Below the pieces are notes generated by a model. That model did no database searches, was not told the DNA's origin, and saw nothing but the letters and a program-made list of their open reading frames with translations. This document shows positions 1-64,000 of a stretch of DNA of 64,000 nt, in pieces. Within the stretch, counting starts at the first letter, position 1, and every line of letters begins with the position of its first letter. The DNA is from Caldicellulosiruptor danielii (GTDB lineage Bacteria > Bacillota > Thermoanaerobacteria > Caldicellulosiruptorales > Caldicellulosiruptoraceae): NCBI RefSeq assembly GCF_034343125.1, contig NZ_CP139957.1:829001-893000 (forward strand). Direction: 5' to 3'. The translations under genes and the position numbers were made by a program.

Positions 1-89
1 AGGGAATGTGTGAAAAAATTTGCATAGTCAAAAAGAGCCTGATAGCGGGGGGCAAGACACAAAAGATGAGAAATTTTTAAGATATAGAA

Positions 90-122
90 ATAGGGCAGAA
101 AAAAATCTGCCCTATTTTTTTT
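90..122 (+). terminator. Rho-independent terminator of the gene upstream of mraZ
   Basis: An inverted repeat TAGGGCAGA / TCTGCCCTA is followed directly by a run of eight T. It would end transcription from whatever lies left of the window. Bases 1-89 contain only short open tails (one frame ends at 27, another at 80), so no upstream gene can be named. Confidence 0.85.
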
Positions 123-127
123 GTTTG

Positions 128-156
128 TTGAAGGATTTTTCAAATTGGTATAGAAT
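128..156 (+). promoter_or_regulatory. Predicted sigma-A promoter of the dcw operon
   Basis: TTGAAG (128-133) and TAGAAT (151-156) are separated by 17 bp. The predicted start near 163 lies just before the AAAGTGG repeats. No other good promoter precedes mraZ. Confidence 0.6.
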
Positions 157-164
157 ATTTTTAT

Positions 165-191
165 AAAGTGGTTCAAAGTGGAGTAAAGTGG
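165..191 (+). promoter_or_regulatory. MraZ operator: three AAAGTGG repeats with 10-bp period
   Basis: AAAGTGG occurs at 165-171, 175-181 and 185-191, each separated by 3 bp. MraZ proteins are known to bind arrays of this repeat at their own promoters. The array lies downstream of the -10 box and ends 4 bp before the mraZ ATG, so it also contains the GGAG that would serve as ribosome site. Bound MraZ could therefore block the start of transcription elongation. Regulation is inferred from the family. Confidence 0.8.
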
Positions 192-195
192 TTGA

Positions 196-627
196 ATGTT
201 AATAGGAGAATACAAACATGTGGTGGATAGCAAAGGTAGAATAATTCTTCCTTCCAAATTCAGAGAAGAGCTTGGTGAGAGGTTTATACTTACAAAAGGA
301 CTTGACAACTGTCTTTTTGGTTATTCTTTAAAAGAGTGGACTGTACTTGAGGAAAAGCTCAAGAAACTTCCACTTACAAGCAAAGAAGCGCGAACATTTT
401 TAAGGTTTTTCTTTGCGGGGGCCTGTGAATGCGAGGTTGACAAACAAGGAAGAATCCTCATTCCGCAGAACCTCAGAGAATATGCAGGTATTCAAAAAGA
501 GGTATTTATAATTGGTGTCATGACAAGAATTGAAATATGGAGCGAGGATAACTGGCTCAAGGAGATGACCAATGAAAACCTTTCGGTTGACAGAATAGCA
601 CAGAAAATGGAGGAGCTGGGCATATAA
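196..627 (+). CDS. mraZ: Transcriptional regulator / dcw cluster repressor MraZ
   Basis: The 143-residue product has two SpoVT-AbrB-like MraZ half-domains. Each carries the family signature: DSKGRIILP near residues 12-20 and DKQGRILIP near 82-90. MraZ forms ring-shaped oligomers that bind repeated boxes upstream of their own gene and control the dcw cluster. The AAAGTGG array at 165-191 is the expected target. The ATG start gives MLIGEYKH, the usual N-terminus. It is the first gene of the cluster, 27 bp before rsmH. Length and motifs are normal. Confidence 0.97.
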
Positions 628-654
628 CTTTTAGAAGGAATAGGGGAAAGTTTG

Positions 655-1578
655 ATGTATGAACATATACCAGTACTACTTGAAGAATCCGTAACTTTTT
701 TGATTACAAATCCAGATGGAATTTATGTTGATGCTACTTTTGGTCTTGGTGGACATTCAAAAAGAATTCTTGAAAAGCTATCTAGTAAGGGTTTTCTTAT
801 TGCCATTGACAGGGACTTAGAAGCCATTGAGCTTGGCAAAAGAAGGTTAGAAGGGTACAAGAATATAAAAGTTGTGCACTCTTCGTTTTCAAAAGTGGAT
901 GAAGTACTTAAAAGTTTAGGGATTGAAAAGATAGATGGAATACTTTTCGACTTTGGAGTTTCCTCTTTGCAGCTTGACAAACAGGAGAGAGGTTTTTCAT
1001 ACAATAAAGAAGCATTTTTGGATATGAGGATGGATACAACATCAAAGCTTACAGCATATGATGTTGTCAATTTCTATTCCCAGGAAGATTTGGAGAGGAT
1101 AATTAGAGAGTATGGTGAAGAGAGGTTTGCAAGAAAAATTGCAAAAGCTATTGTAGAAAAAAGAAGAAAAAAGCCTATTGAAACTACAACAGAGCTGAGC
1201 AGTTTAATTTCTTCTTTAGTAGCAAAATCAAAGGACGGGTCACACCCTGCACAGAGAACCTTCCAGGCCATCCGAATAGAAGTAAACAGAGAGCTTGATG
1301 AGATAAAGATTGCGCTTGAAAAGAGTTTGAGGTTTTTGAAATCTGGTGGGAGGATATGTGCAATTTCTTTTCACTCTCTTGAGGACAGAATAGTAAAAGA
1401 GTTTTTCAAAATTCACTCTCTTGAGTGCATTTGCCCGAAAGACATCCCTGTCTGCGTATGTGGCAAGAAAAAAGAACTTAACATCATTACAAAAAAGCCA
1501 ATAACCCCTTCTAAAGAAGAAATTGAGAAAAACAAAAGAAGTCATAGCGCAAAGCTGAGAGTTGCCGAAAAGGTTTGA
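655..1578 (+). CDS. rsmH: 16S rRNA (cytosine(1402)-N(4))-methyltransferase RsmH (MraW)
   Basis: This is a SAM-dependent methyltransferase of about 307 residues that modifies C1402 in the decoding centre of 16S rRNA. Visible signatures are the SAM-binding loop VDATFGLGGHS near residue 26, AIDRD after beta-2, and the family block ISFHSLEDRIVKEFF near residue 240, followed by the Cys-rich stretch typical of firmicute RsmH. A TTG at 652 directly precedes ATG 655; the ATG is preferred because it lies 5 bp after AGGGGAAAG and gives the usual MYEHIPVLLEE start. It follows mraZ, as in most dcw clusters. Confidence 0.97.
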   Translation: MYEHIPVLLEESVTFLITNPDGIYVDATFGLGGHSKRILEKLSSKGFLIAIDRDLEAIELGKRRLEGYKNIKVVHSSFSKVDEVLKSLGIEKIDGILFDFGVSSLQLDKQERGFSYNKEAFLDMRMDTTSKLTAYDVVNFYSQEDLERIIREYGEERFARKIAKAIVEKRRKKPIETTTELSSLISSLVAKSKDGSHPAQRTFQAIRIEVNRELDEIKIALEKSLRFLKSGGRICAISFHSLEDRIVKEFFKIHSLECICPKDIPVCVCGKKKELNIITKKPITPSKEEIEKNKRSHSAKLRVAEKV

Positions 1579-1598
1579 TAATAAAGGAGGTTTTTTAA

Positions 1599-2099
1599 AT
1601 GCCAAGAACAGGTTCAGCAATTTACAGTGAGGAGTACTGGGAAGGTTATAATGCGGAAAGAGAAGAGATTGAACAGGAGATTGCCAGAAAAAATCAGATA
1701 AGAAAGCAAATTTCAAAACAAAAAAAGCTTGAGAAGGTGAGATTTTTAAGGAAAGTATTGTTTGTTTGTATATTTTGCAGTATGTCAATAATTATTATGT
1801 GTGGGTATGTAAATATTACAATTGAGAGAGCAAAACTTGCCCAGCTTCAGAATGAACTTAAATTGCAAACCGATATCAACAAGCAGTTAAAGCTTGAGAT
1901 AGATGGCAAGCTTACTCTATCTGAGATAGAAAAGATTGCACAGCAGAAATATTTAATGACATATCCTGACTTTTCTCAGGTTGTTTATGTAACTGTTCCT
2001 ACATCTGAAGAAAAGAATCAAAAAGTCGCAAAAGAAGAAAAATCGAATTATAATAATAAAGTGTCTTTGATAATAAACTTTATTAAGAAAATCTTTTAA
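1599..2099 (+). CDS. ftsL: Cell division protein FtsL-like (septum formation initiator family)
   Basis: A 166-residue single-pass membrane protein. It has a charged Lys/Gln-rich cytoplasmic region (residues 15-48), one hydrophobic segment near 50-72, and an extracellular heptad-like stretch near 75-108 that suggests a coiled coil. FtsL proteins are poorly conserved and are recognised by this layout and by position between rsmH and the division PBP. FtsL would join FtsQ/DivIB at the septum. The start has AAGGAGG 8-10 bp upstream. Function rests mainly on synteny. Confidence 0.85.
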   Translation: MPRTGSAIYSEEYWEGYNAEREEIEQEIARKNQIRKQISKQKKLEKVRFLRKVLFVCIFCSMSIIIMCGYVNITIERAKLAQLQNELKLQTDINKQLKLEIDGKLTLSEIEKIAQQKYLMTYPDFSQVVYVTVPTSEEKNQKVAKEEKSNYNNKVSLIINFIKKIF

Positions 2100-2136
2100 A
2101 TTTTTTTAAGACCCAAGAAGCTGGAGGAAATAAGAC

Positions 2137-4296
2137 TTGAAGGAAGCGTCTATAAAGATAAAAAAGAGAATCCTTTTTGTAATGGCAGTATTTTTTTTAA
2201 GCTTTGTATTGCTGGTAGGACGACTTTTTTATCTTCAGCTAATAAAAGGCGAAGAGCTCAAGAAAAGAGCTTTTTCCCAATGGACACGGGAAAGGCTTGT
2301 TGCACCTAAAAGAGGAAGCATTGTGGACAGAAACGGAAAGATATTAGCAATGTCAATCACAGCTGAGACAGTTGTTGCGTCACTAAATCAGATTAAAGAC
2401 AAAGAATGGACAGCTAAAGTGCTGTCTGGTATTTTAAACATAGACTATCAAGAAATTTTGAAAAAGCTGAATACCAAAGGAGTTTCGGACATTTACATAG
2501 CACGCAATATTGACAGAGAAAAAGCAGACAGAATAAGAAAATATGCTCTGCCGGGGATTTACTTAACGGGTGGGACAAAGAGGGTGTATCCAAATGGCAA
2601 TTTTCTGGCTCAGGTTCTTGGTTTTACAGGAATTGACGACCAAGGACTTTCTGGGCTTGAACTTTATTATGACAAGTATCTTCGCGGAAAGCCTGGTGCC
2701 ATTTCAGCCCAGACTGACGCAAGTGGCAGAGCTGCTCCATTTTCAGAAGAGTTTTTTAAAAAGCCAGTTGATGGATATGACTTAATGCTTACAATTGACG
2801 AGACAATACAACATTTTGCTGAAAAGTATGCACAAAAAGCGCTTTATGATAACAAAGCAAAAAGCGTGACCATTATTGTTGAAAAGGTCAAAACAGGTGA
2901 GATTTTAGCCATGACATCAAAACCTGATTTTGACCCGAATAAACCGTTTGAGCTTATATACAAGGATAGGTTTCCAGATTTTGATAAGCTTTCTCAAGCA
3001 GAGAAAAACAAAATAATCCAGTCAATGTGGAGAAACAGAGCACTGACAGACACATATGAGCCTGGGTCAACATTTAAGATAGTCACCGCAGCTGCAGGAC
3101 TTGAAGAAGGGGTTGTTAATGAGAATTCCCAGTTTTATTGCAGGGGATACGTTAAGGTTGCAAATGCAATATTAAAGTGCTGGAGATATTACAACCCGCA
3201 CGGTAGCGAAAACTTTGTTGAAGGTGTCCAAAATTCATGTAACCCTGTGTTCATAGAAGTGGGACAGAGGCTGGGTAAAGAGAAATTCTATAAATATATA
3301 AATCTTTTTGGATTTGGTCAAAAAACAGGTATAGACCTTCCCGGTGAGGCAAAAGGTATTATTCAACCTCTAAATAAAGTAGGACCTGTTGAGCTTGCAA
3401 CAATTTCTTTTGGACAGGGGATTTCAGCAACACCTATTCAGGTTATTAGCATGATAAATACAGTTGCAAACGACGGTGTGTGGGTCCAGCCTCATGTTGC
3501 AAAGGCTATATATGATAAAGATAAAAAACTTGTTAAATCTTTTGATACGCCACAAAAGAGAAGAGTTTTAGACCAGAATGTTGCGCAAAGGCTTAAAATA
3601 ATACTTCAGTCTGTTGTTACAAACGGAACAGGGCACAATGCCTATCTTTTGGGCTATAAAGTTGCAGGGAAAACAGGGACTTCACAAAAGTATGATAAAA
3701 CTTCTAAAAGGTATATAGCATCATTTGGAGGGTTTGCGCCGGCAGACAGTCCCGAGGTGTCGGTGCTTGTCATTATAGATGAGCCTGACCCTTCACTTTA
3801 TTATGGAGGTCTTATAGCCGCACCTGTTGCAAGAGATTTATTAAATGATATACTAAGATATTTGGATATCCAGCCACAGTATACAGCTGAAGAGCTAAAA
3901 CAGATTGAGTTTTATAAAGAGTATATAGTACCAAATACAATCGGGATGAATGTTGAAGACGCAAAGAAAGAAATAAACAATAACAAGTTCAATGCAAAGG
4001 TTATAGGTAATGGCAACAAGGTGATTGACCAGGTCCCAAAAGCTGGGTTTATGTTGAAAGAAGGCTCAACAATAATATTGTTCACGGAAGAGATGTCACA
4101 AACAACTGCCATTGTTCCGAATGTAGTGGGCTTGAGTTTCCAGGATGCACAAAAGAAGCTTTCAAATAGTCTACTCAACATAAAAGTGAAAGGAATAAAA
4201 GGAAAAATTATAAGACAAAATCCACAACCAGGCACAAAAGTTCCAATAGGTTCAATTGTTGAGGTTGAAATTGCCGACAAAGAAAATGCAGAATAG
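2137..4296 (+). CDS. Class B penicillin-binding protein with two PASTA domains (SpoVD / PBP2B / FtsI type)
   Basis: A 719-residue peptidoglycan transpeptidase. In order: short cytoplasmic tail and membrane anchor (residues 11-32), dimerisation domain, transpeptidase domain, and two C-terminal PASTA repeats (about 599-655 and 658-716). The catalytic triad is visible: STFK with nucleophile Ser311, SCN at 367-369, and KTG at 512-514. The TTG start at 2137 follows GGAGGAAA. In Bacillus both pbpB and the sporulation paralogue spoVD sit here; as this cluster holds one copy, it is probably the division enzyme, though the SpoVD role cannot be excluded. Confidence 0.93.
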   Translation: MKEASIKIKKRILFVMAVFFLSFVLLVGRLFYLQLIKGEELKKRAFSQWTRERLVAPKRGSIVDRNGKILAMSITAETVVASLNQIKDKEWTAKVLSGILNIDYQEILKKLNTKGVSDIYIARNIDREKADRIRKYALPGIYLTGGTKRVYPNGNFLAQVLGFTGIDDQGLSGLELYYDKYLRGKPGAISAQTDASGRAAPFSEEFFKKPVDGYDLMLTIDETIQHFAEKYAQKALYDNKAKSVTIIVEKVKTGEILAMTSKPDFDPNKPFELIYKDRFPDFDKLSQAEKNKIIQSMWRNRALTDTYEPGSTFKIVTAAAGLEEGVVNENSQFYCRGYVKVANAILKCWRYYNPHGSENFVEGVQNSCNPVFIEVGQRLGKEKFYKYINLFGFGQKTGIDLPGEAKGIIQPLNKVGPVELATISFGQGISATPIQVISMINTVANDGVWVQPHVAKAIYDKDKKLVKSFDTPQKRRVLDQNVAQRLKIILQSVVTNGTGHNAYLLGYKVAGKTGTSQKYDKTSKRYIASFGGFAPADSPEVSVLVIIDEPDPSLYYGGLIAAPVARDLLNDILRYLDIQPQYTAEELKQIEFYKEYIVPNTIGMNVEDAKKEINNNKFNAKVIGNGNKVIDQVPKAGFMLKEGSTIILFTEEMSQTTAIVPNVVGLSFQDAQKKLSNSLLNIKVKGIKGKIIRQNPQPGTKVPIGSIVEVEIADKENAE

Positions 4297-4312
4297 AGAG
4301 GGTGAAGGTTTC

Positions 4313-5773
4313 TTGAAAATAAAGGATTTGATTAAGAAAATTGATATTTTGGAAACAAATGTTAAAGATTTTGACAAGGACATAGCTGATATTGCATACA
4401 ATTCAAAGAATGCAAAAGAAGGCTGTGCTTTTGTATGTATAAAAGGTTTTAAGGCAGACGGTCATGAATATATCGATGAAGCAATCCAAAATGGTGCATG
4501 CTTGGTGGTTGTAGATGAGTTTTATGACACGTCTAAAATTGAGGGGAAGATTGATTATATAAAGACTTCAAATACACGTAAAGCCCTTGCTGTTATGTCT
4601 GCAAACTTTTTTGGTCATCCTTCAAAAGACTTTTTGCTTATTGGTGTGACGGGCACAAATGGCAAAACTTCAACAACATTTATGATAAAGTCCATCCTTG
4701 AAGCTTATGGGCAAAAAGTGGGGTTAATTGGCACAATCAAGAATATGATAGGCAGCAGTGAAATTGAGGCTCAGCATACAACGCCTGAGTCTTATGACCT
4801 GCAAAAGCTCTTTTGGCAGATGAAAAGTGAGGGTGTTGACAGTGTTGTGATGGAGGTTTCTTCACACTCTCTTGAGCTTTTTAGGGTATATGACTGTGAT
4901 TTTGACGTTGGAGTTTTTACAAACCTTACACAGGACCATTTAGACTTTCATGGAACGATGGAGAATTATTTTGCTGCTAAGTTGAAACTTTTCGGTATGA
5001 GCAAAAAAAGGGTTGTAAATGCCGACGATAGCTGGGGAAAAAGGATTATTGAGATGTATCCTGACTGTGTAACATATGCCAAGGACAGCGATGCGTGCGT
5101 TTTCGCACGGAATATTAAACTTTTTGTTAACAAAAATCAATTCGAGCTTTGGTACAATGGCCAAAAAAAAGAGATATTACTTAACATCCCGGGACTTTTT
5201 TCAATTTACAACAGCTTAGCGGCTGCAGCATGTTGTATTGCGCTTGGTGTTGAACTTGATACAATAAAAAGAGGACTTGAAGATTTAAAAGCTGTGCCAG
5301 GCAGATTTGAGATAGTTGAGTCAAATGAAAAGTTTACAATTGTGATTGACTATGCACACACACCAGATGGGCTTTTAAATCTTATGAAGACAGTAGATGA
5401 GGTTGCAAATGGCAGAAAAGTACTGCTTTTTGGATGTGGGGGGGACAGAGACAGGACAAAAAGGCCAATTATGGGCGAGATTGCTGGCAAGATGGCAGAC
5501 TTTGTGATTGTTACATCTGACAATCCGCGAACAGAAGACCCGCTCAAGATAATTGCTGATATTCTGGAAGGGATACAAAAGACAAAAGTTGAATACGTGG
5601 TCATACCCGACAGGTTTGAGGCTATAAAATATGCCATAAAGAACGCAAGAGAAAATGATTTTATTGTTCTTGCCGGGAAAGGGCATGAAACTTACCAGAT
5701 TTTAAAAGATAGAACTATACCGTTTGATGAGAGAAGAATAGTTAAAGATATCATAAAGGAGCTAAGGGAATGA
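4313..5773 (+). CDS. murE: UDP-N-acetylmuramoyl-tripeptide synthetase MurE (meso-DAP type)
   Basis: An ATP-dependent ligase that adds the third residue to the peptidoglycan stem peptide. The ATP loop GVTGTNGKTSTT and the substrate motif SDNPRTEDP are present. DNPR marks meso-diaminopimelate enzymes, in contrast to lysine enzymes, and agrees with the lysA gene in this window. The frame is open back to 4256 inside the PBP gene, but TTG 4313 is preferred: it has AGAGGGTGAAGG upstream and gives about 486 residues, the family's normal length. It overlaps murF by 4 bp (ATGA), which implies translational coupling. Confidence 0.96.
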   Translation: MKIKDLIKKIDILETNVKDFDKDIADIAYNSKNAKEGCAFVCIKGFKADGHEYIDEAIQNGACLVVVDEFYDTSKIEGKIDYIKTSNTRKALAVMSANFFGHPSKDFLLIGVTGTNGKTSTTFMIKSILEAYGQKVGLIGTIKNMIGSSEIEAQHTTPESYDLQKLFWQMKSEGVDSVVMEVSSHSLELFRVYDCDFDVGVFTNLTQDHLDFHGTMENYFAAKLKLFGMSKKRVVNADDSWGKRIIEMYPDCVTYAKDSDACVFARNIKLFVNKNQFELWYNGQKKEILLNIPGLFSIYNSLAAAACCIALGVELDTIKRGLEDLKAVPGRFEIVESNEKFTIVIDYAHTPDGLLNLMKTVDEVANGRKVLLFGCGGDRDRTKRPIMGEIAGKMADFVIVTSDNPRTEDPLKIIADILEGIQKTKVEYVVIPDRFEAIKYAIKNARENDFIVLAGKGHETYQILKDRTIPFDERRIVKDIIKELRE

Positions 5774-7116
5774 ACTTGTGGCTTTCTGAGATAGCAAAAG
5801 CTGTAAATGGTGAACTTAGAAACTTTTCTGGTGATATTTTTGTTAAAAATTTTTCAATTAATAGCAAAAATGTAGAAAAAGATGCTCTGTTTATTCCTTT
5901 AAAAGGAAGTAGATTTGACGGGCATGATTTTGTTGAAGAGGCCCTGCAAAACGGTGCCATTTCTTTTATTTCTCAGAGGGAATTTGAAAATGTAGAAGCA
6001 CCTTATGTGAAGGTCAAAGATACACTTACAGCACTGCAAAGCTTAGCGTGTCATGTGAGAAAAAAACTAAAAGATTTAACAGTTATTGGGGTTACAGGAA
6101 GCGTAGGCAAAACCTCAACGAAAGAGTATATATTCAATGTATTGAGTCTGAACTGCAGAGCTTTTAAAAACCAGGGTAACTTTAACAACCACATAGGTCT
6201 TCCAATTTCTATTCTTAACATGCCAGATGATACACAGGTAGCTGTTTTTGAGATGGGCATGAGCAATTTTGGTGAGATTTCTAAACTATCTCAAATTGCA
6301 AAGCCTGATATTGGGATTATTACAAATATTGGTGTTGCCCACATTGAAAATCTAAAGTCACGGTACAACATTTTTCTTGCAAAGTCAGAGATTCAGGATG
6401 GGATGTCTGAAAATGGAATATTGATTATAAACAACGACAATGATATCTTAAATCTTCACAAAATAGAACTTAAAAGAAAGGTTGTCACCATTGGGATTGA
6501 AAACGAGAGCAATTTCAGGGCGCAAAACGTGCTAAAGCATCATAATGGATTTTCGTTTGAGGTAGGAGGTTGTACCTATTTTATAGAAAGCTTTAATTTT
6601 CATGACATTTATAACTCTCTTTTTGCAATTGCAGTAGGCACAATTTTAGGGGTAGACAGAGAGCTTATAAAAGAAGCAATCCGCCAAAAGGAGAGGCTAA
6701 AAAGAAGGTTTGAGGTTATCAAAAAAGAAAGCATTACCATTGTGGATGATACTTACAACGCAAGCACACATTCGATGCTGTCTGCTATAGACAGCATATG
6801 TGAATTTGACGGTAAAAAGATATTGGTGCTTGGCGACATGCTTGAGCTTGGTGAGTTTTCTGAAGAGGAACACAGAAAAGTTGGCAGATACATATTGCAA
6901 AAGCCAATAGATGTTGTCATATGTACAGGGAAAGACGCGTTTTATATATACGATGAAGCAAAAAAGAAAGATGGTGTAAAAGCTTATTTTGTTTCGAAAG
7001 ATGAATGTTTAGACATTTTGAAAAGAGAAGTTACAAGCAACTCCACAATCCTTTTTAAGGCTTCGCGAGGTATAAAACTGGATGAGATTGTAGATGAGTT
7101 TCTCAAGGAGAGATAA
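5770..7116 (+). CDS. murF: UDP-N-acetylmuramoyl-tripeptide:D-alanyl-D-alanine ligase MurF
   Basis: A 448-residue Mur ligase that adds the D-Ala-D-Ala dipeptide in the last cytoplasmic step of stem peptide assembly. The ATP-binding loop reads GVTGSVGKTSTKEYI (about residues 103-117), and the central domain has the invariant NxGxAHIEN stretch. DDTYNASTHSM near 330 is the usual MurF substrate/ATP motif. Start ATG 5770 overlaps the murE stop. It is followed 3 bp later by mraY. Confidence 0.96.
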   Translation: MNLWLSEIAKAVNGELRNFSGDIFVKNFSINSKNVEKDALFIPLKGSRFDGHDFVEEALQNGAISFISQREFENVEAPYVKVKDTLTALQSLACHVRKKLKDLTVIGVTGSVGKTSTKEYIFNVLSLNCRAFKNQGNFNNHIGLPISILNMPDDTQVAVFEMGMSNFGEISKLSQIAKPDIGIITNIGVAHIENLKSRYNIFLAKSEIQDGMSENGILIINNDNDILNLHKIELKRKVVTIGIENESNFRAQNVLKHHNGFSFEVGGCTYFIESFNFHDIYNSLFAIAVGTILGVDRELIKEAIRQKERLKRRFEVIKKESITIVDDTYNASTHSMLSAIDSICEFDGKKILVLGDMLELGEFSEEEHRKVGRYILQKPIDVVICTGKDAFYIYDEAKKKDGVKAYFVSKDECLDILKREVTSNSTILFKASRGIKLDEIVDEFLKER

Positions 7117-7119
7117 AAG

Positions 7120-8082
7120 ATGCTTGACATTGACACAATAATTGCAATAATAATTTCATTTTTGATTGTTTTAATTGTTATGCCAATTGTAATCCCCTTT
7201 TTAAAATATTTAAAATTTGGTCAGGTTGTGCGAGATGATGGGCCAAAAACACACCACAAGAAAAGCGGTACACCTACAATGGGTGGGCTTGTTATAGGTT
7301 TGAGCATAATCATAACATCCCTCATATTCTACAAAAAGTATCCTGCCATTGGAGCACCGCTGATAGCAACAGTTGCATTTGGTCTTATAGGTTTTATAGA
7401 CGATTTCATAAAAGTAGTGTTAAAAAGGTCTTTGGGACTTCGCGCACGTGAGAAGCTGGTACTTCAATTTTTAATCAGCATAACATTTTTGTATGTCATA
7501 CAAAAACACATAGGGAGCGACGTTTACCTGCCTGTTGCAAATAGATACATTGATTTAAAATGGGCGTATGTTCCTGTGATGTCAGTTTTAATGGTTTTTA
7601 CTGCAAATGCTGTAAATCTTACAGATGGACTTGACGGTTTGGCAAGTGGTGTGACAATGATAGTATCTTTGTTTTTAGCCATCATCTCAATATTTTCAAG
7701 AAACCATGATATGGCAATATTTAGCGGTGCTATTGTGGGAAGCTGCATGGGATTTTTGAGGTACAACGCGTACCCGGCAGTGGTGTTTATGGGAGATACA
7801 GGGTCTTTGATGCTGGGTGGTTCGATATTTGCAATTGCTGTGATGTTAAAACAGCCTGTACTTGTTTTGGTTATAGGCGGGCTGTATATAATAGAAGCGG
7901 TATCAGTAATGCTTCAGGTATTGTATTTTAAGCTCACAAAGAAGAGAATATTTAGAATGGCACCTTTGCACCATCATTTTGAACTTTTGGGCTGGGATGA
8001 GGCAAAGGTGGTTGTTGTATTTTGGATATTTACAATTCTGTTTTGCCTTCTTGCCTTGGCAATGATACAGCTGAAAATTTAG
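7120..8082 (+). CDS. mraY: Phospho-N-acetylmuramoyl-pentapeptide transferase MraY
   Basis: A 320-residue polytopic enzyme with about ten hydrophobic segments. It transfers phospho-MurNAc-pentapeptide to undecaprenyl phosphate to form lipid I. Family motifs are [18 protein letters not shown] near residue 39, the Mg-binding DDFIK near 90, [12 protein letters not shown] near 167, and [13 protein letters not shown] near 285. All expected catalytic aspartates and histidines are present. ATG 7120 follows AAGGAGAGATAA. Confidence 0.97.
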
Positions 8083-8101
8083 GAGTCGGAGGTTTTTAAA
8101 A

Positions 8102-9478
8102 TTGGATTTGAAAGGGAAAAGTGTTTTGGTGGTAGGCCTTGGCAGAAGCGGATTGGCTTCTGCACGCTTTTTAAAAAAACACGGCGCTTTTATTATAGGT
8201 TTTGATGAAAAACCAGAAGACAAGTTCAAAAATGAAGATAGAAATTGTGCAGAAGAGCACTGTGATGAAATCTATTATTGTGAGATTCCCGATGAAGTGA
8301 TAGACAAGGTCCAGCTTGTTGTTGTAAGTCCTGGAGTGCCGCTTAGCAAAAGACCTTTGGTGCTTGCTCACAAAAAGGGTGTTGAGGTTATTGGTGAGAT
8401 TGAGCTTGCATACAGGTTCTGCAAAAGTAAAAATATTGTTGCTATCACCGGTACAAATGGCAAGACAACAACCACAACTCTTGTGGGAGAGATTTTAAAA
8501 AAGCAGTATGAGGATGTAGTTGTATGCGGTAACATTGGTCTTCCCTTTATTGATACGGTAGAAATATCAAGTGAAAATACTATCTTTGTACTTGAGATAT
8601 CAAGTTTTCAGCTTGAAACAATTAAGTACTTTAAACCAAAGGTTGGGTGTATTCTCAATATCACTCCCGACCATCTGAACAGACACATGACAATGGAGAA
8701 TTATATAAAAGCAAAGATGAGGATATTCGAAAATATTGATGAGATGGGCTATACAGTCCTAAACTATGATAACAACTTGACTCGTGACTTAATAGGATTG
8801 GCAAAAGGAAATGTGGTAGTATTTTCAAAAAATAAGTTCCAGTTTGAAAATATTGTATTTGTCGAAAACGATGTAATCTATTTTACTTTTGAAGGAAAAA
8901 CGCAAGAGGTGATGAAAAAAGATGAGATATTTATTCCAGGTCAGCACAATTTAGAAAATGCACTTGCAGCAATTAGTTGCACTTTGCCATTTGGGGTAGA
9001 AAAAGATAATATTTATCAGGTTCTCAAAACCTTTAGAGGTGTTGAACACAGAATAGAGTTTGTGGCAGAGATAAAGGGTGTAAAATTTTATAACGATTCA
9101 AAAGGTACAAACACTGATGCAGCAGAAAAGGCAATCAGCGCTTTTGAAAACCCAATAATTTTAATTGCCGGTGGGTATGACAAGGGAGAAAGTTTTGAAA
9201 GGTTTGCAGGTTTGATAGCAAAAAAAGTCAAGAAAGTATTTTTGCTCGGTCAAACAAAGCAAAAGATTGCCAACGAACTTGAGAAAATAGGGTATCGAAA
9301 CTTTGAGTTGGTATCCAATTTGAAAGAGGCAGTAGAGAAAAGCTTTGAAAGTGCACAAAATGGCGATGTTGTACTTTTGTCGCCTGCGTGTGCGAGCTGG
9401 GATATGTTTGAAAACTACGAACAAAGAGGAAGGATGTTTAAAGAATATGTAAGTGAACTTTTAACAACAGGGATGTGA
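8102..9478 (+). CDS. murD: UDP-N-acetylmuramoylalanine--D-glutamate ligase MurD
   Basis: A 458-residue Mur ligase adding D-glutamate to UDP-MurNAc-L-Ala. It shows an N-terminal Rossmann loop (VVGLGRSGLASA), the ATP loop ITGTNGKTTTTTLV near residue 116, and a C-terminal domain with SPACASWDMFENYEQRG, diagnostic for MurD. The TTG start at 8102 has the double ribosome-like element AGGAG/GGAGG upstream. It lies between mraY and ftsW, as in Bacillus-type clusters. Confidence 0.96.
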   Translation: MDLKGKSVLVVGLGRSGLASARFLKKHGAFIIGFDEKPEDKFKNEDRNCAEEHCDEIYYCEIPDEVIDKVQLVVVSPGVPLSKRPLVLAHKKGVEVIGEIELAYRFCKSKNIVAITGTNGKTTTTTLVGEILKKQYEDVVVCGNIGLPFIDTVEISSENTIFVLEISSFQLETIKYFKPKVGCILNITPDHLNRHMTMENYIKAKMRIFENIDEMGYTVLNYDNNLTRDLIGLAKGNVVVFSKNKFQFENIVFVENDVIYFTFEGKTQEVMKKDEIFIPGQHNLENALAAISCTLPFGVEKDNIYQVLKTFRGVEHRIEFVAEIKGVKFYNDSKGTNTDAAEKAISAFENPIILIAGGYDKGESFERFAGLIAKKVKKVFLLGQTKQKIANELEKIGYRNFELVSNLKEAVEKSFESAQNGDVVLLSPACASWDMFENYEQRGRMFKEYVSELLTTGM

Positions 9479-9487
9479 GTATTAAAA

Positions 9488-10585
9488 ATGGAAAAGAAGA
9501 TGATTGATTATCCGCTTTTGTATATTACTCTTTTGCTTTCGCTAATCGGGGTTGTGATGATATTTAGCGCAAGCTATTATTACGCATTTTATCAGTTTCA
9601 CGACAGTTACCATTTTTTAAAAAAACAAGTAATAGGTCTTGGGCTTGGTTTAATAGTGATGTATATAACAAGTCAAATTGACTACAGAGTGTGGAAAAAG
9701 CTTGCTGTTATACTTTATATAATAGCTGCAATATCACTTGTAGCAGTTTTAATTCCGGGCATAGGCAAGCTTGTAAACAATGCACGCAGATGGATTGACA
9801 TTGGTCCTATTCAGTTTCAGCCGTCAGAACTTGCAAAATATGCTCTTGTGATAACACTCAGTACTTATTTTGACCATGTTGTAAAACCAAAGTCAAGGTT
9901 AAAAGCTTTTATTATTACAACGCTCTTGACAGGGCTGTTTTTTGTCCTTATATACAAAGAACCAAACATGAGCACATCCATACTAATACTTGGTATTTCA
10001 ATGCTAATGCTTTTTGCGTGGGGGTTAAATCTGGGATATTTTGTCACAATGGGTGTTTTGGCTGTACCAGTTTTGTATTACCTCACAACAAAAGAGCAGT
10101 ACAGGGTGGAAAGAATTCAGGCGCTTTTAAACCCATGGGCAGACCCTACAGACAAAGGGTACCAGATAATTCAGTCACTATACGCAATTGGCTCTGGTGG
10201 ACTTTTTGGTATGGGTCTTGGTCAGAGTAGGCAAAAACTACTGTACATTCCCGAGCCACACACAGACTTTATATTTTCAATCTTGAGTGAAGAACTCGGG
10301 TTTGTTGGAGCTATATTTGTGATAGTTCTGTTTGTCTTGTTTGTATGGAGAGGGATGGTTATTGCGCTAAATAGTCCTGACAGGTTTGGTACACTTTTAG
10401 CGTTTGGCGTCACAAGCATAATAGCTCTGCAAGCAATCTTGAACATTGCAGTTGTTACAGCTTCAGTCCCAGCAACAGGTGTGCCACTACCGTTTATAAC
10501 ATACGGAGGAACTTCAATAGTGTTTCATCTTTTTGGTGTAGGGCTTTTGCTGAGCATTTCAAGAAAGATCAAGGTGATAAAATGA
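9488..10585 (+). CDS. ftsW: Septal peptidoglycan glycosyltransferase FtsW (SEDS family)
   Basis: A 365-residue membrane protein with about ten hydrophobic segments. SEDS proteins polymerise lipid II and work with a class B PBP, here probably the one at 2137. Visible family blocks include NNARRWIDIGPIQFQPSE near residue 97, KEPNMSTS near 156, and GVPLPFITYGGTS near 332. Its place between murD and murG makes FtsW more likely than RodA or SpoVE. It overlaps murG by 4 bp. Confidence 0.94.
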   Translation: MEKKMIDYPLLYITLLLSLIGVVMIFSASYYYAFYQFHDSYHFLKKQVIGLGLGLIVMYITSQIDYRVWKKLAVILYIIAAISLVAVLIPGIGKLVNNARRWIDIGPIQFQPSELAKYALVITLSTYFDHVVKPKSRLKAFIITTLLTGLFFVLIYKEPNMSTSILILGISMLMLFAWGLNLGYFVTMGVLAVPVLYYLTTKEQYRVERIQALLNPWADPTDKGYQIIQSLYAIGSGGLFGMGLGQSRQKLLYIPEPHTDFIFSILSEELGFVGAIFVIVLFVLFVWRGMVIALNSPDRFGTLLAFGVTSIIALQAILNIAVVTASVPATGVPLPFITYGGTSIVFHLFGVGLLLSISRKIKVIK

Positions 10586-11691
10586 CACACGAAAGTAAGA
10601 CATTAATATTTAGCGGTGGCGGGACAGGTGGTCATATTTATCCTGCAATTTCAGTTGCTGATTGTCTGAAAAAAGCTGATAACCACTTGAACATAATCTT
10701 TGTTGGAACTAAAGAAGGACTTGAAGCAAAGATTGTACCAGAGGCAGGATACAATATAGAGTTTATAGAGGTAAAAGGGCTTAAAAGACAGCTGACAGTA
10801 AAAAATATTGCTGTAGTAATGAAGTTTTTGAAAGGGTTTTGGCAGGCAAAGAAAATATTAAAGCGGTATAATCCAGCTTGTGTATTTGTAACAGGTGGTT
10901 ATGTATCACTTCCTGTTGCGTTTGCTGCAAAGAGTTTTGGAATAAAGATTATTTTACACGAACAGAATGCTTTTCCTGGTCTTGCCAACAGAATAATTTC
11001 AAGGTTTTGTGACAAGGTCTTGATAAGCTTTGAAGAGAGCAAAAGATATTTTAAAAGAAGCAAAGATGTCATTTTGACAGGAAATCCTATCAGACTTGAG
11101 ATCTTAAATTACAATCAAAGCCAGGCAAAACGTGAAATTGGAGCAGATAGCAAGACCACCGTTTTGATAGTGGGTGGAAGCAGAGGTGCAGAAAACCTAA
11201 ACAGGGCAGCGATAAGACTTGCAAAGTCTTTTGAAGGTAACAAAGATGTACATTTTATCCTTTCGACAGGTGAGAAGAAATTTGATGATGCAAAAAGTTA
11301 TGCTAAGCAGTTGAATGTTGGGGCAAACATAAGTTTGTATCCTTACATTAAGGAAATGCCAAAATATCTTGCTGCTGCTGACATTGTTGTCTCAAGAGGA
11401 GGTGCTATAGCTATTTCAGAGATAACTGCTCTTGGAAAACCAAGCATTATTGTCCCATCACCATATGTAGTTAACAATCATCAAGAATACAATGCAAGAT
11501 CACTTGAAAGACAAGGGGCGTGTTTTGTTGTACTTGAAAATGAACTTGAGGGAGATAAGCTTAAAATTTTTGTGGAAAGACTTATATATGATAAAGAGTT
11601 GTATACTTCAATGCAAAGAAGAAGCAAAAACCTTGGCAGACCTGATGCAACCGAGAAAATAGCGAGCTTATTGAGAGAGTGTATAAAATAA
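10582..11691 (+). CDS. murG: UDP-N-acetylglucosamine--lipid I N-acetylglucosaminyltransferase MurG
   Basis: A 369-residue GT28-family transferase that turns lipid I into lipid II on the inner membrane face. The N-terminal glycine-rich loop SGGGTGGHIYPA (about residues 11-22), HEQNAFPG near 129, and the C-terminal UDP-GlcNAc block VVSRGGAIAISE near 270 are typical. Its ATG overlaps the ftsW stop by 4 bp. A 66-bp gap follows before murA. Confidence 0.97.
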   Translation: MTHESKTLIFSGGGTGGHIYPAISVADCLKKADNHLNIIFVGTKEGLEAKIVPEAGYNIEFIEVKGLKRQLTVKNIAVVMKFLKGFWQAKKILKRYNPACVFVTGGYVSLPVAFAAKSFGIKIILHEQNAFPGLANRIISRFCDKVLISFEESKRYFKRSKDVILTGNPIRLEILNYNQSQAKREIGADSKTTVLIVGGSRGAENLNRAAIRLAKSFEGNKDVHFILSTGEKKFDDAKSYAKQLNVGANISLYPYIKEMPKYLAAADIVVSRGGAIAISEITALGKPSIIVPSPYVVNNHQEYNARSLERQGACFVVLENELEGDKLKIFVERLIYDKELYTSMQRRSKNLGRPDATEKIASLLRECIK

Positions 11692-11757
11692 GTGTTTTTT
11701 GTAACAACAAATGCAGTTTAAGAATAAAATAATATGCGACAGTTTGTGGAATAAAGT

Positions 11758-13041
11758 TTGAAAGTAAAAATGCAAAAACTTATCATATATGGTCCAGCAA
11801 AGCTCCTGGGAGAGATTGAGGTTGAAGGTGCAAAAAATGCAGCACTTCCCATATTAACAGCTTCTATTTTAACCCAAAACAAAGTTATTATTACAAATGT
11901 TCCTGATATTGTTGATGTAAGACATACAATAGATATTCTTAAATATCTTGGTTGCAAGGTTTTGTTTGAAAACAACGCAGTGTTGGTAGATAGTAGCTCA
12001 ATTAAAAGATTTACCATTCCGCCTGAGTATGCAAAGCTTATGCGTTCAAGTGTGCTTTTTATGGGAGCTCTTTTGAGCAAGTTCAGAAGAGCAGAACTAT
12101 CTAATCATCCAGGGGGGTGTGAGATAGGACAAAGACCAATTGATCTTCACATCTTGGCTTTTAAACAGCTTGGAATAGAGGTATTTGAACATGATAACAG
12201 AATAATGTGTCGCTGTGATAGAGTTAATGGCAGTGAAATTTTTTTGCCAATTCCCTCAGTTGGAGCAACAGAAAATATAATTCTTGCTTCCATATTTTGT
12301 AATGGTGAGGTGGTGATAAAAAATGCGGCAAAAGAGCCAGAGATAGCTGACCTATGTCATTTTTTAAATAAGCTTGGTGCGAAGATTAGAGGTGCAGGTA
12401 CACACATAATTAAGATTGAAGGTGTGAAAAAATTAAAAAGTGAAGAAGTGGTCCATAAAGTAGTTATCCCTGACAGAATTGTAGCAGGGACGTACCTATG
12501 TGCAGTTGCTGCATGTGGTGGTGAAGTGGTTTTGAAAAATGTATTTCCAAGACACTTAGATTCAATTTTGCACATACTCAAGAGTAGCGGATGCAAAATC
12601 AAAGAGTCAAAGAATGAAATTTGGATAAAAAAAGAGGAAAGATTAAAAGGCGGCCTACGTATAACCACACATTATTATCCTGGTTTTCCCACAGACCTTC
12701 AGGCTCCTGTTTGCAGTGCTTTTGCAGTTGCAAGTGGAGTTACAATAATCAAGGAGACCATCTTTGAAAACAGGTTCAAACACGTACCCGAACTTGTTAA
12801 AATGGGTGCTGATATACATGTTGAAAAGGATATTGCAGTAATAAATGGTGTTGAGCAGTTAAGAGGATGTAAGGTTTTTGCACGGGATTTGAGAGGAGGA
12901 GCTGCACTTTTTGTAGCGGGGCTTTCTGCTGAAGGAGTAACAGAAGTTATGAATGCAGATTACGTTGACAGGGGATACGAGAAAATAGAGGAAAAATACA
13001 CTTTGCTTGGAGCAAAGATTTTGAGAGAAAAAGGTGAGTGA
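11758..13041 (+). CDS. murA: UDP-N-acetylglucosamine 1-carboxyvinyltransferase MurA
   Basis: An EPSP synthase-fold enzyme of about 423-427 residues that catalyses the first committed step of peptidoglycan precursor synthesis. The phosphoenolpyruvate-binding and fosfomycin-target cysteine is present in the loop HPGGCEIGQRP. The frame opens with TTG 11758, but ATG 11770 gives the usual family start MQKLIIYGPAKL and may be the true one; neither has a strong ribosome site. Its 3' end overlaps ftsQ by 8 bp. Confidence 0.94.
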   Translation: MKVKMQKLIIYGPAKLLGEIEVEGAKNAALPILTASILTQNKVIITNVPDIVDVRHTIDILKYLGCKVLFENNAVLVDSSSIKRFTIPPEYAKLMRSSVLFMGALLSKFRRAELSNHPGGCEIGQRPIDLHILAFKQLGIEVFEHDNRIMCRCDRVNGSEIFLPIPSVGATENIILASIFCNGEVVIKNAAKEPEIADLCHFLNKLGAKIRGAGTHIIKIEGVKKLKSEEVVHKVVIPDRIVAGTYLCAVAACGGEVVLKNVFPRHLDSILHILKSSGCKIKESKNEIWIKKEERLKGGLRITTHYYPGFPTDLQAPVCSAFAVASGVTIIKETIFENRFKHVPELVKMGADIHVEKDIAVINGVEQLRGCKVFARDLRGGAALFVAGLSAEGVTEVMNADYVDRGYEKIEEKYTLLGAKILREKGE

Positions 13042-13786
13042 ATATTTAAAAATGGGTAGATTGAGTGTAAAGATTAGTGTATTATTAATGTTAGGAGTAG
13101 TATTCTCTCTTTTTATTTTTAATTTGGACTACTTTAATGTGAAAAATTTCAGTATACATAATTTGCAAAGAGTTAAAAAAAATGATATCATAAAAATAAT
13201 ACAGCAATATCAAAACCAGAACATACTGAGTGTGAATACAAAAGACCTCAAGCAAAAACTTTTGGAAAATCCGGAAATAGAAGATGTTATAATAAAAAGA
13301 AAGCTGCCCGATACCATTGTAATTTATGTGTACGAAAAACGGACAGTTGGTCTTATAAAATATTTAAATTCGTATATAGAAATCGACAAAAATGGGTATG
13401 TAATAAGAATAGAAGGAGATTTACCACAGTATTCGATTGTATTCGAGGGGCTTAAAGTAACTCAAGCAGCAGTTGGCAATAAAATTATTGTCACAGATGA
13501 AGTACTTTTGCAAAAGGCAATTGATGTAGCTCAAGGCCTTTTACGTTTTAATGCACTAAAGGTTTTTAAGGTTAAAGAACTCATCGTGCTTTTGAAAAAC
13601 ATAAGCGACGTTCAACTAAAAATGGACAAGCTAACTATAAAGCTTGGAGACGGATCTGATATAGATTACAAATTGAGACTTTTGAAAGGTGTGTACGATA
13701 AGTTACCAAAAAATGTTGAAGGTGTTATTACACTAAATTCTAACGGTATTGCTACTTTTACTCCAAATACTGGGGAGGACAATTAA
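13034..13786 (+). CDS. ftsQ: Cell division protein FtsQ/DivIB
   Basis: A 250-residue bitopic protein with a short cytoplasmic tail, one membrane segment (about residues 13-31), then a POTRA-type domain (VKNFSIHNLQRVKKNDIIK...) and a beta domain. It belongs to the FtsQ/DivIB family that joins FtsL at the septum. The GTG start at 13034 overlaps murA; ATG 13052 is a possible alternative six codons in. Position after murA is common in Clostridia. Confidence 0.88.
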   Translation: MSEYLKMGRLSVKISVLLMLGVVFSLFIFNLDYFNVKNFSIHNLQRVKKNDIIKIIQQYQNQNILSVNTKDLKQKLLENPEIEDVIIKRKLPDTIVIYVYEKRTVGLIKYLNSYIEIDKNGYVIRIEGDLPQYSIVFEGLKVTQAAVGNKIIVTDEVLLQKAIDVAQGLLRFNALKVFKVKELIVLLKNISDVQLKMDKLTIKLGDGSDIDYKLRLLKGVYDKLPKNVEGVITLNSNGIATFTPNTGEDN

Positions 13787-13791
13787 AAAAA

Positions 13792-14535
13792 ATGAAAGTA
13801 AAGATTAAAAAACCAACAGGTGGACAGGTTGCCATTGCTATTTTGTTATTAGTTTTGGGGATTTTGATGTCAATGCAGATAAAAAGTGTCAGACAGAGTA
13901 ATGAATTAAAAAACTTAGAAAAAGCAAGAGCCATTGAACTTGCTGAACAGATAAATCAGCTAAGAAAAGAAAATGTGAATCTTCGCCAACAAATTTATGA
14001 ATTGGAGAAAAAAATCAAAGAGTATCAGGACTCAGCAGCAAGTATTAGCAAAACAACCGAGCTTTTAAAAGAAGAGCTTGACAAGGTTAAGATTTTGGCA
14101 GGGCTTACTGATGTAGAAGGGCCTGGTATAATTATTACACTTGACGATAGCAAAATACCTGCCCAGCCCAATGTTGACCCGAACAGTTTTCTGCTGCATG
14201 ACTCTGACATTTTGCAGGTTATAAACGAGCTTCGGGCAGCGGGAGCTGAGGCAATAGCGATAAATGACCAGAGAGTAGTTTCAACAACTGAGATAAGATG
14301 TGCTGGACCAACTATAAGCATAAACAACACAAGGTATTCTGCCCCGTACATAATAAAGGCAATAGGAGACCCTAAGATTCTTAAAAATTCTCTTGAGATG
14401 CGGGGAGGTATCATAGACCTTTTAAAAGAATTTTCTATAGAGGTTAAGATTGAAGAAGCTTCAAAGGTTGTGATTCCACGTTATACTGGAAGCTTGAAAT
14501 TCAACTACGTAAAGATAAAAAGTGAAGGAAGTTGA
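13792..14535 (+). CDS. DUF881 family membrane-anchored protein
   Basis: A 247-residue protein with one N-terminal membrane segment (about 12-29), a long heptad-like coiled-coil region (about 35-95), and a globular DUF881 domain. The domain shows GLTDVEGPGIIITLDDS near residue 104 and the conserved ELRAAGAEAIAINDQRV near 144. The biochemical role of DUF881 is unknown. In Firmicutes it is regularly found between ftsQ and sbp/ftsZ, as here, which suggests a division-linked role. ATG 13792 follows GGGGAGGAC. Confidence 0.9.
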   Translation: MKVKIKKPTGGQVAIAILLLVLGILMSMQIKSVRQSNELKNLEKARAIELAEQINQLRKENVNLRQQIYELEKKIKEYQDSAASISKTTELLKEELDKVKILAGLTDVEGPGIIITLDDSKIPAQPNVDPNSFLLHDSDILQVINELRAAGAEAIAINDQRVVSTTEIRCAGPTISINNTRYSAPYIIKAIGDPKILKNSLEMRGGIIDLLKEFSIEVKIEEASKVVIPRYTGSLKFNYVKIKSEGS

Positions 14536-14542
14536 TGAGAAG

Positions 14543-14905
14543 ATGATAGTGCTTGTAGTTGCTCTTTTGGTTGGAATATTGATAGGACTTTTTATTCCAA
14601 TAAGTATTCCTCAAGATTATTCATCCTATGTTGCAGTTGGTCTTCTTGCAGCACTTGATTCCATATTTGGTGCTTTAAAGTCAAATCTAAAGGGTGATTT
14701 TAAGATTGACATATTTATTTCAGGGTTTGTGGGCAACACCCTCATAGCAATGCTTCTTGCCTACATGGGTGACATGCTTGGTATTCCGCTGTACCAGGCT
14801 GCGGTTGTGGCTTTTGGTGTTAGGATTTTTCAAAATTTTGGAGAAATGCGAAGAAGTATCTTGATAAAAAACAAGAGTTTTTCTAAGGAGGAGAAAAACC
14901 AATGA
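14543..14905 (+). CDS. sbp: Small basic protein (Sbp, DUF1290 family)
   Basis: A small membrane protein of about 120 residues with three or four hydrophobic segments and a charged C-terminus. It matches the DUF1290 family that neighbours ftsZ in Firmicutes; its function is unknown. The frame opens with GTG 14522 inside the preceding gene, but ATG 14543 is preferred because GAAGGA lies upstream and translation then begins with the hydrophobic [11 protein letters not shown]. It overlaps ftsZ by 4 bp. Confidence 0.87.
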
Positions 14906-15984
14906 TTAGTTTTGACACAGAAAAGATGACTGTTGCGCAGCTAAAGGTTATTGGTGTTGGGGGTGCGGGAAACAATGCAGTCAATAGGATGATTGACGTT
15001 GGTGTGTCAGGAGTAGAATTCATAGCAGTGAACACTGACAAGCAGGCTCTTCAGCGCTCAAAAGCGCATTATAAAATTCAGATAGGTGAGAAGATTACAA
15101 AAGGACTTGGAGCTGGAGCAGATCCGGAGATTGGAAGAAAAGCTGCAGAGGAGAGTAAAGAGGATATAGCACAGGTTTTAAAAGGTGCAGATATGGTATT
15201 TATCACAGCGGGAATGGGCGGTGGTACAGGTACGGGTGCTTCACCTGTTGTTGCTGAGATAGCAAAAGAGCTGGGGATACTAACTGTTGCTGTTGTTACA
15301 AGACCGTTTAAAAGTGAAGGGGCAAAGAGAAGAATTAATGCAGAAAAAGGAATAGAAGAGCTTAAAAAGATTGTTGATACAATAATTATTGTGCCAAATG
15401 ATAGACTCTTTATGCTTTCAACAAATAAAAGTCTCAAAATTTCTGATGCGTTTAGAATGGCTGATGATGTGCTAAGACAGGGTGTGCAGGGAATTTCTGA
15501 TATTATCTTGAATGCGGGGCTTATAAATGTGGACTTTGCAGATGTCAAGGCTATTATGATGAACAAGGGATATGCGCATATGGGAATTGGCAAGGCAAAA
15601 GGTGATGAAAAAGTACTCAAAGCTTTAGAGCAGGCAATCAACAGTCCGCTTCTTGAGACTTCTATAAAAGGAGCAAAAGGTGTTCTTGTAAACTATACAG
15701 GAAATCCAGAAGAACTTCTGCTTGACGAAATTGAAAGAGCAAACGAGCTTATTTCTTCCGAAGCTGATGAGAATGTCAACTTTATAATGGGTATTGTTTT
15801 CAATGAAGAGATGAAGGATGAAGTGCAGGTTACTGTCATTGCAACAGGCTTTGACACAACAAATGAACAGCAGCCATCTGCCCAAACACACAAAGCTGCA
15901 TTGCCAAAGAATAATAATCTACAGAATCTGTTCCAGGACGACGATATATTCGAGATTCCAATATTTTTGAAAAATAAAAAGTAA
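14902..15984 (+). CDS. ftsZ: Cell division protein FtsZ
   Basis: A 360-residue tubulin-like GTPase that forms the Z ring. It has the GTP-binding [11 protein letters not shown] near residue 20, the tubulin signature [10 protein letters not shown] near 106, and the T7 region [11 protein letters not shown] near 208. The C-terminal peptide [12 protein letters not shown] is the conserved tail that binds FtsA or other tethers. No ftsA is present in the cluster, so the membrane tether must be encoded elsewhere. Start ATG 14902 has AAGGAGG 10 bp upstream. Confidence 0.98.
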
Positions 15985-15991
15985 AATATAG

Positions 15992-16029
15992 ACCCCCTTG
16001 CTTCACACGGCAGGGGGTTATATTTTTTT
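15992..16029 (+). terminator. Terminator of the dcw operon after ftsZ
   Basis: ACCCCCTTG and CAGGGGGTT form a GC-rich stem (15992-16019) followed by a run of T broken by one A. It lies 8 bp after the ftsZ stop. Confidence 0.85.
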
Positions 16030-16060
16030 AAGTTTACTAATTCAAACCCTTATTATGATT

Positions 16061-16217
16061 CTATTTGCCTTCGCTGTTTGCAACAGCGGAGTATGATTTA
16101 TTCAAAAAAGTGTACATCAACCTTTTCTTCTGTTAAAGCCCAGCCCCATATTTTTATCTTTTTCTCTCTTTGAAGGACCATACCATCACTTATCAGACGT
16201 GGCAATTTGAGTGTCAT
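16061..16217 (-). pseudogene. Decayed N-terminal fragment of a sialate O-acetylesterase-like gene
   Basis: On the minus strand ATG 16217 opens 39 codons with LPRLISDGMVLQREKK followed by IKIWGWA. This closely resembles the N-terminus of sialate 9-O-acetylesterase-like carbohydrate esterases (ISDxMVLQR..xIxIWGWA). The frame ends at 16098-16100. In the next frame homology appears to resume with NKSYSAVANSEGK, then stops at TAG (16061-16063) where a Trp codon would be expected. So I see a frameshift near a T run, a nonsense codon, and loss of the rest of the roughly 500-residue gene. GAGATGG upstream may be its old ribosome site. Identification is by motif memory, not a search. Confidence 0.6.
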
Positions 16218-16241
16218 TAGTATCCATCTCTTAACTATAAA

Positions 16242-16255
16242 AGAAATCGTTTTCA
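16242..16255 (-). promoter_or_regulatory. cre-like / LacI-family operator upstream of the esterase relic
   Basis: On the minus strand TGAAAACGATTTCT matches the catabolite-responsive element consensus TGWAANCGNTNWCA at all positions but the last. Its core GAAAnCGnTTTC is palindromic. It lies 25-40 bp upstream of the relic's ATG, where a carbohydrate gene would be expected to carry one. Confidence 0.5.
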
Positions 16256-16382
16256 AAATCGTATAAAAAATTATTTTTGATTTGTTATTACTGTCACTTT
16301 AATTTTAGCATGATATCGAGATGATAGCTATCAAAAAATAATCTCTGTCTGCAGGAAAATTATAGCTTATTTTTTGCAAAAA

Positions 16383-16461
16383 TTTGTTGAAAATTTGTTT
16401 TGGTAAAGGAGAGCTGGGTAAAACTTTTCTGACATAATTTTTACCTTTGCAGGAATATAAT
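16383..16461 (+). promoter_or_regulatory. Possible Spo0A-dependent promoter of spoIIGA-sigE
   Basis: A -10 box TATAAT lies at 16456-16461. The only -35-like element is CTGACA at 16429-16434, giving a 21-bp spacer. The Bacillus spoIIG promoter also has an over-long spacer (22 bp) and depends on Spo0A. TTTGTTGAA at 16383-16391 differs by one base from the Spo0A box and sits about 80 bp upstream of the predicted start. The boxes are seen; the regulation is inferred. Confidence 0.4.
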
Positions 16462-16509
16462 TATTACTTAGAAATGTCACTTTTGAAAACAAAGAGTTGA
16501 TAAAATAAG

Positions 16510-17343
16510 ATGATTATTTATGCAGATGTATATATGTTAGAAAATTTAGTTATAAATTATTTTATTCTTCTTGTGACATCGTATTTACTTAAAGCCAATG
16601 TGAATGGTATTAAGATTTTACTTGTAAGCATAATAGGAGCTTTTTATTCGCTGTTTCAATTTTATCAGCCTTTACAGTTTTTATACTCTCCAATTGGAAA
16701 AATAATTGTTTCAGCTTCTTTTGTATATCTTACCTTTTTGCCAAAAAACTTTTTTGGGTTTATCAGACAGTTTCTCAGTTTTTACCTTGTTACAATCATG
16801 TTTGGTGGGATGGGATTTTTTATTTATTACATTTCGCAAAATAGTATTGAATACTCTGTACAGCTGAAACTAAAAAACGTGCTACTCGCAATAGGCATTT
16901 CACTAATTGTGTTCAAACTCTCACATGAGCTTATTATCAAAAAGGTCTACAAAGATTCACTCATAAGGTATATAAAATTCAAGATAAATGAGTCAGAGTA
17001 TAGCTGTGTGGGATATGTAGATACAGGCAATAACTTGAGAGAACCTTTTTCGGGCAAACCTGTTGTAATTATTGAAAAAAAGCTACTTGGGGTGGGAGAA
17101 GAAGGAAAAGATATATCTTCAAATGACCTTGAAAAGCTTCAAAAAGTTTTGGGAAGCAGAATTGTTTTGATACCTTACAATTCGATTGGTCAGGAACATG
17201 GAGTATTGGTGGGAGTTATACCTGATGAGTTTTATGTGTCAGAGAACAAAAACACATGGATAAAAAAAGATGTGGCAATTGCCTTATATGACAAAAAGAT
17301 TTCAAACAGGTACTCGGCACTTTTGGGCCCTGATTTAATCTGA
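16510..17343 (+). CDS. spoIIGA: Sigma-E processing peptidase SpoIIGA
   Basis: A 277-residue protein with about five membrane segments in the first 150 residues (start MIIYADVYMLENLVINYF) and a cytoplasmic aspartic protease-like domain with GYVDTGNNLREPFSGKPVVII near residue 176, where the DTG aspartate would be catalytic. In sporulating Firmicutes SpoIIGA cleaves the pro-sequence from sigma-E after a signal from the forespore. The adjacent sigE supports the call. The gene is intact. Whether this organism sporulates is unclear. Confidence 0.92.
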   Translation: MIIYADVYMLENLVINYFILLVTSYLLKANVNGIKILLVSIIGAFYSLFQFYQPLQFLYSPIGKIIVSASFVYLTFLPKNFFGFIRQFLSFYLVTIMFGGMGFFIYYISQNSIEYSVQLKLKNVLLAIGISLIVFKLSHELIIKKVYKDSLIRYIKFKINESEYSCVGYVDTGNNLREPFSGKPVVIIEKKLLGVGEEGKDISSNDLEKLQKVLGSRIVLIPYNSIGQEHGVLVGVIPDEFYVSENKNTWIKKDVAIALYDKKISNRYSALLGPDLI

Positions 17344-17366
17344 TTTTTTAAAGGAGGAGTGATTTT

Positions 17367-18101
17367 ATGAAACTTGAATCTAAGATGCTGCAGTATGTAT
17401 TGAAAGCCTTGGAAAAACTTGGTCTAAATCTTTCACAGAACCAGGTAATGGAAATTTTCTATGTTGGTGGGTGTGACACACTTCCGCCACCACTTACGCC
17501 TGATGAAGAAGCCCAGATTTTATACAGGATTCATTACCAAGGAGAAGAAGGATTAAAAAAGCTTTTGGTAGAAAGAAATTTGAGGTTGGTTGTCTACATT
17601 GCAAGAAGATTTGAAAATGCAAAGGTTAATCTTGAAGACCTTGTTTCAATAGGCACAATAGGTTTGATTAAAGCGATAAATACATACAATCCAAATAAGA
17701 ATATAAAACTTGCTACTTACGCCTCTAAATGTATAGAAAATGAGATTTTGATGTTTTTAAGGCGAAATTCAAATAAAAAGCTTGAACTATCGATAGACGA
17801 GCCGCTAAATGTTGACTGGGACGGCAATGAGCTTTTACTCTCTGATGTTCTGGGGACTGATACAGAGGAAATCTACAATAGAATTGAGAGTAATGTAGAA
17901 AAAGAAGCGCTTTTGCAGGCAATTCAAAAGCTTCCGTCAAGGGAAAAAAAGATTGTTGAACTGAGGTTTGGATTTGGAGATGAAGGAGAGAAGACTCAAA
18001 AAGAGGTTGCAGATATGCTTGGGATATCCCAAAGCTACATTTCTCGGTTAGAGAAAAAGATAATTACAAGATTAAAAAAAGAGCTGGCAAAGATTATATA
18101 A
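17367..18101 (+). CDS. sigE: RNA polymerase sporulation sigma factor SigE (pro-sigma-E)
   Basis: A 244-residue sigma-70 family factor with regions 2 to 4. The N-terminal about 30 residues, before [17 protein letters not shown], form the amphipathic pro-sequence removed by SpoIIGA. Region 2 shows [33 protein letters not shown]; region 4 ends with a helix-turn-helix ([21 protein letters not shown]). Sigma-E directs mother-cell gene expression after asymmetric division. ATG 17367 follows AAAGGAGGAG. It lies 23 bp after spoIIGA, in the classic spoIIG order. Confidence 0.95.
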
Positions 18102-18188
18102 TATGAAGATTTATTTCAGAATAATTGGCTTCTTCGAGGTTAATAATAAACCATAGCGCAAAGTTAAAAAAAGGGGGAGAAAATTAAT

Positions 18189-18956
18189 TTGAACAAGGTA
18201 GAAATTTGTGGTGTGAACACATCAACACTCCCCGTTTTGAGCCATGAAGAAAAATTTGAGCTTTTGAAGAGGATGAAAGAAGGAGACAAAGAAGCACGAA
18301 GAATTTTTATTGAGGGGAATTTAAGGCTTGTTTTGAGTGTTGTCCAAAAGTTTGCAAACAGGGGCGAGAACTTAGATGATTTGTTTCAGGTAGGTTGTAT
18401 TGGTCTTATAAAAGCAATTGATAATTTTGATCTTTCACAAAATGTCAAGTTCTCCACATATGCAGTGCCGATGATAATCGGGGAGATAAGAAGGTATTTG
18501 AGAGATAACAACTCTATGAGAATTTCAAGGTCGTTGAAAGACACAGCCTATAAAGCTTTGAAAATAAAAGAAAAGTATATAAATAAAAATCACAGAGAAC
18601 CAACATTGGAAGAAATAGCAAAAGAACTTTCAATCACCAAAGAAGAGCTTGTTTTTGCGCTTGATTCCATTCAGGAGCCGATATCTTTGTATGAACCTGT
18701 ATTTCAAGATAGCAGTGACACAATGTATGTTGTGGAAAAACTGTGCGACCAGAAATCATGCGAAAATGTTTGGCTTGAAGAGATATCATTGAAGGATGCT
18801 CTCAACAAACTGACAAAGCGTGAAAAAGTAATTCTGTATTTGCGTTATTACAAAGGAAAAACTCAGATGGAGGTAGCAAGAATTGTAGGAATTTCTCAGG
18901 CACAGGTGTCAAGAATTGAAAAAAGTGCAATAGGACATATCAAGAAGTATATCTAA
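18189..18956 (+). CDS. sigG: RNA polymerase sporulation sigma factor SigG
   Basis: A 255-residue sigma-70 family factor whose N-terminus MNKVEICGVNTSTLPVLS is characteristic of late forespore sigma-G. Regions 2 (NLRLVLSVVQKFANRGENLDDLFQVGCIGLIKAIDNF), 3, and 4 (GKTQMEVARIVGISQAQVSRIEK) are intact. The TTG start at 18189 follows AAGGGGGAG. Between sigE and sigG a weak sigma-F-like pair (GAATA at 18119, GGTTAATAAT at 18138) can be drawn; I do not rely on it. Confidence 0.95.
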   Translation: MNKVEICGVNTSTLPVLSHEEKFELLKRMKEGDKEARRIFIEGNLRLVLSVVQKFANRGENLDDLFQVGCIGLIKAIDNFDLSQNVKFSTYAVPMIIGEIRRYLRDNNSMRISRSLKDTAYKALKIKEKYINKNHREPTLEEIAKELSITKEELVFALDSIQEPISLYEPVFQDSSDTMYVVEKLCDQKSCENVWLEEISLKDALNKLTKREKVILYLRYYKGKTQMEVARIVGISQAQVSRIEKSAIGHIKKYI

Positions 18957-18966
18957 GATTTTGTTG

Positions 18967-18996
18967 TTGACAATTAATGCATTCAAAATTTATAAT
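18967..18996 (+). promoter_or_regulatory. Consensus sigma-A promoter of the acyl-CoA synthetase gene
   Basis: TTGACA (18967-18972) and TATAAT (18991-18996) are both perfect consensus boxes, separated by 18 bp. Transcription would begin near 19003, just before the hairpin at 19013-19052. Confidence 0.75.
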
Positions 18997-19012
18997 AATC
19001 TAAAATTGACAA

Positions 19013-19052
19013 AAGCCTTTTACCTTAAAAGGTAGGGTAAGGTAAAAGGCTT
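19013..19052 (+). terminator. Strong hairpin in the leader of the acyl-CoA synthetase gene (attenuator-like)
   Basis: AAGCCTTTTACCTT and AAGGTAAAAGGCTT form a perfect 14-bp stem with a 12-nt loop, followed after 5 nt by six T. It could be the sigG terminator. But it lies downstream of the perfect promoter at 18967 and 20 bp before the ribosome site at 19083, so transcripts of the synthetase must read through it. The left arm and loop also allow a shorter alternative pairing (ACCTT/AAGGT). Confidence 0.65.
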
Positions 19053-19082
19053 GTACATTTTTTAAGGGGGCGCAGAGGCTCA

Positions 19083-20744
19083 ATGGCCTTTATTGAAATG
19101 ACCATTCCAGACTATTTTGATATGATTGCTGTAAAGTATGCTGACAATCCTGCTGTCATTTATCATCATGAAAAGATTTACCTTACATATTCCCAGTTAA
19201 AAAAAATGGTGGATGATGCAGCAAAAGGCTTTATGGCGATTGGAATTCAAAAAGGAGAACATGTGGCTGTATGGGCAACAAATAGGCTTGAGTATCTTAT
19301 TTCTATTTTTGCCTTAGCCAAGATTGGAGCAGTACTTGTTACTGTAAATACCAACTACAAGATATATGAGCTTGAGTATCTTCTCAGACAATCTGACAGT
19401 TCCACTTTAATATTCACAGAAGGATTTAAAGACTCGAACTATCTTGAGATTGTCAAAAAACTAAATCCCCAGCTTCAGGCGTGCAAAAAAGGAGAGCTTG
19501 AAAATCCAAATCTACCGTGTCTTAAAAGACTCATTTTTGTCGGACAAGGCTCTTATGATGGAATATACAACTGGTACGAGGTAATTGAACTTGGCAAAGA
19601 GATTTCTGATGAGAAGCTTATTAACAGGCAAAGAAGCCTTGAGCCAGATGAGGTAATAAATATGCAGTACACCTCTGGTACCACTGGATTTCCGAAAGGT
19701 GTTATGCTTACACACAGAAATATCCTCAACAACGCAAACGCAATTGCAGATTGCATGAAACTTACACATAAGGACAAGCTGTGCATTCCTGTACCGTTTT
19801 TTCACTGTTTTGGACTTGTATTGGGCATAAGCGCATGTGTGACAAAAGGTGCCACCATGGTACCGCTTGACCATTTTAATCCTCTTAAAGTTATGGAGAC
19901 AGTCCACTTTGAAAGATGCACTGGTTTGCATGGTGTGCCTACAATGTTTATTGCAATCTTGCAGCACCCGGACTTTGATAAATTCGACTTTTCTTCTCTG
20001 AGAACTGGGATAATGGCAGGAGCCCCTTGTCCTATCAAGGTGATGAGAGAGGTTGTTGAAAAGATGCACATGAAAGAGATTACAATAGCATATGGTCAAA
20101 CAGAGGCATCACCTGTAATAACTCAGACAAGGGTTGATGACCCTCTTGAATTCAGGGTGTCCACAGTTGGAAAGCCGCTTGAAGGTGTAGAGGTCAAAAT
20201 TGTGGATATACACACAAAAAAAGAAGTTCCAAACGGTGTTATTGGCGAGATTTGTGCAAGAGGGTACAACGTTATGAAAGGATATTACAAAATGCCAGAA
20301 GCAACAAAACAGGCTATTGACAAAGATGGCTGGCTTCACACAGGTGATTTAGGATACATTGACCAAAACGGATATTTAAGAATTACTGGCAGACTAAAAG
20401 ACATGATAATAAGAGGTGGAGAAAACATCTATCCACGTGAAATAGAAGAGTTTTTATATACACATCCGGCAGTAAAAGATGTTCAGGTTGTGGGTGTACC
20501 AGACAAGGTCTATGGTGAGGAGATTGCTGCGTTTATAATCCTTAAAGATGGGTGTAAAGTAGCCGAACAGGAAATAAAGGAGTTTGTAAAAGCAAATCTT
20601 GCACGGCACAAGACACCAAAGTATGTTGTATTTGTTGATGGCTTTCCCACAACTGCAAATGGTAAGGTCCAAAAATATAAACTGAGAGAGATGGCAATAG
20701 AAAAGTTTGGTCTTCACGATGCGGCAAATATTGAAACAGCATAG
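19083..20744 (+). CDS. AMP-dependent acyl-CoA synthetase (fatty-acyl-CoA synthase type)
   Basis: A 553-residue ANL-superfamily enzyme that activates a carboxylic acid to an acyl-adenylate and then a CoA thioester. Motif A3 is YTSGTTGFPKGVMLTHRN (about 196-213), followed by GEICARGYNVMKGYY, the TGD motif (LHTGDLGYID), the hinge GRLKDMIIRGGENIYPREIE, and the catalytic C-terminal Lys in TANGKVQKYKLRE. Overall it resembles the FadD/YngI-like medium- to long-chain group more than acetyl-CoA synthetase; the substrate cannot be fixed from sequence. It stands alone with its own promoter and leader hairpin. Confidence 0.88.
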   Translation: MAFIEMTIPDYFDMIAVKYADNPAVIYHHEKIYLTYSQLKKMVDDAAKGFMAIGIQKGEHVAVWATNRLEYLISIFALAKIGAVLVTVNTNYKIYELEYLLRQSDSSTLIFTEGFKDSNYLEIVKKLNPQLQACKKGELENPNLPCLKRLIFVGQGSYDGIYNWYEVIELGKEISDEKLINRQRSLEPDEVINMQYTSGTTGFPKGVMLTHRNILNNANAIADCMKLTHKDKLCIPVPFFHCFGLVLGISACVTKGATMVPLDHFNPLKVMETVHFERCTGLHGVPTMFIAILQHPDFDKFDFSSLRTGIMAGAPCPIKVMREVVEKMHMKEITIAYGQTEASPVITQTRVDDPLEFRVSTVGKPLEGVEVKIVDIHTKKEVPNGVIGEICARGYNVMKGYYKMPEATKQAIDKDGWLHTGDLGYIDQNGYLRITGRLKDMIIRGGENIYPREIEEFLYTHPAVKDVQVVGVPDKVYGEEIAAFIILKDGCKVAEQEIKEFVKANLARHKTPKYVVFVDGFPTTANGKVQKYKLREMAIEKFGLHDAANIETA

Positions 20745-20764
20745 ATTTTTTGCTACAAGCAATA

Positions 20765-20794
20765 TTGAATTTTTCTTCGATTGTATGTTAGAAT
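20765..20794 (+). promoter_or_regulatory. Predicted promoter of lysA
   Basis: TTGAAT (20765-20770) and TAGAAT (20789-20794) with 18-bp spacing lie about 40 bp upstream of the lysA start. Confidence 0.5.
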
Positions 20795-20830
20795 TATTCT
20801 CAACATTAAAATTGCGAGGGGAGAAAATAC

Positions 20831-22132
20831 ATGCAGCTAAGATACAATCTTGAAATTTCACCAAAAGGTAATCTTTCATGGGAAGGAATTGACCTTCTTG
20901 ATTTGATAGAGATGTATGGAACTCCTCTTTATGTTATGAATGAGACAATGATAAGAGAGAATATCAATAGATTTAAGGCTTCTATGCATAAATATTTTGG
21001 AGAAAATGGTCTTATAATCTATGCATCAAAAGCTTTTTGCACAAAAGCTATGTGTAGAATAGCAAAAGAAGAGGGAATAGGTCTTGATGTTGTATCAGGT
21101 GGGGAACTTTACACAGCACTTTCTGTAAATTTTGACCCAGATAAGATATTCTTCCATGGGAACAACAAAACATATGATGAGCTTGAGATGGCAGTTGAAA
21201 GAGGAGTAAAGATTGTACTTGATAATTTTGATGAGCTTGAAATGCTAACTCTGATATGTAAAACAAAGAACAAAAAAGCAGATGTCTTGATTCGAATAAA
21301 ACCCGGAATTGAAGCTCATACACATGAGTTTATCAGGACAGGGCAGATAGACTCAAAATTTGGGGTTGCACTTGAAAATGGTGAAGCATTCTCTATGGTT
21401 CAAAAAGTACTGCAAAGACAAGAGCTGAGCTTAGTGGGGCTTCACTGCCATATAGGTTCGCAGATTTTCGAAACAGCTCCATTTAAGCTTGCTGCAAGGG
21501 TTATGCTTGAGTTTATGCTCAAGATTAAAAATGAACTTGGCTGGCAGGTAGATATATTAGATTTAGGTGGGGGATTTGGGATAAAGTACACTGCTCATGA
21601 TGAACCGCCAAGAATTGAGAAGTTTATAGAGGCAATTGCTGAAGAGGTAGAGGAATTTTGCAGCTTAAAAAGACTAAAAAAACCATTCATTGTTTTGGAG
21701 CCTGGACGATCAATTGTCGGTGAGGCTGGAATTACACTTTACACAATAGGCAGTGTCAAGGAAATACCAAATGTTAGAAACTATGCATCTGTTGATGGCG
21801 GTATGACAGACAACCCGCGTTATGCACTATATCAGGCAAAATATGATGCATATGTTGTGGAAAATCCTCTGGGGGAACGAACAAAAGTTTATACAATTGC
21901 AGGAAAATGCTGTGAGTCTGGTGATATACTCATAAAAGACATAAAGCTTCCAGAGCTTAAGACTGGTCAGCATCTTGCCATTTTGGCAACAGGAGCATAT
22001 AATTATTCTATGTCAAGTAACTACAATAGGTTCCCAAGACCTGCAGTTGTACTCTTGAAAAATGGTCAATCAAGAGTTATTGTAAAACGTGAAACATATG
22101 AAGACCTTGTGAGAAATGATTTAGAGATTTAA
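20831..22132 (+). CDS. lysA: Diaminopimelate decarboxylase LysA
   Basis: A 433-residue PLP-dependent fold-III decarboxylase for the last step of lysine synthesis. The PLP lysine is in IIYASKAFCTKAM (about residue 61). Other family blocks are SGGELYTA, GLHCHIGSQI near 200, DLGGGFGIKY near 240, EPGRSIVGEAG near 290, and CCESGDIL near 360, whose cysteine completes the neighbouring subunit's active site. It supplies lysine and competes for meso-DAP with MurE. ATG 20831 follows GAGGGGAGAAA. Confidence 0.96.
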   Translation: MQLRYNLEISPKGNLSWEGIDLLDLIEMYGTPLYVMNETMIRENINRFKASMHKYFGENGLIIYASKAFCTKAMCRIAKEEGIGLDVVSGGELYTALSVNFDPDKIFFHGNNKTYDELEMAVERGVKIVLDNFDELEMLTLICKTKNKKADVLIRIKPGIEAHTHEFIRTGQIDSKFGVALENGEAFSMVQKVLQRQELSLVGLHCHIGSQIFETAPFKLAARVMLEFMLKIKNELGWQVDILDLGGGFGIKYTAHDEPPRIEKFIEAIAEEVEEFCSLKRLKKPFIVLEPGRSIVGEAGITLYTIGSVKEIPNVRNYASVDGGMTDNPRYALYQAKYDAYVVENPLGERTKVYTIAGKCCESGDILIKDIKLPELKTGQHLAILATGAYNYSMSSNYNRFPRPAVVLLKNGQSRVIVKRETYEDLVRNDLEI

Positions 22133-22156
22133 TAAAACTATGTTTGGAGAGAATTT

Positions 22157-22792
22157 ATGATGGCTGTGCCAAATATTATCACAATGCTTTTGAGGATTCC
22201 AGGGCTGCTTTTTGCAATATCTGTGCATGAGTCAGCCCATGGACTTGTTGCATACTTGCAGGGAGATGACCTGCCAAAAAGACAAGGGAGAATAACCTTA
22301 AACCCTCTTGTGCACATAGATTTGTTTGGTGCGATAGCGATGATTCTTTTTCAATTTGGGTGGGCAAAACCTGTTGTGACTGACCCAACAAAATACAAAA
22401 ACCCAAAAGTAGGTATGGGACTTACAGCTTTAGCAGGACCTGTCGCAAATATTCTTTCTGCAATTGTCTTTGCAATTGTACTTAAATATATTGACAAGTA
22501 CAGTTTGATAATAAATAGATATCTCCAAATTATGATTCAAGAAGCTTTTTTGATTAATGTGTATCTTGCAATATTTAATTTGTTGCCAATACCACCCTTA
22601 GATGGTTCAAAGATTTTATTTATATTTGCACCAAACAGATATGTGGAATTTTACTATAGATTTGAAATGATAGGACAAATAGTATTGATTGCCTGCATAT
22701 TTTTTGCACCTTATTTGCTTTCATATATTTTACAACCAATAGCATATTTTGTTATCAATTTCATTAATATTATTATTACGTTATTTCCCTAA
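22157..22792 (+). CDS. Site-2 protease-like zinc metallopeptidase (M50 family)
   Basis: A 211-residue membrane protein with about five hydrophobic segments. The zinc motif HESAH is at residues 24-28 (HExxH), and the third ligand is in NLLPIPPLDGSKIL near residue 144 (NxxPxPPLDG). This is the compact FwdE-like/YwhC-type M50 group found widely in Firmicutes, whose substrate is unknown. Two ATGs stand in tandem at the start. Next to lysA and trpS, the context gives no clue to its role. Confidence 0.9.
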   Translation: MMAVPNIITMLLRIPGLLFAISVHESAHGLVAYLQGDDLPKRQGRITLNPLVHIDLFGAIAMILFQFGWAKPVVTDPTKYKNPKVGMGLTALAGPVANILSAIVFAIVLKYIDKYSLIINRYLQIMIQEAFLINVYLAIFNLLPIPPLDGSKILFIFAPNRYVEFYYRFEMIGQIVLIACIFFAPYLLSYILQPIAYFVINFINIIITLFP

Positions 22793-22841
22793 ATGTTTAT
22801 AAAAATCAAAAAATCTTGTGGGAGAATAGGAGAATGAAAAG

Positions 22842-23756
22842 ATGAGACGAGTTTTGTCTGGCACACGACCAACGGGCATTTTACACCTTGGCAACTATTT
22901 TGGTGCTATAGAAAGCTGGGTAAAACTTCAGAATGAATATGAATGTTTCTTTTTTGTTGCAGACTGGCACGCACTTACCACGGGGTATGAAGATACTTCA
23001 AATTTAAAAGAGTACACCAAACAGGTTGTGATAGACCTTTTGGCATGCGGTCTTGACCCTAAAAAGTGCACCATATTTGTGCAATCGCATGTTCCACAGC
23101 ATGCTGAACTTCACCTTTTATTTTCAATGATAACGCCTCTTTCTTGGCTTTATAGGTGTCCAACTTACAAAGACCAGATGAGAGAGTTAAAAGAGAGGAA
23201 CATTGCGACATACGGATTTTTAGGATACCCATGTCTTCAGGCAGCTGATATATTGATATACAAAGCAGAGCTTGTACCGGTTGGTGAGGACCAGCTTCCA
23301 CACTTGGAGCTGACACGAGAGATTGCAAGAAGGTTTAATTTCTTGTATGGCCAGACTTTTCCAGAGCCACAAGCAATTCTTAACACTGTTAAAGTACTTG
23401 TTGGAACAGATGGTCGAAAGATGAGTAAGAGCTATGGAAATACAATTGCACTTTCTGAAGACTTGGAAAGTGTCAGAAAAAAAGTAATGAACATGGTAAC
23501 AGACCCTGCAAGGATTCGCAAAAACGACCCTGGACATCCTGAGGTGTGCACAGTTTTTGCATACCATCAGATATTCAGCCCAGAGATTGTATCAGAAACA
23601 GAAGAAGACTGCAGGCAAGGTAAAATAGGGTGTGTTGAGTGTAAAAAGAGGTTATTTGAAAATATTTCAAGATTTTTAGAGCCAATTCAAGCAAGAAGAA
23701 GAGAACTTGAAAATGACCTTGACTATGTTTTGGGAGTTATAAGTGAAGGTGCTTAG
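22842..23756 (+). CDS. trpS: Tryptophanyl-tRNA synthetase TrpS, truncated at the C-terminus by a frameshift
   Basis: A class I aminoacyl-tRNA synthetase that charges tRNA-Trp. The HIGH-type motif PTGILHLGN is at residues 10-18 and the KMSKS loop is near 193-197. The reading frame ends early after 304 residues with SEGA-TAG. In the next frame (from 23755) the sequence continues RKAREIASRTLQEAK and stops at 23820. This is the expected C-terminal helix and would restore 325 residues. Its stop then overlaps the scpA start as ATGA. One extra T at 23753-23754 explains it. The catalytic domain is intact. Confidence 0.93.
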   Translation: MRRVLSGTRPTGILHLGNYFGAIESWVKLQNEYECFFFVADWHALTTGYEDTSNLKEYTKQVVIDLLACGLDPKKCTIFVQSHVPQHAELHLLFSMITPLSWLYRCPTYKDQMRELKERNIATYGFLGYPCLQAADILIYKAELVPVGEDQLPHLELTREIARRFNFLYGQTFPEPQAILNTVKVLVGTDGRKMSKSYGNTIALSEDLESVRKKVMNMVTDPARIRKNDPGHPEVCTVFAYHQIFSPEIVSETEEDCRQGKIGCVECKKRLFENISRFLEPIQARRRELENDLDYVLGVISEGA

Positions 23757-23820
23757 AAAGGCAAGAGAAATAGCATCAAGGACATTACAAGAAGCAAAGG
23801 ACAGGGCAGGTTTGTTATGA
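23757..23820 (+). other. Out-of-frame 3' tail of trpS
   Basis: Read from 23755, this segment encodes 21 residues typical of the TrpS C-terminus before TGA at 23818-23820. It has no start codon of its own. See the trpS entry. Confidence 0.8.
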
Positions 23821-24527
23821 ACTTTGAGGTTAAACTTCCCAACTTTGAAGGTCCTCTTGACCTGTTGCTTTACCTTATAAAAAAAGAAAAGATAAGCATT
23901 TATGATATTCCTATATTCGAGATTACAAACCAATATTTGGCATACTTGAACCATTTAGATACAATCAATGTAGATTCTGTTTCTGAGTTCATGGTAATGG
24001 CTGCAACACTTTTAGAAATAAAATCAAGAATGCTTTTGCCCAAAACCCAGGAAGACCAAGACCCGCGCCAAGAACTTGTGGAAAGGTTGAGAGAATATCA
24101 AAAATACAAGCAAATAGCCATTTACTTAAAAGAAAATTTTCCTTACAGGGAATGCTATAGAAAGACAAATCAGGATTATCTGCTTTTAAAAGGGAATAAA
24201 AATGAGCTTGTAACCCAGCTTGATATTAGAAAGCTTTGTAGAGCATATTTGGCTGCTTTTGAGAAAAATGAGGATTTTTCAAAAGAGAGTGTTCAAAAGC
24301 TTCAGGAGATTACTAAAAGGCAGCCCATATCTATTTTGAAGGTTGTAAAACAGGTATTTGAATATATTAAACAAAAAGGGGTTTTGTATTTTAGTAACCT
24401 CATTAAAGGAATTTCAAGGGAAGAGATTATCTACAGATTTTTGGCTATTTTGGAACTTTGCAAGCTTGGTCATATCTTTGCTCATCAGGAAAAAGTGTTT
24501 GACGATATAAAGATTTTAAAGAGGTAA
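23817..24527 (+). CDS. scpA: Segregation and condensation protein ScpA
   Basis: A 236-residue kleisin that bridges SMC heads with ScpB during chromosome compaction. The N-terminus FEVKLPNFEGPLDLLLYLIKKEKISIYDIPI is diagnostic, as is the helical EFMVMAATLLEIKSRMLLP block near 58. The C-terminus has a winged-helix-like segment. Its ATG overlaps the ancestral trpS stop by 4 bp, implying coupling to trpS. scpB follows after 4 bp. Confidence 0.96.
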   Translation: MNFEVKLPNFEGPLDLLLYLIKKEKISIYDIPIFEITNQYLAYLNHLDTINVDSVSEFMVMAATLLEIKSRMLLPKTQEDQDPRQELVERLREYQKYKQIAIYLKENFPYRECYRKTNQDYLLLKGNKNELVTQLDIRKLCRAYLAAFEKNEDFSKESVQKLQEITKRQPISILKVVKQVFEYIKQKGVLYFSNLIKGISREEIIYRFLAILELCKLGHIFAHQEKVFDDIKILKR

Positions 24528-24531
24528 CAGG

Positions 24532-25074
24532 ATGACAATGGCAAAAAAGATAAAATCAGTTGTAGAAAGTATACTCTTTTTGGCTGCAGAACCCCTGGAT
24601 GTTCAAAAACTTGCAAAGATTTTAGGGGTAGAATATCAAGAGGTCAAAGACTGTGTCGAGCAGCTAAAACAGGAATATCTGCAGCAAAATAGAGGGTTTC
24701 TGATAACCGAACAGGAAAATGGATATGTACTGGTTACCAATCCAGAAAATTCAGAATATATAAGAGAATATTTTGATTTGGAGCAAAAATATGTATCACT
24801 TTCTCAAGCGGCATATGAGGTGTTATCCATTGTTGCGTTGAAAGGCCCTATTACAAGACAGGAGATAGAAAAGATAAGAGGGGTCAGCAGCGAGAATGTC
24901 ATAAAAAGCCTTATAGAAAAAGGGCTCATCAGAGAAGCTGGAAGACTTGACACAATTGGCAAACCTGCTGTGTATGAGGTAACCTCACTTTTTTACACTT
25001 CTCTTGGTATTAAAGATATACACGAACTCAAAGAAAAAATTTTAAAAATCCAGCAAGAGGATACATCAATTTGA
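24532..25074 (+). CDS. scpB: Segregation and condensation protein ScpB
   Basis: A 180-residue partner of ScpA with two winged-helix domains. Visible blocks are VVESILFLAAEPLDVQKLAKIL at the N-terminus and LSQAAYEVLSIVALKGPITRQEIEKIRGVSSENVIKSLIEKGLI (about residues 91-134), the strongest family signature. ATG 24538 three codons in is an alternative start. The stop codon lies inside the following terminator stem. Confidence 0.96.
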   Translation: MTMAKKIKSVVESILFLAAEPLDVQKLAKILGVEYQEVKDCVEQLKQEYLQQNRGFLITEQENGYVLVTNPENSEYIREYFDLEQKYVSLSQAAYEVLSIVALKGPITRQEIEKIRGVSSENVIKSLIEKGLIREAGRLDTIGKPAVYEVTSLFYTSLGIKDIHELKEKILKIQQEDTSI

Positions 25075-25087
25075 TGTATCCTCTTTT
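25055..25087 (+). terminator. Terminator overlapping the scpB stop
   Basis: AAGAGGATACATCAA and TTGATGTATCCTCTT form a perfect 15-bp stem with a 1-nt centre; the pairing would open to a small loop. Four T end the stem. The left arm is scpB coding sequence. Confidence 0.75.
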
Positions 25088-25149
25088 AATTTTGTGGCAA
25101 TAATTTTAATAAAACCACAGCACCTTGTGAGGGTGGTTGATAAGAAAAG

Positions 25150-25707
25150 TTGATTGTTCTCTTAAATTTCTTACTTTTTACAATATTAGTTATTTATCTT
25201 TGTTTACCAAAAATATTTCTGATTGAGACAAAAATTGGAAAAAACATTTTTGTTAGAGTAAAGTTTAACTTTTTAGGGATTTATAAGTGTATATTTTATA
25301 AAAAAATTCCTGTTTCTGTGCACAAAAAAGTTGAACATTTTTCTATTGGAAAAGAAGAGAAAAAGAAAAAATCAAAACCTTTTTCTACAAAGATGATATT
25401 TAAACTTATAAGAATCTTCCTTTTGTCTACTGTATTGAAAGTAGATAAAATTTTTGCACGCATTTACTGTACAGATGTTTTTATCTTGAGTATTTTAAGT
25501 GCAAGCATATATTCAATTTGGGGAATATTAATGTCATGTGGACAGAGTACAAAACTTGATTATCAAGCATTTTGTCAGGAGAATTTTTTGTCAAATACTT
25601 TGCAACTAAATATTAGCATCAAGATATTTCCTATAAAGATTCTAACCAATACGATAAAAGCAATAAATAAACAAAAAGGTGGTGTTAAATTTGGCACATC
25701 CAATTGA
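25150..25707 (+). CDS. DUF2953 family protein
   Basis: A 185-residue protein with an N-terminal membrane segment (about 1-20), a basic central region with KKEKKKK-like sequence, and further hydrophobic segments near 95-125. DUF2953 proteins commonly precede ytfJ/gerW in spore formers, as here. Function is unknown. The TTG start at 25150 has no strong ribosome site. Its 3' end overlaps gerW by about 17 bp. Confidence 0.75.
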   Translation: MIVLLNFLLFTILVIYLCLPKIFLIETKIGKNIFVRVKFNFLGIYKCIFYKKIPVSVHKKVEHFSIGKEEKKKKSKPFSTKMIFKLIRIFLLSTVLKVDKIFARIYCTDVFILSILSASIYSIWGILMSCGQSTKLDYQAFCQENFLSNTLQLNISIKIFPIKILTNTIKAINKQKGGVKFGTSN

Positions 25708-26074
25708 GATTCTTATGCAGACAACCATGGAAAACCTAAAACAGATGATTGACGTTAACACAATTGTGGGTGATGCTGTTCAAAATTCGGCTGGAGCTGT
25801 TATTATTCCAGTCTCAAAAGTTTCATTTGGCTTTGTGGCAGGTGGGGGTGACATAAAACAGAATAGTGCTAAGATGAATAAGACCGACGAAAATTCTCCG
25901 CTTTTTGCAGGTGGCACTGGTGCAGGAATTTCAGTGATGCCCATTGCTTTTTTGGTCGTAACACAGGACCAGATAAGACTTTTGAATGTTTTAGCAAACA
26001 GCAGTATCGAAAGGATAATTGATATTATTCCGAACATAGTTGAAGATATTAAGGAAATTATTCAGAGAAGATGA
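25691..26074 (+). CDS. ytfJ: Spore protein YtfJ / GerW family
   Basis: A 127-residue protein of the GerW family: AHPIEILMQTTMENLKQMIDVNTIVGDAV at the N-terminus and a Gly-rich central block FVAGGGDIK...GGTGAGISVMPIAF. In Bacillus it is made in the forespore under sigma-F/G and helps germination. TTG 25691 is chosen over the in-frame GTG 25679 because AAAGGTGGTG lies at the right distance and the protein then begins as relatives do. It is one of several sporulation-linked genes in the window. Confidence 0.88.
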   Translation: MAHPIEILMQTTMENLKQMIDVNTIVGDAVQNSAGAVIIPVSKVSFGFVAGGGDIKQNSAKMNKTDENSPLFAGGTGAGISVMPIAFLVVTQDQIRLLNVLANSSIERIIDIIPNIVEDIKEIIQRR

Positions 26075-26101
26075 TAGCATTTTTTGCTATCATCTTTTTT
26101 T
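26071..26101 (+). terminator. Terminator after ytfJ
   Basis: ATGATAGCA and TGCTATCAT form a 9-bp stem with a T5 loop, followed by CTTTTTTT. It starts at the ytfJ stop. Confidence 0.85.
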
Positions 26102-26154
26102 ATATGTAGGAATAGAAATTAAATTGAAAATTATTGAGAAGGGAGCAATTAAAG

Positions 26155-26730
26155 ATGAATAAAAAGAAAATGGTTGATAAGAGTTCAAAAATAACAATAA
26201 TAAAAGTAATACTGGTACTCCTGCTTCTACTTTTTGTCCTGGCATTAAAGTTCAAATATATTCACATTAAAAATTTTTCATTTGAAAAAGCCAAGCTTTA
26301 TTTTCAGCGTGATGAAAAACTTTATGCAGATTTAGTAAAATGGGTAAAAGACTTTTTGCAGCCTTTATCTTTCGATAAACCAACAAGTATGGATGGCAGG
26401 CAAAAAAATCAATCTTCATTGTTGTACATATACCCTGTTGATGGGCAGGTCCAGTTGTCTGAAGATGGTGGCTATTTCATTGTAGTTAAAAAGAAAACCA
26501 ATGTTCTCAGTCCCTGTGATGGTAAAATAGTAGAAATAATTAAGAAAGGTGAAACTTTTGACGTGGTCATACAGGAGAGTGGTAAAGTGCTTTACAGAAT
26601 TGAAAACATTAATGTTTTAAATGTTCAAAAAGGGGAAGTTTTAAAAAAAGGTGAGATAATAGGTTACAAACTACCATTTGACCTTGTTGAAGAAGATTTT
26701 ATATATTTTAAGAGAGAAGAAATGATATAA
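26155..26730 (+). CDS. Membrane-anchored protein with a degenerate LytM/M23-like domain (SpoIVFA/SpoIIQ-like)
   Basis: A protein of about 191 residues with one N-terminal membrane segment (VILVLLLLLFVLAL) and a C-terminal beta-rich domain. YPVDGQV, VLSPCDGKIVEIIKKGETFDVVIQ and VQKGEVLKKGEIIGYKL follow the M23 peptidase fold, but the usual HxxxD and HxH zinc ligands are absent, so enzymatic activity is unlikely. Catalytically dead M23 domains occur in SpoIVFA and SpoIIQ. ATG 26155 (GGGAG 9 bp upstream) is preferred over the earlier in-frame start at 26134. Confidence 0.65.
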   Translation: MNKKKMVDKSSKITIIKVILVLLLLLFVLALKFKYIHIKNFSFEKAKLYFQRDEKLYADLVKWVKDFLQPLSFDKPTSMDGRQKNQSSLLYIYPVDGQVQLSEDGGYFIVVKKKTNVLSPCDGKIVEIIKKGETFDVVIQESGKVLYRIENINVLNVQKGEVLKKGEIIGYKLPFDLVEEDFIYFKREEMI

Positions 26731-26748
26731 TTTAGAAATATTTCACAA

Positions 26749-26778
26749 ATGACATTTTAAACTAATTTATGCTATACT
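26749..26778 (+). promoter_or_regulatory. Predicted promoter of the HD-GYP gene
   Basis: ATGACA (26749-26754) and TATACT (26773-26778), spacer 18 bp, lie about 65 bp before the GTG start. Confidence 0.45.
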
Positions 26779-26842
26779 GAATTTAGACAAAAATCGACAA
26801 ATTAGAGTGGATTAAATAAAGTAAAATAGAGGATGGGGCAAG

Positions 26843-28498
26843 GTGGAGCTTAAGTTTAAAATACTTGTTCTCACATTGATAATAGCGTTTTTACCGACAA
26901 CTGTTGTCGCTATATATGTAATGAATAACGTAATTCCTCAGTACGAAAAGATTACCTATGATTATTTTGTGAACAAACAACAGCAAACATTAGAGAGGAT
27001 AACTCAAAAGATTTTTGATGATATGAAAAACATAGCAAAAGAATATGCTATCTGGAATGAACTTTACAGAGCTGTTTTAACGAATGATAAAGAGACAATT
27101 AATTTTTACTGGACAAACTGGCTCTATCAAAAACCTTACAATTTTTCTTTAATAATTGGTTTTTCGAAAGAGGGGAAGATTATTTCGTATCATTCTCCGT
27201 TTGGAGATATAAAAAACTCTGACATTACAAAAATATTCAAGATATTCAAAAAAGTAATAAGTACAGTCTACATTTCTTACGATATAAATTTGATACCTGT
27301 TGAAAGAGGCTTTCTTAAGATAAATGATAAGGTATTTGCATTTGTATGTTCACCTGTTTTGGACGACAAAGATTTAACAAAACCTGTTGCTGGAGCACTT
27401 TTTCTGGCAAGGGATATTGATGAGGTTGTGTCTTTGATACAGCCTTACATGGTAGATAGAGTATATTTTGCTGATAAAACAAATAGGGTTACTGAAGAAA
27501 AACTTCTTCGCAATTATGTTGAACTATTTGATAATGATGGCGATAAGATAGGAGCGCTTGTGATTGATTATAACGAAAAAACACTCTTGAATATAAAAAG
27601 ACATTTTGAAAAACTGCTTATTATTACATTTTTGTTTCTCATGGCTTTGACTTTACTTATTGCATTTTTAGGTGGAGTATATCTTACAAGAAGGGTTATT
27701 CAGCTTGAAGATTACGCTATTTCGCTATTTTCAGGTATAAACGGTGATGTAACCACTCCAAAGCCAAACGTAAAAAAAGAAGGAAGGTTTAAGAATGTAG
27801 AGCTTATTTTGGAATATTTTTCAAACGAAATAAAAAGCAAGATTTCGATATTGAAGCAACAGGATAAACTCTTGAAAGAGTTATTTGAAAAGGAGAAGAG
27901 AAATTTTGAAGGAGCGATAAAACTTTTAATTTCTATTATTGAAATGAAAGACCCCTACACTAAAGGCCACGCAGAAAGGGTTATGAAATACAGTAAGAAA
28001 ATAGGAGAAAAACTGTCTTCGAAGGGATATAAGATAGACTTGTTTGACCTTGAGATTGCTGCGTATCTACACGATATTGGCAAGATTGTAATTCCGGAAA
28101 GCATTTTAAACAAACCTGGCAAGCTTACACAAGAAGAATATTCTATAGTCAAAAGACATTCATTAGATGGTTACAACATTCTTTCAAACATTGAATATTT
28201 TGATAATATAAAAGAGATTGTTCTGTATCATCACGAGAACATAGATGGAAGTGGTTATCCACTGGGAATAAAAGGAGACAAAATTCCTCTTGAGTCAAAG
28301 ATAATCTCTGTTGCAGATGTGTTCGATGCTCTTACAACAGACAGACCTTACCGAATGGCTTTTTCGGAAGAAAAGGCATTAGAGATTATGAAAGAAGAGG
28401 TTGGCAAGAAGTTTGATCCGGAAGTTTTTGAGACATTTTTGAATGTGCTAAAAGAGGAAAAAATCTTAAATTCGGTAGAGATGAATATAGATGGATAA
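26843..28498 (+). CDS. Membrane-bound sensor with CHASE4-like and HD-GYP domains (putative cyclic-di-GMP phosphodiesterase)
   Basis: A 551-residue protein. A membrane segment (about 7-28) is followed by an extracellular region (about 30-250) resembling CHASE4 (IAKEYAIWNELYRAV), a second membrane segment (about 255-278), a short coiled linker, and an HD-GYP domain (about 355-535). The latter has HAERV, HDIGKI, HHENIDGSGYP (the GYP motif), and SVADVFDALTTDRPYR. HD-GYP domains hydrolyse cyclic di-GMP. The ligand is unknown. GTG start 26843 has GAGGATGGGG upstream. Its 3' end overlaps the next gene by 8 bp. Confidence 0.88.
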   Translation: MELKFKILVLTLIIAFLPTTVVAIYVMNNVIPQYEKITYDYFVNKQQQTLERITQKIFDDMKNIAKEYAIWNELYRAVLTNDKETINFYWTNWLYQKPYNFSLIIGFSKEGKIISYHSPFGDIKNSDITKIFKIFKKVISTVYISYDINLIPVERGFLKINDKVFAFVCSPVLDDKDLTKPVAGALFLARDIDEVVSLIQPYMVDRVYFADKTNRVTEEKLLRNYVELFDNDGDKIGALVIDYNEKTLLNIKRHFEKLLIITFLFLMALTLLIAFLGGVYLTRRVIQLEDYAISLFSGINGDVTTPKPNVKKEGRFKNVELILEYFSNEIKSKISILKQQDKLLKELFEKEKRNFEGAIKLLISIIEMKDPYTKGHAERVMKYSKKIGEKLSSKGYKIDLFDLEIAAYLHDIGKIVIPESILNKPGKLTQEEYSIVKRHSLDGYNILSNIEYFDNIKEIVLYHHENIDGSGYPLGIKGDKIPLESKIISVADVFDALTTDRPYRMAFSEEKALEIMKEEVGKKFDPEVFETFLNVLKEEKILNSVEMNIDG

Positions 28499-29614
28499 GT
28501 ATAAACTTAAAATGTTACTTGAGTCTGATGAGGGTCCAAAACTTGATTTTAAACAGTCACTTTCGGTTGAGACAGATGGTGAAAAAAAGAGCTTGTAAAA
28601 GACGTCATTGCCATTGCAAATTCAAGAGGTGGAAGAGGTTATATCATCTTTGGGGTGGAAGATAAGACAAAAAGAATTGTTGGAATTAAAGATGAGAACA
28701 TTTCGGAAGAAAAAATTCAGCAGATTATCTCAAGCAGGTGTGACCCGCCTGTATCAATTAAATTTGAGATTGTAGAGTACGATGGTAAAAAACTTGGTGT
28801 GCTCACAATATACAAAAGCAGTCTAAGACCTCATCAGATGGTCCAAAACGGTGTGTTTTATATAAGACGCGGGTCAACAACAGACGTTGCAAGAAGAGAA
28901 GAGATAGCTTCCATGTTTGAAGAAAGCGGCAGTGTCAATTTTGAGATGTCCATTGTAAGAAATGCGAATTTAATTGACCTTGAAGCTGAGCTAATCTCTA
29001 CATTTTTCAAAAAAAATGGTATCTCATCAGAATGGGATAACTTGATTTTACTTGAAAGTTTTGGGATTGTCCAAAGAGACAGAGAAAATAATAATCTTTA
29101 TCCCACCTTAGCGGGCATTCTTGTGTTCGGAAAGTATCCAGAGAGATTTTTGCCGTCAGCGTATTTGACAATTGAATTTTTTGACCAAATTCATATTATT
29201 TGTGGTAACATATATGATATAATCAAAAAGACTATAAATTTTTTTACCCAAAAATATCCTCAAAAAAACCTGTGGGCTTTGTTTGAGGCAATTGGAAATG
29301 CACTTGTTCACAGGGATTATTATGACCTTACAAGATGTACTGCAGTCAAAATTTCCGAAAGAAGTACAGAAATTACAAATCCTGGATGTCTTCTTGAGAG
29401 CAACATGATATTCAGTATGGGCAGGGAAATTATACCAAGACGTCGAAATCCGTGGATCTATCAAAAAATGATAATTTTAGATGACAACAATTTATTTCTG
29501 AAAGCTGGTAAGGGAATATCAAGGATAAGAAGGACATATCAAAATGTGAAGATTATAAATATAAATTCCCAAAATACATTTAAAGTTATACTGCCACCTA
29601 TTGATAAACTGTAA
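28491..29614 (+). pseudogene. AlbA_2/Schlafen-type DNA-binding ATPase-like gene broken by a frameshift at an A7 run
   Basis: ATG 28491 opens MDKYKLKMLLESDEGPK then LDFKQSL, the start of an AlbA_2 domain. The frame stops at 28617 or earlier (TTG-TAA). In the next frame ELVKDVIAIANSRGGRGYIIFGVED continues without gap, then runs to 29614. The switch lies at the A7 run 28582-28588; one more A would join both parts into about 374 residues. The C-terminal part has the divergent ATPase block ALFEAIGNALVHRDYYD. A GTG at 28655 gives a 319-residue open frame lacking the N-terminus. It may be a broken gene, a slippage-expressed gene, or a sequence error. Confidence 0.8.
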
Positions 29615-29632
29615 AAAGAGGAGTAATGAAAA

Positions 29633-31018
29633 ATGGTGAAGGGTAAGGTAATAAATCTTAATCCAACATCCTCAATGTATTTTAAAATTGGGATTAAACA
29701 TTACGAAAAAGGTGAAATAGAACTTGCTATAAAAAGGCTCAGGCAAGCTCTTGAACTTGATAACAAAAATGTTGAGATAAAGTTTAACTTAGCTGGGCTT
29801 TTAGCACAGGTTGGGGATTTTGAAAATTCAAATAAACTTTTGAGTGAGCTTACGAAAGATAGTCCGGAGTTTTATGACTCATTGTTTGGACTTGGATGTA
29901 ATTTTTTTGAGATGGGAAAGTTCAAGGAAGCAAAAAATTTTTTAAAGAGATATGTAAAGCTTTCTAACAATATTGAGTTTAAAGAGGCGGCAGAGGACCT
30001 TATTGACTTTATTGAAAGCCAAGAAGAGTTCGAAAAAGAACAAAGAGAAATTGAAAAATATTCAAAACTATTAGAAAGAGGAAATTTTCTTCTTGAAAGT
30101 GGAAGATATGAAGATGCAGTGAAGTATTTCAAGATGATATTGGCGAAAGACGATAGTGTTCTTGCTGCGAGAAATAATCTTTCGCTTGCCTATTTTTATA
30201 TGGGTGATATTCAAAGAGCAATTGAAGAAGCTAAAAAGGTGCTGCAGATTGATAAATACAATGTGTATGCTAACTGTAATCTGGCCTTTTTCTACAGTAG
30301 TATAGACAAAGAAAAAGAAATGAAAAGACATCTGAAAGTGATATTAGACATAAAAACACATGACAGTAAGGATAAAATAAAGATTCTGGACACACTTATA
30401 AAATTAAATCAGCACAACGAAATTGCCCAGCGAGCAAATGAACTTTTTGAGATTACAAACGAACCATTTTTTAAACATATTGAAGCGATAAGCCTCTACA
30501 ATACACGAAAGTACATGAAAGCCAAAAAAATTTGGGAGTATTTAAAAAAGAACTTTGAGATGCCTGAGATAAGGATTGATTATTTTTTAAAGAAGGTCGA
30601 TAATGTAATAAAGACATTTGAAAAAGACACTATAGACTATTTCGAAACAGGTTTTAAGTTTTTGGAGGGTATGGATGAAAAGGAGTTTAGAAGGCAGCTC
30701 CAAAATCATATTAACAATTATTTTTCTCAAACTGTCGAGGAAAATGGACAAAAAGTTATGGAAATTCTTTACCAGCATGTTGAATTAAAGCAGAAAGACA
30801 AAGAGACTATTTTTAACCTTCTAAAAAATCTTCCGCTTGAAAAGCCCAGGTTAAATCTTCAGGCAATTGCTGCAATTGTTTGGTATGTTTTCAAAAAATA
30901 CATGAAAAAAGAGAAAATAAAACAAAAAGATGTAGCCAAAATTTTTGGAATCTCGCAGGCAGTCTTCTCTAAGTGGTTTGGTGATTTCAAAGAGCTTTTG
31001 CTCAACAAGGAAGTTTAA
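29633..31018 (+). CDS. TPR-repeat protein with C-terminal helix-turn-helix
   Basis: A 461-residue, highly charged protein. At least five tetratricopeptide-like repeats are visible: near residues 12-45, 47-78, 80-110, 143-176 and 178-210 (for example YFKIGIKHYEKGEIELAIKRLRQALELD). A helical linker follows, and the last 60 residues (IAAIVWYVFKKYMK...KQKDVAKIFGISQAVFSKWFGDF) look like a helix-turn-helix or cyclin-like DNA-binding domain. It may be a regulator acting through protein contacts. No specific family is recognised. Start ATG 29633 follows AGAGGAG; thrS follows closely. Confidence 0.75.
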   Translation: MVKGKVINLNPTSSMYFKIGIKHYEKGEIELAIKRLRQALELDNKNVEIKFNLAGLLAQVGDFENSNKLLSELTKDSPEFYDSLFGLGCNFFEMGKFKEAKNFLKRYVKLSNNIEFKEAAEDLIDFIESQEEFEKEQREIEKYSKLLERGNFLLESGRYEDAVKYFKMILAKDDSVLAARNNLSLAYFYMGDIQRAIEEAKKVLQIDKYNVYANCNLAFFYSSIDKEKEMKRHLKVILDIKTHDSKDKIKILDTLIKLNQHNEIAQRANELFEITNEPFFKHIEAISLYNTRKYMKAKKIWEYLKKNFEMPEIRIDYFLKKVDNVIKTFEKDTIDYFETGFKFLEGMDEKEFRRQLQNHINNYFSQTVEENGQKVMEILYQHVELKQKDKETIFNLLKNLPLEKPRLNLQAIAAIVWYVFKKYMKKEKIKQKDVAKIFGISQAVFSKWFGDFKELLLNKEV

Positions 31019-31061
31019 AATACTATACTATCTTTTCACAAAAGGAGGCATTGATGGCACG

Positions 31062-32981
31062 ATGGACAAAATAACTGTGACGCTTCCAGACGGAAAAATG
31101 ATGGAAACAGAAAAAGGAATATCTGCACTTGAGTTTATAAAAACAATTTCCATGAAACTTTACAAAGAGGCGGTAGCGTGCAAAATTGACGGTGTTTTGA
31201 AGGATTTGTGGACATCTCTTGAAAAAGATTGCAGATTTGAGGTTGTGACATTTTCGAGTGATGAAGGTAAAAAGGTTTATTGGCACACAACTTCACATAT
31301 TTTAGCTCAGGCTGTCAAAAGGCTTTTTGGTGACAAAGTAAAGCTTGGTATAGGACCTGCAATTGACAATGGTTTTTATTACGACTTTGACGTGGAAGAG
31401 TCAATTACAATGGAGCTTTTGGAAAAGATAGAAGAAGAGATGCAAAAAATAATAAAAGAAGACTTGAAAATTGAGAGATTTGAACTTTCAAGACAAGAAG
31501 CAGCCAAATTTATGCAGGAAAAGGGAGAAAATTATAAGGTTGAACTTATAAATGACATTCCTGAGGGTGAAACTATATCTTTTTACAAACAAGGTGAGTT
31601 TGTTGACCTTTGCACAGGTCCTCATCTTCCTTCAACGGGGAGAGTAAAAGCCTTCAAACTACTTTCTGTAGCAGGTGCGTATTGGCGCGGAAATTCTAAA
31701 AATAAGATGCTTCAAAGAGTTTATGGAGTATCATACGAGAAAAAGTCGCAACTTGATGAATACCTTACAATGCTTGAAGAAGCAAAGAAAAGAGATCATA
31801 GAAAGCTTGGAAGAGAGCTTGATTTATTTGAAATATTTGAGGAAGGGCCAGGATTTCCTTTCTTTTTGCCAAAAGGTATGATTATAAGAAACATATTAGA
31901 AGACTTTTGGAGAGAAGAACATAAAAAAAGAGGTTATCAGGAAATAAAAACTCCCATAATGTTAACAAAAGACCTTTGGGTTCAGTCAGGGCATTGGGAT
32001 CATTATAAAGAAAATATGTATTTTACCAAGATAGATGATCAGGAATTTGCAATAAAACCTATGAACTGTCCGGGTAGCATATTGGTGTATAAAAGAAAAT
32101 CACATTCATATAGAGAACTTCCTCAACGTTTATGTGAACTTGGGCTTGTTCACAGGCATGAGCTATCTGGTGTATTGCATGGGCTTATGAGAGTAAGATG
32201 CTTTACACAAGACGATGCTCATATATTCATGTTACCTTCACAGATAAAAGATGAAATAAAAGGTGTAATTGATCTTATTGATTATTTTTATAGTGTATTT
32301 GGTTTCAAATATCATGTTGAACTTTCAACAAGGCCTGAAAATTCGATGGGAACAGATGAACAATGGAATATGGCTGAAACTGCTCTTAAAGAAGCTTTAG
32401 AGGAAGTAGGTATAGATTACAAAATAAATGAAGGTGATGGGGCTTTTTATGGACCCAAAATTGATTTTCATCTTGAAGATAGTTTGAAAAGAACATGGCA
32501 GTGTGCAACAATTCAACTTGATTTTCAAATGCCAGAAAGGTTTGACTTATATTATATAGGTGAAGATGGTGCAAAACATAGGCCGGTAATGTTACACAGA
32601 GTTGTTTTTGGCAGTATAGAGAGATTTATTGCAATACTTACTGAACACTTTGCTGGTGCATTTCCGGTATGGTTAGCACCAACTCAAATAAGAGTAATAC
32701 CAGTATCTGATAATTTCAATGATTATGCAGCAAAAGTATCCCAAACACTGAAGGAAAATGGATTCAGAGTTGAAGAAGATTACAGATCAGAAACTGTAGG
32801 ATATAAAATAAGAGACGCTCAACTACAAAAAATACCATATATGGTGATTGTGGGTGAAAAAGAGCGAAGAGAAAATACTATAGCGGTAAGAGACAGAAAG
32901 AAAGGGGATTTGGGTTCATTTACCATTGATAAGTTTGTATCAATGGTGAAAGAGAAAGTAGAGAAAAAGGTTATAGAATGA
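31062..32981 (+). CDS. thrS: Threonyl-tRNA synthetase ThrS
   Basis: A 639-residue class II synthetase in the usual order: TGS domain (1-60), editing domain with HxxxH (HTTSH), catalytic core, and anticodon-binding domain (about 535-630). The zinc cysteine lies in MNCPGSILVYK, and motif 2 in LGLVHRHELSGVLHGLMRVRCFTQDD. The frame is open back to 30945 inside the preceding gene, but ATG 31062 gives the normal MDKITVTLPDG start; AAAGGAGG lies 13 bp upstream, slightly far. No T-box leader is present because the upstream region is coding. Confidence 0.96.
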   Translation: MDKITVTLPDGKMMETEKGISALEFIKTISMKLYKEAVACKIDGVLKDLWTSLEKDCRFEVVTFSSDEGKKVYWHTTSHILAQAVKRLFGDKVKLGIGPAIDNGFYYDFDVEESITMELLEKIEEEMQKIIKEDLKIERFELSRQEAAKFMQEKGENYKVELINDIPEGETISFYKQGEFVDLCTGPHLPSTGRVKAFKLLSVAGAYWRGNSKNKMLQRVYGVSYEKKSQLDEYLTMLEEAKKRDHRKLGRELDLFEIFEEGPGFPFFLPKGMIIRNILEDFWREEHKKRGYQEIKTPIMLTKDLWVQSGHWDHYKENMYFTKIDDQEFAIKPMNCPGSILVYKRKSHSYRELPQRLCELGLVHRHELSGVLHGLMRVRCFTQDDAHIFMLPSQIKDEIKGVIDLIDYFYSVFGFKYHVELSTRPENSMGTDEQWNMAETALKEALEEVGIDYKINEGDGAFYGPKIDFHLEDSLKRTWQCATIQLDFQMPERFDLYYIGEDGAKHRPVMLHRVVFGSIERFIAILTEHFAGAFPVWLAPTQIRVIPVSDNFNDYAAKVSQTLKENGFRVEEDYRSETVGYKIRDAQLQKIPYMVIVGEKERRENTIAVRDRKKGDLGSFTIDKFVSMVKEKVEKKVIE

Positions 32982-32988
32982 AAATTAA

Positions 32989-33044
32989 AAAGGCTGCCAG
33001 GATATTATCAATGAAATATAAGGCTGTTTATGGCAGCCTTTTTA
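32989..33044 (+). terminator. Terminator after thrS
   Basis: AAAAGGCTGCCA (32989-33000) pairs with TGGCAGCCTTTT (33032-33043), and a T follows. The 31-nt loop is long. It shows that the open frame starting at 32978 is not the true start of the next gene. Confidence 0.75.
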
Positions 33045-33091
33045 AATTCTTTTTATTATACAAAATAAATTTCAAAAAGGGGCGAACTAAG

Positions 33092-34309
33092 ATGGAAGTT
33101 GTATGGGAAGAGCCATATGAGTCTTTCTCAAGATTTATAAATAAAAATGGTTATAAATCTTTGTTGATTATATGTGATAAAAATACCTTTGATGTATGTG
33201 CAATCAAGGTAAAAGAGACAGTTGAAAAAAGCAATAGGAAGTGTAAAATAGTATGCTTTGAAGCAGATGTAATAGCAGATGAATTTGCGCTTGGAAAGGT
33301 ATTGTTTGAGATAGAACAAGCAGATATATTTGTGGGAGTAGGAAGTGGAACAATTTCTGACATAACAAGGTATACAGCATACAAATTCAAAGTCCCGTTT
33401 GTTTTGTTTCCGACAGCACCTTCTATGGACGGGTTTGCCTCTTCTGTTGCAGCACTTACTATAAATGGATTAAAAACAACAGTGCTGGCTTCATCACCGG
33501 AAGCTATATTTGTGGATATGGAGGTTATAGAAAATTCGCCTGAAATTTTGAAAAAAGCAGGATTCGGAGATTTGATGGGTAAGATAACTGCTTTACTTGA
33601 CTGGCAACTTTCAAATATTTTGTTTGAAGAGAAAATAGACTGGGAAGTATTACGTATTGTAAAAAATACGTATCTGAAAACATTAAATTCAGTTGGTGTA
33701 AATGATTTTTGCAAAAATTTGCTGGAAGGTTTAATAAACTCTGGTATTATGATGGCCAGGGTTAACTCTTCGCGTCCTGCATCGGGCTGTGAACACCATC
33801 TTTCTCATTTTTGGGAATATCACAGAATAAAAACTTATCATGGGATAAAAGTTGGGCTTGCAACCCTTTATGTGCTGAGGTTTTATGAGCACTTTTTAAC
33901 TCTTGATAAATCCAGAATTCTTGAAAGGAAAGAATATAAAGTAGATATTAAAGCATGGGAAGAAACGATAAGGAAAGGATTTCAACCAACTTTTGAAAGC
34001 ATAATAAAGAAAAATATTGGAAGAGTAAGCAAGTTAAATGATAAAGAGTTTAGAAGTCAAACGATAAACAGGCTTGTTGAAAAGAAAGAAGTTATAGATG
34101 AGTTGATAAGAGATGCAACTATTGTGTATAGTGAGCTGATTGATGCTTACAAAAAACTTGAAATGCCTATGAATTATTGGGAAATTGGTATAGACGAGAA
34201 TCTTTTTAAGATATCATTTTTATGTGCACCGAATATCCGTGAAAGGTTTACCATACTACATTTGTATGAATTATTAGGCTTGACCGATGAGGTTGTTCAG
34301 AGCTTCTGA
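33092..34309 (+). CDS. araM: sn-Glycerol-1-phosphate dehydrogenase, AraM type (iron-containing alcohol dehydrogenase fold)
   Basis: A protein of about 405 residues. The NAD(P)-binding loop GVGSGTISDITRY and the following FPTAPSMDGFASSVAALTINGLKTT are typical of glycerol-1-phosphate dehydrogenases. HLSHFWEYH near residue 235 holds metal-binding histidines. AraM makes sn-glycerol-1-phosphate, the stereoisomer used in archaeal lipids, and in Bacillus feeds heptaprenylglyceryl lipid synthesis. The start at 33092 has AAAGGGG upstream and lies after the thrS terminator. It is not linked to arabinose genes here. Confidence 0.85.
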   Translation: MEVVWEEPYESFSRFINKNGYKSLLIICDKNTFDVCAIKVKETVEKSNRKCKIVCFEADVIADEFALGKVLFEIEQADIFVGVGSGTISDITRYTAYKFKVPFVLFPTAPSMDGFASSVAALTINGLKTTVLASSPEAIFVDMEVIENSPEILKKAGFGDLMGKITALLDWQLSNILFEEKIDWEVLRIVKNTYLKTLNSVGVNDFCKNLLEGLINSGIMMARVNSSRPASGCEHHLSHFWEYHRIKTYHGIKVGLATLYVLRFYEHFLTLDKSRILERKEYKVDIKAWEETIRKGFQPTFESIIKKNIGRVSKLNDKEFRSQTINRLVEKKEVIDELIRDATIVYSELIDAYKKLEMPMNYWEIGIDENLFKISFLCAPNIRERFTILHLYELLGLTDEVVQSF

Positions 34310-34383
34310 GAATGTTCTGTTTTGATACCAGCAATTTTGGGAATAAATATTAATGAAAAATTGATTGTATTGGTGATGAGTTT

Positions 34384-35424
34384 ATGTACAAGGTATTGGT
34401 TGTTGACGATTCGGCATTCATGAGACAGCTTATAAAATCGTTTTTAGATAGTACAGGAAAATTTGTCGTGACAGTTGCACAAACTCCTCTCATTGCTCTT
34501 GACAGGATCAGAAAATTCAAGTTTGATGTGATAACAATTGATTATGAAATGCCATATATGAACGGTGTTGAACTCATAAAAAAGATAAAAGAAATAACAG
34601 ATACAAAGATTTTAATGATAAGTGCATACACGCGCCCGGGAGCCTACACTACATTTGAGGCTTTGTCAGCAGGCGCTTTCGATTATATTCTAAAACCGTC
34701 TTCTGAAGAGGAACTTGAAGAGTTCAAGTATGAGCTAATCAAAAAGCTTACTGCGGTGTGCGAAGAGTGTAAAAAGGAAAACACATCAAAAGTACATAAA
34801 CTTCCAGCTGCTATTGGAGGGAAAATTTTACTGGAGGATAGTATTGTTGAAAGGGTAAGGTTGGCAAGGGTTATCGGTATAGGTATATCCACCGGAGGTC
34901 CACCAGTTTTAGAAAAGATGTTTAGGTCTTTAAAAGAAGATTTTCCAATTCCTATTCTTGTTGTTCAGCACATGCCGCCAAACTTCACAAAACCGTTTGC
35001 TGACAGGCTTGCTACTATTGCATCAAAATGTATAAAAGAAGCTTCTGATATGGAAGAGATAAAGGTCGGTTGCATCTATATTGCGAAAGGTGGCTATCAT
35101 TTAGCAGTTGAAGAGATAAATGGAAAACTTTATACCAGGGTACTTGATCTTGAGAAGATAAGAAGCCACAAGCCTTCGGCAGATATTCTTTTCAGTTCAA
35201 TAGCCGAAGCCTGTGGAAAAGCTTCTGTTGGAATTGTAATGACTGGAATGGGGTCTGATGGGAGCGGCGGTATTTTAGAGATGAGGAAAAAAGGGGCACT
35301 CACAATTGCACAGGATGAAAAAAGCTGTGTGGTTTTTGGAATGCCAAAAGCAGCCATTGAAAAGGGGGCAATTGAGCTTGTGTTAAGTCCAGACCAAATT
35401 GTTGAGCTTTTAAATAGAGTATGA
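34384..35424 (+). CDS. cheB: CheB-like chemotaxis response regulator / protein-glutamate methylesterase
   Basis: A 346-residue protein with an N-terminal receiver domain (phosphoacceptor Asp in ITIDYEMPYMNG near residue 56, Lys in LKPSSEEE) and a C-terminal methylesterase domain. The catalytic triad is readable: Ser in GISTGGPPVLEK, His in VVQHMPPNFT, Asp in MTGMGSDGSGG. CheB removes methyl groups from chemoreceptors. No other che gene lies nearby, so it may be a stand-alone paralogue. A terminator follows. Confidence 0.92.
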   Translation: MYKVLVVDDSAFMRQLIKSFLDSTGKFVVTVAQTPLIALDRIRKFKFDVITIDYEMPYMNGVELIKKIKEITDTKILMISAYTRPGAYTTFEALSAGAFDYILKPSSEEELEEFKYELIKKLTAVCEECKKENTSKVHKLPAAIGGKILLEDSIVERVRLARVIGIGISTGGPPVLEKMFRSLKEDFPIPILVVQHMPPNFTKPFADRLATIASKCIKEASDMEEIKVGCIYIAKGGYHLAVEEINGKLYTRVLDLEKIRSHKPSADILFSSIAEACGKASVGIVMTGMGSDGSGGILEMRKKGALTIAQDEKSCVVFGMPKAAIEKGAIELVLSPDQIVELLNRV

Positions 35425-35454
35425 TGGTTTAATTAAAGATTGACAACATTCAAA

Positions 35455-35507
35455 AAAGATGGCTACTGAAAAAGCTTTTAGGTAAGTAGTCATCTTTATT
35501 TTTTTAA
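35455..35507 (+). terminator. Terminator after cheB
   Basis: AAAGATGGCTACT and AGTAGTCATCTTT pair with one G-T wobble across a 17-nt loop; a T-rich tail (ATTTTTTT) follows. Confidence 0.8.
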
Positions 35508-35533
35508 AACTGGGGCAAAAAAAAATTTCTAAA

Positions 35534-36885
35534 TTGCAATATTAAATGCAACACTTTTTTTGATGAAACTGGAAATTATAACTTGATTAAAGCAACAACT
35601 GTGTATGATATTAGTTGCCAATATATGCCAGCTTTTCTGTAGGAAAGCTGGCGGCTGCCATTTTGTACTATATTTTCCTCTGTCTATATAGCACTTCTTA
35701 TACCTCTACTAAAAACTTCTCTATTACCTCTGTTTCGCATATTTCCTTCATCTCCACTAAAAACCTTTCTATACTGCTCTTGTAGTTGAATATCCTCCTG
35801 GGAAGCCTGTTGTACCACTCTTGTATCCTCTTTATTGCTTCTTTCGATATCTCTCTTATTTCTTTACCCTTAGGTAAAAAACGCCTTATCAATCCATTCA
35901 TGCGCTCATTTGTTCCCCTCTCATACGCTGAATACGGATGTGTATAATATCCTTCAGAACCTAATTCATTTAAAACCTTCCCCAGCTCGCTAAATTCACT
36001 ACCATTGTCACTTGTCACACTTTTGAAAACTTTGTTAAATTTATCTCCCAATATTTTTTGAAGCTTTATAAACAAGTCTTTGACATAAGAACTTTCCCTG
36101 CCCGGTATAACAAATATCATTCCAAATCGAGTTTTTCTCTCTGTCAAAGTAACAAGTACATTATCCGAAGAACGCTTGCCAATCAAAGTATCTATTTCCC
36201 AATGCCCAAATTCTTCTCTGTTGTTTGCAACTTCAGGTCTCTCTTCTATACTTTTGCCTCTGGATTTGATTTTTGCTACTCTATACTTTATTTTTCTTGG
36301 CTTTAATCTAACTTTAACTGGCAAATCTATGTTCTTTACTCTTAACAATCCTCCTTCTATCCAATTGTATAGCGTCTTTGTACAAACCATTTCATCTTTG
36401 CTAAATCCAAGTTCCTGCCTACAATATCCAACTACTGCATCGGGCGACCATTTATCTTTCAGTATCTTTTCTTCTGCAAACTTTAAAAAGTTTTCAACCC
36501 CTAAAAGCTTACTCTTTCTACCACATTTTGCTCTGTTTTTTTCATACACAGCTTGACCTGTTTGAGCAAAGTATTTTTCAAATGTGCTCAGATCAGTTTT
36601 CATTTGAGTGGTTGTGCCTCTTTTCACTTCACGTGAAATTGTACTTGCACTTCTGCCTAATTCTCTGGCTATCCTTCTTATACCATACCCTAATTCTAAC
36701 AGCTTCTGTATAATTCCTCTCTCTACTTCACTTAAGTGTTTAAATTTTCTTCTCTTTGTGCTATGATTATCATAAGCCATAGCTTCAAACCTCCTGTGTA
36801 TGGTTTTGTCTTTTCAACTAATATCATACACAGTTTGAAGCTATGGCTTCAATATCTATTACCCCTGTTGCATTTAATTTTACAA
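35534..36885 (-). mobile_element. IS30-family insertion sequence
   Basis: Near-perfect terminal inverted repeats flank the transposase: a perfect 13-bp ATTAAATGCAACA at 35541-35553 with its complement at 36866-36878, extended to about 20 bp with two mismatches. A second, perfect 21-bp inverted repeat lies inside, at 35597-35617 and 36815-36835. The element is about 1.35 kb. Exact ends are uncertain: a GC(A)8-9TTT motif flanks both sides, but A-rich flanks are common here. A GCCAGCTTTTC hairpin (35627-35652) lies beyond the transposase 3' end. Confidence 0.85.
35698..36780 (-). CDS. IS30 family transposase
   Basis: A complete 360-residue DDE transposase. The N-terminal helix-turn-helix (ERGIIQKLLELGYGIRRIARELGRSASTISREVKRG, about 20-54) binds the ends. 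The integrase core has HWEIDTLIG (first Asp), TSDNGSEF (second Asp), and YERGTNERMNGLIRRFLPKG (the Glu), all typical of IS30. The start has a perfect AGGAGG 9 bp upstream. Nothing suggests decay, so the element may be active. It is transcribed opposite to rpoB. Confidence 0.95.
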   Translation of the reverse strand: MAYDNHSTKRRKFKHLSEVERGIIQKLLELGYGIRRIARELGRSASTISREVKRGTTTQMKTDLSTFEKYFAQTGQAVYEKNRAKCGRKSKLLGVENFLKFAEEKILKDKWSPDAVVGYCRQELGFSKDEMVCTKTLYNWIEGGLLRVKNIDLPVKVRLKPRKIKYRVAKIKSRGKSIEERPEVANNREEFGHWEIDTLIGKRSSDNVLVTLTERKTRFGMIFVIPGRESSYVKDLFIKLQKILGDKFNKVFKSVTSDNGSEFSELGKVLNELGSEGYYTHPYSAYERGTNERMNGLIRRFLPKGKEIREISKEAIKRIQEWYNRLPRRIFNYKSSIERFLVEMKEICETEVIEKFLVEV

Positions 36886-36916
36886 CAAACAAGCAAAAAA
36901 AATTTTATTCACTTCA

Positions 36917-36945
36917 TTGACACTAAAATGTGCTTATGTTATAAT
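36917..36945 (+). promoter_or_regulatory. Strong promoter of rpoB-rpoC
   Basis: TTGACA (36917-36922) and TATAAT (36940-36945), spacer 17 bp, are both perfect, with an extended TG at 36937-36938. A start near 36952 gives a leader of about 140 nt. The promoter begins about 32 bp beyond the IS30 end. In the stretch from 36781 to 37091 I see only the IS end, this promoter and the leader. Confidence 0.85.
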
Positions 36946-37091
36946 AACAAAATGCGTTAATATGGGTATAACTTCCTTTCAACTTGGACTATTCCAATAA
37001 AAGCTGAGATATCGTAAGGCTTTCAAGAATAGATTGTATTTTTAAGGAAATAATAATAAAGATAAGGAAATTTTTTTAAGAGGTGATATAG

Positions 37092-40000
37092 TTGGCACTA
37101 CCTCGTCCTGTGCAATATGGTAATGTTCAAAGAATGAGTTATAGTAAAGTTAAGGAAGTTCTGGATTTGCCATATCTTTTGGAAATCCAGAAAAAGTCAT
37201 TTCAATGGTTCTTAGATGAAGGGCTTAGAGAGGTCTTAAGAGAAATATCTCCAATTAAAGATTACAGTGAGACCTTGCTTTTGGAGTTTGTAGATTATTA
37301 TTTTGACGGGCCACCTAAGTATTCAGAACAGGAGTGCAAAGAAAGAGACGCAACATATGCAAGACCTATAAAGGTAAAGGTCAGACTTATAAACAAAGAA
37401 ACAGGTGAAATAAAAGAACAGGACATTTATATGGGCGAATTCCCGATTATGACTGAAACTGGAACATTTATTATCAACGGTGCAGAAAGGGTTATTGTAA
37501 GTCAACTCATCCGTTCACCTGGGTGTTACTTTGCATCTTCCATTGATAAGCAAGGAAGAAAGATATTTTCAGGGACTCTCATTCCAAACAGAGGTGCGTG
37601 GCTTGAATTCGAAACCGATTCAAGCGAGCTTTTGTCTGTCAGACTTGACAGGACAAGGAAGGTTTCTCTTACAACCTTGTTAAAGGCGTTTGGGCTTTAC
37701 AATCAACAGTTAATATTTGAAAAGTTTGGCGAGGACGAGAGACTTAAAGCTTCGCTTGAGAAAGAAGCAAATAAAGGTGAGCTTGGCAATCCAGTTGAAA
37801 ATGCACTTTTAGAGGTTTACAGGAGACTTAGACCTGGTGAGCCACCAAATGTTGAAAATGCTAAAAATCTTCTTTACAATATGTTTTTTGACCCGCGAAG
37901 ATACGATTTAGCAAAAGTGGGAAGATATAAATTCAACAAGAAACTATCGCTGTGGAAAAGAATTTTCAACAAGAGAGCTGCCCAGGATGTAGTTGATCCA
38001 AAAAGTAGCAAGCCATTGGTAAGAGAAGGAGAGATAATTACAAGAGAGATTGCTACTCAAATTCAGGATGCCGGTATTAATGAGGTATGGGTATATGTAG
38101 ATGAAGAGAGAACATTTAAAGTTGTGGGAAACAATACAGTAAAGCTTGACAGGTATGTAGAGTTTGATGTGTCTGACCTTCACATAAAAGAACTTGTTTA
38201 CAAGCCTGTTTTAGATGATATTCTTAAGACAACAAATGATGTTTCTGAGATTAAAAGGCTTATAAAAGAAAGAGAACGAGAGCTTGTTCCTTACTGTCTT
38301 ACAATAGATGACATATATGCAGCAACAAGCTATTTCTTGGGTCTAAAATATGGCATTGGAACAACTGACGATATTGACCATTTGGGCAACAGAAGGGTAA
38401 GAGCAGTAGGCGAACTTTTGCAAAACCAGTTCAGAATTGGTCTTTCACGTATGGAAAGAGTTATTCGCGAGAGAATGAACATACATGATATTGATACTGT
38501 AACTCCTCAGACACTGATAAATATAAGACCTGTTACAGCAGCTATCAAGGAGTTTTTTGGTTCAAGCCCATTATCACAATTTATGGACCAGGTAAACCCG
38601 CTGGCAGCACTGACAAATAAAAGAAGACTTTCCGCTTTGGGACCTGGTGGACTTTCCAGAGACAGAGCTGGGTTTGAGGTCAGAGACGTGCATCATTCTC
38701 ATTATGGAAGGATGTGCCCTATTGAAACCCCAGAAGGTCCAAATATTGGTCTTATAACCTCTTTGGCAACATATGCAAGGGTTAACGAGTACGGATTTTT
38801 AGAAACACCTTACAGAAAGGTTGACAAGAAAGAAGCAAGGGTTACAGACGAGGTTGTATATCTTACAGCTGATGAGGAAGACACATACAAGATTGCTCAG
38901 GCAACAGAACCTGTTGATGAAGAGGGAAGGTTTATAAATCAAAGAGTCACTGTAAGATTTGGTGAGGAAATCATAGAGGTTGACAAACACGAGGTTGACC
39001 TTATAGATATATCACCTAAACAGATTGTATCAGTTTCAACATCACTCATTCCGTTTTTGGAAAACGACGACGCAAACAGAGCTCTTATGGGTTCTAACAT
39101 GCAGCGTCAGGCAGTACCACTTTTGACAACCGAGTCTCCAATAATTGGAACAGGTGTTGAATACAGGGCTGCAGTTGACTCTGGTGTGTGCATTCTTGCC
39201 AAAAATGATGGTGTTGTTGAAAAGGTGTCTGCTGATGAGATTGTTATAAGAAACAATGATGGAACAAAAGATGTATATCATCTTTTGAAGTTCAAGAGGA
39301 CTAACCAGGGAACATGTTTTAACCAAAGACCAATTGTAAGAAAAGGACAAGAGGTTAAAGCTGGAGAGGTTATTGCAGACGGACCTTCCACAGACCATGG
39401 TGAACTTGCGCTTGGCAAGAATGTTCTTGTTGCTTTCATGCCATGGGAAGGTTATAACTATGAGGATGCTATCTTGATTTCAGAAAGGCTTGTAAAAGAG
39501 GATGTTTATACCTCTATTCACATAGAAGAGTATGAGTGTGAAGCAAGAGATACTAAACTTGGACCTGAAGAAATAACAAGAGATATTCCAAATGTTGGCG
39601 AAGATGCAATAAAAGATTTGGATGAAAGAGGCATTATAAGAATCGGCGCAGAAGTAAAGAGCGGTGACATTCTTGTTGGTAAGGTTACCCCAAAGGGTGA
39701 GACAGAACTTACAGCTGAGGAAAGACTTTTGAGAGCTATATTTGGTGAAAAGGCAAGAGAGACAAGAGACACATCTTTGAGGGTACCACACGGTGAAGGT
39801 GGAATTGTTGTAGATGTGAAGGTATTTTCTCGCGACAAAGGAGATGAGCTTCCACCAGGTGTAAACCAGCTTGTAAGGGTATATGTGGCACAGAAAAGAA
39901 AAATATCAGTTGGTGACAAGATGGCAGGCCGACACGGGAACAAAGGTGTTATCTCAAGAATTTTGCCTGTTGAAGATATGCCATTTTTACCTGATGGCAC

Positions 40001-40781
40001 ACCTGTTGACATAGTTCTAAATCCGCTTGGCGTGCCATCGCGTATGAACATTGGTCAGATTTTGGAGACGCACCTTGGGTATGCGGCAAAAGCGCTTGGA
40101 TGGAAGGTTGCCACACCTGTTTTTGATGGTGCAAAAGAGGAGGATATTGAAGAGGCATTAAAACTTGCAGGATTAAATCCTACAGGTAAGACAATCTTAT
40201 ATGATGGCAGAACTGGTGAACCATTTGACAATGAAGTAACTGTTGGTTACATGTACATGCTAAAGCTTGTGCACCTTGTTGACGATAAAATTCATGCGCG
40301 TTCAACAGGACCGTATTCACTTGTTACGCAGCAACCTCTTGGTGGTAAAGCTCAGTTTGGTGGTCAGCGATTTGGCGAGATGGAGGTTTGGGCGCTTGAA
40401 GCGTACGGTGCTGCATATACACTGCAAGAACTTTTGACTGTGAAATCTGACGATGTAACAGGGAGAGTCAAAACATATGAAGCGATAGTAAAAGGAGAAA
40501 ATATTCCTGAGCCAGGAATTCCAGAGTCTTTCAAGGTACTTGTAAAAGAACTTCAGAGCCTGTGTTTGGATGTAAAGCTCTTGTCTGAGACTAACGAGGA
40601 GATTGAGCTCAAAGAATCTGTTGATGAGGATGAACAGCCACAAGGGCTTGGAGCTTTTGAGATAGGTGGCGATGAAATAGAAGATGACAACGATATTCAA
40701 GATGACAAGGAGAAGTTTTATGAGGATTTGATGAATGCAACACAAGAAGACGACCAGGGCATTGATGATATAGATGAGTAA
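37092..40781 (+). CDS. rpoB: DNA-directed RNA polymerase subunit beta
   Basis: A 1229-residue beta subunit. Signatures include the rifampicin-region block [75 protein letters not shown], and the C-terminal [25 protein letters not shown]. The rifampicin-pocket residues look wild type. TTG 37092 with AAGAGGTGAT upstream gives the usual [10 protein letters not shown] start. The genes usually found before rpoB (rplJ, rplL) are not here; the IS30 element is. It overlaps the open frame of rpoC by 8 bp. Confidence 0.98.
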
Positions 40782-40809
40782 AACCTCTAAAAGGTGGGTG
40801 TTAGGACCG

Positions 40810-43800
40810 ATGGACTTGTTCAATTTCGATGCTATTAAAATCAGTCTTGCTTCTCCTGAGAAGATAAGAGAATGGTCGCGCGGTGAGGTAAAAAAACCCG
40901 AGACTATAAACTATAGAACGCTCAAGCCTGAAAAGGATGGGCTTTTCTGTGAAAAGATTTTTGGACCGACAAAAGACTGGGAATGCCACTGTGGAAAATA
41001 TAAAAAGGTCAAATATAAGGGTGTTGTTTGTGACAAGTGCGGTGTTGAAGTGACAAAAGCAAAGGTAAGACGTGAGAGGATGGGGCACATTGAGCTTGCT
41101 GCCCCCGTCTCTCACATCTGGTATTTCAAAGGTGTTCCAAGCAGGATGGGTCTTATCCTGGACATGACCCCGCGAAATTTAGAAAAGGTTTTGTATTTTG
41201 CTGCATATGTGGTAATTGACCCCGGCGAAGTACCAAATTTGGAAAAGAAACAGATTCTCTCTGAAAAAGAGTACAGGGAGCTAAAAGAGAAGTATGGCGA
41301 CAGGTTTAAGGCAGGAATGGGCGCAGAGGCAATCAAAGAGCTTTTGAAAGAGATTGACCTTGACAAGCTATCGCAGGAGCTCAGGCAAGAACTTGAGACA
41401 GCAACAGGCCAGAAAAAACTAAAAATAATCAAAAGACTTGAGGTTGTTGAAGCTTTTAGGAAGTCTGGCAACCGTCCTGAATGGATGATACTTGATGTCA
41501 TACCTGTCATCCCCCCTGAACTTAGACCCATGGTCCAGCTTGACGGCGGAAGATTTGCAACATCAGACCTAAATGACCTTTACAGAAGGGTAATAAACAG
41601 AAACAACAGACTCAAAAAACTCATGGACTTAGGTGCACCGGATATAATTATTAGAAATGAAAAGAGAATGCTTCAAGAAGCAGTTGATGCACTTATAGAC
41701 AATGGAAGAAGAGGAAGACCTGTAACAGGTCCTGGCAACAGACCGCTAAAGTCACTTTCTGATATGCTCAAGGGGAAGCAGGGAAGGTTCAGACAGAACC
41801 TTTTGGGAAAAAGAGTTGACTATTCAGGACGTTCTGTTATAGTTGTGGGTCCAGAGCTTAAGATTTACCAGTGTGGTCTTCCAAAAGAGATGGCTTTAGA
41901 GCTCTTCAAACCATTTGTCATGAAGAAGCTTGTTGAAAAAGGAATTTGCAACAACATAAAAAATGCAAAAAAAGCTGTTGAAAGACAGAGAGGTGAAGTT
42001 TGGGATATATTAGAAGAAGTAATAAAAGACCATCCAGTGCTACTAAACCGAGCACCTACTTTGCATAGGCTTGGTATTCAGGCCTTTGAGCCGGTACTTG
42101 TTGAAGGAAGAGCAATAAGACTTCATCCACTTGTTTGTACAGCTTACAATGCTGACTTTGACGGCGACCAGATGGCGGTACACGTTCCACTATCTGCCGA
42201 GGCTCAGGCTGAAGCCAGGTTTTTGATGTTATCTGCAAATAACCTATTAAAACCAGCGGATGGCAAACCTATTGTAGTTCCGACCCAGGATATGGTTTTG
42301 GGAATTTACTACCTCACTCTTGAAAAGAAGGGTGACAAGGGTGAGGGGATGATATTCTCATCAGAAGAAGAAGCGCTTTTAGCGTATGAACACAAAGTTG
42401 TCGGACTTCATGCAAGGATAAAGGTTAAAAGAACAGCAGAAGCAAACGGTAAAGTTATCTCTGGACTTGTTGAGACAACAGTTGGCAAAATCATATTAAA
42501 TCAAGTAATACCACAGGACCTTGGTTTTGTTGATAGAAGCAAGAAAGAAAATCTTCTCAAGTATGAAATTGACACACTTGTTGACAAAAAGATGCTTGGA
42601 AAAATTATTGACAGATGTATAAAAGTTTATGGAAATACCCGCACCGCAGAGATACTGGATGAGATAAAGGAACTTGGATTTAAATTTTCCACAAGAGGAG
42701 CAATAACTATCTCAGTATCTGATATGGTTATTCCAGAAATCAAGCAAAAGCTCATAGCAGAGGCAGAACAAAAGGTTGAGAACATTGAAAAACTATACAG
42801 ACACGGTTTGATATCTGACGAAGAAAGATATGAACAAGTAATTTCTATCTGGAACGAGACAAAAGACAAGCTCACAGAAGAACTTATCCAAAATCTTGAT
42901 GAGTTTAATCCAATATTTATGATGGCAAACTCTGGTGCAAGAGGTTCTAAAAACCAAATATCACAGCTTGCTGGTATGAGGGGACTGATGGCAAATCCGT
43001 CTGGTAAGACAATAGAGATGCCGATTAAATCAAACTTCAGAGAAGGACTTAATGTTATAGAGTTTTTCATCTCAACACACGGTGCACGAAAAGGGCTTGC
43101 CGACACAGCGCTCAGAACTGCAGATTCAGGATATTTAACAAGAAGGCTTGTAGATGTTGCGCAAGATATAATTGTAAGGGAAGAGGACTGTGGTACAGAC
43201 AAAGGTATATGGGTTGAGGAGATAAGAGATGGGACAGAAGTAATTGAGACACTTGAAGAGAGAATTATTGGAAGATATGCAGCTTCTGATATTGTTGATG
43301 AAAAAACAGGTGAAGTAATAGTAAGAAAGAATGAGCTTATTACAGAAGAGATAGCAAAGAAGATAATAGATGCAGGAATAAACAAGGTATATGTAAGGTC
43401 AGTTTTAGAGTGCAAAACAAGATACGGTGTTTGTACAAAATGTTATGGACTTGACCTTGGTACAGGTAAGCCAGTGAATGTTGGTGAGGCAGTTGGTATT
43501 ATTGCAGCACAGGCAATAGGTGAGCCGGGTACTCAGCTTACAATGAGAACATTCCACACAGGTGGTATTGCTGGACAGGACATTACGCAAGGTCTCCCAA
43601 GAGTTGAGGAGCTATTTGAGGCGAGAAAACCAAAGGGTGTTGCTGTGATTTCTGAAATAGAAGGATATGTTTCAATAAAAGAAGATAAAAAGAGGACAAT
43701 AACAGTCAGGAATGACAATGGTGAAGAGAGAACGTATGAGATACCGTACGGAGCAAGATTAAAAGTAAACGATGGCGATTATGTTCAGGCAGGGGATGAA

Positions 43801-44301
43801 CTAACAGAAGGTTCAATAAATCCGCACGACCTTTTGAGGATAAAAGGACCAAGAGGTGTTCAGAGCTATCTTTTAGCAGAGGTTCAGAAAGTTTATAAGA
43901 TGCAGGGCGTTGACATAAACGACAAGCACATAGAGATAATAATCAGACAGATGATGAAGAAGGTCAAGATAGAAGACTCTGGTGATACAGAACTTTTGCC
44001 TGGCGACATAGTAGAGATATACAGGTTTGAAGAAGAAAACGACAAAGCGATAGCAGAAGACAAACGTCCTGCACTTGGCAGGAGAGTGCTCCTTGGCATA
44101 ACAAAAGCAGCACTCTCTACTGAGTCGTTTTTATCTGCTGCATCATTCCAGGAGACGACAAGAGTATTGACAGATGCAGCAATAAAAGGGAAGGTTGATC
44201 CTCTAATAGGTCTTAAGGAAAATGTCATCATTGGTAAACTTATTCCTGCAGGAACTGGAATGGCAAAATATAGAAATATTGTGATTGAAGAAAATCAATA
44301 G
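40810..44301 (+). CDS. rpoC: DNA-directed RNA polymerase subunit beta'
   Basis: A beta' subunit of about 1163 residues. It has the N-terminal zinc ribbon [20 protein letters not shown], the catalytic Mg loop [12 protein letters not shown], a second zinc site with [13 protein letters not shown], and the trigger loop [31 protein letters not shown] 40774, overlapping rpoB, is an alternative start that adds 12 residues; ATG 40810 is preferred because AGGTGGGTG lies upstream and relatives begin with a similar [17 protein letters not shown] block. Confidence 0.97.
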
Positions 44302-44312
44302 TAGTATTGGTT

Positions 44313-44345
44313 GCGGGTATGCCTCAAAAAAAATGGTATACCCGC
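44313..44345 (+). terminator. Hairpin after rpoC
   Basis: GCGGGTATGCC and GGTATACCCGC form an 11-bp stem with one mismatch and an A-rich loop. There is no direct T run (TCCAAAATT follows), so it may be a weak terminator or a processing signal. Confidence 0.55.
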
Positions 44346-44404
44346 TCCAAAATTAAAATTTTTTGAAGTTGTAACAAAACAAAAGGATGTGCTTTTAAAC
44401 TTTC

Positions 44405-44433
44405 TTGACATAAAATAATTTGAGTGTTATTAT
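44405..44433 (+). promoter_or_regulatory. Promoter of the str operon
   Basis: TTGACA (44405-44410) and TATTAT (44428-44433), spacer 17 bp, with an upstream TG at 44425. The predicted start lies about 40 bp before the first gene. Confidence 0.7.
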
Positions 44434-44482
44434 ATTTGAGTGTAATTTTACACCTTCCATGTAAAAGAGGGAGGAAGTGAAT

Positions 44483-44737
44483 TTGTCATCATCAGATATT
44501 GAAGCTTTAAAAACTTCACCAAAGACAGTTGGTGCGCGCCAGACTGCCCAAGCTATCCAGAAAGGCAAAGCAAAGGTTGTTTTTGTCGCAAAGGACAGTG
44601 ATGAATGGGTAGTGAGGGATATAATAGATATGTGCAAGCAAAAAGGAATAAAGCTTGTATTTGTGGATTCCAAAAAAGAGCTTGGGAAAATTTGTGGTAT
44701 AAGTGTGGCAGCATCGTCTGCCGCGATAATTGAATAA
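44483..44737 (+). CDS. Ribosomal protein L7Ae-like (YbxF / L7Ae-L30e-S12e-Gadd45 family)
   Basis: An 84-residue RNA-binding protein. [68 protein letters not shown] follows the L7Ae fold, with the N-terminal VGxRQT and a central helix. Bacterial relatives (YbxF) bind kink-turn RNA. In Firmicutes it stands just before rpsL, as here. TTG 44483 is chosen because AGAGGGAGG is 8 bp upstream; GTG 44477 would be too close. Confidence 0.88.
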
Positions 44738-44760
44738 GATTTTTTCAAGGAGGTGCAAGA

Positions 44761-45198
44761 ATGCCAACAATAAACCAGCTTGTTAGGTACGGCAGAGAGA
44801 AAAAGGTTGAAAAGTCAAAGGCACCAGCACTTCAAAAGGGTTTTAACTCTTTGAAGAAAAAGTATTACGATATCAGCTGCCCTCAGAGAAGAGGGGTTTG
44901 TACAGTTGTCAAAACTGTTACACCTAAAAAGCCAAACTCAGCTTTAAGAAAAGTTGCAAGGGTAAGACTTACAAATGGTATTGAAGTGACAGCGTACATT
45001 CCTGGTATTGGTCACAACTTACAGGAACACTCAGTTGTGCTGGTAAGAGGCGGAAGAGTCAAGGACCTGCCAGGTGTCAGATACCACATTGTAAGAGGTA
45101 CTTTGGACTGTGCTGGTGTTGCTAACAGAAAACAGGGCCGTTCCAAGTACGGTGCAAAAAGGCCAAAACAACAAGCAGCAGGTGCTGCAAAGAAATAA
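44761..45198 (+). CDS. rpsL: 30S ribosomal protein S12
   Basis: A 145-residue decoding-site protein. [13 protein letters not shown], the [19 protein letters not shown] loop, [24 protein letters not shown] and the C-terminal SKYGAKRPK are typical. The lysines of PKKPNS and VKDLPG, where streptomycin resistance arises, look wild type. About 14 residues near [11 protein letters not shown] make it longer than the E. coli protein, as in many Firmicutes. A perfect AAGGAGGTG lies before ATG 44761. Confidence 0.98.
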
Positions 45199-45250
45199 AA
45201 GATGTAAAAAGTATACGAAAAGAGCAGCATGAATATTTACAGTTTTGTAG

Positions 45251-45739
<489 letters not shown>

Positions 45740-45768
45740 TACTATTTTGACAAGGAGGACAGAAGGAA

Positions 45769-47844
45769 TTGCCCAGGCAGTTTCCGCTTGAAAAAACAAG
45801 AAATATTGGTATTATGGCTCATATAGATGCTGGAAAAACCACAACCACAGAGAGAATTCTTTTTTACACAGGTAAGGTTCACAAGATGGGTGAAGTTCAC
45901 GAAGGAACTGCTACCATGGACTGGATGGAGCAGGAACAAGAAAGAGGTATCACAATCACTTCTGCTGCTACAACTTGTGAGTGGAAAGGTCACAGAATAA
46001 ACATTATTGACACACCAGGACATGTGGACTTCACTGTTGAGGTAGAAAGGTCTTTGCGCGTGCTTGATGGTGCAATTGCTGTGTTTTGTGCGAAAGGTGG
46101 TGTAGAACCACAGTCAGAGACTGTTTGGAGACAGGCTGACAAGTATCGTGTTCCACGGATAGCTTATGTCAACAAGATGGACATTATGGGTGCAAACTTC
46201 TTCAATGTCATTGAGATGATGAAAGAAAGACTTGGTGCAAACCCGGTTGCAATCCAGGTTCCAATTGGGAAAGAGGATACTTTCAGAGGTGTTGTTGACC
46301 TTCTCACAATGAAGGCTATAATCTATGTTGACGACCTTGGGAAAGTGTCACAAGAGACAGATATTCCAGATGAGGTAAAAGACATTGCTGAAGAGTACAG
46401 AGTAAAACTTTTAGAAGCTGTTGCTGAGACTGATGAAGAGATTATGATGAAATATTTAGAAGGTGAAGAGATTACAGTCGAAGAGCTAAAAGTTGCAATA
46501 AGAAAAGCTACTATCAACATGCAGATGACGCCGGTACTTTGCGGTTCATCATATAGAAACAAAGGAGTTCAGCCACTTTTAGATGCGGTTGTTGACTATC
46601 TGCCATCACCAGTTGATATTGCGGCAGTAAAAGGATTTTCACCCGATACTGGTGAAGAGATTGAAAGAAAGACAAGTGAAGATGAGCCATTCTGCGCACT
46701 TGCATTTAAGATTATGTCTGACCCATATGTTGGTAAACTGACATTTTTGAGAGTTTATTCTGGTATTCTTCACGCAGGTTCATATGTTTACAACTCAACA
46801 AAGAACAAAAAAGAAAGAGTAGGAAGACTTTTGCACATGCACGCAAACCACAGAGAAGACGTTGATGCAGTATATGCCGGTGATATCTGTGCAGCAATAG
46901 GTCTGTCCAATACTACAACAGGTGACACTCTCTGTGATGAAAATCATCCGATTGTCTTAGAGTCTATGGAGTTCCCAGAACCTGTTATACAGGTTGCTAT
47001 TGAGCCAAAGACCAAAGCTGACCAGGAGAAGATGGGTATTGCACTGCAGAGACTTGCAGAAGAAGATCCGACATTCAAGGTATCTACAAATCACGAGACA
47101 GGGCAAACTCTCATTGCAGGTATGGGAGAGCTGCACTTAGAGATTATAGTTGACAGAATGAGAAGAGAGTTCAAGGTAGAGGTCAATGTAGGTAAGCCTC
47201 AGGTTGCTTACAAAGAAACAATCAAGAAATCTGTCAAGGTTGAAGGAAAGTATATCAGACAGTCTGGTGGTAGAGGTCAGTACGGTCACGTTTGGCTTGA
47301 ACTTGAACCGCTTGAAAGAGGTGCAGGGTATGAATTTGTCAACAAGATAGTCGGTGGTGTGATTCCGAAAGAGTTCATACCATCTGTCGATGCAGGTGTT
47401 CAGGAGGCAATGCAGTCAGGTGTTTTGGCAGGATATCCTGTTGTGGATGTAAGAGTTACGCTGTTTGACGGTTCATACCACGAGGTCGACTCGAGCGACA
47501 TGGCGTTCAGAATTGCAGCAGCTCAAGCGTTCAGAGAAGGTATGAAAAAAGCAGACCCAGTACTCTTAGAGCCTATTATGAAAGTCGAGGTTGTTGTGCC
47601 TGAAGAGTACATGGGTGATGTCATGGGTGATATTAACTCCAGACGTGGAAGAATTGAAGGTATGGAACTTAGAGGAAATGCCCAGGTCATTCGTGCATAT
47701 GTTCCGCTTGCTGAGATGTTTGGTTATGCTACAGACCTGAGATCAAAGACACAGGGTAGAGGAACATACACCATGCAGTTTGACCATTATGAAGAAGTTC
47801 CAAAGAATATTGCTGATAAGATTCTTGAAATGAAGAATAAATAA
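45769..47844 (+). CDS. fusA: Elongation factor G
   Basis: A 691-residue translational GTPase that drives translocation. G1 is [15 protein letters not shown] (about residues 17-31), G2 [11 protein letters not shown]3 [10 protein letters not shown]4 NKMD. Five domains of normal length follow. The start is TTG 45769 behind AAGGAGGAC. The tuf gene follows after 83 bp, with its own strong ribosome site. Confidence 0.98.
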
Positions 47845-47927
47845 GTGTTAAAATAATCTTAAACTGCGGTTGCAATTTTAAAAATTCACATAAATAAAAT
47901 ATTATTGTGAAGGAGGATAAAATCAGG

Positions 47928-49130
47928 ATGGCAAAGGCTAAATTTGAAAGAACAAAACCACACGTAAACATAGGTACAATTGGACACGTTGACCATGGAA
48001 AAACAACATTGACAGCTGCAATCACAAAGGTTTTAGCTCTCAAAGGTAAAGCACAGTTTATGGCTTATGACCAGATTGACAAGGCTCCAGAGGAAAGAGA
48101 AAGAGGTATTACAATCAACACAGCTCACGTTGAGTATGAAACAGACGCAAGACATTATGCTCACGTTGACTGTCCAGGTCACGCCGACTATGTCAAGAAC
48201 ATGATAACAGGTGCTGCTCAGATGGACGGTGCAATATTGGTTGTATCTGCAGCAGACGGTCCAATGCCACAGACAAGAGAGCACATTTTGCTTGCAAGAC
48301 AGGTTAACGTTCCATACATCGTTGTATTCCTCAACAAGGTTGACATGGTAGATGACCCAGAATTGATTGAGCTTGTTGAGATGGAAGTAAGAGAGCTTCT
48401 TTCAAAGTATGGTTATCCAGGTGACGAGGTGCCAATAGTAAAAGGTTCAGCTTTGCAGGCATTGGAGTCAACATCACAAGATCCAAATGCTCCAGAGTAT
48501 CAGTGCATTTTAGAGCTCATGGATGCTGTTGACAAATACATCCCAACACCACAGAGAGACATTGACAAACCATTCTTGATGCCAATTGAAGACGTGTTCT
48601 CAATTACAGGTAGAGGTACAGTTGTAACAGGTAGAGTTGAAAGAGGAACACTCAAGACAGGCGAAGAGGTTGAAATAGTTGGTTTTGCTCCAGAGCCAAG
48701 AAAGACAGTTGTAACAGGTATTGAGATGTTCAGAAAGGTACTTGACGAGGCTGTTGCTGGTGACAACGTAGGGTGCCTTCTCAGAGGTATTCAGAAGAAT
48801 GAGGTTGAAAGAGGTCAGGTTCTTGCAAAGCCAGGCACAATTAAACCTCACACTAAATTCAAAGCACAGGTATACGTTTTGACAAAAGAAGAGGGTGGAA
48901 GACATACACCATTCTTCAATGGTTACAGACCACAGTTCTATTTCAGAACAACTGACGTTACAGGAACAATCACACTGCCAGAGGGTGTAGAGATGTGCAT
49001 GCCTGGCGACAATGTTGAGATGACAGTTGAACTTATTTCTCCAATTGCTATTGAGTCAGGGCTCAGATTTGCTATCCGCGAAGGCGGAAGAACAGTTGGT
49101 GCAGGTTCTGTTACAACAATAATTGAATAA
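47928..49130 (+). CDS. tuf: Elongation factor Tu
   Basis: A 400-residue GTPase that delivers aminoacyl-tRNA to the ribosome. G1 [15 protein letters not shown]2 [14 protein letters not shown]3 [28 protein letters not shown] and G4 NKVD are all intact. The true start is ATG 47928 ([14 protein letters not shown]) with AAGGAGGAT 10 bp upstream; the earlier in-frame GTG 47907 lies within the ribosome-site region. It is the last gene of the str operon. Confidence 0.98.
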
Positions 49131-49135
49131 TCAAA

Positions 49136-49197
49136 AAAGCCCAAGCCTAAGGAAGAGAAGCTTTAAAGCTTTACAGACTTAGGTTTGGGCTTTTTTT
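49136..49197 (+). terminator. Terminator of the str operon
   Basis: AAAGCCCAAGCCTAAG and CTTAGGTTTGGGCTTT pair with one wobble, enclosing a second small hairpin (AAGCTTTAAAGCTT); seven T complete it. Confidence 0.92.
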
Positions 49198-49255
49198 GGC
49201 TCAAAAGATTTTATCCAAGATAAGATGCTTCAAGGAGGTGTTTTTAAAAAATCGT

Positions 49256-50815
49256 ATGTCACGAATAAGAGAGTATTATCACAATATGATTCAAAAACTT
49301 AAGTCCCATCAGACAGAAGAGTATATGATTGATGAATTTGTCTACAATCTACTAAAAGAGTTTTCGTTGAATCTCAATAAGGAAATAGCAATTGTTCTGA
49401 ACAGAAAAGGGAGAATTGAAAAGGTTCTAATAGAAAAGAGAGAGTTTGCAGAACTCGAAAACCAAGATTCTTTTCCTAAAAAGGCAGCGTTAATCTTTAC
49501 AAGATTATCTTCTGCATCTCATCCTTCAATGCTTGATCTCTCCATACTTATAATGAAAAAGTATGACTATGTAATGACAATTTCTCTCAAAACTGAAGAA
49601 GCTACAATAGCTTTTTGGGGTAGCCAGCTAAAAGAGGTTGAAACAGTTGGGCCGCACAAAATAGAATATTTTTATAATCTTGATATATCATCCAAGATTT
49701 CAGAAGTGGATGAAAAACAGAGGGAAAGAGAAAAGATTCACGAGACTTTAACAGAAAAAGAGGAAAGGGCTTTGCTTGTTGATGTGTGGTCAAAAAGTTC
49801 GTCTCAACTTGACAGTCACCTTTTAGAAGAGCTTGAGAGCCTGTGTAAGACTGCAGGGGTTAAAGTTGTCGACAAGGTGGTACAAGTAAGAAGGAGCATA
49901 GACCCTGCATATTTTATAGGAAGAGGTAAAGCAGAAGAGATACTTTCAATATGCCAGCAGAATGACATTGACGTAGTGATATTCAACAGAGAACTTTCAC
50001 CTGCTCAGATAAAAAATTTAGAAGAGTTGCTTTTGAGAAAAGTGATAGATAGAACTGATGTGATACTTGACATATTTGCAAGGCGTGCAAGGACCAAAGA
50101 GGGAAAACTTCAGGTAGAACTTGCACAGCTTTTGACCCTGCTTCCGCGCTTGCGTGGGACTGGGGTGCTACTTTCAAGGCTTGGTGGCGGAATTGGGACA
50201 AGAGGTCCTGGTGAGACCAAGCTTGAGATTGACAGGAGACATATCCAGCGTAGGATTGAAGAGATAAAAAAGGAGCTTGAAAAGGTGAAAAAAAGCAGGG
50301 AAGTACAGAGAAAAAGCAGAATAGAGAACCAAGTGCCAGTTGTGTCAATAATTGGTTACACGAACGCAGGCAAGTCTACTCTTATGAACAGAATTTCAAA
50401 AGCAGATGTTCTGGTAGAAGATAAACTATTTGCAACACTTGATACTACTACAAGAAGGGTGTATCACAAAGGAAAAGAATTTTTGCTCACCGATACTGTT
50501 GGGTTTATAAGAAACTTACCGCATCATCTTGTTGAGGCGTTTTCCTCAACATTAGAAGAGGTCAAGTACTCAAACCTTATACTGAACGTTGTAGATATCT
50601 CTGACCCATATTATTATGACCACATAAAAGTATCTGAGGATTTGCTAAAGCAGCTTGAAGCAGAAAATATCCCTATTATAAGGGTTTATAATAAGATAGA
50701 TAAAGTAGACTTTTCGAGTGTGGATGTGTTTGACAATCTTCCACATGTATTTATCTCTGCTCAGGATGGCAGAGGTATTAATACTTTGCTTGATATGATT
50801 GTTGAGAGGATTTAA
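49256..50815 (+). CDS. hflX: GTPase HflX
   Basis: A GTPase of about 519 residues that binds 50S subunits and, in other bacteria, splits stalled or heat-stressed ribosomes. The HflX domain (RRSIDPAYFIGRGKAEEI...VIFNRELSPAQIKNLE and GGGIGTRGPGETKLEIDRR) precedes the GTPase: G1 GYTNAGKSTLMN, G3 DTVGFIRNLPHHLVEAF, G4 NKID. The N-terminal about 185 residues form the extension common in Clostridia. ATG 49256 is used although AAGGAGGTG is about 15 bp away; the frame opens further upstream at 49196 within the tuf terminator. Confidence 0.92.
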   Translation: MSRIREYYHNMIQKLKSHQTEEYMIDEFVYNLLKEFSLNLNKEIAIVLNRKGRIEKVLIEKREFAELENQDSFPKKAALIFTRLSSASHPSMLDLSILIMKKYDYVMTISLKTEEATIAFWGSQLKEVETVGPHKIEYFYNLDISSKISEVDEKQREREKIHETLTEKEERALLVDVWSKSSSQLDSHLLEELESLCKTAGVKVVDKVVQVRRSIDPAYFIGRGKAEEILSICQQNDIDVVIFNRELSPAQIKNLEELLLRKVIDRTDVILDIFARRARTKEGKLQVELAQLLTLLPRLRGTGVLLSRLGGGIGTRGPGETKLEIDRRHIQRRIEEIKKELEKVKKSREVQRKSRIENQVPVVSIIGYTNAGKSTLMNRISKADVLVEDKLFATLDTTTRRVYHKGKEFLLTDTVGFIRNLPHHLVEAFSSTLEEVKYSNLILNVVDISDPYYYDHIKVSEDLLKQLEAENIPIIRVYNKIDKVDFSSVDVFDNLPHVFISAQDGRGINTLLDMIVERI

Positions 50816-50907
50816 TTATATGAAATTTGTTGAATATGATGAATAAAGAGGGTATTATTAAAGTAGGGGGAAATTTTTATTAAAATAAAAGAAAGGGGTT
50901 GTCCGCA

Positions 50908-51330
50908 TTGCTAATCCGTAACTGTGCTGGTGGAGTTATATTCTACCAGGGAAAAATCTTTATCATGAAGAACGAAAAAGGCGAATGGGTATTTCCAAAA
51001 GGTGTTATTCGAAACGGCGAAATTGCGCCCGAAGTTGCGGTAAGAAGGGTCAAGGAAGAAGTTGGAATTGATGCTTCAATTCTCTCCACAGCAGGTCAAA
51101 CAAGTTATGAGTTCTATTCTGTCACACGTCAGAGACCAGTTTGTAACAAGATTATATGGTATATCATGGAGGCAAAATCTCCCGAGTTTTTGAAAGAGAA
51201 CAAGGAAGAGAATGTTTTTGATGCTGGGTATTTTGACATTGAAGAGGCTATCCAGAAGATTACTTACAGCCAAGACAAGGCGTTGGCATCTTGTGCCTAT
51301 GAGCAGTACAAACAGCTTGTGAATATTTAA
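50908..51330 (+). CDS. Nudix hydrolase with atypical Nudix box
   Basis: A protein of about 140 residues. The Nudix helix reads GVIRNGEIAPEVAVRRVKEEVGI (from about residue 36), matching G-x5-E-x7-RE-U-x-EE-x-G-U except that the first Glu of the RE pair is Arg. That Glu normally assists metal binding, so activity may be altered; the EE pair is intact. TTG 50908 (GAAAGGGG 9 bp upstream) is preferred over TTG 50899. The substrate cannot be predicted. A terminator follows. Confidence 0.85.
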   Translation: MLIRNCAGGVIFYQGKIFIMKNEKGEWVFPKGVIRNGEIAPEVAVRRVKEEVGIDASILSTAGQTSYEFYSVTRQRPVCNKIIWYIMEAKSPEFLKENKEENVFDAGYFDIEEAIQKITYSQDKALASCAYEQYKQLVNI

Positions 51331-51367
51331 ATCAGCGTTTATAATATATATAGTGCAAAATTTTGAG

Positions 51368-51407
51368 GGGCTGTCATTGACTTTAACATAAAATGACAGC
51401 CCTTTTT
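51368..51407 (+). terminator. Terminator after the Nudix gene
   Basis: GGGCTGTCATT pairs with AATGACAGCCC across a 13-nt loop, followed by five T. Confidence 0.88.
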
Positions 51408-51458
51408 GATATGAAAGTAGCTGTGTGATTAATTACTGCAAAGGAGATTAAAATAAAA

Positions 51459-52079
51459 ATGGGATTTAAAACTATTGCCCAAAATGTCCGAGTAGAATTT
51501 GTTGAAAGAAAGTCAAAGTTCATTGCATCAGTTTACAGGGTAGAAAATCAGCATGAGGTTGATACCTTCCTTGACCAAGTCAGAAAAGAGTTTTATGATG
51601 CCACACACAATGTGTATGCCTATACGTATGGTATTGAATATCCTGTACAAAAGTATTCGGATGATGGTGAGCCGCAGGGTACAGCCGGGCTTCCTGTCAT
51701 GGAGGTAATAAGAAAGAGCAATATTTCAAATGTGCTAATTGTAGTAACCCGGTATTTTGGCGGAATCCTGCTGGGCGCGTCAGGACTTGTCAGAGCTTAC
51801 ACCCAGGCAGCAAGCCTCGGGCTTGAAAAAGCAGGTATTTTGGAGTATCATGAGTGTGAAGAGGTTTTACTGAGTATAGAATATTCTGATTTTGAAAAGA
51901 TTAAATGGCTTGCTTCAAGGTTTAATACGAAGATAGAAAAGATTGAATATTCGCAAGTTGTGGATTTGTTGCTGGCAATCAAAAAAGAAGAGGTGGATGA
52001 GTTTATAAAGAACATTTCAGATATTACATCCGGCAACTTCTTAGCTGACAAAAAAGGGATAGTTTTAAGAGCAATTTAG
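51459..52079 (+). CDS. YigZ / IMPACT family protein
   Basis: A 206-residue protein of the UPF0029/YigZ family: an N-terminal domain with ERKSKFIASVYRV, DATHNVYAYTYG, SDDGEPQGTAGLPVMEVI and VTRYFGGILLGASGLVRAYTQAA, followed by a ferredoxin-like C-terminal domain. Relatives bind RNA or ribosomes, and eukaryotic IMPACT regulates translation; the bacterial role is unclear. The family is well marked and the gene complete. Confidence 0.92.
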   Translation: MGFKTIAQNVRVEFVERKSKFIASVYRVENQHEVDTFLDQVRKEFYDATHNVYAYTYGIEYPVQKYSDDGEPQGTAGLPVMEVIRKSNISNVLIVVTRYFGGILLGASGLVRAYTQAASLGLEKAGILEYHECEEVLLSIEYSDFEKIKWLASRFNTKIEKIEYSQVVDLLLAIKKEEVDEFIKNISDITSGNFLADKKGIVLRAI

Positions 52080-52100
52080 GGAAAAGGATGTGTTTGTGCT

Positions 52101-52712
52101 GTGAAGAAGAAAGAGAATGTGTCTAAATACCTTTTTACAAATCCACTTTATTTTATCCAGAACATTTCGCTTCTTAACAATTTTGTAGCAGGAATTGCAG
52201 TATTTTTGATATATATTACACTTTTTACAATCTACGTTTACCTTCAGATTAGAAAAGGGTATGAAATAATGCCAGGGGAAACAGGTCTTGTATTTTTCAC
52301 AGACAGAATAAAGTCTGATTTAGAGAATTTGGAGCTGGTAAGACTTATTATGACCCTTTTTTCTAACCAAATTTTTAAACTTTTTATGCTGGCAGTTATA
52401 GTCTTCTTGTCAGTTTCCATTGTTACAGGAAAAAGAACAAATGTTTCACAAGTAATAACCACATTGACAGTATCGTACCTTTTTCCGTCGTATACATTTT
52501 TGATAGGTATTATCTTCTGGTTTTTACCCATTGGCTATGCAGTTTTTAAAGTGTCAGAGATATTTTTCTTGGTATCCGTTTATGAAACACTTTCAAAGGG
52601 TTTTGGAATAACAAGAGCAAAGGCCTTGGTAGTAGTTTTAGTGATTGTGATTTTCTACTGTTTGCTTTATATATATTCACCTTCAGTATTTCTTACGCCT
52701 TTTCTGATATAA
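52101..52712 (+). CDS. Hypothetical multi-pass membrane protein (possible YIP1 family)
   Basis: A 203-residue protein with about five hydrophobic segments (near 30-50, 92-110, 125-150, 155-165 and 175-200). Layout and the N-terminal NPLYFIQNISLLN resemble Yip1-like membrane proteins, but no decisive motif is seen. The start is GTG 52101. Its last 30 bp overlap the convergent spoVB-like gene. Confidence 0.6.
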   Translation: MKKKENVSKYLFTNPLYFIQNISLLNNFVAGIAVFLIYITLFTIYVYLQIRKGYEIMPGETGLVFFTDRIKSDLENLELVRLIMTLFSNQIFKLFMLAVIVFLSVSIVTGKRTNVSQVITTLTVSYLFPSYTFLIGIIFWFLPIGYAVFKVSEIFFLVSVYETLSKGFGITRAKALVVVLVIVIFYCLLYIYSPSVFLTPFLI

Positions 52713-54170
52713 GAGGATGAAATAGCTACATAGAGAATATCCTGCCAAAAACAAGATAATAAAAGCTTGCGTTGAAGTTATGTTCAGATGAATGAGTATG
52801 GCAAATATAAGCAGGCACACAACTGCAAGTTGAAAGATGAGAAAGATTGTACTTTTTTCAAGAACAAATTCAAACTCAAGCTTTGCTATCTTTTCAATCA
52901 TTATAATGCATGAAATAAGGGCAAATATATTTGAAATCCATATATAAGGAATTTCGCTTTTGAAAAGTAATATTGCTGGGATATAGGCTATCAATCTTGC
53001 TACTGTCAGTACTGTACTTAAAATAAAATTAAAATTGACCTTATCAAGCGCATTGAGTAGACTTGAAAGAACAACAGAAAGATAATAAAATGCTATTGCA
53101 GGTGCAATGTGCTTAAGATACACTCCTGCTTGGGGGTTTTTGTATAGCAAATTACAGATCTGTTCAGGAAAGAGTAAGAATATACATGTTGCTGGCAATG
53201 AAATAGCGATTGTAAGCAAAAGAAAGGTGTTTATTCGTGAGTTTAGGGTTTTTGTGTTAATCTTTGTTTCAGAGATGGTAGGAACTATTATTATGGATAA
53301 TGAATTTACTATTACAAGTGGCAAGGTTGCTGCTGGGAAGCTCATACCATTTATTATTCCATAGATGGAGATTGCTTTGGTTTTTGTATTTCCAATACTT
53401 TCAAACATTTTGGGAATTATCATATTTTCAAGTGATTGAAAAATCATTCCAAGGACACTGGCTGTGGCAAGTGGCACAGATACTTTGAATATATTAGAGG
53501 AAATCTGCACAATCTCAGAAAGCTTAATTGAAAATCGAATATTTCTGTATTTTAGCTTATATGATATCCTAAGGAAACTCAGGCTTGAAAGCTCTCCTAT
53601 AAGAATTCCCAAGAAAGACAAAAATAGCATTGTATCAAGCGTAGATGACTTTGCCACTGTCAAAAAAATAGGACAGATGACAGAAAGTCTGACAATATTT
53701 TCAAACACCTCTGCCAAGGCAGGTGGAGTAGGATTTTGAATGCCATAAAAAAAGCCTTTCAAAATAGCTGACTGGGTGACAACAACAATACACACAATAA
53801 GAGGGTAGACCATGTGTTTAAGATGTGGAGTAGCAAATACAATGTCACAAAAAAGTGGATTTAATGCACAAAACAATATGGTAATTATAATACTCCAGAA
53901 AAAGAGTATCTTGCTTACTACATCGACAACTTTTTCTTTTAACCCAGTTAAATAGCAGTTTTCAGCAATATATTTTGAAATGGCTGTCAAAATCCCGCCA
54001 CTTGATATGCTATAGAATAGATAATAAAGTGTTATGCCAAATGTATAAAGTCCCATACCAACAGAACCTATTCTGCGCGATATGAATACTCTGTAAAGAA
54101 AAAAAAGACTGTATGTTAAAATATTACAAAGTGTAAGTATTACAATTTGGTTTAAAATTTTTTTATTCAT
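52683..54170 (-). CDS. spoVB: Stage V sporulation protein B-like lipid flippase (MOP superfamily)
   Basis: A polytopic protein of about 495 residues with some 14 hydrophobic segments. The N-terminal YRVFISRRIGSVGMGLYTFGITLYYLFYSISSGGILTAISKYIAE matches the SpoVB/PST group of MOP exporters. SpoVB is needed for spore cortex in Bacillus, while relatives such as MurJ-like proteins flip lipid II. ATG 54170 (MNKKILNQ) is chosen over TTG 54191. It is read against its neighbours and overlaps the preceding gene's 3' end. Confidence 0.82.
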   Translation of the reverse strand: MNKKILNQIVILTLCNILTYSLFFLYRVFISRRIGSVGMGLYTFGITLYYLFYSISSGGILTAISKYIAENCYLTGLKEKVVDVVSKILFFWSIIITILFCALNPLFCDIVFATPHLKHMVYPLIVCIVVVTQSAILKGFFYGIQNPTPPALAEVFENIVRLSVICPIFLTVAKSSTLDTMLFLSFLGILIGELSSLSFLRISYKLKYRNIRFSIKLSEIVQISSNIFKVSVPLATASVLGMIFQSLENMIIPKMFESIGNTKTKAISIYGIINGMSFPAATLPLVIVNSLSIIIVPTISETKINTKTLNSRINTFLLLTIAISLPATCIFLLFPEQICNLLYKNPQAGVYLKHIAPAIAFYYLSVVLSSLLNALDKVNFNFILSTVLTVARLIAYIPAILLFKSEIPYIWISNIFALISCIIMIEKIAKLEFEFVLEKSTIFLIFQLAVVCLLIFAILIHLNITSTQAFIILFLAGYSLCSYFILLYQKRRKKY

Positions 54171-54228
54171 CTTTCTTTCATAACAAATCAAACCTTGTTC
54201 ATTATTAAATCTTATGTATCAATTTCAT

Positions 54229-54258
54229 TTGACATTAGCTCTATATCTAATTTATAAT
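54229..54258 (+). promoter_or_regulatory. Consensus promoter of yebC
   Basis: TTGACA (54229-54234) and TATAAT (54253-54258) are perfect boxes with an 18-bp spacer, about 48 bp before the yebC start. Confidence 0.75.
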
Positions 54259-54305
54259 TCCATATTGAGCAAAATAGCAGCTTAAAAGGTAGGGGGAAGC
54301 ATACT

Positions 54306-55037
54306 ATGTCTGGACATTCAAAGTGGGCAAATATAAGACACAAAAAAGAAAAGACAGACGCACAGAAAGGAAGACTTTTTACAAAACTTGGTAGAGAGCT
54401 TATGGTTGTTGCAAAGATGTACGGACCTGACCCTGAGACAAACCCGAAGCTCAGGGATGTAATCGCAAAAGCTAAGGCAAACAATATGCCCATGGACAAG
54501 ATAATGGGGTTTATAAAAAGGGCAGCTGGTGAGATTGACACCACAGGGTACGAAGACATTACGTACGAGGGCTATGGACCTGGGGGTGTTGCTGTTATTG
54601 TTGAAGCAATGACAAACAACAGAAACAGAACTGCAGGTGAGCTTAGACACATTTTTGACAAAAACGGTGGCAATCTTGGTCAAACAGGCTGTGTTTCATG
54701 GATGTTCAGCAGAAAAGGTGTCATAGTTATTGAAAAAGAAAGTTTTCCTGATGAGGACTTCGTGATGGAAAAGGCGTTAGAGTATGGTGCTGAGGATTTC
54801 TCCTCAGAGGATGATATTTATGAGATTATAACATCCCCTGAGGATTTTTCAAAAGTAAGAGAAGGTCTTGAAAAAGAAGGTTTTACATTTATAAGAGCTC
54901 AGATAGAGATGATTCCTCAGACAACTGTAAAGCTTTCAAGTGAGGATGCCCAGAAGATGAGAAGACTTATTGACATGCTTGAAGACAATGATGATGTAAA
55001 AGAGGTTTATCACAACTGGGAAGAAGATGAAGGGTAA
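54306..55037 (+). CDS. yebC: YebC / TACO1 family translational or transcriptional regulator
   Basis: A 243-residue protein with the invariant N-terminus SGHSKWANIRHKKEKTDAQKGRLFTKLGRELMVVAK and the central YEGYGPGGVAVIVEAMTNNRNRTAGELRHIFDKNGGNLG. YebC proteins help ribosomes with difficult sequences and were earlier described as transcription regulators. Start ATG 54306 follows AGGGGGAAG. It precedes a BofC-like gene, as often in Clostridia near ruv genes. Confidence 0.95.
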   Translation: MSGHSKWANIRHKKEKTDAQKGRLFTKLGRELMVVAKMYGPDPETNPKLRDVIAKAKANNMPMDKIMGFIKRAAGEIDTTGYEDITYEGYGPGGVAVIVEAMTNNRNRTAGELRHIFDKNGGNLGQTGCVSWMFSRKGVIVIEKESFPDEDFVMEKALEYGAEDFSSEDDIYEIITSPEDFSKVREGLEKEGFTFIRAQIEMIPQTTVKLSSEDAQKMRRLIDMLEDNDDVKEVYHNWEEDEG

Positions 55038-55112
55038 ACTTTATGTATAGCAGTGGGTTTGGCAGGGAATAATAGTAAAAAAAGTTTGAGTACTCATGGG
55101 GGCCACAAGAAA

Positions 55113-55685
55113 ATGAAACTATATTTTAAAACTGCCACGCTCACTGCTATTATTATTTTCTTGTTCATAGTGTCGTTTGCAGTGGGGTTTACTATAACAT
55201 TAGAAAGAGGAAAAGTGAAGTCTGAAAAGGATATAAAAGGTAAAAATGTAACACAAATTGCATATATAAACAAGGGTATAGAAGGCAGGATAGCTAATAG
55301 TACTTTGTTTGTTGTAAGAAAATATTTTGAAGGATGTGGACATGTCATTGAAGAGAAAAAGTTAGTACCAAAAGAGTATGTAGGGATGTCAAAGCAAGAT
55401 TTTAAAAATATATTTGCCGGCTGGGAAATAGATGCGTTTAGCTCTAAGTATATAGTGATAAGCCGTGTATTTGATGGTTTTTGCCCCAACCATTTTATAA
55501 TTTCTATAAAAGACGGAAGAGTAGCTATATTTTATTCGCAACCTGTAGATGGTGATACTCTAAAGCTCATTACTCCAATTAGCATTGAAAACTTACCAGA
55601 ACAAGAGGTAAATGATTTAAAAAAAGGAATAGTGGTCAACTCGTTTGAAGATGCAATAAAGATAATTGAGGATTTTGGAAGTTAA
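55113..55685 (+). CDS. BofC-like C-terminal domain protein
   Basis: A protein of about 190 residues with a signal anchor near residues 5-27. LVPKEYVGMSKQDFKNIFAGWEIDAFSSKYIVISRVFDGFCPNHFIISIKDGRVAIFY matches the C-terminal domain of BofC, a forespore-secreted regulator of sigma-K processing in Bacillus. In Clostridia the domain occurs beside yebC without known function. ATG 55113 (GGGGG about 10 bp upstream) is preferred over GTG 55053. No sigK is seen in the window. Confidence 0.75.
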   Translation: MKLYFKTATLTAIIIFLFIVSFAVGFTITLERGKVKSEKDIKGKNVTQIAYINKGIEGRIANSTLFVVRKYFEGCGHVIEEKKLVPKEYVGMSKQDFKNIFAGWEIDAFSSKYIVISRVFDGFCPNHFIISIKDGRVAIFYSQPVDGDTLKLITPISIENLPEQEVNDLKKGIVVNSFEDAIKIIEDFGS

Positions 55686-55708
55686 AATATTTTATGTAAC
55701 ACAGTTTA

Positions 55709-55758
55709 CCCATAATTCATATTATGTTAATAGAAAAAGACATAATATGAATTATGGG
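55709..55758 (+). repeat. Perfect 19-bp inverted repeat in the leader of the Cys/His-rich gene
   Basis: CCCATAATTCATATTATGT (55709-55727) and ACATAATATGAATTATGGG (55740-55758) are exact complements across a 12-nt loop. The right arm ends with GGG, which begins the first ribosome-like site (GGGAGG, 55756-55761) of the gene at 55771. As RNA it would form a stable hairpin next to the ribosome site; as DNA it could be an operator. It has no T tail, so it does not look like a terminator for the preceding gene. Confidence 0.9.
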
Positions 55759-55770
55759 AGGTAGGAAGGT

Positions 55771-56133
55771 ATGTCTGAAGAACTGGATTTAAGGTATGAA
55801 GGTCACGAACACCACTGCCACGATATCTGTGAACACATGAAAAGATTTTTAGGAGAAACAGTTACAGTGTTTACAGAAAGCGGAGGAGAAAGCGGTCAAG
55901 GATTTACAGGAGTTTTAGCACTTGTTACACAAAGATTTATAAGGCTTATTGTAACAATAGGGACACCACCAGATGACCCATTCTGGTACAGAGGTTATGA
56001 CTCAAGAGAAGAGTTTGGCGAACATCATCGAAGAGAAAGATGCTGCCCGCCACGTAGAAGATTTTGCGGACTTGGTTCAATAGTTGACATTCCATGCAGG
56101 AAGATAGTTGCCTTTGTTCACAATGCTGTATAA
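55771..56133 (+). CDS. Unrecognised small Cys/His-rich protein
   Basis: A 120-residue soluble protein without signal peptide. The N-terminus has a His/Cys cluster (GHEHHCHDICEHMKRF), and the C-terminal part has HHRRERCCPPRRRFCGLGSIVDIPCRK. In between, LGETVTVFTESGGESGQGFTGVLALVTQRFIRLIVTIGTPP resembles spore-coat or exosporium-associated small proteins of Firmicutes in general style, but I cannot assign a family. Six cysteines and many histidines suggest metal binding or cross-linking. TAGGAAGG lies before the ATG; a hairpin controls the leader. Confidence 0.7.
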   Translation: MSEELDLRYEGHEHHCHDICEHMKRFLGETVTVFTESGGESGQGFTGVLALVTQRFIRLIVTIGTPPDDPFWYRGYDSREEFGEHHRRERCCPPRRRFCGLGSIVDIPCRKIVAFVHNAV

Positions 56134-56146
56134 AAAAGTATTGAGA

Positions 56147-56178
56147 GGCTGGCACAATTAAGACTGCCAGCCTTTACT
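56147..56178 (+). terminator. Terminator between convergent genes
   Basis: GGCTGGCA and TGCCAGCC form a stem across 10 nt, followed by TTTACTTT. It lies between the Cys/His-rich gene and the convergent FAH gene; the right arm begins at the end of the latter. Confidence 0.7.
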
Positions 56179-56923
56179 TTACATAATTTGTGAGCTTTCC
56201 AATCCCCTCAATTTCAACTTCAACAACATCTCCTTTTTTCATACTTCCAATACCAGAAGGTGTCCCTGTTATTATCACATCAAAAGGTTTTAAAGTCATT
56301 ATATAGCTTATATAACTTACAAGTTCCTGCACTGTAAAAATAAAGTTGCTTGTATTAGAATTTTGAACAAGTTTGCCATTAAGATAAGTTTTGATTTTGC
56401 TATTGTTTGGGTCAATTTCATCTGTAATAACAGGGCCAAGCGGCAAAAAAGTGTCAAATGATTTTGCTACAGTCCACTGACCGTTTTTGGGCTGTAAGTC
56501 CCTTGCTGTCACATCGTTTGCACATGTATAGCCAAGTATGTACTCATCTGCCTCTTGGGGTTTTACATTGCGGCACACTTCTTTTATAACCACCGCAAGC
56601 TCTCCTTCATAATCCACCTGGGTACTCATATGATACGGATAAATTATACTGTCGTTATGGCCAATTACACATGTGGGTGGTTTTAAAAATAACACAGGAC
56701 TTTTTGGAAGATCAAGTCTAAGTTCTTTTGCATGGTCTTTATAGTTAAGACCCACACATACAATCTTTGAAGGCTTGACAGGGGGCAAAATTTTCAAATC
56801 CTCTATGGGATAAGATTGGTCACTTATTTTAAGTGGGTTAAGACTTTTCAAAACCTTCACAGAGCTACCTTCAACAAGCCCAAAAAATGTTTTGTTTGCA
56901 TAAAAAAATCTTCCAAGTTTCAT
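56174..56923 (-). CDS. Fumarylacetoacetate hydrolase (FAH) family protein
   Basis: A 249-residue enzyme of the FAH/YcgM-like family, which covers acylpyruvate hydrolases, HHDD isomerases and oxaloacetate decarboxylases. Motifs are CVGLNYKDHAKEL near residue 57, LFLKPPTCVIG, DYEGELAVVI near 103 (metal-binding Glu), DVTARDLQ, KSFDTFLPLGP, and TGTPSGIG near 222. The real substrate is unknown. It is a single gene read against its neighbours. Confidence 0.9.
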   Translation of the reverse strand: MKLGRFFYANKTFFGLVEGSSVKVLKSLNPLKISDQSYPIEDLKILPPVKPSKIVCVGLNYKDHAKELRLDLPKSPVLFLKPPTCVIGHNDSIIYPYHMSTQVDYEGELAVVIKEVCRNVKPQEADEYILGYTCANDVTARDLQPKNGQWTVAKSFDTFLPLGPVITDEIDPNNSKIKTYLNGKLVQNSNTSNFIFTVQELVSYISYIMTLKPFDVIITGTPSGIGSMKKGDVVEVEIEGIGKLTNYVK

Positions 56924-57021
56924 CTGTCTTTAGCTCCTCTCAATAGTATGAAAGGGTGTTTTAGTAAAGATTATATAACATCCCTTTGAAAAACACAAAT
57001 AATAAATTTGCAAGTAGCCTC

Positions 57022-57050
57022 TTGTAAACTTTCATGTTGGATGATATAAT
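57022..57050 (+). promoter_or_regulatory. Promoter of the tungsten-enzyme operon
   Basis: TTGTAA (57022-57027) and TATAAT (57045-57050), spacer 17 bp, with an extended TG at 57042. The leader is about 130 nt. A TTGTC-AG-GACAA palindrome lies at 57132-57143 within it and could be an operator. Confidence 0.6.
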
Positions 57051-57189
57051 AAGATTGTTAAATTTTAAACGAAATTTGGATTTTAGGTGATTAAATGTCT
57101 ACTATTTTGGGTATTAATTAATATAGCACTTTTGTCAGGACAATAATTTTTGGAAAGTTGAAAATATGATTTTACAGGTGGTGATTTAA

Positions 57190-57600
57190 TTGCCAAAAGT
57201 TCTTCGAGCTGACAATATGAACAAGTGTCTTGGATGCTTTACATGTATGCTTACATGTGCAGCGGTGAACCATAACAATCACAACCTTGCAAAAAGTTCA
57301 ATAAAAGTTAAGACAAGAGGAGGACTTCAGAGCAAGTTTGCAGCAACAATTTGTGTTGCGTGCAAAGAACCAGCGTGTGCTGAGGCTTGTCCTACAAATG
57401 CGCTTGTAAAAAGGCCCGGTGGTGGTGTTAAGCTAATTGAAGAAAAATGCATTGCATGCGAAAAATGTGTTAGCGCATGCATAGTTGGCTCAATTCACAT
57501 GGACTATGATAGAAAAATTCCAATTGTATGCAGACACTGTGGGGCATGTGTGAGAATGTGTCCACACAATTGTCTTTCAATGGAAGAGGTGAGTGAGTAA
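57190..57600 (+). CDS. 4Fe-4S ferredoxin-like electron-transfer protein of the AOR
   Basis: A 136-residue polyferredoxin with four Cys clusters: CLGCFTCMLTC, CVACKEPACAEAC, CIACEKCVSAC and CRHCGACVRMC, enough for four [4Fe-4S] centres. It resembles the small Fe-S subunit that accompanies tungsten aldehyde oxidoreductases. It is encoded immediately before the AOR (stop at 57598, AOR start at 57602), so it very likely carries electrons to or from it. The start is TTG 57190 with AGGTGGTGA upstream. Confidence 0.88.
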   Translation: MPKVLRADNMNKCLGCFTCMLTCAAVNHNNHNLAKSSIKVKTRGGLQSKFAATICVACKEPACAEACPTNALVKRPGGGVKLIEEKCIACEKCVSACIVGSIHMDYDRKIPIVCRHCGACVRMCPHNCLSMEEVSE

Positions 57601-57601
57601 G

Positions 57602-59362
57602 ATGATAGGCAAAGACTTTATAAGAGTGCTTTATATAGACCTTACAAACAAAAAAGCAGACATTCAGGAAAGGAAGGATCTTTATAAATACTTAGGCGGA
57701 GTAGGTGTTGCAGCAAAACTTTTAGAGGAAAATATGAAAAAAGGTGTTAATCCTTTGCATGAACGCCAACCAATTATTATTTCAATTGGACCTCTTTCAA
57801 CTATCTTTCCTGTTGTGACAAAAGCTGTAGCAACCTTTATTTCACCTCATACAGGGGAATATGGTGAAAGTCATGCGGGCGGAAGACTTGCAATGGCTAT
57901 AAGAAATGCAGGATATGATGCAATAGTTATAACAGGAAAAGCTCAAAAGCCCACATACCTTGTCATTACAGATAAGAACATTGAATTTAAAGATGCAAGG
58001 GCTATGTGGGGACTTGACATAGAAGAGACAGGAAGGGTTATAAGAGAAAGAGAGCCAGGTCCAGGGAAAAGAAGCATAATCAGAATTGGCAGGGCAGGAG
58101 AAAATCTGGTAACATACTCTTGTGTTAACGTTGACACCTACAGGCATTTTGGAAGACTTGGGATTGGTGCGGTCTTTGGCAGTAAGAACCTCAAAGCTAT
58201 GATGATAATGGGTGAAGAGGATTTGCCAATCGCCAACCTTAAAGAGTACTTTAAGACTTATCAGGAGATATACAAAAAAGTTACACAGACAGATGCAATG
58301 GCTAAGTACCATGAGCTTGGGACACCTATGAACATCAAAGTGCTAAATAGTATAAGTTCTCTTCCAACTAAAAATTTACTTCAATCTACATTTGAACACG
58401 CAGATGATATCTCAGGTGAGACATTTGCCGAAAAAAACTTGGTCAGAAAAGTTTCGTGTGTTGGTTGTCCAATTGGATGCATCCATATAGGACAGTTCAG
58501 ACGCGAGTTTGACAAGGGATTTGAGTATGAGTCCATTTCTGTCTCATATGATCATGAACTTATATACGCACTTGGAAGCCTTTTGGGGATAAAGACAACA
58601 GACGAGGTTTTACAGATTATAGAAGAAGTTGAACTTGCAGGACTTGATGCAATTTCAACCGGTGTTGTCTTGGCATGGGCAACAGAAGCGCTCAAAAAAG
58701 GGCTTATTTCAAGAGAAGACACTCTTGCTAACCTTGAGTTTGGTAACACAATGGAGTATATAAAAGCAATTGACAATATTGCAGACAGAATAAACGAGTT
58801 TTACTACACAATTGGCAAAGGTTTGAAAGAAGCTGTGAAAAAATATGGAGGAGAAGAGTTTGCACTTTTGTATGGTGGCAATGAGATGGCAGGATATCAT
58901 ACTGGCTATGCATTTGCGCTTGGTCAAACAGTTGGTGCAAGGCATTCTCACTTGGATAATGCAGGTTACTCTTATGATCAGAGCGCAAAAGAACTCAAAG
59001 ATGAGGAAATAATAGATTATGTAATAAATGAGGAAAAGGAAAGGGCAATCTTGACATCCCTTTGCATATGTTTGTTTGCAAGGAAAGTATATGACAGACC
59101 TACAATCTTAAAAGCCTTAAATGCGATTGGTATTAATTGGAATGACCAAGACCTGACAAAACTTGCAAATGACATCTTCTTTACAAAACTCAAAATCAAA
59201 AAGGAACTGGGATATTCGCTTGAGAATTACAAATTTCCAAAGAGAATATTTGAGACACCCACGATGTGGGGTAATATGGACGAAGAGAGATTAAATAGGC
59301 TTTTGAAGATGTATATTGAGAGGGTGGAGAAGGAATATGAAGATTGGAGTAGAGGTAAATAG
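57602..59362 (+). CDS. Tungsten-containing aldehyde ferredoxin oxidoreductase family enzyme
   Basis: A catalytic protein of about 586 residues with a tungstopterin site and one [4Fe-4S] cluster. Family blocks: LYIDLTNKKADIQE near the N-terminus, HAGGRLAMAIRNAGYDAIVITGKA near 90, GRAGENLVTYSCVNVDTYRHFGRLGIGAVFGSKNLKAMMI near 165, cluster ligands CVGCPIGC near 285, and the distal Cys in SLCICLFAR near 480. ATG 57602 (AGAGGTG 9 bp upstream) is preferred over GTG 57593. The substrate is not clear; a distinct tungsten oxidoreductase (XOR) is known from Caldicellulosiruptor, and this may be it. Confidence 0.93.
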   Translation: MIGKDFIRVLYIDLTNKKADIQERKDLYKYLGGVGVAAKLLEENMKKGVNPLHERQPIIISIGPLSTIFPVVTKAVATFISPHTGEYGESHAGGRLAMAIRNAGYDAIVITGKAQKPTYLVITDKNIEFKDARAMWGLDIEETGRVIREREPGPGKRSIIRIGRAGENLVTYSCVNVDTYRHFGRLGIGAVFGSKNLKAMMIMGEEDLPIANLKEYFKTYQEIYKKVTQTDAMAKYHELGTPMNIKVLNSISSLPTKNLLQSTFEHADDISGETFAEKNLVRKVSCVGCPIGCIHIGQFRREFDKGFEYESISVSYDHELIYALGSLLGIKTTDEVLQIIEEVELAGLDAISTGVVLAWATEALKKGLISREDTLANLEFGNTMEYIKAIDNIADRINEFYYTIGKGLKEAVKKYGGEEFALLYGGNEMAGYHTGYAFALGQTVGARHSHLDNAGYSYDQSAKELKDEEIIDYVINEEKERAILTSLCICLFARKVYDRPTILKALNAIGINWNDQDLTKLANDIFFTKLKIKKELGYSLENYKFPKRIFETPTMWGNMDEERLNRLLKMYIERVEKEYEDWSRGK

Positions 59363-59567
59363 TTTTTTTGGAAGGTATGGAAGCCAAATAGGGAAAATGG
59401 AAGTTGAGATTGACCCGAACACTAATGTGGAAAAGCTACTTGAAAACTTAAACATTCCGAAAGACAAGGTTGGGTTTGTGATTGTAAATCAAAAAAGAGT
59501 TGACTTTGACTATGTATTGTCGGAAAATGATAGTGTGTATATAACTCCATATGCAACTGGAGGCTAA
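59337..59567 (+). CDS. MoaD/ThiS-like ubiquitin-fold sulfur carrier
   Basis: A 76-residue beta-grasp protein ending in the diagnostic Gly-Gly (TPYATGG), the site that is adenylated and thiocarboxylated. Next to an AOR, a HesA-type activating enzyme and moeA, it is likely the small subunit of molybdopterin synthase or a dedicated W-cofactor sulfur carrier. ATG 59337 (GGAGAAGG upstream) overlaps the AOR end by 26 bp. No moaE is present in the window. Confidence 0.85.
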   Translation: MKIGVEVNSFFGRYGSQIGKMEVEIDPNTNVEKLLENLNIPKDKVGFVIVNQKRVDFDYVLSENDSVYITPYATGG

Positions 59568-59570
59568 TAT

Positions 59571-60257
59571 ATGGCGGTGCAAAAAAGATATATAAAAAAC
59601 CTGGGCGCTTTGAGCGAAAATGCTCAAAAAAACTTCTTTCAACAACAGTTGCGGTTGTTGGAGTGGGGCGGAATAGGTGGTTTTTTGATTGAAGGATTGG
59701 CACGACTTGGAGTGAAAAAGATTATCGCAGTTGATATGGACTCCTTTGATGAGACAAATCTAAATAGGCAGATAATTTCTAATATAAACAACCTTGGGAA
59801 ATTCAAGGTATTTGAAGCAGAAAAGCGGATAAAAGAGATAAACCCGACCGTTTCTTTTGAACCAATAAAGGAAAAGGCATATCTAGAAAATCTTGATATA
59901 TTTTTGATGGAAGCAAGCTATATATTTGATGCAACTGACAATATAGAAATAAGAAAGAGTCTTTCAAAGTTTGCACAAAAGATGGGAAAGATATTAATTC
60001 ACGGCGGGTGTGCTGGCTGGTATGCCCAGATTGCTATCATCACAAAAGACACCCCCGGGATAGAAAAGCTTTTGGGAGAGACAAATGTTGAGGGTGCTGA
60101 AAAAGATCTTGGCAACCCCATTTTTGCACCAATGCTGACGGCAGCGTTAGAGCTTTCTGAGTTTTGTAAGCTGATATCAACTCAAGGTGAGAACTTAATC
60201 GGAAAGTGCATTATTGTAAATCTTCTGACAAATGAATACAGGGTTTTTGAATTTTAG
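59571..60257 (+). CDS. HesA/MoeB/ThiF family adenylyltransferase with a scrambled ATP-loop
   Basis: A 228-residue E1-like enzyme that would adenylate the C-terminal glycine of the carrier encoded just upstream. Beyond the loop it is normal: VDMDSFDETNLNRQI, DATDNIEIRK, HGGCAGWYAQI. Residues 21-32 read NFFQQQLRLLEW where relatives have the strand before GxGGxG. In the shifted frame the same DNA reads KLLSTTVAVVGV, giving KLLSTTVAVVGVGGIGG. A missing A in the A7 run 59626-59632 and an extra G in the G4 run 59665-59668 explain it. As written, the ATP-binding loop is damaged. Confidence 0.85.
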   Translation: MAVQKRYIKNLGALSENAQKNFFQQQLRLLEWGGIGGFLIEGLARLGVKKIIAVDMDSFDETNLNRQIISNINNLGKFKVFEAEKRIKEINPTVSFEPIKEKAYLENLDIFLMEASYIFDATDNIEIRKSLSKFAQKMGKILIHGGCAGWYAQIAIITKDTPGIEKLLGETNVEGAEKDLGNPIFAPMLTAALELSEFCKLISTQGENLIGKCIIVNLLTNEYRVFEF

Positions 60258-60376
60258 AATCTTTCCGAGCCACAGCAGCCTAAAAAGAGAATTTATTTTT
60301 CTCTTCATGGTGCTGTGGCCGATAGGGTGTAGGCTGGGAAACCCCTGCGCCTCCCGCTTTGGAAAGGAAAGATTCT
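60256..60376 (+). ncRNA. Moco/Tuco-type riboswitch aptamer
   Basis: The leader contains the conserved Moco RNA motif elements: CCGAGCC near 60265, GCCGATAGGGT near 60318, and CCTGCGCCTCCCGCTTTGGAAAGG from about 60343. P1 is a perfect 11-bp helix, AGAATCTTTCC (60256-60266) with GGAAAGATTCT (60366-60376). The motif senses molybdenum or tungsten cofactor. Upstream of a tungstate transporter and moeA it most likely reports on tungsten cofactor. P1 begins inside the last codon of hesA. Confidence 0.88.
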
Positions 60377-60394
60377 TCTAAAACTTGGTTTTAG

Positions 60395-60443
60395 AAGGAT
60401 ACTCTTTTGCTTCAAGTTTCAAAGCGGGAGAGTATCCTTTTTT
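60395..60443 (+). terminator. Riboswitch-controlled terminator with antiterminator pairing
   Basis: AAGGATACTCT (60395-60405) pairs perfectly with AGAGTATCCTT (60429-60439), ending in six T. Bases CAAAGCGGGAG (60420-60430), in the terminator loop and 3' arm, are an exact complement of aptamer bases CTCCCGCTTTG (60351-60361). That pairing would cross the terminator stem, so the two exclude each other. Cofactor binding should free the terminator and switch off tup/moeA expression. Confidence 0.8.
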
Positions 60444-60481
60444 GTTTTTATAAAAAATTTTATGAAAAGGAGAGTAAACGC

Positions 60482-61300
60482 ATGAAAACACAGAGATATT
60501 TAAAAAGTCTCATTGCATTTTTATTTTTGATTTGTGTATTTGGAGTTAGTTTTTTCTCTGGAACTGCTGCTGTTAAAACTTACAAGATAGCTACAACTAC
60601 CAGTATATATGACAGTGGTTTTTTGGATTTTGTTACACCCGCATTTGAAAAGAAAAATAAAGTGAAGTTCAATTTCATTTCAGTAGGAAGCGGTCAGGCA
60701 GTAAAAATTTTCAAAAATGGTGATGCTGATGGAATAATAATACATGAAAAGTCGTTTTTGGATGAACTTAAAAAAGAAAAGCTTATAAATAGTTATACCG
60801 CATTTGTTTCAAACTATTTTGTACTTGTTGGACCTAAAGACAAAAAAGATTTGTTCAAAAAGGTAAAAAGTATCCAAGAAGCTTTTGTCTTGATAAGAAA
60901 AAATAACTTTAAATTTGTCTCACGTGCAGACAACTCGGCAACTTATATTAGAGAGCTTGAGATATGGAAACTATCTAAACTCAAGCCAAATTTTGATGGT
61001 TATATAAAGTCAGGACAGGGTATGGGAATGAGTCTGAATCTTGCAAATGAAAAGAAAGCTTTTATTCTCACTGATGAAGCGACATTTTACAAAATGAAGA
61101 ATAAGTTAGATGCCCTCGATGTTATATATCAAAATCCAAACGACAAAGTGCTTGAAAATATCTATTACTTTGCCTACTCGCCAAAGAAAATGCAGCTTTC
61201 TAAATTTGCTTCCTACTTGAAAAGTAAGGAATTCAAAAATCTTGTAAATTCTTTTAACCAAAAATTCTTCAAAAAAGAAGTCTATAGAATAGTAAAGTAA
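60482..61300 (+). CDS. tupA: Tungstate ABC transporter substrate-binding protein
   Basis: A secreted or anchored binding protein of about 272 residues. The N-terminal hydrophobic segment (about 10-30) is a signal peptide without a visible lipobox Cys. The anion-binding TTTSIYDSGFLDFVTPAFEK near residue 39 is the TupA signature, followed by GSGQAVKIFKNGDADGIIIHE. This group binds tungstate with high selectivity. The open frame extends upstream through the terminator; ATG 60482 with AAAAGGAGAG is the real start. Confidence 0.92.
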   Translation: MKTQRYLKSLIAFLFLICVFGVSFFSGTAAVKTYKIATTTSIYDSGFLDFVTPAFEKKNKVKFNFISVGSGQAVKIFKNGDADGIIIHEKSFLDELKKEKLINSYTAFVSNYFVLVGPKDKKDLFKKVKSIQEAFVLIRKNNFKFVSRADNSATYIRELEIWKLSKLKPNFDGYIKSGQGMGMSLNLANEKKAFILTDEATFYKMKNKLDALDVIYQNPNDKVLENIYYFAYSPKKMQLSKFASYLKSKEFKNLVNSFNQKFFKKEVYRIVK

Positions 61301-61319
61301 GCGTTCAAGAGGTATCAAC

Positions 61320-61952
61320 ATGCTGGCAAATGTGGTTCTTTCAACTTTGGTTGTATGTATTCCTTCGACATTCTTGGCGGTTTTGATAGGTGTCCCTGCG
61401 GGATACTTTCTTAAAATCAAAAGATTTAAATACAGAAAAATAGTAATAAGAGTAGTTTATACCTTATCTGGGCTTCCGCCTGTCTTGGCTGGGCTTCTGG
61501 TTTACATATTACTTTCCAGAAGGGGCCCCTTTGGTTTTTTGGACATACTTTTTACTAAATGGGCTATGATAGTTACCCAGGTAATACTCATTATTCCCAT
61601 AGTTACACTGTATACTCTCGCTGGTCTAAAAAATATAGATAGTGTTCTGGATAACTTGGATTATTTAAGTATGAAAGGGCGGAGAAAATATATAGCCATT
61701 GTAAGGGAATATTCAAAAGAAATAGTGTATGCTATTGTTTTGGGACTTTCAAGAGCAATTTCTGAGGTTGGTGGAGTTTTGATAGTAGGAGGTAACATAG
61801 AGGGAAGCACTCGGATTTTAACAACAGCCATAATTTTTGAAATTACTAAAGGCGAGTTTTCAAACGCTCTTATGCTCGGTGCGGTGCTGCTTGCTATCTC
61901 ATTTACTTTTAATACAATTTTGCAAATATTGCAGGGTGATGTCTTTGATTGA
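61320..61952 (+). CDS. tupB: Tungstate ABC transporter permease
   Basis: A 210-residue permease with about five hydrophobic segments. The EAA-like loop is at DYLSMKGRRKYIAIVREYSKEIVYAIVLGLSRAISEVGGVLIVGGNIEGSTRILTTAI, close to TupB/WtpB proteins. AGAGGTATC precedes ATG 61320. It overlaps tupC by 14 bp, as in a translationally coupled transporter operon. Confidence 0.9.
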   Translation: MLANVVLSTLVVCIPSTFLAVLIGVPAGYFLKIKRFKYRKIVIRVVYTLSGLPPVLAGLLVYILLSRRGPFGFLDILFTKWAMIVTQVILIIPIVTLYTLAGLKNIDSVLDNLDYLSMKGRRKYIAIVREYSKEIVYAIVLGLSRAISEVGGVLIVGGNIEGSTRILTTAIIFEITKGEFSNALMLGAVLLAISFTFNTILQILQGDVFD

Positions 61953-62526
61953 AGTAGTAAATGTAAAAAAGAGTTTTGAAAACAGAAAATTATTTGAGTG
62001 TAAAAATCTCACATTCGAAAATAGGGGGCTTTATATTTTAAAAGGTCCAAATGGCTGTGGGAAGACCACATTTTTGAAAATGCTGTTTGGAAAAGATAAA
62101 GAATATTCAGGTATAATATATAATAAGTTTAAAAAAAATGTTATGCTTCCGCAGCAGCCATATTTTTTTAAAGGAACTGTTGAATATAATCTTTCAATTG
62201 CTCTTTCGCATGAGAAGTTAAAGTCTTCCCAGCAAGTTTTAAAGATGTTTGGTGTTCCTATTAAAGCTAACATAAATCAGCTCTCAGCTGGGCAAAGACA
62301 GCTGGTAAGTTTCTTAAGAGCATTTTTTATACCTTCTGATGTACTTTTTTTGGACGAGCCTGATTCCTTTCTCGACAAAGATATAAAAGAATTTGTGTAC
62401 AAACTTATAGAAGATGAAGCACAAAAAAGGTGTATAATAGTTGTAACTCATCATCAAACTGCAGCTTTGGAAGGCAATGTAATACATTTTGAAAATGGTC
62501 AGATTATTAAAGAAGGAGAGCTTTAA
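61939..62526 (+). CDS. tupC: Tungstate ABC transporter ATP-binding protein
   Basis: A protein of about 195 residues, short for an ABC ATPase. Walker A is GPNGCGKTTFLK near residue 34, the signature is LSAGQRQLVSFLRAF near 117, Walker B is VLFLDEPDSFLD, and the switch His is in VVTHHQT. It would power TupA-TupB. ATG 61939 is used; the frame opens further upstream inside tupB. Confidence 0.92.
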   Translation: MSLIEVVNVKKSFENRKLFECKNLTFENRGLYILKGPNGCGKTTFLKMLFGKDKEYSGIIYNKFKKNVMLPQQPYFFKGTVEYNLSIALSHEKLKSSQQVLKMFGVPIKANINQLSAGQRQLVSFLRAFFIPSDVLFLDEPDSFLDKDIKEFVYKLIEDEAQKRCIIVVTHHQTAALEGNVIHFENGQIIKEGEL

Positions 62527-62528
62527 AG

Positions 62529-63743
62529 ATGAAAGTATTAAAAACATATTTTGAGGTTTTTGAGATGCTTAAAGATGAGTTTTGTGGTTTTAGTCTTGAG
62601 TCAGAAAAGGTATCTATCCAAGAAGCAGTTTTTAGAATTGTAGCTCAAGATATTGTATCAGGAATAGATGTTCCTCACTTTGATAAGTCCACAGTTGATG
62701 GGTATGCGCTGATGTGTGAAGAGACATTTGAAGCAAACGATGAAAACCCGTCCATATTTGAAATAGTAGGAGAGGTGAAAACGGGAGAGGTACCTAATTT
62801 TCAAATACAAAAAGGACAGGCTGCAAAGATATTTACAGGAGGGTATGTGCCACAAAATGCAAATAGCATTGTGATGCTTGAAAATACCATTGAAGAGGAT
62901 GGAAAACTCTATGTTTTCAAGCCGGCAAAACCTGGCGAGAATATACTCAAAAAAGGTGAGGATATAAAAAAGGGTAGCATTGTCATCAAAAAATATCAAA
63001 AACTTGAGCCTGCTCAAATTGGCGTGCTGGCTGCAATAGGGAAAAAGGAAGTGGAAGTTTTTAAAAAAATAAGAGTGGGTATCATCTCAACCGGAGATGA
63101 AATAATATCGCAGGATGAAAAGCTCTATAGTGCGAAGATTTATGATGTTAACTCATTTACTTTGTACACATCATGCTGTAAGGAGTATGTTCTGCCCAAA
63201 ATGTACGGAATCGTAAAAGATGATTTTGAAGATTTAAAAAATTCTCTCTTAAGAGCTTTGGAGGAAAATGACGTTGTTCTTATTTCAGGTGGAAGTTCTG
63301 TTGGCACATACGACAACACTTTAAAGGCTATTGAGAGTTTAAAAGACTCTAAAGTGCTTGTTGATGGTGTATCAATAAAACCGGGAAAGCCAACCATAAT
63401 AGCAAAGGTTGGAAGAAAGGCAGTTTTCGGGCTTCCTGGTCATCCTGTATCTTGCCTTTTTATATTTAACTTTTTTGTTAAAAAACTGATTGACATCATA
63501 TTACATCAGCAGGACACTTCAAGAAAAGTTCTTGCTAAGATGAAGACAAGCGTCGCAACTTCATCCGGCAGAACAGAGTTTGTATTTGTAAAGCTTCATT
63601 TTGGTGATGAAGTTTTAGCTGAACCTCTATATGGCAAATCAGGTTCGATAAATCTTTTGAATAATGCAACTGGATATATAAGGGTTGATGCTACAAAGAC
63701 TGGCATCAGGGCAGGAGATATTGTTGAGGTGGTATTGATATGA
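62529..63743 (+). CDS. moeA: Molybdopterin molybdenumtransferase / tungsten insertase MoeA (first copy)
   Basis: A 404-residue MoeA. N-terminal VPHFDKSTVDGYALM (about 54-68), the MPT-binding region GISTGDEII near 180, ISGGSSVGTYDN near 255, and the loop VSIKPGKPTIIA...VFGLPGHPVSCLF near 285 are all present. MoeA inserts Mo or W into the pterin. The next gene overlaps by 4 bp and is a second MoeA. Confidence 0.95.
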   Translation: MKVLKTYFEVFEMLKDEFCGFSLESEKVSIQEAVFRIVAQDIVSGIDVPHFDKSTVDGYALMCEETFEANDENPSIFEIVGEVKTGEVPNFQIQKGQAAKIFTGGYVPQNANSIVMLENTIEEDGKLYVFKPAKPGENILKKGEDIKKGSIVIKKYQKLEPAQIGVLAAIGKKEVEVFKKIRVGIISTGDEIISQDEKLYSAKIYDVNSFTLYTSCCKEYVLPKMYGIVKDDFEDLKNSLLRALEENDVVLISGGSSVGTYDNTLKAIESLKDSKVLVDGVSIKPGKPTIIAKVGRKAVFGLPGHPVSCLFIFNFFVKKLIDIILHQQDTSRKVLAKMKTSVATSSGRTEFVFVKLHFGDEVLAEPLYGKSGSINLLNNATGYIRVDATKTGIRAGDIVEVVLI

Positions 63744-64000
63744 AAGATTATCATTTTTCTGCTGTGCTTCCCCAGCATGCAAGAGCTTGTATCCAGGAAA
63801 TTCTAAGGAATTATCTGGTATTAAAAGAAGAAGAGATTTCACTGTATGATGCGAAAAATAGATTTGTTGCAGAGAATTACAAAGCTATTCACACGTCCCC
63901 GTCTGCAGATGTTGCTGCAATGGATGGATATGCTGTGATGGCTGAAGAGACATTTGATGCGTATGATACAAATCCAAAATATATTGAAAATTTCAAAACT
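63740..64000 (+). CDS. Second MoeA-family protein, N-terminal part (cut by window end)
   Basis: ATG 63740 opens 87 codons reading to the window edge without a stop. The residues HTSPSADVAAMDGYAVMAEETFDA match the MoeA N-terminal domain, with MDGYAVM as the key block. It overlaps the stop of the first moeA as ATGA. Two moeA copies are typical of tungsten users such as Thermococcales and may serve W and Mo, or W insertion and activation, separately. The rest lies outside the window. Confidence 0.88.
   Translation, partial: MKDYHFSAVLPQHARACIQEILRNYLVLKEEEISLYDAKNRFVAENYKAIHTSPSADVAAMDGYAVMAEETFDAYDTNPKYIENFKT

What the first reader, a model, noticed from the sequence alone, without database searches (positions are those of the whole stretch)
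55709..56133. Perfect 19-bp hairpin guarding the ribosome site of an unassigned Cys/His-rich gene
A 19-bp perfect inverted repeat ends in the GGG of the first ribosome-like site. Such a stem is far beyond chance and lacks a terminator tail. It could be an RNA switch (for example temperature- or metal-responsive, since the protein is rich in Cys and His) or a large DNA operator. I know of no described element of this form.
Basis: partly seen in the sequence, partly recalled or inferred. Interest (0 to 1): 0.55.

Follow-up and report, generated by a model that had tools for sequence, protein, structure and literature searches.

The report
Promoter-embedded hairpin silencing read-through mRNA
A perfect 19-base-pair hairpin in front of a small spore-type gene carries that gene's own predicted promoter in its first arm, so it should form only in RNA running in from the gene before it, where it probably hinders the ribosome and keeps the protein from being made at the wrong time or in the wrong cell.

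Summary
The hairpin is real: 55709-55727 / 55740-55758, 19 of 19 pairs, 12-nt loop, not dispersed, arms almost invariant in 11 genus copies while the loop varies. It is not best read as a temperature or metal sensor. The left arm holds a mother-cell sporulation promoter (GTAAC-N17-CATATTAT; CATATTAT is the published canonical -10, AC the sigma-K -35), so the gene's own RNA should start in the loop and lack the left arm. Many distant homologues share that promoter. The preceding gene, bofC, has a conserved forespore-type promoter, and no terminator-like site was found between the genes. The hairpin should form only in RNA reading in from bofC, where it abuts and partly covers the ribosome site. 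A second genus keeps the promoter but has a different stem that buries the whole ribosome site. Best explanation: a translational insulator against read-through RNA. The architecture is known (phage T4 gene e; proposed for B. subtilis sigG), so this is a new member of a known kind. A yabG test hints that it may be common at such promoters in Clostridia, but one of its measures fails; that part is suggestive only. Transcript start and effect on translation are inferred.

The parts
55045..55074 (+). predicted forespore (sigma-F/G type) promoter of bofC, GTATA-N15-GGGAATAATA
   Evidence: both boxes identical in 12 of 12 aligned sequences, 11 genus copies and G012; match to the consensus is recalled
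55113..55685 (+). bofC-like gene, co-directional, stop 23 bases before the left arm
   Evidence: Pfam BofC_C, E 4e-9, on the longer ORF 55053-55685; start at ATG 55113 read from the sequence
55696..55725 (+). predicted mother-cell promoter of the gene: GTAAC (-35), 17 bases, CATATTAT (-10, 55718-55725)
   Evidence: consensus from PMC3789822; shared with 20 of 45 family genes outside the genus, shuffled mean 0.02
55709..55727 (+). left arm of the hairpin, contains the -10 box
55728..55739 (+). loop; predicted transcript start about 55731-55734 (inferred from the -10 position)
   Evidence: only 3 of 12 columns invariant in 11 genus copies
55740..55758 (+). right arm of the hairpin, first part of the short mRNA leader
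55756..55761 (+). Shine-Dalgarno GGGAGG; its GGG is in the stem
55771..56133 (+). 120-aa gene, unassigned family, predicted Sm/SH3-like barrel
56146..56173 (+). AGGCTGGCA / TGCCAGCCT stem followed by TTACTTT, possible terminator after the gene
   Evidence: read from the sequence; not called by the scan

Best explanation
The hairpin is a translational insulator against read-through RNA. bofC is transcribed in the forespore from its own promoter. RNA polymerase runs on through the short gap into the next gene, because no terminator lies between. That long RNA contains both arms, folds the 19-bp stem against the ribosome site and is poorly translated, so the protein is not made in the forespore or in growing cells. 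In the mother cell the sigma-K-type promoter fires. Its -10 box lies inside the left arm, so the short RNA starts in the loop, cannot form the stem and is translated. Shown by sequence: both arms, both promoter motifs, their conservation, the lack of a terminator-like site, and a different stem of the same design in a second genus. Inferred: the exact transcript start, read-through, occlusion, and the cell types.
For: Arms 18 of 19 + 18 of 19 columns invariant in 11 genus copies, loop 3 of 12, bofC 350 of 573. CATATTAT is the canonical mother-cell -10 and AC the sigma-K -35 in C. difficile (PMC3789822, passages); here AC lies 17 bases upstream. The promoter motif occurs in 31 of 57 family genes, 20 of 45 outside the genus, shuffled mean 0.02, maximum 1. 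A sigma-K gene match over the family cut-off in this genome. Forespore-type promoter before bofC identical in 12 of 12. No + strand terminator-like site. G012 keeps GTAAC-N16-CATATTATGTTAATAG but has the stem AAACCTCCTATA / TATAGGAGGTTT over the whole SD: 26 of 20000 shuffles pair as well, and for the window's whole stem 0 of 20000. Predicted SD pairing in G012 is 1.00 in read-through RNA and 0.41 in own-start RNA at 37 C, 0.97 and 0.21 at 75 C. L020, behind an unrelated co-directional gene, has a third stem over its SD: 1.00 against 0.29. G006 lost gene and hairpin together. Same design known in T4 gene e and proposed for sigG.
Against: No transcript start is mapped. No pair changes on both sides within the genus, and one copy has a broken pair. 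In this genus only the first GGG of the SD is in the stem: GGAGG pairing is 0.65 against 0.46 for the window, 0.50-0.53 against 0.11-0.17 for L007, L010 and L011; measured over bases -16 to -5 the read-through value of the window (0.67) is little above that with a shuffled promoter window (0.57), L015 0.61 against 0.60, L007 0.57 against 0.56, so the block would have to be partly steric. L022 and L023 do not free the SD in own-start RNA (0.76 against 0.75; 0.76 against 0.86). Several co-directional Clostridium family genes lack the pairing, for example L055, L064, L066, L075, L081. The sigma-K match contains one in-frame stop. If the host is Caldicellulosiruptor (recalled), sporulation has not been observed there (PMC3533761).
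Confidence: 0.6

Rival explanations
1. DNA operator: a dimeric regulator binds two near-palindromes CATAAT-N4-ATTATG, one in each arm, about three helical turns apart, over the promoter and start site.
For: Each arm is itself nearly palindromic and the arms are almost invariant; no double compensatory change in the genus.
Against: G012 keeps the promoter but not the palindrome; its stem pairs with the SD instead. The -10 box CATATTATG is self-complementary around one base, so a stem through it produces such a look by itself. No other site within 2 mismatches in the genome.
Confidence: 0.15
2. RNA stability or processing: the stem shields the 3' end of bofC RNA or is cut to separate the two messages.
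For: It lies 23 bases behind the bofC stop in read-through RNA; stable stem.
Against: No T run. It would not explain why the G012 stem matches the SD, nor why gene and hairpin went together in G006, though bofC is also a remnant there.
Confidence: 0.12
3. RNA sensor (thermometer, metal or ligand switch) in the gene's own leader.
For: A stem at the SD of a Cys/His-rich protein.
Against: Mean stem pairing 0.99 at 37 C and 0.93 at 75 C. Cys/His not conserved. Predicted start inside the loop. No Rfam family above its gathering score.
Confidence: 0.04

Closest known systems
Read-through-blocking hairpin of Bacillus subtilis sigG (spoIIGA-sigE-sigG; Masuda 1988, as described in Mearls 2018, PMC5942855, passages read)
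   Same: [quoted passage not shown] cannot form in RNA from the gene's own promoter.
   Different: There a forespore gene behind an operon transcribed earlier; here a predicted mother-cell gene behind a predicted forespore gene, with the -10 box inside the left arm.
Phage T4 gene e (lysozyme) leader, also soc, 49 and I-TevI (review PMC3014915, passages read)
   Same: Long early RNA hides the ribosome site; RNA from the late promoter, encoded in the 5' strand of the structure, lacks that strand and is translated.
   Different: Phage timing instead of cell type; shown by experiment there, inferred here.
IS10/IS50 protection from impinging transcription (recalled, not read; the search gave no passage on it)
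   Same: Stem in read-through RNA hides the transposase ribosome site; RNA from the internal promoter lacks it.
   Different: Ends of mobile elements. A possible relative of that case is the IS30-like element at 35698-36849 of this window.

Membership tests
Read-through-silencing RBS hairpin with an internal promoter (T4 e / sigG kind) | Stem in the long RNA that covers the SD or start codon | tested here: inconclusive
   Stem z -5.5 and 19 perfect pairs, but only GGG of the SD is inside in this genus; complete in G012 and L020
Read-through-silencing RBS hairpin with an internal promoter (T4 e / sigG kind) | The gene's own promoter lies in or behind the 5' arm, so its RNA lacks that arm | tested here: met
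   By sequence: CATATTAT at 55718-55725 in the left arm, AC 17 bases upstream, shared with homologues; transcript start not mapped
Read-through-silencing RBS hairpin with an internal promoter (T4 e / sigG kind) | Co-directional upstream gene transcribed in another phase or cell, without a terminator between | tested here: met
   bofC with a conserved forespore-type promoter; no + strand terminator-like site; timing not measured
Read-through-silencing RBS hairpin with an internal promoter (T4 e / sigG kind) | Long RNA poorly translated, short RNA well translated | not testable with these tools
   needs reporter fusions
RNA thermometer | Stem near melting at growth temperature | tested here: not met
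   Predicted pairing 0.99 at 37 C, 0.93 at 75 C, 0.77 at 85 C
Known riboswitch or other Rfam family | Match at the family's gathering score | tested here: not met
   8 matches up to E 1, none near its gathering score
Intrinsic terminator | GC-rich stem followed by a T run | tested here: not met
   No + strand site in 54250-56300; AT-rich stem followed by AGGTAGG

The most novel reading that the evidence does not exclude
Promoter-embedded anti-SD arms are a general, so far undescribed device of Clostridia: mother-cell promoters that lie behind a gene on the same strand evolve complementarity to the downstream ribosome site, so each developmental gene is translated only from RNA made at its own promoter, and cell-type fidelity is enforced at translation as well as transcription.
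Probability: 0.3. Interest if true: 0.72.

Novelty: new member of a known kind. Interest (0 to 1): 0.5.

Why it matters
Sporulation depends on making each protein in the right one of two cells that share a genome laid out in runs of co-directional genes. The usual account is sigma-factor specificity at promoters. A stem that exists only in RNA from the wrong promoter would add a second, translational check that costs nothing when the right promoter fires. sigG was the one sporulation case I met in my literature searches (open-licence papers only). This gene adds a mother-cell candidate with a natural replacement of the stem in a sister genus, and gives a searchable signature (promoter window complementary to its own ribosome site) that transcript maps can test.

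Tried and rejected
Covariation within the genus: uninformative, 0 pairs with a change on both sides. Dispersed repeat: rejected. Rfam: nothing at gathering score. Metal sensor through Cys/His: not conserved. Thermometer: stem too stable.

General rule, pattern route. CCTCCN{1,18}CATAWWATN{14,40}GGAGG gave 202 matches in 138 of 398 genomes and the built-in reversed control 55 in 48 (I summed the table by hand-copying it into; overlapping matches count twice). A scrambled -10 still hit 77 of 398 genomes, partly because my scramble overlaps real ACATATTAT. Of 30 real loci fetched, 29 were re-found: 15 had a gene start after GGAGG, 10 an upstream co-directional ORF, 7 both, and 16 lay inside a long ORF. 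Of 27 scrambled loci, 26 were re-found: 9, 9, 7 and 4. So chance matches are many and this route proves nothing by itself. Some single cases are striking: genes of the gerPA/gerPF, YunB, DpaA, CotJA, LysM and D-Ala-D-Ala carboxypeptidase families (names; loci L119, L101, L135, L137, L173, L162); the last two came from the scrambled set.

General rule, yabG route. 173 of 329 genomes matched. I took 110 upstream regions, the first 110 listed places in score order (30 loci and 80); the list was longer and itself capped. 86 had a promoter call and a usable control window, 67 were left after thinning similar ones. Promoter window against own leader: median shuffle p 0.213, 14 of 67 below 0.05; control window 40 nt upstream: median 0.50, 8 of 67. 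The first swap test (0 of 5000) is confounded by G+C; corrected for composition it gave 102 of 20000. Split by upstream neighbour with regular expressions: 23 co-directional, own minus swapped z -0.65, p 0.013; 36 divergent, -0.10, p 0.43; between classes p 0.034; 8 unclassified left out. An automatic classification tried before kept only 9 and 13 genes. I saw the ranking by p before I wrote the expressions, so the split is not blind. Against it: predicted SD occlusion is no higher than with shuffled promoter windows (0.53 against 0.52 for 67; 0.62 against 0.58, p 0.24, for a hand-typed list of 23 co-directional ones that differs slightly from the list). Hence suggestive only.

In one search the rows L012 and L013 used a wrong start codon and do not count; one search repeats this for L013. 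Some start calls are wrong as well. The output was cut in the middle.

Full report
What is there. The inverted repeat CCCATAATTCATATTATGT / ACATAATATGAATTATGGG lies at 55709-55727 and 55740-55758 with a 12-base loop. It is the longest perfect stem of the window with a loop up to 60; 200 Markov copies of the window reached 16 bp at most. The RNA fold has z = -5.5. Its last three bases are the first GGG of GGGAGG, nine bases before the ATG of a 120-aa gene. The gene follows yebC and a bofC-like gene on the same strand; the bofC stop is 23 bases before the left arm.

Conservation. The gene is present in 11 of 12 genomes of the genus and in G012, a second genus of the family; the other 28 of the 41 relatives searched had no match. 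In the 11 native genus copies each arm has 18 of 19 invariant columns and the loop 3 of 12; bofC has 350 of 573. Only two pairs vary: one C-G to U-G in one copy and one broken pair in another. This shows constraint on both arms but cannot tell RNA pairing from a DNA site. G002 carries a tandem duplicate of the gene; the junction lies in the loop, so that copy has the right arm but neither left arm nor promoter. G006 lacks the gene and the hairpin; what follows yebC there looks like a bofC remnant behind a bofC promoter with one base changed.

The promoter in the left arm. Saujet et al. 2013 (PMC3789822, passages) call CATATTAT a canonical -10 box of mother-cell sigma factors and AC the sigma-K -35. 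The left arm contains CATATTAT at 55718-55725, with GTAAC ending 17 bases upstream. The motif G[TG][AC]AC-N15-17-CATAWWAT lies upstream of 31 of 57 family genes looked at and of 20 of 45 outside the genus, against a shuffled mean of 0.02 (the 57 include second genes of tandem pairs and paralogues). The genome has a sigma-K match above the family cut-off, with one in-frame stop in the matched stretch, and sigE- and sigG-like genes lie in the window itself. The transcript should start about seven bases after the -10, in the loop; that distance is general knowledge, not a result here.

The promoter of bofC. GTATA-N15-GGGAATAATA at 55045-55074 fits the forespore consensus as I recall it; both boxes are identical in 12 of 12 aligned sequences. 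No terminator-like site lies on the + strand in 54250-56300. RNA started there should run through the hairpin.

A different stem in the second genus. G012 keeps the order yebC-bofC-gene and GTAAC-N16-CATATTATGTTAATAG, but its stem is AAACCTCCTATA / TATAGGAGGTTT and covers the SD AGGAGG completely. Of 20000 dinucleotide shuffles of its promoter window 26 pair as well. Predicted SD pairing is 1.00 in read-through RNA and 0.41 in RNA from its own start at 37 C, 0.97 and 0.21 at 75 C. What is kept is the promoter and the ability to pair with the ribosome site, not the palindrome. L020 (a named MAG record) shows a third stem, ACCTCTCCT / AGGAGAGGT, again with the -10 between the arms and the SD in the right arm, behind a co-directional gene that reads like a branched-chain aminotransferase (name recalled); 219 of 20000 shuffles pair as well, and 279 of 20000 for its relative L022. 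For L022 and L023, however, the SD is as paired in own-start RNA (0.75, 0.86) as in read-through RNA (0.76, 0.76). Of the 38 family genes compared, the seven with a divergent upstream ORF (L018, L041 in both directions, L056, L063, L082, L087) show no strong pairing (lowest p 0.09), but neither do several co-directional Clostridium genes.

How it most likely works. Long RNA from the forespore bofC promoter, or from yebC further up, folds the stem and is poorly translated; short RNA from the mother-cell promoter lacks the left arm and is free. In this genus the stem takes only the first GGG of the SD, so the block would be partly steric. Direct pairing of GGAGG is 0.65 in read-through against 0.46 in own-start RNA for the window and 0.50-0.53 against 0.11-0.17 for L007, L010 and L011. 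Over bases -16 to -5 the gain over shuffled promoter windows is small in the genus (0.67 against 0.57 in the window, 0.61 against 0.60 in L015) and large in G012 (0.98 against 0.63). The stem stays folded at high temperature, 0.93 at 75 C, which fits a constant lock rather than a thermometer.

The protein. No NCBIfam family, and no Pfam family at its cut-off. AlphaFold gives a helix and a five-strand barrel (mean pLDDT 68, core above 90), with most Cys and His in the N-terminal stretch and in a low-confidence loop. Foldseek has no match below E 0.001; its best, weak ones include the Mnx complex of a Bacillus (E 0.004), Hfq and LSm proteins, and GerQ filaments (E 0.12). Mnx and GerQ are spore-surface proteins (recalled), which would suit a mother-cell gene.

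Known counterparts. Mearls et al. [quoted passage not shown] subtilis sigG that cannot form in RNA from the sigG promoter. [quoted passage not shown] So the kind is known and this is a new member. My searches for the device at other sporulation genes showed only sigG; they cover open-licence full text, and of the listed papers I opened only the sigG one.

Is it general? In yabG, a gene with such promoters in many Clostridia, the promoter window pairs with its own leader better than shuffles (median p 0.213, KS p 6e-8, against 0.50 and KS p 0.32 for a control window) and better than with leaders of other genomes after composition correction (102 of 20000 permutations). The excess is in the 23 with a co-directional upstream gene (p 0.013) and not in the 36 divergent ones (p 0.43). 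The two co-directional cases with the lowest p, L203 and L259, follow a gene that reads like spoVT, a forespore regulator (sequence; name recalled). Against this, the strongest single case, L185, has a divergent neighbour, predicted SD occlusion is not above shuffles, and the split was not blind. I treat the general rule as a lead at probability 0.3.

Host. Gene content and size look like Caldicellulosiruptor to me (recalled, untested). Galperin et al. [quoted passage not shown] If so, the strict conservation of this element is itself worth noting.

Noticed in passing
35698-36849: IS30-like transposase gene (- strand, HTH_38 and a sub-threshold rve match) whose SD and start codon are buried in a long stem at its 5' end (arms 36774-36790 / 36833-36849 plus an inner stem; RNA fold z -7.7): possibly the mobile-element version of the same read-through protection.
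   Followed up: partly
L030 3530-13592: In G002 the gene, an adjacent module of three ORFs and the FAA-hydrolase gene are tandemly duplicated; the second copy of the gene (8681) has lost the promoter and left arm, the junction lying in the hairpin loop.
   Followed up: partly
L287 1600-1830: G006: the gene and hairpin are absent and bofC looks like a short remnant behind a still recognisable forespore-type promoter.
   Followed up: partly
L101, L119, L135, L137, L173 (around position 1500): Long SD-covering stems across mother-cell-type promoters before YunB, gerPA/gerPF, DpaA, CotJA and LysM genes in other Clostridia.
   Followed up: partly
17367-18956: sigE- and sigG-like genes in tandem in this window; no long inverted repeat is listed before sigG (18102-18188) among the 25 longest of 31, unlike B. 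subtilis.
   Followed up: no
49133-49196: 64-base palindrome (32-nt arms, 81% complementary) ending in A and T runs, perhaps a bidirectional terminator.
   Followed up: no
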